Of a stretch of DNA of 20,356 nucleotides, positions 1 through 20,356 are shown piece by piece. This DNA is from a virus. Both the position numbers and the translations under genes were made by a program. The stretch spans positions 1-20,356 of IMG/VR virus record IMGVR_UViG_3300037191_001536. One strand, written 5' to 3'. The notes beneath the pieces are model-generated. The model saw only the letters and a list, made by a program, of their open reading frames with translations, was not told the origin of the DNA and made no database searches. Numbering within the stretch: the first letter of the stretch is position 1; every line of letters begins with the position of its first letter.

Positions 1-2
1 CA

Positions 3-71
3 CTAGCCGATGTAAAACTAGCACATCAACTAGCCGTATTGAATATGGCTGCAGTGTGGGGCGTTGTGTAA
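3..71 (+). CDS. 3' end of an unidentified gene (partial)
   Basis: An open frame runs from the left edge to a TAA at 69-71 and gives the last 22 residues of a protein, ending in the hydrophobic run LNMAAVWGVV. The frame is called coding because an intrinsic terminator follows 24 bases after its stop. The piece is too short to name a family. The hydrophobic end might be a helix or membrane segment, but that is a guess. Confidence 0.5.
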   Translation, partial: LADVKLAHQLAVLNMAAVWGVV

Positions 72-95
72 ACAGTACCAACCAACTAAGTAAAT

Positions 96-130
96 AAAAA
101 GCACTACTATAATTTACGTAGTGCTTTTTT
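96..130 (+). terminator. Intrinsic terminator, probably bidirectional
   Basis: The arms AAAAAGCACTAC (96-107) and GTAGTGCTTTTTT (118-130) form a stem with a 10-base loop. The A-run and T-run on either side let it work in both directions. On the plus strand it ends the gene that finishes at 71. On the minus strand it could stop transcripts that pass the gene at 921-1133 and run antisense through the receiver operon. Its outer arm sequence is shared with the terminator at 1206-1233. Confidence 0.85.
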
Positions 131-148
131 GTAAGCTCTAACTACTGC

Positions 149-196
149 GTAACAGTTACTAAAAGGTATAATTACTTTTATTAGTATTAGTAATTA
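149..196 (+). promoter_or_regulatory. Promoter with overlapping dyad operators for the receiver operon
   Basis: A perfect -10 hexamer TATAAT lies at 167-172, about 40 bases before the first gene of the operon. No good -35 box lies 16-18 bases upstream, so the promoter may need an activator. A perfect 8-base inverted repeat, TAATTACT (169-176) and AGTAATTA (189-196) with a 12-base spacer, overlaps the -10 and the expected start point. A smaller dyad, GTAAC-A-GTTAC (149-159), lies in the spacer region. This arrangement suggests regulated transcription, but the binding protein is unknown. Confidence 0.55.
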
Positions 197-218
197 AGTA
201 GTACATAAGGAGCTGCTA

Positions 219-476
219 ATGTGGGAAATGATTGGTGTTATCGCGGCTATAACTTTTGCTTTTTTAGGCTCCCTTAAATGGGCTCTTACAACTTACACTC
301 ATTACAAAGTGACGGCAGATAGAGAAGCAATAGACATAAAAAGTTTGCAAATACGAGTTGAAGTATTAGAGTCAGATATGAAATCGTTAACACATGGAAA
401 CATATTAATGTCTGATAGTTTTCATGCAGAAATTAACAAAGTCTTACACAAAATGGCAGGAGATGGTAATGAATGA
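219..476 (+). CDS. Small membrane-anchored coiled-coil protein (spanin-like or accessory)
   Basis: This 85 aa protein has one hydrophobic segment at about residues 4-23. A charged, heptad-like helical stretch follows at about 33-80, rich in leucine, isoleucine and valine at a/d-type positions. One N-terminal membrane anchor with a coiled-coil tail is the build of an inner-membrane spanin (Rz type), and the lysis genes lie nearby on the other strand. However, it shares a promoter and an 8-base overlap with the receiver gene, so it could equally be that protein's membrane partner. The start is firm: AAGGAG at 207-212 lies 6 bases before the ATG. No lipobox protein that could serve as an outer-membrane spanin was found beside it. 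No specific family was recognised. Confidence 0.75.
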   Translation: MWEMIGVIAAITFAFLGSLKWALTTYTHYKVTADREAIDIKSLQIRVEVLESDMKSLTHGNILMSDSFHAEINKVLHKMAGDGNE

Positions 477-924
477 TATTAAAGTCATGGTTGTTGAAAA
501 TAACCAAATAGACATGAGTGTTATTACAGAAGCATTAACAGCAGCAGACATAGATTACATAGCAGTGGGCAATAGTAGAGATGCACTTTCAGTAGCTTTA
601 AAGTATAAGCCTACTATTGCTATTTTAGACACGTACATGCCAGACCTTAGTGGAGAAGAAGTAAGAAAGCAGTTACATACGCATCCTGCTACTAGTAACA
701 TAAAAGTAATATTTTTAAGCGCTGCTGAAAGTATTGACGATACACTGTTTGGGTTAAATCTTCACGTATCAGCATACTTTAAAAAAGGTGTACGAATAGG
801 TCAAATTATCAACAGTATAAATGCTATTGATGGCGCAACTAAATTACGTGGGTCAGTAAATAGTTTTGCTAGTATGTCTAAAGTACTAAATGATAAATAC
901 TCAAATATATGTGCTTTGCATTAG
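469..924 (+). CDS. Stand-alone CheY-like response-regulator receiver protein
   Basis: The 151 aa protein is a single receiver (REC) domain at about residues 3-118 with a 30-residue tail and no DNA-binding or enzymatic output domain. The phospho-acceptor is Asp54 in AILDTYMPDLSG, a textbook D-x-x-MP-x-x-x-G motif. Ser84 (IFLSA) fills the Thr/Ser switch position and Lys106 (YFKK) the conserved lysine. Two features are unusual: the acidic metal-binding pair DD is Glu10-Asn11, and the proline after the lysine is glycine. The start at 469 is chosen over 424 because AGGAG (459-463) lies just before it, the REC fold begins at its residue 3, and it leaves an 8-base overlap with the preceding gene. 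Receiver-only proteins act through partners such as a kinase, motor or adaptor. In a phage this could tap or titrate a host two-component or chemotaxis pathway. The target is unknown. Confidence 0.88.
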   Translation: MNDIKVMVVENNQIDMSVITEALTAADIDYIAVGNSRDALSVALKYKPTIAILDTYMPDLSGEEVRKQLHTHPATSNIKVIFLSAAESIDDTLFGLNLHVSAYFKKGVRIGQIINSINAIDGATKLRGSVNSFASMSKVLNDKYSNICALH

Positions 925-1133
925 TGACTAGATAATGCTTGATTACTAATCCAACCAGTAATAGCAGACTCTCTTACTAAACCTGCTTGTAACATTTCAT
1001 TAATACTTTTACAGGTTTTGTCAATTACCCACTCTCCGTTAATTTGGCAAGCTAATTTAGTCTGGTTATTAACGCGCATAAGAGCATAATTTCTTGGGTA
1101 GTTTTTTACAGGTAATTTAATAAACTTGTGCAT
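921..1133 (-). CDS. Hypothetical 70 aa protein, convergent to the receiver gene
   Basis: This 70 aa basic protein has a compact alpha/beta look: a strand-rich first half (residues 1-38, with CQINGEWV) and a helical second half ending in GWISNQ. No family was recognised and no membrane segment is seen. Its stop codon overlaps that of the receiver gene by 3 bases, tail to tail, with no terminator between them, so transcripts of either gene run antisense through the other. The ribosome site is weak (GGA 6 bases before the ATG). A candidate minus-strand promoter lies at 1176-1204. Coding status rests on the promoter, the tight convergence and the lack of any competing frame. Confidence 0.65.
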   Translation of the reverse strand: MHKFIKLPVKNYPRNYALMRVNNQTKLACQINGEWVIDKTCKSINEMLQAGLVRESAITGWISNQALSSH

Positions 1134-1175
1134 AGGTAATCCATTAAAAATGTATAAGTATATTTTGTGGTTGAG

Positions 1176-1204
1176 ATATTATGATGTGTTTAAATTATAG
1201 TCAA
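1176..1204 (-). promoter_or_regulatory. Candidate sigma-70-type promoter, minus strand
   Basis: Read on the minus strand there is a -35 TTGACT (1204-1199), a 17-base spacer and a -10 TAATAT (1181-1176). These match consensus at 5 and 4 of 6 positions. It lies just past the terminator that closes the lysis genes, where the 70 aa gene would need its own promoter. Confidence 0.5.
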
Positions 1205-1205
1205 T

Positions 1206-1233
1206 AAAAAAGCACCGTAATTGGTGCTTTTTT
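1206..1233. terminator. Bidirectional intrinsic terminator
   Basis: A perfect stem AAAAAAGCACC (1206-1216) and GGTGCTTTTTT (1223-1233) with a 6-base loop has runs of A and T on both sides. It ends the leftward lysis transcript and can also stop the rightward receiver transcript after it has crossed the antisense 70 aa gene. Its ends AAAAAGCAC/GTGCTTTTT match those of the terminator at 96-130. Confidence 0.88.
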
Positions 1234-1257
1234 ATTTATTTATCAAGTTTAAATTAC

Positions 1258-1752
1258 CTATTTTTTGCTAATCCATAAATTCTTTTGAGAACTACTTCTA
1301 GTAGTACCTACCCAGTAAGTTATTGATGCACCCCACAAAGCACTTATTTGTCCTACTAACATGTATGCCATTTCTTGATTTTCTTCTGGAAGTTTTTCAT
1401 TAAACATTGTGTAAGCCAATATTGCTACAATTACAGTTAAAGCCAATACGATAACAGCCGGCATTTTAGAATCAAAGTGATTGTCTCTAGCATTTTGTTT
1501 ATCATTTAATTCAGCTTCAAGCGTACCAAGTGCTAACCCTTGCAGTTTTTCTTTATGTTCCATTTCCCATTTTGCTAACTCAGTCCGGTTTTCTGCATTA
1601 TTAAGGGCAGAGTTAATAGCGGCAGGAGTTGGATCAACCCCTAAAACATTTGCTATAAGTGCACCTACGGTGGCCCCTGCAGGGCCACCTATTAACGTTC
1701 CTGCTAAAGGGGCAACTTTACCTACTATGTCTTTTACGCTTGCCCAGTTCAA
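1258..1752 (-). CDS. Holin, three-TM GTA-type family
   Basis: The protein is 164 aa. The N-terminal stretch (residues 1-38) is Gly/Ala-rich and hydrophobic with a GGPAG motif. A helical charged middle follows at about 50-90. Two clear membrane segments lie near 97-114 and 128-147, and the tail WVGTTRSSSQK is typical of the 'holin of 3TMs' (GTA_holin_3TM) family, which permeabilises the inner membrane at lysis. It lies directly behind the endolysin gene. The start codon is TTG at 1752-1750, embedded in the endolysin TGA stop (TTGA). An in-frame TAG lies three codons upstream, the next methionine would remove the first third, and no ribosome site is visible. Translation therefore probably depends on ribosomes leaving the endolysin gene, which would keep holin output low. 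The family call rests on pattern memory. Confidence 0.82.
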   Translation of the reverse strand: MNWASVKDIVGKVAPLAGTLIGGPAGATVGALIANVLGVDPTPAAINSALNNAENRTELAKWEMEHKEKLQGLALGTLEAELNDKQNARDNHFDSKMPAVIVLALTVIVAILAYTMFNEKLPEENQEMAYMLVGQISALWGASITYWVGTTRSSSQKNLWISKK

Positions 1753-2108
1753 TTTTGAGTACTACTACGGTAGGTGGCATCTCTTGAATCTACATGTACA
1801 AACGTGTCGTATAAAATAAATCCAAATTGTGATTTAAACTTTTCACATAAATACAGGTACATTTCGCTTGGAGCTACATCAGGAGAAGATATGTCGGCAG
1901 CTTTACCAGATAAATGGTAAGACTTTTTAGCGCCCCCCACAGCTTTATTGTGCCGTGCACAGCGGAAACCAGAAGATACGTTTATTGTTTTACCAAAATG
2001 CTCACGCACGTTAGTAAGTAATTCAAGCGTCATTGCGTCTATGGTGTCGTAGCCGCAGCCACACTTACAAGCAAACTCGCTACGTTTAAAATATTGGTTT
2101 AGTTGCAT
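1749..2108 (-). CDS. Endolysin, peptidase M15-type (D-Ala-D-Ala or L-Ala-D-Glu peptidase)
   Basis: The 119 aa protein is the single zinc-peptidase domain of the Peptidase_M15_3 type, which cuts the peptide part of peptidoglycan. The core motif SGFRCARHNKAVGG is followed by SYHLSGKAADI, with His67 and Asp74 as expected zinc ligands, and by FVHVD near residue 105 carrying the third ligand and catalytic region. The Cys-rich start CKCGCGYD (residues 14-21) is common in phage members of this family. There is no signal peptide, so it needs the holin encoded immediately downstream to reach the wall. The ATG has AGGA 6 bases upstream (minus strand). The length is normal for a single-domain phage endolysin. 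Confidence 0.92.
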   Translation of the reverse strand: MQLNQYFKRSEFACKCGCGYDTIDAMTLELLTNVREHFGKTINVSSGFRCARHNKAVGGAKKSYHLSGKAADISSPDVAPSEMYLYLCEKFKSQFGFILYDTFVHVDSRDATYRSSTQN

Positions 2109-2133
2109 GTTTTTCCTATTTAAGAGGGAGATT

Positions 2134-2148
2134 AATAGTCAGACTATT
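2134..2148. repeat. Perfect 7-base dyad near the endolysin start
   Basis: AATAGTC (2134-2140), one spacer base, then GACTATT (2142-2148) form a near-continuous palindrome. It ends about 26 bases upstream of the leftward endolysin start, an operator-like place. I could not find a convincing sigma-70 promoter for the lysis genes around it. Confidence 0.5.
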
Positions 2149-2163
2149 GAATCATTTAGTGAC

Positions 2164-2177
2164 GCAGAGTGTTCTGC
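2164..2177. repeat. Short hairpin in the divergent control region
   Basis: GCAGA (2164-2168) and TCTGC (2173-2177) flank a 4-base loop. It lies between the endolysin-side dyad and the rightward promoter. The stem is short and there is no T-run, so it is not a terminator. A role is unknown and chance is possible. Confidence 0.3.
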
Positions 2178-2191
2178 AGTTGGGGGTTTTG

Positions 2192-2229
2192 TAATTAGTG
2201 CTTGAGAAGGGACTAATTGATGTCATAAT
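2192..2229 (+). promoter_or_regulatory. Rightward promoter of the tail-fibre operon, with dyad over the -35
   Basis: The -35 TTGAGA (2202-2207), a 16-base spacer and an extended -10 TG-T-CATAAT (2221-2229) match consensus at 5 of 6 positions in each box. A 7-base inverted repeat AATTAGT (2193-2199) and ACTAATT (2212-2218), spaced by 12 bases, brackets the -35. It has the same half-site and spacing as the dyad at 169-196. The predicted transcript starts about 100 bases before the gene at 2339. Confidence 0.6.
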
Positions 2230-2338
2230 GTTTTAAAGTTAGCGCAATGCTTACCTAGTAATAAAATACTACATGCCCCAGAAAAGTAAATACTTTTTCT
2301 CAAACTTCCTATCTGCCTTCTAACCCCTTGAGGTTAAC

Positions 2339-2674
2339 ATGTCACCATTAAACAAGATTTACACACATACTGATTACCCACTAGTACTAATATACAAAGA
2401 CGCGCAAGGTGCAGTTATAAACCTAGCAGGCGCTTCTGCTGAATTTATGATAAGCAGAACTGTTTATTCCACTCCTGTTATTACTGTGGCAGCTACAATA
2501 AATGGACCTGAAGGTAAAATTACTTTTGGTATTACACCTACTGATACTGCATTAGTTCTTGATGACAAAGATTCAGAAAAATTTATTTGTGGTGCAGTTC
2601 TTACTTTAGATGGTGCACGTATTCCGCTGTTTCAAACAACGGTAGATATAGTTCGTAGCTTGGTTACCCCCTAA
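2339..2674 (+). CDS. Small tail/fibre-associated protein, BppU N-terminal-like
   Basis: The 111 aa protein is predicted to be nearly all beta-strand. The pattern is 'DYPLVLIYKDAQGAVINLAG', then a strand pair with ISRTV, a GKITFGIT strand, and a closing TLDGARIPLFQTTVDIVRS. This matches the small beta-sandwich domain found at the N-termini of baseplate and upper-fibre proteins (BppU_N-like), which docks fibres to the tail. It is the first gene of the operon and lies 21 bases before the giant fibre gene, so a role as fibre adaptor is likely. GAGG (2330-2333) lies 5 bases before the ATG. The family assignment is by pattern only. Confidence 0.75.
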   Translation: MSPLNKIYTHTDYPLVLIYKDAQGAVINLAGASAEFMISRTVYSTPVITVAATINGPEGKITFGITPTDTALVLDDKDSEKFICGAVLTLDGARIPLFQTTVDIVRSLVTP

Positions 2675-2695
2675 CATCTAAATTAAGAGTACTAC

Positions 2696-5600
2696 ATGCC
2701 TATTAATCAAAACGATGATGGTTTAATAACCATAATTTCTACAGATCACGTAGTGACAATTACTGAGCCAGTAAACAAAGTTAATATTACTTCTCCTTCT
2801 CCTAATATTGTTTTAGACAGTGTAGGGCAAACTGTATCAGTTGTTACTCCCCAACCATTAGTAGTAATTGACTCTGATAAAGAAGGTCAAAATCCTTATT
2901 TTGATACTTCTCCTGCATTAACTATCATAGCTGGTATTGCAGGGTTACGTGGTTTTGTAAAAGTAGATTTATCGTGGGTAGAGTTAAACGTTACAAGCCA
3001 TCATAGTCATGTAGAAGTTTGGCGCAGTCAGATTAATAATGTAAGTTCTGCAATTTGCGTAGGCGAAAGCCGCACGCAATCTTTTACAGACCCCGTAGAC
3101 CCAGGTAAAACATATTTTTATTGGTTTAGAGGTGTTACTTATGTAGGAAATAAAACTGACTACTTTGGTAATTTTGAGGTAGCACACAGTTCTTTTACAT
3201 TAAGTGGTTCAATTACAGCTTTGTTAGCTGAAGTGTACGCTGCAATTACTCAATTAGAGCAGTTTCTTTTACAAAATACAGCTAACGCAATTGAAGATTT
3301 AGACACAAAACTTACAAACAATATTTCAAGTGAAGTGACCACTTTAACTCAACTAATACACTTAAAACATGATGAGTTAGTAGCAAGTCTTTTATTACTA
3401 GATAATTCTCTTAGAGCAAGCGACGTAATAAATTACAATAATTTGCACTCGCAAATACTAGTTGTTATATCCAGTGTTTCAACAGTAATAACTAGTGTCA
3501 ATAATCTTACAACTTCTTCTATTGATGGCGATGCTTTGCTTAGTGCACGAATAGATTTAATTAGTGCAGACTATGTAACTTTAGCTGCAGAAATTACTGC
3601 ATTAGCAATAACACTTCATGCAAAAATAGATGCAGAAACTGCTGCACGAAACGCAGATGTAGCTGCTCTTTATGCAGCACAAAGCTCAATAAGTAATGAG
3701 TTAACTGCAGCTATATTATTACTTAACGGTAATATCTCTGCTCAATTTGAAAATAGTACAGCATCAATTAATACAGTTAATGTGGCGTATGCAGATTTAA
3801 ATAGTGCGCTAGCTAGTACTACTACTACATTAACAGCGTCTATAGAGTCAGAAAGACTTAGTAGATTTGCACAAGTAGAAACTGTTAATTTAGCTTACGT
3901 CACATTAAATTCTGCATTGGCAAGTACTACAGAAACTCTTACAGCACGAGTAAACTCTGAGGCAGCTACAAGAGCAGCATCAGTATTAACAACTAATCAA
4001 GCATACGCAGATTTAAATGGGGCACTGGCATCAACTACTTTAAACTTAAATGCGTCTGTAGAAACAGCTGAATCATCTATGATAGCTCGTGTAGTTAATG
4101 AGACTCAAGCTAGAGTAGCTGAAAATCTTGTATTAGCATCAGATACGTCTCTTTTGAGTGCAAGGATGACAACTGAAACTACGCTAAGAGAAGCAGCTAT
4201 TAATACGGAAAGAGTTGCTAGAGTAACTAATGAAAGTTCTACAGCAAGTTTAGTTGAGACTATTTCAGCAGGGATATCGAACAGTGAATTAACTATTAAC
4301 TCACGAATATCTGATTCAGCAACTGCATTTGCAGACAGCACAACTGCATTGGCAAGTCGTGTTCAATTAGCAGAAGCAAGTATAGAAACTGCAGAAGGTG
4401 CTCTTATTGCACAAACTGGGTTAATACAAAATGTTACTGTTTCTCTTGAAGGTACAGCCCAAGCAGTAACGGCACTACAATCTAACATTACAACAGGTGA
4501 TGGAAGTAGTGCAACGGCTATAGCTCGTTTTACAGTAATAGAAAATAATGTTACTGGTTTGTCAGCAAGAGCTGAGTTTGGTGTAGATGTAAACGGGCAT
4601 TTTACTGGAATAGATGTTCAAAATGGTGAAACAACTATAGGAAGTATTACTTTTACTGCAGAACAGTTTTCGTTGTTTGACCCAGCATTAAATAATAACC
4701 AAGGAGGTAGTGCTTTATTTTACGTAAATGGTCAATGGGAGTTCAGAGGTAAGCTAAGACTAAGTGATGACACATTACTAAACTCAGCAGATGATCTTGT
4801 ACCTGCACCTTTTGGATTTAGTTATGACCCCAGCACAGGACAACACACAATAAGTAATGGTGTTGACGCAGATATTGTTTTATCAAACGGTACTACTCCC
4901 ACTATTACAACGTCTTTAACTGACCCAGATAATGTTGTAATTACTATTAATGGTGTAGAGCACACTTTTCCAAAAGGATACGTTCCTGTATTAGGTTTTG
5001 ACTATAATGACGGTAATACAGGTGATTATGTTAGTACTGTTTTTAAGCAAACAAATTTAACGGATAATGCACCATCTAAACCTACTGATGGTAGTTATGA
5101 TGGCACTACAGAAGTAACCCCTACTTTGCCAGATGTGTGGACTGATGACCGCATGGAAATACTAAATACTAAAGTTAGGTGGGTATCTAGTAGAAGATAC
5201 ACTCAGGAGTTAACATACACAGATGGCGTAGCAAATTTACCTACTTGGTCAGCTGTAGGTGATTGGTCTTCTCCTGTTAAAGACGCTTTACCTGGTCCTC
5301 AAGGAGCTTCAGCATTTCAAATTTGGTCTGCAGCCAATAATGGCCAAGATATATCTGTATTTCTTGATTCACTAAATGCAGAAGATGGTATTGATGGTAA
5401 TACTTGGTATTCAGAAACAGGTAATTCTGCAACTTGGGCTATAGGTATTGTTGGTGATTTCATATTATCAGATGGAAGTAACATATATAAGAAAACTGTA
5501 TCAGTTTATTTTCCTACTGATTCTGTAAATCATGAATGGGTATTTGTTAAAAACTTGATTGGGCCATCTGCAAAATCTTTAGTTTTATCTTCTAGTGCAG

Positions 5601-8509
5601 GTGCGTTTTCGTATAAAGCTGATGGCACACTTATTAGTCCGACTTCTATTATTTTTTCTGCACAGTCTTCAGGACTAATTGGTAACACAACATGGAAAAA
5701 AGACGGAATTACTCTAGATGGGGTAGTAGGTCTTTCTTACACGTTAACATCTGCAACATTTAATTCTGCGGATAGCACAGTAATATCTGTTGAACAAGAA
5801 AACCTTTCAGATGCAACGACCATACATAAATTACAAGACGGACTTGAAGGTAGCTCACCTTTTCAGATTATTTTAAGTAACAGTGTGCATTCAATACCCA
5901 CTCTTCAAGACGGCACCGATGGTGTGTACACAGGCTCAGAAACAACTGTAAAAGTTTTTGAGGGCACAACTCTATTAAATTATGACACTAGTGGAGAAAA
6001 GGGTACATGGACTGCAAGTTTATTAAATTCAGGTACTGCAGGAGCAAGTTCTTTAACATTTCATGCTGATACACCAATAGCCCCAGATATTACAAATTTA
6101 GTAGGTAACTCAGGTATACGTATTATTACCGTAACTGGTATTGCACTAGATGGAACAACACCTATAAATCTTAGTGCAGTTCAATCTTTTAGTAAAAACA
6201 AACAAGGAATATCAGGTAATTCTATAACTGTTCAATATTCGGCTGATGATGCTACGGATTATGATGCTGATTGGCATACCGAATTTACTCCTGCAACAGA
6301 TAAGTACATGAGACAAAGAGTAGGTACAGAGTCGTGGAGTACTGCTATTCAAATAGTAGGTGAAGGTGGAAATACAGGAAACTATACAGACTACCAATTT
6401 GCTCTTTCTGCGCTAAGACCTACTACTACACCTACTTCAGCAAGTACTGAATGGACAGATAGCCCTAGTGATAGCTCGCTAACACAGTTTGTGTGGATGA
6501 TTAAAGCTCAAAAAAATCATAAAGGTGAAGTTCAAGGTTCCTGGTCTGTACCAATTAGGTTAACAGGAGAAAGAGGTGAGCCTGGAGTATCTCCAGATCC
6601 TATTACACCAGAGCCTGGTGACGTCGGCCCAGGAGGTGCAGGCTGGTTTGTTACAATATCTGATGCAACTGCTAATGAACGACTACTAGTTTTAGGAGAC
6701 ATAGCTGATAATGGCGGTAACCCTGTAAGATGGAATGGGGAAGAATGGGTAGAACAAATAGCGTTTATTTCAGGTTCGTTATTAGTAGACGGAGCAATTA
6801 CTGCACGTACTGTTTCTGCTGGAACAATAGGTGCAGCAGAAATAAATGTAGATAATCTTTTTGCTGAGGAAATAGACGTAACAGGTAGTTTAACTGTAGG
6901 TAATTCTAGCGGAGTGCACGCTCGTCTTACAGCAGGTAATAACAATCAGCCGTTATTTCGAGCCCAAGGTGTTAACGCTTCAGGTACTAATGTACCTCTT
7001 TTTGAAGTTAAACCTAATGGGCAAGGAGTAGTTAATGGTAATTGGCTTACATCAAACAGTTTACTAGGCAAAGCAATATCTCAAAATGCTATAGACTTTA
7101 TTAGAAGCCAGTTAGGTTTAGACAATAACGTATCTGAAACATATGGAGGTAAACGTGATAGATCTTTTAACTTATCTACTGCAGGTACTTTTTCATTAGA
7201 CTCATTTAATCATGGCTCTAATGACGTTACAGTCGCTATTAGTTTATCAGGGCAAGCTGATTTTGCCTTAGACGACAACATACCTACTGTTAGAATCAAA
7301 ATATCTAACGGGGTAAACGAGATATACAATCAATTGCATACAGGTAGTAATACCATAATTGCACTTGGACGTTACGGTGAGCCGCCAGAATATCGTCAAG
7401 ACATTGAAGCAGAAATTTTATTTACTGATTCAAGCTTAGAACCAGGTGAGCGAATTTATAGCGTAACGTTTAGTCCACTAACTTTTATGCAAGAGTTAGT
7501 AACAACAGTTGATTTTTCTATAGCAGAAGTAGTAACTCATTCAGGTGGAAGCGGAAGTGGATCTAGTTATGTTTTGCCTACAGCGTCCGCAGATGTAATT
7601 GGAGGAGTAAAAGTAGGCAGTGGATTAGTTATATCAGAAGGTGTTTTATCGAGTAATGGTATTGTTTCTGGAGAAACACAAAGTATCGAGGGCAGCATTG
7701 TACAAAGAGATATAGACAGAGACATATCAGCAAGGCTTTTTAGGTCAGAATTTACTGTAACTAACCCAGTTATTAATTACATTGTTACTCAGCAATTAAT
7801 AGGCACCTCTAATAACTATATGCGTCCTTCAACGCCTGCGCAATTTAGACAACAAGTTACTGACAATTATTACCCTAAGTTATTAAATACTAATTCCTGG
7901 GAAGGAGTTAATACGTTTACTAAATCAAGTTATTTTAAAGACGCGTATATAGGTAATGGGACAAGTGGTAATTTTTACTCAGACGTACCAGGAAGAACAG
8001 CTTTTACAGGTGGGCACTTTTATATACAAAGTGGGTGCACTAACTATTACAATTACGCTGCAAATCAATATCACGGAAACACATATGGAACTAATCATTA
8101 TTTTAGAGGTAATTATTTAAGTGGGAATAAATGGTCTATAAGTAACAGTGGTTTATTTTCAGGAACAGATGCTACAGCTACATCAGATATACGTTATAAA
8201 GTTAATTTAGCCCCCATAAATAAAGCTTTAGACAAAGTTTGTCAATTAAGTGGAAAAACATATGACCATTTAGAAAAACAAGGAGAAAGGTCAGTAGGGC
8301 ATATAGCGCAAGAAGTAGAAGTTGTACTACCAGAAGCTATATACGAAGTACCAGATAAAAGATTAGGCTTAAAAAAAGTTATTAGTTTAAGTGCAATACC
8401 TGCTTTACACACAGAAGCAATAAAAGAATTAAAGCGTGAGAACGATAGTTTAAAAGAAAGGTTATCTAGGATAGAAGCTACTTTGACTCATTTAACGGAT
8501 AAAAAGTAA
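2696..8509 (+). CDS. Giant tail fibre with FnIII, coiled-coil, collagen-like and S74 chaperone domains
   Basis: The 1937 aa protein is the main host-recognition fibre. The domain order is: a beta-rich docking region (1-70); one fibronectin type III domain (about 73-170); a long helical rod (170-590) with three 36-residue repeats at 364-471; a DUF1983/gpJ-like central segment (560-680); a string of beta domains with DGxxG turns (700-1290); a short collagen-like stretch GERGEPG with GDVGPGGAG (about 1290-1320); a fold-back segment SAGTIGAAEINVDNL (about 1375); a Gly/Ser hinge with LPTASADVIGGVKVG (about 1620-1645); and a C-terminal S74 endosialidase-type chaperone (about 1825-1937). The S74 active-site motif SDIRYK gives Ser1830 and Lys1835, with cleavage expected just before Ser1830 after trimerisation. 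A closing coiled coil ends the protein. The ribosome site is weak (AAGAG). The gene overlaps the next one as TAATG. Confidence 0.9.
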   Translation: MPINQNDDGLITIISTDHVVTITEPVNKVNITSPSPNIVLDSVGQTVSVVTPQPLVVIDSDKEGQNPYFDTSPALTIIAGIAGLRGFVKVDLSWVELNVTSHHSHVEVWRSQINNVSSAICVGESRTQSFTDPVDPGKTYFYWFRGVTYVGNKTDYFGNFEVAHSSFTLSGSITALLAEVYAAITQLEQFLLQNTANAIEDLDTKLTNNISSEVTTLTQLIHLKHDELVASLLLLDNSLRASDVINYNNLHSQILVVISSVSTVITSVNNLTTSSIDGDALLSARIDLISADYVTLAAEITALAITLHAKIDAETAARNADVAALYAAQSSISNELTAAILLLNGNISAQFENSTASINTVNVAYADLNSALASTTTTLTASIESERLSRFAQVETVNLAYVTLNSALASTTETLTARVNSEAATRAASVLTTNQAYADLNGALASTTLNLNASVETAESSMIARVVNETQARVAENLVLASDTSLLSARMTTETTLREAAINTERVARVTNESSTASLVETISAGISNSELTINSRISDSATAFADSTTALASRVQLAEASIETAEGALIAQTGLIQNVTVSLEGTAQAVTALQSNITTGDGSSATAIARFTVIENNVTGLSARAEFGVDVNGHFTGIDVQNGETTIGSITFTAEQFSLFDPALNNNQGGSALFYVNGQWEFRGKLRLSDDTLLNSADDLVPAPFGFSYDPSTGQHTISNGVDADIVLSNGTTPTITTSLTDPDNVVITINGVEHTFPKGYVPVLGFDYNDGNTGDYVSTVFKQTNLTDNAPSKPTDGSYDGTTEVTPTLPDVWTDDRMEILNTKVRWVSSRRYTQELTYTDGVANLPTWSAVGDWSSPVKDALPGPQGASAFQIWSAANNGQDISVFLDSLNAEDGIDGNTWYSETGNSATWAIGIVGDFILSDGSNIYKKTVSVYFPTDSVNHEWVFVKNLIGPSAKSLVLSSSAGAFSYKADGTLISPTSIIFSAQSSGLIGNTTWKKDGITLDGVVGLSYTLTSATFNSADSTVISVEQENLSDATTIHKLQDGLEGSSPFQIILSNSVHSIPTLQDGTDGVYTGSETTVKVFEGTTLLNYDTSGEKGTWTASLLNSGTAGASSLTFHADTPIAPDITNLVGNSGIRIITVTGIALDGTTPINLSAVQSFSKNKQGISGNSITVQYSADDATDYDADWHTEFTPATDKYMRQRVGTESWSTAIQIVGEGGNTGNYTDYQFALSALRPTTTPTSASTEWTDSPSDSSLTQFVWMIKAQKNHKGEVQGSWSVPIRLTGERGEPGVSPDPITPEPGDVGPGGAGWFVTISDATANERLLVLGDIADNGGNPVRWNGEEWVEQIAFISGSLLVDGAITARTVSAGTIGAAEINVDNLFAEEIDVTGSLTVGNSSGVHARLTAGNNNQPLFRAQGVNASGTNVPLFEVKPNGQGVVNGNWLTSNSLLGKAISQNAIDFIRSQLGLDNNVSETYGGKRDRSFNLSTAGTFSLDSFNHGSNDVTVAISLSGQADFALDDNIPTVRIKISNGVNEIYNQLHTGSNTIIALGRYGEPPEYRQDIEAEILFTDSSLEPGERIYSVTFSPLTFMQELVTTVDFSIAEVVTHSGGSGSGSSYVLPTASADVIGGVKVGSGLVISEGVLSSNGIVSGETQSIEGSIVQRDIDRDISARLFRSEFTVTNPVINYIVTQQLIGTSNNYMRPSTPAQFRQQVTDNYYPKLLNTNSWEGVNTFTKSSYFKDAYIGNGTSGNFYSDVPGRTAFTGGHFYIQSGCTNYYNYAANQYHGNTYGTNHYFRGNYLSGNKWSISNSGLFSGTDATATSDIRYKVNLAPINKALDKVCQLSGKTYDHLEKQGERSVGHIAQEVEVVLPEAIYEVPDKRLGLKKVISLSAIPALHTEAIKELKRENDSLKERLSRIEATLTHLTDKK
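3785..4108 (+). repeat. Three 108-base (36-residue) tandem repeats in the fibre rod
   Basis: The units start at 3785, 3893 and 4001 and encode residues 364-399, 400-435 and 436-471 of the fibre. Each begins AYxxLNxALASTTxxL and continues with a helical, Ala/Thr/Glu-rich stretch. Weaker copies seem to flank them. They probably set the length of a trimeric helical rod. Confidence 0.75.
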
Positions 8510-10215
8510 TGGCGGTATTTTACGTTAATGCTTATCAATCTGGATCATCAATGTATTTTAGCCCTAATACGATCAGTGGCATGGTGTACAACGATTATCT
8601 TCTTATAAGAAACATGTCTAATTCTAGACTTACTATTTCAGCTCAAGACCCTTTTAATTGGCAAGATACAGATGCAGCCCATTTTTATATAGAGCCTGGA
8701 TCTTATTCGTTAGGAGACTTACGAGTACAGTACACATCTTTTATATTTAGCGCAGTAATTCTGGGAAGTACTGGAGGGTACTCTAATAGTTTAAGAGTAG
8801 ACATAACAATACCGGCACCTATTGCACCTAGCTTGTTGTACACACCTGTCTTTAACAAAACAACTGGTGAAATATTTTTTGATTGGGCACAACCACGCAA
8901 TACAACCAGTTACAACATAGACATACAGTATATGTACAACGACGCAGACACTGTTTGGATTGATGCACGAAACGAAACAATCGGAGTTGTTTCTAGTAAC
9001 TACACTTGGACAGGAATGTCTCCTAGAAAAAGAAGATACAGACTAAGAGCTGTTGGGCCAGGAGGAACAAGTAGTTATTCTGTTTGGTCAAACTCAGTTA
9101 GCAATATATTAGGTAAAACTATAAGTAAACCAAATGTAGAAACAACAAACTCTTTTTTTACTTTTATGTCATGGAGTCCTGTGACTAACGCAAATAGATA
9201 TTACGTTTACGTTAGTTACGCACCAATAGGCGGACAATTTACTGCACCCACATTTTATCAGTCTACTGACTCAACCAGCATGTTACTTCCTACAACTAGT
9301 GATGGTACAAGGATATACTCGTACTACGCTTACAACACAAGTACTCAAGAACAAAGTGAGTTTAGCCCAGAAAGTAATTCTTTGTTTAGAGCTACAGACA
9401 ACGTACCTGAAAGTTTTAATGGTAGTTTAGGTGCAGACGTAAGTTTAGCTTTGCCTAGTTTATCTTATACAAGTTCTGAGTTTACAGTACAAGGCATGAA
9501 TAGAGGAGTTACTGCTACTGCATCAATAATTGAAAGTAACGGAACAAACGCAACAGTATTACTATATGTAAATGGTGTTAACGAAGGTACTGCGGACTAC
9601 TTGTATGCAGGACAAAAAGCAAAATTAGTTATGGTTTCACCTAGTGAATTTGGCGCGTATGCAGTTTACCGTTTAAATATTAATGGTGTGTATGACACAG
9701 TACGCATTACTAATAAATTAGCTAATTTAGATCCATTACCTTTTTCATTAGGTTCAAACGTTACAGGTGCGGGTTACGGACAAGTTTATACGTCTGTTTT
9801 TCAAATTCAAGGAATAGACGCACCTGTAAATATTAGTGTTACCAATGCGGTATATAAAATAAATTCTAACCCATATACTACAGGTGACAGTTTAGTAAAC
9901 AATGGTGACACTATTACTGTTAAAATTACTGCATTTAGTACAGGTGGCGCTGAAAAAATATGTACTGTTACAGTACATAACACATCAAGAACTAGAAGCG
10001 TGACTGCAGTCAATTATCGGTATATATCTGCTACTAGTATCGTTTCTTTATCTACAATTAAAAGCTTTTTTGGTGGCAGAGGTACATTAACCCACTATTA
10101 CAGAGGCGGCTTGTATGTACCTAATATTAGCCCAAATTCTAACATACCTACATCAGGTACCATCAAACTTACTGACTTTTTAAACTCAGCCAAAAATGGC
10201 TTAGCAAGTAGTTAG
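8509..10215 (+). CDS. Fibronectin type III receptor-binding/adhesin-type tail protein
   Basis: The 568 aa protein is all-beta. A non-conserved head (1-100) is followed by two fibronectin type III domains (about 103-200 and 206-295). Next come two related Ig-like beta domains (about 301-400 and 405-498), both opening with a SLG...V...YTS-F-x-(I/V)QG(M/I) pattern. The C-terminal cap is SLSTIKSFFGG...YYRGGLYVP...IPTSGTIKLTDF. That cap is a recurring end of phage tail-tip and fibre proteins (FFG, YRGG-VP, SGxIxLxDF). It probably binds a cell-surface receptor or decorates the fibre. Its ATG shares a base with the fibre stop (TAATG), so production is likely coupled to the fibre. No enzymatic motif is seen. 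Confidence 0.8.
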   Translation: MAVFYVNAYQSGSSMYFSPNTISGMVYNDYLLIRNMSNSRLTISAQDPFNWQDTDAAHFYIEPGSYSLGDLRVQYTSFIFSAVILGSTGGYSNSLRVDITIPAPIAPSLLYTPVFNKTTGEIFFDWAQPRNTTSYNIDIQYMYNDADTVWIDARNETIGVVSSNYTWTGMSPRKRRYRLRAVGPGGTSSYSVWSNSVSNILGKTISKPNVETTNSFFTFMSWSPVTNANRYYVYVSYAPIGGQFTAPTFYQSTDSTSMLLPTTSDGTRIYSYYAYNTSTQEQSEFSPESNSLFRATDNVPESFNGSLGADVSLALPSLSYTSSEFTVQGMNRGVTATASIIESNGTNATVLLYVNGVNEGTADYLYAGQKAKLVMVSPSEFGAYAVYRLNINGVYDTVRITNKLANLDPLPFSLGSNVTGAGYGQVYTSVFQIQGIDAPVNISVTNAVYKINSNPYTTGDSLVNNGDTITVKITAFSTGGAEKICTVTVHNTSRTRSVTAVNYRYISATSIVSLSTIKSFFGGRGTLTHYYRGGLYVPNISPNSNIPTSGTIKLTDFLNSAKNGLASS

Positions 10216-10241
10216 TAACCCACCACGAATAGGAACTAACA

Positions 10242-10607
10242 ATGTTAACTAATATCCACTTTACTGACCCGCAGGGTATTGAGCACGCAGACGCAGTTTT
10301 TGTAATCCGTACTTCTAGTGAGCAAATAAACTCTAATAAATACAAAAATCTAAGTTCTACTGATTTTACTACTTTTGAAGAAGGAGAGAATAATCCAGAA
10401 CCTTATGTAAACTTTGAGGTGTATTATTGGGCTTCTGCATCTTCTAAAGCTGCAGGAGCAGCACCTTACATACTTGTAAATCCTGAGCAAATTGGTATGT
10501 CTTTTTCTTTTATAGCAACAGAAGCGTATTTAGGTCTCGATTTAGAAGGTAAAGTCGATAAATATTTAACAGATGTAGTTCTCCCTTCGATGTTAGTAAT
10601 AGACTAA
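10242..10607 (+). CDS. Hypothetical fibre-operon protein
   Basis: The protein is 121 aa. It opens with FTDPQGIEHADAVFVI, a strand-turn-strand pattern. The centre carries VNFEVYYWASASSKAAGAAPYIL and the end is helical (LDLEGKVDKYLTDVVLPSML). No membrane segment or enzyme motif is present. AGGA (10231-10234) provides the ribosome site. It is the last gene of the fibre operon, 26 bases after the adhesin, so a small virion protein or a chaperone for fibre attachment is likely. I recall similar genes beside tail-fibre genes in other phages but cannot name a family. Confidence 0.7.
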   Translation: MLTNIHFTDPQGIEHADAVFVIRTSSEQINSNKYKNLSSTDFTTFEEGENNPEPYVNFEVYYWASASSKAAGAAPYILVNPEQIGMSFSFIATEAYLGLDLEGKVDKYLTDVVLPSMLVID

Positions 10608-10641
10608 TATTCCACTAATATAGTAGGTAAGTTACTAATAT
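10603..10641 (+). repeat. Three direct copies of ACTAATAT before the portal gene
   Basis: ACTAATAT occurs at 10603-10610, 10614-10621 and 10634-10641, spaced 11 and 20 bases apart, close to one and two turns of the helix. The first copy overlaps the stop of the preceding gene and is preceded by an inverted TTAGT (10593-10597). The phased spacing suggests a protein-binding array just upstream of the candidate promoter at 10654-10682. Confidence 0.5.
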
Positions 10642-10653
10642 AATTAAGTTTTC

Positions 10654-10682
10654 TTGCATACCTATAACGTAAGTTGTTTAAT
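10654..10682 (+). promoter_or_regulatory. Candidate promoter of the head-gene block
   Basis: TTGCAT (10654-10659), a 17-base spacer and TTTAAT (10677-10682) match consensus at 3 and 5 of 6 positions. It lies in the only long gap (145 bases) of the structural region, downstream of the ACTAATAT copies and upstream of a dyad. The weak -35 could mean activation by a factor bound at the repeats. Confidence 0.4.
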
Positions 10683-10689
10683 ACGCGGC

Positions 10690-10712
10690 AAGCTCATACT
10701 AAGTATGAGTTT
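10690..10712 (+). repeat. Dyad CTCATACT-A-AGTATGAG in the portal leader
   Basis: A perfect 8-base inverted repeat (10693-10700 and 10702-10709) extends to 11 pairs in RNA if one G-U pair is allowed. It begins where the candidate promoter would start transcription, so it could be an operator or a protective 5' hairpin. The T-run after it is short (TTTAT), so it is a poor terminator. The rest of the gap to 10752 shows nothing clear. Confidence 0.5.
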
Positions 10713-10752
10713 ATCCCTCCCTTAACTTTATCAATAAGTTATAGATTAAAAA

Positions 10753-12864
10753 ATGAATGAATACACAAAGCCTACCTTAAAAGAACCCACTAAGTTGACT
10801 AAGTGGAAAAAAGAGCCAAAGCTCAGTCAACTTAAGCAGGATTATGCTGATGCAAAAATTGAAACGGATAAGCATGTTAGCGATGTAGATCGCTGGCTTG
10901 ATAATCTGCATATCAAAGGAAGTGCGAGAATTGCAAAAAGCAAAACACGCTCTAGTATTCAGCCAAAACTTATAAGGAAACAGGCTGAGTGGCGTTATTC
11001 ATCCCTGTCAGAACCCTTCCTATCTACGGCTGACGTTTTTAACGTCAGCCCCGTCACCTTTGAAGATAAAAAAGCTGCAGAACAAAACCAACTAATTTTA
11101 AATCATCAGTTTAATAACAAACTGGATAAAGTGCATTTTATCGATGAGTACGTAAGAACTGCTGTAGATGAAGGCACAGTAATTGTTCGTACTGGTTGGG
11201 ATTATGAAGAAGAAGTAATAGAAAAAGAACTACCAGTGTACTCTCAAAGAGTAAATCCTGATCCTGCTTATGCACAGCAATTGGCTCAAGCCGGTCAAAT
11301 GTACCAGCAAAACCCAGAAGAGTTTGCACAACAAGCTACTGAAGAACTAAAAATGTCTTTACAAGCTTCTATGGAAACACAGCAACCTATTGAAGTATTT
11401 CAGTCTGGTACAGAAATAGTAGAAGAAACAGTAGTTACACGTAACCAACCTACTGCAGAAGTGTGTGATTACCGAGATGTAGTTTTAGACCCTACTTGTA
11501 AAGGTGTGTTAAAAAAAGCTAAGTTTGGTATATATCGCTTTACTACTTCATTAGAGGAGTTAGAGGCAGCAGGTTTTTACAAAAATTTAGATGAAATAGT
11601 TACTAACACTAATTCTATATTAGGTGAGCCAGATTACGATACTCCTGATAACGACACATTTAATTTTAAAGATGAGCCACGCAAAAAATTTATGGCTTAT
11701 GAGTATTGGGGTTTTTGTGACTACGAAGAAAACGGTAAGTTACAAGGCTTTGTTGCAACTTGGGTTGGTAACACGTTAATACGTTTAGATAGTAATCCTT
11801 TTCCAGACCAAGAACTTCCTTTTGTAGCTATTTCTACATTACCTGTACGTAAGTCTTTATACGGTGAACCAGATGGTGAATTAATTAAAGATAACCAAGA
11901 CGTTGTAGGGGCAGTTACAAGGGGCATGATTGATATTATGGCCAGTAATGCTAGTGGGCAAAAAGGTCGTCGTAAAGATGCTTTAGATATTACTAACCAA
12001 CGTAGATATGATAAGGGTGACGATTATGAGTTTAATGTTCATGTTGACCCACGTCAGGCGTTTTACACGCATGTTCCTGCAGAGATTCCTAACTCATCTC
12101 AGTTTATGTATCAAATACAAAATATGGAAGCTGAGGCTCTCACAGGAGTTAAAGCATTCTCTGATGGCATCAACGGTACTTCTTTCGGGGATACTGCTAC
12201 AGGTGTTAATGGCGTATTGGCTGCTTCTAGTAAACGCGAATCAGGTATCTTACGTCGTTTAGCAGACGGTATTGTGCAAGTAGCTAATAAGTTTATTTCT
12301 ATGAACAGTGAGTTTCTTGCTGATGAAGAAATAGTGCGTATTACAAATGATGAGTTTATTGCTATAGATCGTGAAGCATTAGCAGGGCATTTTGATCTTA
12401 AACTCTCTATTTCTACAGCAGAAGAAGATAACCAAAAAGCGCAAGAATTGGCTTTTATGCTACAAACTACTGGCCCATCTTCTGACCCAGGTGAAGTAAG
12501 AATGATACGTGCAGAAATAGCACGACTTCGTAGAATGCCAGACTTAGCTAAAAAAATTGAAGATTACGAGCCACAGCCAGATCCAATAGAGCAAATGAAA
12601 GGTCAGTTAGAAATTGAGTTACTTAAAGCTCAAATAGCTGAAGTACAGGCAGAAGCTGCACAGCGGCAAGCCACTGCACAACTAAATATGAGCAAGTCTG
12701 CAGAAGTAGATTCACAAACTGATCTTAATAATCTTGACTTTGTTGAGCAAGAGTCAGGTGTTAAGCAAGAACGTAATCTACAAAAACAAGGTGAACAAGC
12801 TAAAGCTAATGCCAAATTAGAAATGGTTAAGTCAGCTTTAGCATCAGATAACCCTACTAAATAG
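10753..12864 (+). CDS. Portal protein
   Basis: The 703 aa protein would form the dodecameric ring at one capsid vertex through which DNA is packaged and ejected. Size and position directly upstream of a small protein, scaffold and capsid fit portals of the N4 gp59/P22-like size class. Residues 1-110 are helical and basic with RKQAEWRYSSLSEPF. Near 240 lies CDYRDVVLDPTC, a pattern common in these portals. The core continues with GAVTRGMIDIMASNASGQ and the region FGDTATGVNGVLAASSKRE (about 475). The last 100 residues are a Gln/Ala-rich coiled coil, like the barrel helix of large portals. No clear Shine-Dalgarno sequence precedes the ATG: the 20 bases before it are A/T-rich. This is odd for an essential gene and fits the leader hairpin having a role. 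A strong terminator follows. Confidence 0.85.
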   Translation: MNEYTKPTLKEPTKLTKWKKEPKLSQLKQDYADAKIETDKHVSDVDRWLDNLHIKGSARIAKSKTRSSIQPKLIRKQAEWRYSSLSEPFLSTADVFNVSPVTFEDKKAAEQNQLILNHQFNNKLDKVHFIDEYVRTAVDEGTVIVRTGWDYEEEVIEKELPVYSQRVNPDPAYAQQLAQAGQMYQQNPEEFAQQATEELKMSLQASMETQQPIEVFQSGTEIVEETVVTRNQPTAEVCDYRDVVLDPTCKGVLKKAKFGIYRFTTSLEELEAAGFYKNLDEIVTNTNSILGEPDYDTPDNDTFNFKDEPRKKFMAYEYWGFCDYEENGKLQGFVATWVGNTLIRLDSNPFPDQELPFVAISTLPVRKSLYGEPDGELIKDNQDVVGAVTRGMIDIMASNASGQKGRRKDALDITNQRRYDKGDDYEFNVHVDPRQAFYTHVPAEIPNSSQFMYQIQNMEAEALTGVKAFSDGINGTSFGDTATGVNGVLAASSKRESGILRRLADGIVQVANKFISMNSEFLADEEIVRITNDEFIAIDREALAGHFDLKLSISTAEEDNQKAQELAFMLQTTGPSSDPGEVRMIRAEIARLRRMPDLAKKIEDYEPQPDPIEQMKGQLEIELLKAQIAEVQAEAAQRQATAQLNMSKSAEVDSQTDLNNLDFVEQESGVKQERNLQKQGEQAKANAKLEMVKSALASDNPTK

Positions 12865-12871
12865 CCTACCT

Positions 12872-12899
12872 ACACTCCCTTTCTGGGAGTGTTTTCTTA
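12872..12899 (+). terminator. Intrinsic terminator after the portal gene
   Basis: ACACTCCC (12872-12879) and GGGAGTGT (12885-12892) form a GC-rich stem with a 5-base loop followed by TTTTCTT. It lies 7 bases after the portal stop. No promoter was seen between it and the next gene, so it probably lets part of the transcription through. Confidence 0.85.
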
Positions 12900-12938
12900 A
12901 ACCTAAGCTGTGTCTCAAGACCAGGACAAGGAATAATC

Positions 12939-13286
12939 ATGTACGAACAAAATATAGAAGATCAAATCCAATCTGTAGAAGTAAGCATTGAAAGTGCTAA
13001 AGAGGCTGTTGAAAAACGTAAGTCTGTGCACCGCTTAACTAAAAACAAAGACTTTAAACGTATTGTTCTTGATGGGTACTTTGAAAAAGAGGCCATACGT
13101 TTAGTGCTATTAAAAGCAGATCCAAATTTTCAAACTACAGAATCTCAAGCTGATTTGATTAAGCAAATGGACTCTGTAGGTGCATTTCGTAATTATTTAC
13201 ATACGCTTATCCAATTAGGTGAAATGTCAGCTCGTGCTTTGGAAGAAGACGAAGAGACATTAGCCGACTTGCGTTCAGAGGCTTAA
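12939..13286 (+). CDS. Small head-assembly-associated protein
   Basis: The 115 aa protein is predicted to be all helical. It has a coiled-coil-like start (residues 5-30, EDQIQSVEVSIESAKEAVEK), a conserved-looking centre LTKNKDFKRIVLDGYFEKEA and an acidic end. Proteins with this core, encoded between portal and scaffold, occur in several large-portal phages, but I know of no function. AAGGA lies 8 bases before the ATG. It stops 3 bases before the scaffold gene, whose ribosome site AGAGG lies inside its last codons, so the two are translationally linked. A role beside the portal or scaffold is inferred from position. Confidence 0.78.
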   Translation: MYEQNIEDQIQSVEVSIESAKEAVEKRKSVHRLTKNKDFKRIVLDGYFEKEAIRLVLLKADPNFQTTESQADLIKQMDSVGAFRNYLHTLIQLGEMSARALEEDEETLADLRSEA

Positions 13287-13289
13287 TCC

Positions 13290-14408
13290 ATGACCGAAGA
13301 TGTTAATCCACTATCTATGTCTGATGAGCAGTTTATGGAAACAGGAGATGCATATGACATTTCTGAACCAGAAGTTGAAGAAGACACTATTTCTGCAGAA
13401 GAAGTTGAAGAGTCTGCAGCCGAAGGCGAAGCAGACGACTTAGATCAAGAAGAGGTTACTGAATTAGATGAACCGGTTGAGGAAAAGGAAGCAGTTGAAG
13501 AAGAACCTTTTGAGGAGACAAGTGATGCTGAAGAACCTGAGCCAACTAAAAGAGAAGAAGAACCTGACAGTCAAATAAACTACGAGAGCGAGTATAAGAA
13601 GATACTGGCTCCTTTTAAGGCCAATGGTAAAGAGATACAGATTGAGTCTGTTGAAGATGCCGTACAGCTCATGCAAATGGGTGCTAATTACAACAAAAAG
13701 ATGTCTGCGCTAAAACCCAACCTTAAACTACTTAAGATGTTGGAGAATAATAGCCTGCTCACAGAAGAAAAGTTATCTTACCTTATCGACTTAGATCGTA
13801 AAGACCCAGCAGCGATTAAAAAGTTAGTCAAAGATAGTAAACTTGATACATATGATTTAGAAAGTTCTGACGATGAAAGTGAGTATCAACCTAAAACTTA
13901 CACTGTCGATGATACTGAGTTAGCACTGGATGCCGTCCTTGAAGAGATTTCAAGTACTCCGTCATACAGTACTACTGTAGATGTTATTGGTACTAAGTGG
14001 GATGAAACAAGCCGACGAGATATCGTTAAAAATCCTGAAATAATCAGAGTTATAAATGAGCATGTCTCTAATGGCATATACGAAAAAATAGCTACTGAAA
14101 TGGAACGTGAAAAAATGCTTGGGCGGTTGTCAGGAATTTCTGACATTGAAGCATACCGTCAAGTGGGAGATCGACTTTCTGCTGAAGGCAAATTTGGTGT
14201 TGCTACACCTATTGCCCAATCTAGCCAAACTACCGAAATTCCTACAAAACCACGAGCAAAAGCCCCAGACCCAAAAGTTGTTGAACGTAAGCGTGCTGCC
14301 GCACCTACTAAGTCCAATCCGTCTGCTTCTACCAGCACTAAAGAATTTAACCCATTGTCCATGTCTGATGAAGAGTTTGAAAAATCTTTTTCAGAAAAAT
14401 ACACATAA
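13290..14408 (+). CDS. Capsid scaffolding protein
   Basis: The 372 aa protein has the usual scaffold build and lies immediately before the capsid gene. It has a very acidic, disordered N-terminal third (about residues 20-95, mostly Glu and Asp), a helical middle (100-300), a basic Pro/Ala/Lys linker (about 315-345) and a short helical C-terminal tail. Scaffold proteins bind the capsid through such a tail. Unusually, the tail motif NPLSMSDEEF (354-363) also occurs at the N-terminus as NPLSMSDEQF (6-15). Both ends could therefore dock to the same site. No protease motif is seen, so it is probably released rather than cut by itself. It ends 14 bases before the capsid ATG. Confidence 0.87.
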   Translation: MTEDVNPLSMSDEQFMETGDAYDISEPEVEEDTISAEEVEESAAEGEADDLDQEEVTELDEPVEEKEAVEEEPFEETSDAEEPEPTKREEEPDSQINYESEYKKILAPFKANGKEIQIESVEDAVQLMQMGANYNKKMSALKPNLKLLKMLENNSLLTEEKLSYLIDLDRKDPAAIKKLVKDSKLDTYDLESSDDESEYQPKTYTVDDTELALDAVLEEISSTPSYSTTVDVIGTKWDETSRRDIVKNPEIIRVINEHVSNGIYEKIATEMEREKMLGRLSGISDIEAYRQVGDRLSAEGKFGVATPIAQSSQTTEIPTKPRAKAPDPKVVERKRAAAPTKSNPSASTSTKEFNPLSMSDEEFEKSFSEKYT

Positions 14409-14422
14409 ATAGGTAGCACAAA

Positions 14423-15595
14423 ATGTCAGCATTAAAACAGCAGTATAATGAACCCGTAGGCGGAACAGCCTCTAGTGTAGGTGCTCAGTTACGTACAGAT
14501 CACTATTCCAAAAAAGCACTAATTGAAGCAGTAAAAGAAGAGTATTTTGGGCAGTTGGCTTCTAGCCGTAACATGCCTAAAAATATGGGTAAAACACTTA
14601 AGTTGTACCATTACTTACCTTTACTAGATGTACGCAACGTTAACGACCAAGGTCTTGATGCAGCAGGAGCAACAATTACTAACGGTAACTTGTATGGCTC
14701 ATCTAAAGACGTAGGTACTATTGGTGGTAAGATTCCATTGCTATCAGAAAACGGTGGGCGTGTTAACCGTGTTGGCTTTAAGCGTTTAGTGCTTGAAGGT
14801 ACAATTGAAAAAATGGGTTTCTTTGACGAGTACACACAAGAGTCTTTAGACTTTGACTCTGATGAAGATTTAATGATGCACGTTAATCGTGAAATGGTTG
14901 TTGGTGCAGATCAACTGACTGAAGCTATGCTTCAAGCTGATTTGCTTACTGCCGCTGGTACTATTAAGTACGCTGGAAATGCAACAACAAAACTTACTGT
15001 TGGTCCTGATGACTTAGTTACTTATGATGACCTAGTTAAACTTGGTATAGACCTTGACAACAATCGTACTCCTAAGCAAACCAAAGTAATTACAGGTACT
15101 CGTATTATCGATACCAAAGTTATTTCTGGAGGACGACCTATGTATTGTGCGTCAGAGTTGCTTCCAACTTTGATGGCAATGGTAGATTACCACGGAAATC
15201 CTGCATTTATTGAGGTAAAACACTACGCAGCTAATGGTAGTACTTTACGTGGTGAAGTCGGTTCTATTGCTGGTTTCCGCATTATTAATCCGTTGGAAAT
15301 GCAACGTTATGAAGGTGCAGGCGCTACAGGTGATGCAACTAGTTATGAGACTGGTGGCAGCGTTGATGTGTTTCCAATGCTTGTTGTTGGTGATGAATCT
15401 TTTGCCACTATTGGTTTTCAAACTGACGGAAAGTCCGTTAAGTTTAAAGTCACACACAAAAAACCTGGCGTTGAAACTGCGGATCGTACTGACCCGTATG
15501 GCGAAACTGGTTTTATGTCAATTAAATGGTACTACGGCTTCTTGCCACTACGTTCTGAACGTATTGCAACATTGTTAACAGCTGCTAAAGCTTAG
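14423..15595 (+). CDS. Major capsid protein, N4-gp56 family
   Basis: The 390 aa protein has the pattern of the N4-gp56 major capsid family, an HK97-fold shell protein. The N-terminal arm has [20 protein letters not shown] and [18 protein letters not shown] loop follows with [16 protein letters not shown], then [20 protein letters not shown] and [15 protein letters not shown]. The C-terminal P-domain part has [15 protein letters not shown] and [15 protein letters not shown]. The length is normal for the family and no cleaved prodomain is obvious. It lies between the scaffold and the neck-type gene. AGGT (14411-14414) lies 8 bases before the ATG. Its own strong terminator follows, as expected for the most abundant virion protein. 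Confidence 0.92.
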
Positions 15596-15613
15596 TAACA
15601 ATAAATAACCCCC

Positions 15614-15644
15614 AGCCTCCTTGCATTCGTAAGGAGGCTTTTTT
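15614..15644 (+). terminator. Strong intrinsic terminator after the capsid gene
   Basis: AGCCTCCTT (15614-15622) and AAGGAGGCT (15631-15639) form a perfect 9-base stem with an 8-base loop, followed by a T-run to 15644. It would trim transcripts behind the capsid gene and lower expression of the genes to its right. The 3' arm contains AAGGAGG, but no start codon lies at a usable distance from it. Confidence 0.92.
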
Positions 15645-15672
15645 CCTTCCCATACCCTATTGAGTTACATAC

Positions 15673-16191
15673 ATGAATGATATTACCAATGATGCACCTA
15701 ACGAGTTAGACACATTAAAAGAACGTGCAACTACTATGGGCATTAAGTTTCATCCCAGCATTAGCATAGATAAACTTCGTGACAAAGTTAATGTTGCACT
15801 TCAGCCAACAGAGGAAGTAGCTCCTATATCTAAAAAAGCTGCTGTAATTAAAGCTCGCAATGAAGCTTCTGCTCAAATACGTGTAAACGTAGTTTGCATG
15901 AACCCTGCTAAAAAAGAGTGGCAAGGTGAGATATTTATTACTGGAAATACCCGTATAGGTACTTTTAAAAAGTATGTGCTTTTTGACACAACTGATGGAT
16001 ATCATGTACCTAAAATTATATACGACCTATTAAAAGCTAAAAAATTTCAAATGTTTAAAACTGAAACTACACGAAATGGTGTTGCTAAACGTGTCGGTAT
16101 TTTAGCTAATGAGTTTGCTATTGAAACACTACCTCAACTAACAGAAACAGAGTTAGCTGATTTAGCTAAGCAACAAGCAGCGAGAGGTTAA
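15673..16191 (+). CDS. Head-completion/neck-type protein with LEM/HeH-like start
   Basis: The 172 aa protein opens with a helix-extended-helix motif at about residues 12-44 (LKERATTMGIKFHPSIS then IDKLRDKV), like the HeH/LEM modules found at the ends of several phage head genes. A beta-rich domain (68-150) contains RVNVVCMNPAKKEWQGEIF and GTFKKYVLFDTTDGYHVP, and the tail is helical. A gene of this size and build commonly follows the capsid gene in N4-like and related phages. A head-tail joining or capsid-associated role is inferred from position. The ribosome site is weak (GAG 9 bases before the ATG). The next gene begins one base after the stop. Confidence 0.75.
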   Translation: MNDITNDAPNELDTLKERATTMGIKFHPSISIDKLRDKVNVALQPTEEVAPISKKAAVIKARNEASAQIRVNVVCMNPAKKEWQGEIFITGNTRIGTFKKYVLFDTTDGYHVPKIIYDLLKAKKFQMFKTETTRNGVAKRVGILANEFAIETLPQLTETELADLAKQQAARG

Positions 16192-16192
16192 T

Positions 16193-17860
16193 ATGAGTTT
16201 TGAGTTGCTTACTGAAGGTACTATAGAGGGTAACGGTGTATTTGATCGTTTAATGGCAGTTACTAAAGCACACTTAGATACTGAGTACTCTAAAAATAGG
16301 ATGTCTGGTGAAGAGTATGCAAAAGCGTACACAAGTATTACAACTACGGTACTACAGCAAGCAATTCAATATTCTTTAACTGAAGCTCAATCTGTAGCAC
16401 AAGTAACTTTAACAAACGCACAGACTGATAAAATTCTTATAGATAAAGAAATAGCTGTTGTACAAAAAGCTAACTTAACTTTAGAAGGGGAAAATATACT
16501 TAAACAAGGTCTTCGTTTAGATAAAGATTTAGAGTTAATAGACCTACAAAAAACTAAATTAACTGCTGACACAAATATGACTACCCAGCAAATTGCTAAC
16601 TCAGTTATAGAAGGTAGTAACCTTACTAAACAGGGTGATACTTTAGTTAAGTCTATAGAGATGGTTAATGCGCAAATAACTAAATTAGGTGTGGATTCTG
16701 ATGCAGTTACTGCACAGTCAGCTAATACTGTGTTAGAGGGATTTAACATTGTTAAGCAAGGTACTAGTTTAGACAAGTCAATAGATATGGTTAATGCACA
16801 ACTAACTAAATTAGCTGCTGATACTAGTATGGTTACTCAACAAGAAGCAAATGCTTTATTGGAAGGAGGAAACATTACTAAACAGGGTAATGCTATAAAT
16901 AAAAACATTGAATTAAGCTCTGAACAAATAACAAAGCTATCTGCAGATACTTCAATGGTTGTTCAACAAGAAGCGAATGCTTTAATTGAAAATGCAAACC
17001 TTACTAAACAAGGTAATATTTTAGTTAGTGAAGTTAGCTTTATTGCAGCAAAAATAACTAAATTAGGTAAAGATAATGAACTTATAGAGCAACAAAAATC
17101 CAATCTTTCTGCAGAAGCCACTGCAATACCTGGGCAGATTATTAACACGGCTGCAAAAACAACTAGTATTGGCGTACAGGATTTACAAACTACTGCGCAA
17201 ACAAATTTAATTAGTCAACAAAAGCAAAACTTGGCTGAAGAATTATTTAACGTAAGTAAGCAAGCTGCTGTGCTAGATGAACAAGTGTTTAAGATACAAG
17301 CTGAGACAACTAACATTGGTACTCAAACGTTAAACACATCAGGTCAAACAGCACTTTTAACTCAGCAAAGACTTAACGTAATTGCTGAAGGACTACTTAT
17401 ACCTAAGCAAGGACCTATATTAGATGAACAGCTTGCAAAACTTCAAGAAGATATAGCGGAATCTGTAGTTGCTCAATCTAAAATTTCTGCTGAAAAGTTA
17501 TTGATAGACGCTCAAGCTGCAAAAGTGTCTGAAGATATTTTACAAGTTACTGCTTCTATTGCTAAAACAGGAAAAGAAATTGATGTACTTAGCCAGCGTC
17601 AGAAAACTGAAGTAGCTCAAATTAGTGACGCAGTTAATGGAGCAGAAGTAGCGGGTGTAGTAGGTAAACAAAAAGAATTATATTCTGCACAGGTTGACGG
17701 CTATGCAAGAGATGCAGAACAAAAAGTGTTAAAGACATTGGCTGATGTATGGGCTGTACAACGAACTACTGATAGTGGTCTGCAACCAGGTGGAGCAGGA
17801 TTATCTGATTCTGCAATAGCATCAGTAGTTGCTAAAGCTAGAGCAGGAATTGGTAGTTAA
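16193..17860 (+). CDS. Virion rod-like protein with 42-residue coiled-coil repeats
   Basis: The 555 aa protein has a conserved-looking head (1-60: EGNGVFDRLMAVTKAHLD, then GEEYAKAYTSI). The long helical body contains six 42-residue repeats (97-348), a 49-residue unit (349-397) and less regular helices to about 500. Each repeat reads roughly (L/I)EGxNxxKQG..., (A/S)xQxTKL, xxD, QQxAN. All unit lengths are multiples of seven, which points to a continuous coiled coil. The end is Gly/Ala-rich (LQPGGAGLSDSAIASVVAK). I recall long Gln-rich helical virion proteins with this head following the capsid region of other phages, where they are called structural proteins. A tail-tube, neck or ejection role is not established. 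GAGAGG (16182-16187) lies 5 bases before the ATG. Confidence 0.8.
   Translation: MSFELLTEGTIEGNGVFDRLMAVTKAHLDTEYSKNRMSGEEYAKAYTSITTTVLQQAIQYSLTEAQSVAQVTLTNAQTDKILIDKEIAVVQKANLTLEGENILKQGLRLDKDLELIDLQKTKLTADTNMTTQQIANSVIEGSNLTKQGDTLVKSIEMVNAQITKLGVDSDAVTAQSANTVLEGFNIVKQGTSLDKSIDMVNAQLTKLAADTSMVTQQEANALLEGGNITKQGNAINKNIELSSEQITKLSADTSMVVQQEANALIENANLTKQGNILVSEVSFIAAKITKLGKDNELIEQQKSNLSAEATAIPGQIINTAAKTTSIGVQDLQTTAQTNLISQQKQNLAEELFNVSKQAAVLDEQVFKIQAETTNIGTQTLNTSGQTALLTQQRLNVIAEGLLIPKQGPILDEQLAKLQEDIAESVVAQSKISAEKLLIDAQAAKVSEDILQVTASIAKTGKEIDVLSQRQKTEVAQISDAVNGAEVAGVVGKQKELYSAQVDGYARDAEQKVLKTLADVWAVQRTTDSGLQPGGAGLSDSAIASVVAKARAGIGS
16481..17383 (+). repeat. Tandem 126-base (42-residue) repeats
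   Basis: Units start at 16481, 16607, 16733, 16859, 16985 and 17111 (126 bases each), with a seventh, 147-base unit at 17237-17383. All stay in frame. The third and fourth are the most alike at DNA level, for instance around ACTCAACAAGAAGCAAATGC and its counterpart 126 bases later. Later units diverge. This suggests growth by unequal duplication in the past with selection to keep the heptad phase. Confidence 0.85.
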
Positions 17861-17907
17861 TGTTTATCTTTAACAGCAATACAAAGAATGGAGATAAGGG
17901 GGCGTAA
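17860..17907 (+). CDS. Possible 15-codon leader peptide
   Basis: An ATG overlaps the stop of the rod gene (TAATG at 17858-17862) and opens a 15-codon frame, MFIFNSNTKNGDKGA. Its TAA (17905-17907) lies inside the loop of the terminator hairpin at 17896-17920. Size alone gives no support. The interest is that ribosomes passing from the rod gene into this frame would sit on the hairpin. It may be chance. Confidence 0.25.
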   Translation: MFIFNSNTKNGDKGA

Positions 17908-17926
17908 GCCTCCTTTTTTTATTATG
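17890..17926 (+). promoter_or_regulatory. Ribosome site separated from its start codon by a hairpin
   Basis: GGAG (17890-17893) is the only Shine-Dalgarno-like sequence before the ATG at 17924, but it is 30 bases away. The hairpin 17896-17915 takes up 20 of them. When it is folded, the effective spacing becomes about 10 bases (AT before it, TTTTTATT after). This resembles the structure-assisted starts described for some phage T4 genes. The functional reading is inference. Confidence 0.4.
17896..17920 (+). terminator. Intrinsic terminator directly before the 805 aa gene
   Basis: AAGGGGGC (17896-17903), the GNRA-type loop GTAA and GCCTCCTT (17908-17915) form an 8-base stem with one G-T pair, followed by five more T. 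It is a good terminator for the rod gene. The next start codon, at 17924, lies only 3 bases beyond the T-run. Confidence 0.8.
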
Positions 17927-20341
17927 GGATTATTTAGTAAAAAGAAAACTGTCGTATCAAGTACAGCAATGGCTCTTTTTGATGTAGACCCTGCACCTAT
18001 ACAAGAAAGCGTCATTAGAAGTATATTTCGTGGAGAACGTATTGGGCAAAGTTTAATAAGTGATGCTATTAATGGAAGTAGTAAATTAGCTAACTATTAC
18101 CACTATGGTAAGCATGAGTATACTCGTGGTCTTCCTGTGGGAACTACTGAGAAAATAATATTTGAAACAGATGAAATTAAAGAATACATCCAAAGCATGG
18201 AATCTTTGGTTACTAAAGTTACATCTGTTGAATTAGAGTTAAATGAGCCAGAGTTCTTTTTAAAAGATTACCTTGTATCAGAGTATGGGTATAACCGCAT
18301 TACTAATCACATCGAAGAAATACCAGCAGATATTTTATTAGTAATGGATACAGATTCTACAAATCACTTAAACTTAGCAAATGAAGCATTACAAGGGCAC
18401 ATGGCCGCGCAGCAGGCCTTTGTGCCGGTGAATAGAGTAGTAACCACTGCTACTACTTATCAAGGAAGACCGGCTAATAAAGAAGAGACTATTGATGTTA
18501 TTAGTGACGAAATAATAAGTACTCTTCCTGGCTTCATTAAGCATGTAGCATATTATGGTAAAGAAATAGACGCTGGTACAGGTCAAAGTATTGATTACAC
18601 TTTATCTTTTGAAGGTACGCTTAAATTACATACTAAAGGAAAAGCACTTGTTAGTTACACTGAAGTTACTAACACAAAGTACATTTTTACTGATGACCTT
18701 ACAGAAAGCGATTCTGTAGTTACTACTGGAGAATTAATTGAAACAGAGGGATATACTGAAGAGTTTATTGAAGTACTACATTACCCTTACACAGTTAGTT
18801 ACAACCAAGTTATAGATCAAATTAATGCTTATTACTACATAGAGTATTATGTTGTTGAAAACAAATTAGTCATACCAAAACATTTGCTTTATTCGGAAAA
18901 TGATTACGGCCCTACTTTCCCTAAAAGTAGTAAAGAAGACGAAAATCCTTATTATCCAGTAGTAATGCTTAGGCAAAATAATGAAGACTTGTTTGCAGAA
19001 TCAGAAATAAATACACCTGATTACATTAGCAGCAAAAAATTATTAAATATCTATGGAATTGATGTAGCAGAGCTAGCTAATAACCTTAATGAAAACCCAG
19101 ACATAGATCAAGTAGACCATATTTATTTAGTGTCTGGGGTAGCACTAAATACTGAAAAAGAAAGCGGTCTTAGTTACTTAATTAACTATTTTGACTATGT
19201 ATCAGATGTAGCAGTAACACCTGAAATACCTCGAATTGTAATTGAAAGAGGTAGAAGCGTTTACAATTATCAAGAACACATATTACATCAAGGAGTAACT
19301 TATGGTTTAAATTCAGTAAGTATTAAAGAAGGTGGATTAGATTCTTCTATTTACTGGACAAAGATAGAAAAACAACTTTTACAAGGGCGTATAGGTAAAA
19401 TTGGTTTTGTTAAGTCAAAAATAACTATTAAAGATAAAATGGAGTTAATTACTTTTAGTGAGCAAATTGACAAAAATACTTACAAAGAAATTAAGGTTTA
19501 CAATCTTAAGCACATAGACCGCATTTATAAAAATTATACAGTAGAAACCAACCTTAAAGATTTACTTAATAAACCCGACGAACACACTATAGTAGTTCCT
19601 TTGCACAGTGTGGTGGTAGAAAGTTTGCCCTCATTTACAAGAAATGCTTTGTTTTATGGGGCACCTCATTTAGTTTTTTACTCACATGATGTTATTAAAC
19701 TTAAGTGGTACCAAACTGGGCTGTTTAAAGCATTTATGTTAATCGTTGCAATAGTTGTTTTGGTTTACACAGGTATAGACGTATACACTGTGTTTGCGGC
19801 TACTTTGGCAACAGAAGGAGCTGTAGCTGCTGCAATATACTTAGCTACTGTAGTACTACAAAGTATAGCGTTATCTTACGTCTTTAAATATTCAATAAAA
19901 GTACTAGGTCAAGAGTTTGCATTCTTAGTTGCTATACTTGCGTTTGCAGCATCTTTAATGGGTGACTTTAGTGGCGTAAGCACTTTAATGACTTCATGGG
20001 CTGAAGAGCTTATGTTAGCTTCAGCAGGGTTAAGTAAAGCTATATCTGATGACATTGCTGAAGACTTAAAAGACCTCATGGATAAAATGAGTGTTTTTCA
20101 AGAAGACGCTAAAAGCTTAATGGATGAACTAGAGCAAAAACAAGAGTTACTCGCACCATCTAAGTTACTAAATCCTATGGAATTTGCTAGAGTAGAACCA
20201 GTAATTAATTTAAATGAATCACCTAGTGATTTTTACAACCGCACCATTCACAACGTTAACGTCGGACCGCTAGCCTTTAGCGCAATAGAAGATTTCGTTG
20301 ATATCAATTTAGCCCTCCCAAAAGTTAATCACAATTTCTAA
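17924..20341 (+). CDS. Large virion protein with C-terminal membrane segments
   Basis: The start at 17924 (MGLFSKKK, 805 aa) is preferred over 17888, which would make the terminator hairpin coding. I recall many phage virion proteins opening with MG(L/W)FxKKKxxVSS. Residues 1-595 are mixed alpha/beta with acidic stretches and several tyrosine-rich strands, including VLHYPYTVSYNQVIDQINAY. Three hydrophobic segments follow at about 603-620, 633-654 and 665-681, then an amphipathic helix and coiled coil (690-750). The conserved-looking end is SPSDFYNRTIHNVNVGPL...DINLALP. Soluble head plus membrane-compatible end fits a protein released into the host envelope during DNA ejection, but that is inference. 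There is no signal peptide. It follows the rod gene and is the last complete gene here. Confidence 0.8.
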   Translation: MGLFSKKKTVVSSTAMALFDVDPAPIQESVIRSIFRGERIGQSLISDAINGSSKLANYYHYGKHEYTRGLPVGTTEKIIFETDEIKEYIQSMESLVTKVTSVELELNEPEFFLKDYLVSEYGYNRITNHIEEIPADILLVMDTDSTNHLNLANEALQGHMAAQQAFVPVNRVVTTATTYQGRPANKEETIDVISDEIISTLPGFIKHVAYYGKEIDAGTGQSIDYTLSFEGTLKLHTKGKALVSYTEVTNTKYIFTDDLTESDSVVTTGELIETEGYTEEFIEVLHYPYTVSYNQVIDQINAYYYIEYYVVENKLVIPKHLLYSENDYGPTFPKSSKEDENPYYPVVMLRQNNEDLFAESEINTPDYISSKKLLNIYGIDVAELANNLNENPDIDQVDHIYLVSGVALNTEKESGLSYLINYFDYVSDVAVTPEIPRIVIERGRSVYNYQEHILHQGVTYGLNSVSIKEGGLDSSIYWTKIEKQLLQGRIGKIGFVKSKITIKDKMELITFSEQIDKNTYKEIKVYNLKHIDRIYKNYTVETNLKDLLNKPDEHTIVVPLHSVVVESLPSFTRNALFYGAPHLVFYSHDVIKLKWYQTGLFKAFMLIVAIVVLVYTGIDVYTVFAATLATEGAVAAAIYLATVVLQSIALSYVFKYSIKVLGQEFAFLVAILAFAASLMGDFSGVSTLMTSWAEELMLASAGLSKAISDDIAEDLKDLMDKMSVFQEDAKSLMDELEQKQELLAPSKLLNPMEFARVEPVINLNESPSDFYNRTIHNVNVGPLAFSAIEDFVDINLALPKVNHNF

Positions 20342-20356
20342 GGATACCTTCTAATG
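20340..20356 (+). CDS. Ribosome site and start codon of the next gene (partial)
   Basis: AAGGA (20340-20344), overlapping the stop of the 805 aa gene, lies 9 bases before an ATG at 20354-20356, the last codon of the window. Only the start codon is visible. The tight spacing suggests the same operon continues to the right. Confidence 0.5.

Follow-up and report, generated by a model that had tools for sequence, protein, structure and literature searches.

The window analyzed here is the whole 20,356-nt stretch of DNA that makes up one virus fragment (IMGVR_UViG_3300037191_001536), and the virus from which it came is referred to as the window phage. Close to the left end of the window, the gene for a small one-pass membrane protein (the partner) is followed on the same strand by the gene for a single-domain response regulator (the receiver). 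On the opposite strand, genes for a membrane protein and an M15 endolysin run toward the pair. The features of the window are listed in Table 1.

Table 1. Features of the window and the basis for their assignment
Feature	Coordinates	Strand	Basis and remarks
Terminator-like hairpin, GCACTAC...GTAGTGC then T run	101..130	+	Read in sequence; closes a gene truncated at the left edge
Partner, 85-aa one-pass membrane protein	219..476	+	ORF; 8-nt overlap with receiver start
Shine-Dalgarno-like AGGAG	458..462	+	Read in sequence; 6 nt upstream of receiver ATG, within the end of the partner gene
Receiver gene, 151 aa	469..924	+	Pfam, phrog, AlphaFold2, Foldseek, active-site table
70-aa ORF, doubtful gene	921..1133	-	ORF only; between receiver and lysis genes
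Symmetric strong hairpin, A-run 5', T-run 3'	1203..1236	.	Pattern scan, 15 pairs
164-aa membrane protein, putative holin	1258..1752	-	phrog_1544, 3e-33; overlaps endolysin end
M15 peptidase endolysin	1749..2108	-	PF08291, 2.2e-26; phrog_894 endolysin, 1.4e-38
1937-aa tail protein	2696-8509		C-terminal part (about residues 1740-1930) like tail-fibre proteins of many phages
Portal, SU10-type	10753..12864	+	PF23899, 4.3e-141; 54.7% to Salmonella phage FSL SP-076
Major head protein, N4 gp56 type	14423..15595	+	phrog_1357, 3.3e-127; 62.7% to Pseudomonas phage phCDa
555-aa virion protein	16193-17860		phrog_2050; repeats of type ANxLxEGxNxxKQG

The hairpin at 101–130 is absent from the list returned by the pattern scan, probably owing to the length of its loop, and the hairpin at 1203–1236 is a probable bidirectional terminator. 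No significant match to the 70-aa reading frame was obtained in Pfam or phrog searches. The 164-aa membrane protein is a putative holin by virtue of its position, and in other phages its phrog_1544 relatives are neighbors of genes for an amidase or a lysozyme. Together with the endolysin, the portal, and the major head protein, it bears out the virion and lysis context that had been described from the sequence alone. The similarities of the portal and the major head protein place the window phage among the N4-like Schitoviridae. Relative to the Alteromonas schitovirus A5, the values are 44% for the portal and 55–62%, by segment, for the head protein. The host would be Alteromonas or a neighbor, as judged from the gene pair that these phages have in common. 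Much of the 1937-aa tail protein outside its C-terminal part is without a close match in the same comparison, and no tRNA or Rfam family was found in the window.

The receiver is the only one in the 20,356-base record. The in-frame reading frame spans positions 424–924, with the ATG at 469 and the stop at 924. Residues 6–117 match the Response_reg profile (PF00072) with an E-value of 3.8e-14 and a score of 53.2 bits against a cutoff of 30.2 bits, for which the chance expectation is negligible. Profile positions 1–110 of 111 are covered, and the match therefore extends over the whole domain. A match to phrog_731 (5.8e-16) was also obtained. The AlphaFold2 model, calculated with a 52-sequence alignment, is a (beta-alpha)5 fold of five strands and five helices with a mean pLDDT of 93.8 and a pTM of 0.85, and helix 5 is extended to 41 residues (residues 110–150). 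The Foldseek list for this model is dominated by receivers, including 8fk2, RR468, and DivK. The VIA-align comparisons gave a Z of 19.2 and an rmsd of 1.5 for DivK, and Z values of about 18 for RR468 and Spo0F. Among viral models, ORF30 of phage V22 is the second structural match. The protein is thus a member of the Response_reg family by profile and by fold, in agreement with the CheY-type receiver proposed in the sequence-only reading. That reading had also reported the output domain to be missing, and none was found in the reading frame with Pfam or AlphaFold2; the C-terminus is predicted as a single long helix. The GC3 of the gene is similar to that of other genes of the window phage. The receiver is a real, conserved feature that is ordinary in fold and unusual in placement.

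Membership in the better known receiver families was examined with NCBIfam profiles. The best profile is PhoB (TIGR02154), a receiver plus a winged-helix domain, which matches residues 5–120 only; the scores of 47 bits for the window receiver and 76.8 bits for the receiver of phage H4/4 fall below the cutoff of 296 bits. Membership of the window receiver in the PhoB family is ruled out by the missing output domain. The RssB profile (NF007969) scored 30.7 bits against a cutoff of 329 bits, and the CheY and Spo0F profiles are absent from the best 25 NCBIfam matches. The earlier suggestion that the protein mimics a chemotaxis or stress adaptor is not supported by these PhoB and RssB matches, which are low and confined to the generic receiver part. 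The fold is held in common with CheY, DivK, Spo0F, and RR468, from which the window receiver differs by an Asn at DD2, a 41-residue helix 5, its phage origin, and a membrane partner.

All of the active-site residues named in the sequence-only reading are present. Asp54, Ser84, and Lys106 are retained, the acidic pair is Glu10-Asn11, and Lys106 is followed by Gly107. Position 11 (DD2) is Asp in 45 of 45 bacterial receivers and in all 12 of the other phage receivers, and the residue after the Lys is Pro in 42 of the 45 bacterial receivers, a set that was picked by canonical motifs and thus leans toward canonical sites. DD2 contacts the metal directly, and a receiver without any one of the five catalytic residues is a pseudo-receiver (PMC12632262); lack of a catalytic residue, here DD2, is the usual defect of such proteins (PMC12632262, PMC4395418). 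Because of the Asn at DD2, the window receiver is a pseudo-receiver by the published definition. For the same reason, the description of the receiver as complete holds for the fold and fails for the catalytic site (DD, D, T/S, K), whose second acidic residue is Asn11. The phosphorylation site is probably altered at this position, as had been suspected, and the window receiver, with Asn11 and Gly107, probably works independently of phosphorylation. The loss of one of the five catalytic residues is shared with the pseudo-receivers and aspartate-less receivers described previously (PMC12632262, PMC4395418). The first of these papers covers bacterial proteins, and the word "phage" appears nowhere in its text. 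All five catalytic residues are intact in most of the phage relatives. The receiver of phage V19 lacks Asp54, Ser84, and Lys106 and resembles the aspartate-less receivers in that the Asp itself is missing; its role must therefore be phosphorylation-independent.

The hydrophobic segment of the partner covers residues 5–23 (KD19 mean of 1.83), and positive charge is located C-terminal to it. A cytosolic C-terminus is suggested for the partner in the window phage. Helices appear at residues 2–29, 34–55, and 66–80 in a low-confidence AlphaFold2 model, and no significant family match was obtained with the Pfam, phrog, or NCBIfam profiles. The arrangement of the two genes recurs in 13 distinct loci, which form seven locus groups from several unrelated phage lineages. 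In 13 of 13, the receiver starts between −11 and +4 nt from the stop of an upstream gene on the same strand, and this gene encodes a protein of 85–125 aa with a single hydrophobic segment, the rest being polar and helix-like. The 8-nt overlap in the window lies within the spacing of about 11 nt by which we propose to define the Alteromonas-phage lysis-cassette receiver pair. In phage PB15 (KX982260.1, L012:5989-6010), the annotated response-regulator start is 21 nt late; starting from the upstream ATG yields MKKRVFVMDDSELY, matching XX1924, and restores a 4-nt ATGA overlap with the preceding gene. The hydrophobic segment lies at the N-terminus except in PB15 and XX1924, where it is C-terminal; in the groups of V22 and A5 it is weak. 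The flanking charges show a modest bias toward placing the polar, helical part in the cytosol, and this part is suggested to lie on the same side of the membrane as the receiver.

The partner of PB15 matches phrog_937 "hemolysin" (1.8e-16), which is read as an XhlA-like type. Cross-group comparison of the shallow partner profiles with hhalign gave E-values of 0.42 and 0.06, and no homology between groups was detected; the partner is thus conserved in architecture and position only. When partner and receiver were modeled in AlphaFold2 as a fusion, with the frame step set by hand, confidence was low in the partner half and no usable interface resulted. Lysis cassettes often include small membrane proteins. 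The receiver-less phages P24 (L102:1634-1873, minus strand) and AD45-P1 (L014:18765-19097, minus strand) have a small coil-like protein with one hydrophobic segment, which in P24 adjoins a phrog_1544-like membrane gene and a lysozyme gene. Because of these similar proteins in phages that have no receiver, the receiver seems to have been added to a small membrane/coil protein of this kind.

A tblastn search of 50,697 phage records identified the Foturvirus phages H4/4 and R8W (30–32%) and the phages R9Y1-3 (31–33%) as nearest, with 31.7% over 139 residues for H4/4. Later queries added V19, PB15, XX1924, V22, and A5, and the IMG/VR collection added L006, L008, L009, L116, and L117. Alteromonas is the host of every annotated isolate phage in which a receiver has this pair arrangement. 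Phage receivers had been called rare, which holds in general and does not hold among Alteromonas phages, where the gene is recurrent. Its distribution in these phages is also incomplete: the survey of related phages that had been recommended found the pair in the 13 loci and no receiver in the Alteromonas phages AD45-P1, P24, ZP6, and R7M. No close relative of the window receiver was found in IMG/VR, where the V19-type and PB15-type queries also gave none, and no phage DNA near-identical to the window was found. Receiver-matching "phage" records from Listeria, Staphylococcus, and faecal "Bacteriophage sp.", which are unannotated and often short, were taken as probable bacterial DNA and left out. 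The Stenotrophomonas phage Bhz63 has a PhoP-like gene (720 bp) beside a PRK11100-type gene and was set aside as a different arrangement.

In close, unsaturated pairs of relatives, dN/dS is 0.06–0.20 for the receiver and 0.05–0.28 for the partner. These values indicate purifying selection on both genes in those relatives; no close relative of the window copy was found. The receiver has a significant profile match and is present and under selection in relatives, whereas the lack of a match, or absence or decay in all close relatives, would have spoken against the original assignment. In the receiver tree, whose deep branches are weakly supported, a single origin of the phage receivers is compatible with the data and appears in 10% of bootstrap trees; the window receiver is on a long branch. 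Recent capture from a host was considered and rejected: among 395 genomes from the order of Enterovibrio, which may not include Alteromonas, no match scored above 94.5 bits with the R9Y2 receiver, whereas the receiver of H4/4 and that of an R9Y-type phage match each other at 152 bits. Most of what a search of bacterial-genome contigs yielded was generic regulators, many with several domains; the exception was one phage contig in a Marinimicrobia assembly. This contig (PBFM01000045.1, L016) is binned as Candidatus Neomarinimicrobiota, and its length of 42,718 nt and its R9Y-type receiver are both as in an IMG/VR phage contig; it is probably a misbinned phage contig.

Lysis genes are found beside the pair in the other groups as well. 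The lysozyme gene of R9Y2 overlaps the end of the receiver gene by 4 nt. In PB15, an M15 peptidase gene overlaps it by 4 nt and is followed by GTA_holin_3TM (3.1e-16). By reading, a PB15-like holin is the next gene but one after the receiver in XX1924. The XX1924 gene directly 3' of the receiver (L101:2438-2836) occupies the position of the PB15 M15 peptidase; it was not accepted as such a peptidase, since its translated sequence looks different. An Rz-like spanin overlaps the end of the receiver in V22 and A5 (7e-6 and 2.9e-8, respectively), and in A5 an endolysin follows two genes later. In V19, genes for a membrane protein and a phrog_1501 protein face the pair in convergent orientation. 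In both the window phage and V19 the pair runs toward the endolysin and putative holin and is not co-transcribed with them. The probability that six named lineages are near lysis genes by chance is about 1e-6, a rough estimate that takes 8 of about 50–150 genes per phage as "near" and ignores shared module ancestry, although A5 and V22 have a common module.

Several of these receivers have been annotated previously. V22 ORF30 and A5 gp11 were published as CheY auxiliary metabolic genes, without a link to lysis (PMC7289586, PMC10579305). Like the window receiver, they are receiver-only proteins of about 150 aa encoded directly after a small protein whose hydrophobic segment is N-terminal; unlike it, they have an intact catalytic site, a gap of 1–2 nt in place of the overlap, and the Rz spanin directly downstream. 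For R8W g48, the published reading is PhoB, with a tie to low phosphate (PMC8228385), although the protein is without a DNA-binding domain. R8W g48 and H4/4 gp44 have the same coupling and C-terminal DKY segment as the window receiver, and differ from it in a complete active site and a Lys-Pro. Two genes upstream of these receivers is a class II holin, and on the other side a two-pass membrane gene is followed by terminase genes. No paper joining these receivers, or any phage-encoded receiver, to lysis was found in the open-access literature.

The interpretation builds on what is observed, namely, the receiver fold, the partner overlap, the recurrent holin, endolysin, and spanin neighbors in unrelated Alteromonas phages, and the substituted metal-binding residue. 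We infer that the conserved pair in Alteromonas phages probably helps to set the time of bursting and is not stray host metabolism. Of the roles suggested earlier, a link to lysis timing is favored, since the coupling to a small membrane protein of the lysis cassette recurs in seven locus groups. The model preferred here, to which we give somewhat less than an even chance, is that a single-domain phage receiver regulates lysis with its membrane partner, gated by phosphorylation in most relatives and independent of phosphorylation in the window phage and V19. Translational coupling would supply the two proteins in a fixed ratio. The receiver would remain in the cytosol and dock on the cytosolic helical tail of the partner, through either the alpha4-beta5-alpha5 face or the long helix 5, and docking would control when the partner or the neighboring holin is triggered. 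Where the DD/D/S/K site is complete, as in most relatives, acetyl phosphate or a histidine kinase of the host could gate this step, so that the timing of lysis would be tied to the state of the host. For the window phage and V19, the receiver would serve as a docking domain that is either fixed or controlled by the partner, and would be comparable in function to T4 RIII, a cytosolic antiholin. To our knowledge, no receiver fold has been reported for T4 RIII or ICP1 ArrA, and their likeness to the window receiver is one of functional analogy only. Both antiholins are phage-encoded regulators of lysis timing, and RIII, which acts from the cytoplasm, is a precedent for a cytosolic phage protein that controls lysis (PMC8385771, PMC7182436). 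The model is weakened by the lack of a usable predicted interface, the absence of detectable homology between partner groups, the convergent orientation of the pair and the lysis genes in the window phage and V19, and the short C-terminal extension of the receiver in PB15 and XX1924.

The five catalytic residues kept in most relatives, and the CheY and PhoB auxiliary-gene annotations of V22, A5, and R8W (PMC8228385, PMC7289586, PMC10579305), would also fit a decoy or adaptor mimic that accepts phosphoryl groups from a histidine kinase of the host, or competes for this kinase, and so alters stress, phosphate, or motility responses. This reading is rather unlikely, and it leaves unexplained why the receiver is consistently coupled to a lysis-cassette membrane gene. 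The phosphate sink proposed in the sequence-only reading is impossible in V19 because Asp54 and Lys106 are missing, and unlikely in the window phage because the metal ligand is missing. A PhoB-like DNA-binding protein that switches on phosphate-starvation genes of the host or phage is scarcely credible: the best NCBIfam profile and the label given by the R8W authors point that way, and against them stand the distance from the PhoB cutoff, the missing DNA-binding domain, and the 41-residue helix that follows the receiver.

Decay must also be weighed, since the substituted DD2, Gly107, and the long branch, with the further erosion in V19, are what would be expected of cargo captured with a neighboring module and now functionless in the window phage. 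We regard this as unlikely in view of the intact reading frame with its good ribosome-binding site, the confidently predicted fold, the overlap kept with the partner, and the phage-like GC3, and of the purifying selection measured in relatives. Finally, the receiver gene of A5 and V22 travels beside a tail-fibre/chaperone module that is swapped between unrelated phages (PMC10579305), which raises a role in anti-defence, superinfection, or host recognition with incidental lysis neighbors. That role is highly improbable, given that an Rz-like spanin overlaps the receiver in these same phages and that the other groups have lysis neighbors in common and not the fibre module.

A broader form of the lysis-regulator model is more speculative, and we hold it to be doubtful. 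Alteromonas phages would have repeatedly wired lysis to host two-component signaling: a receiver made together with a one-pass membrane lysis protein would read the host phosphorylation state and set the time of lysis; the window phage and V19 would have converted it to a phosphorylation-independent regulator.

The main interest of the locus is the recurrent pairing within a lysis cassette, more than the mere presence of a receiver in a phage. Superinfection is known to influence lysis timing (T4 RI/RIII and ICP1 ArrA), and, judging by the open-access literature, a link through a phage-encoded receiver would be new. The change from complete to aspartate-less receivers at one gene position offers a natural series on how phosphorylation is lost while function is kept. 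If the coupling is functional, the published PhoB and CheY auxiliary metabolic genes would shift to the lysis module, and the pair would allow direct study, by mutation, of how a marine phage senses host physiology before it bursts an abundant copiotroph.
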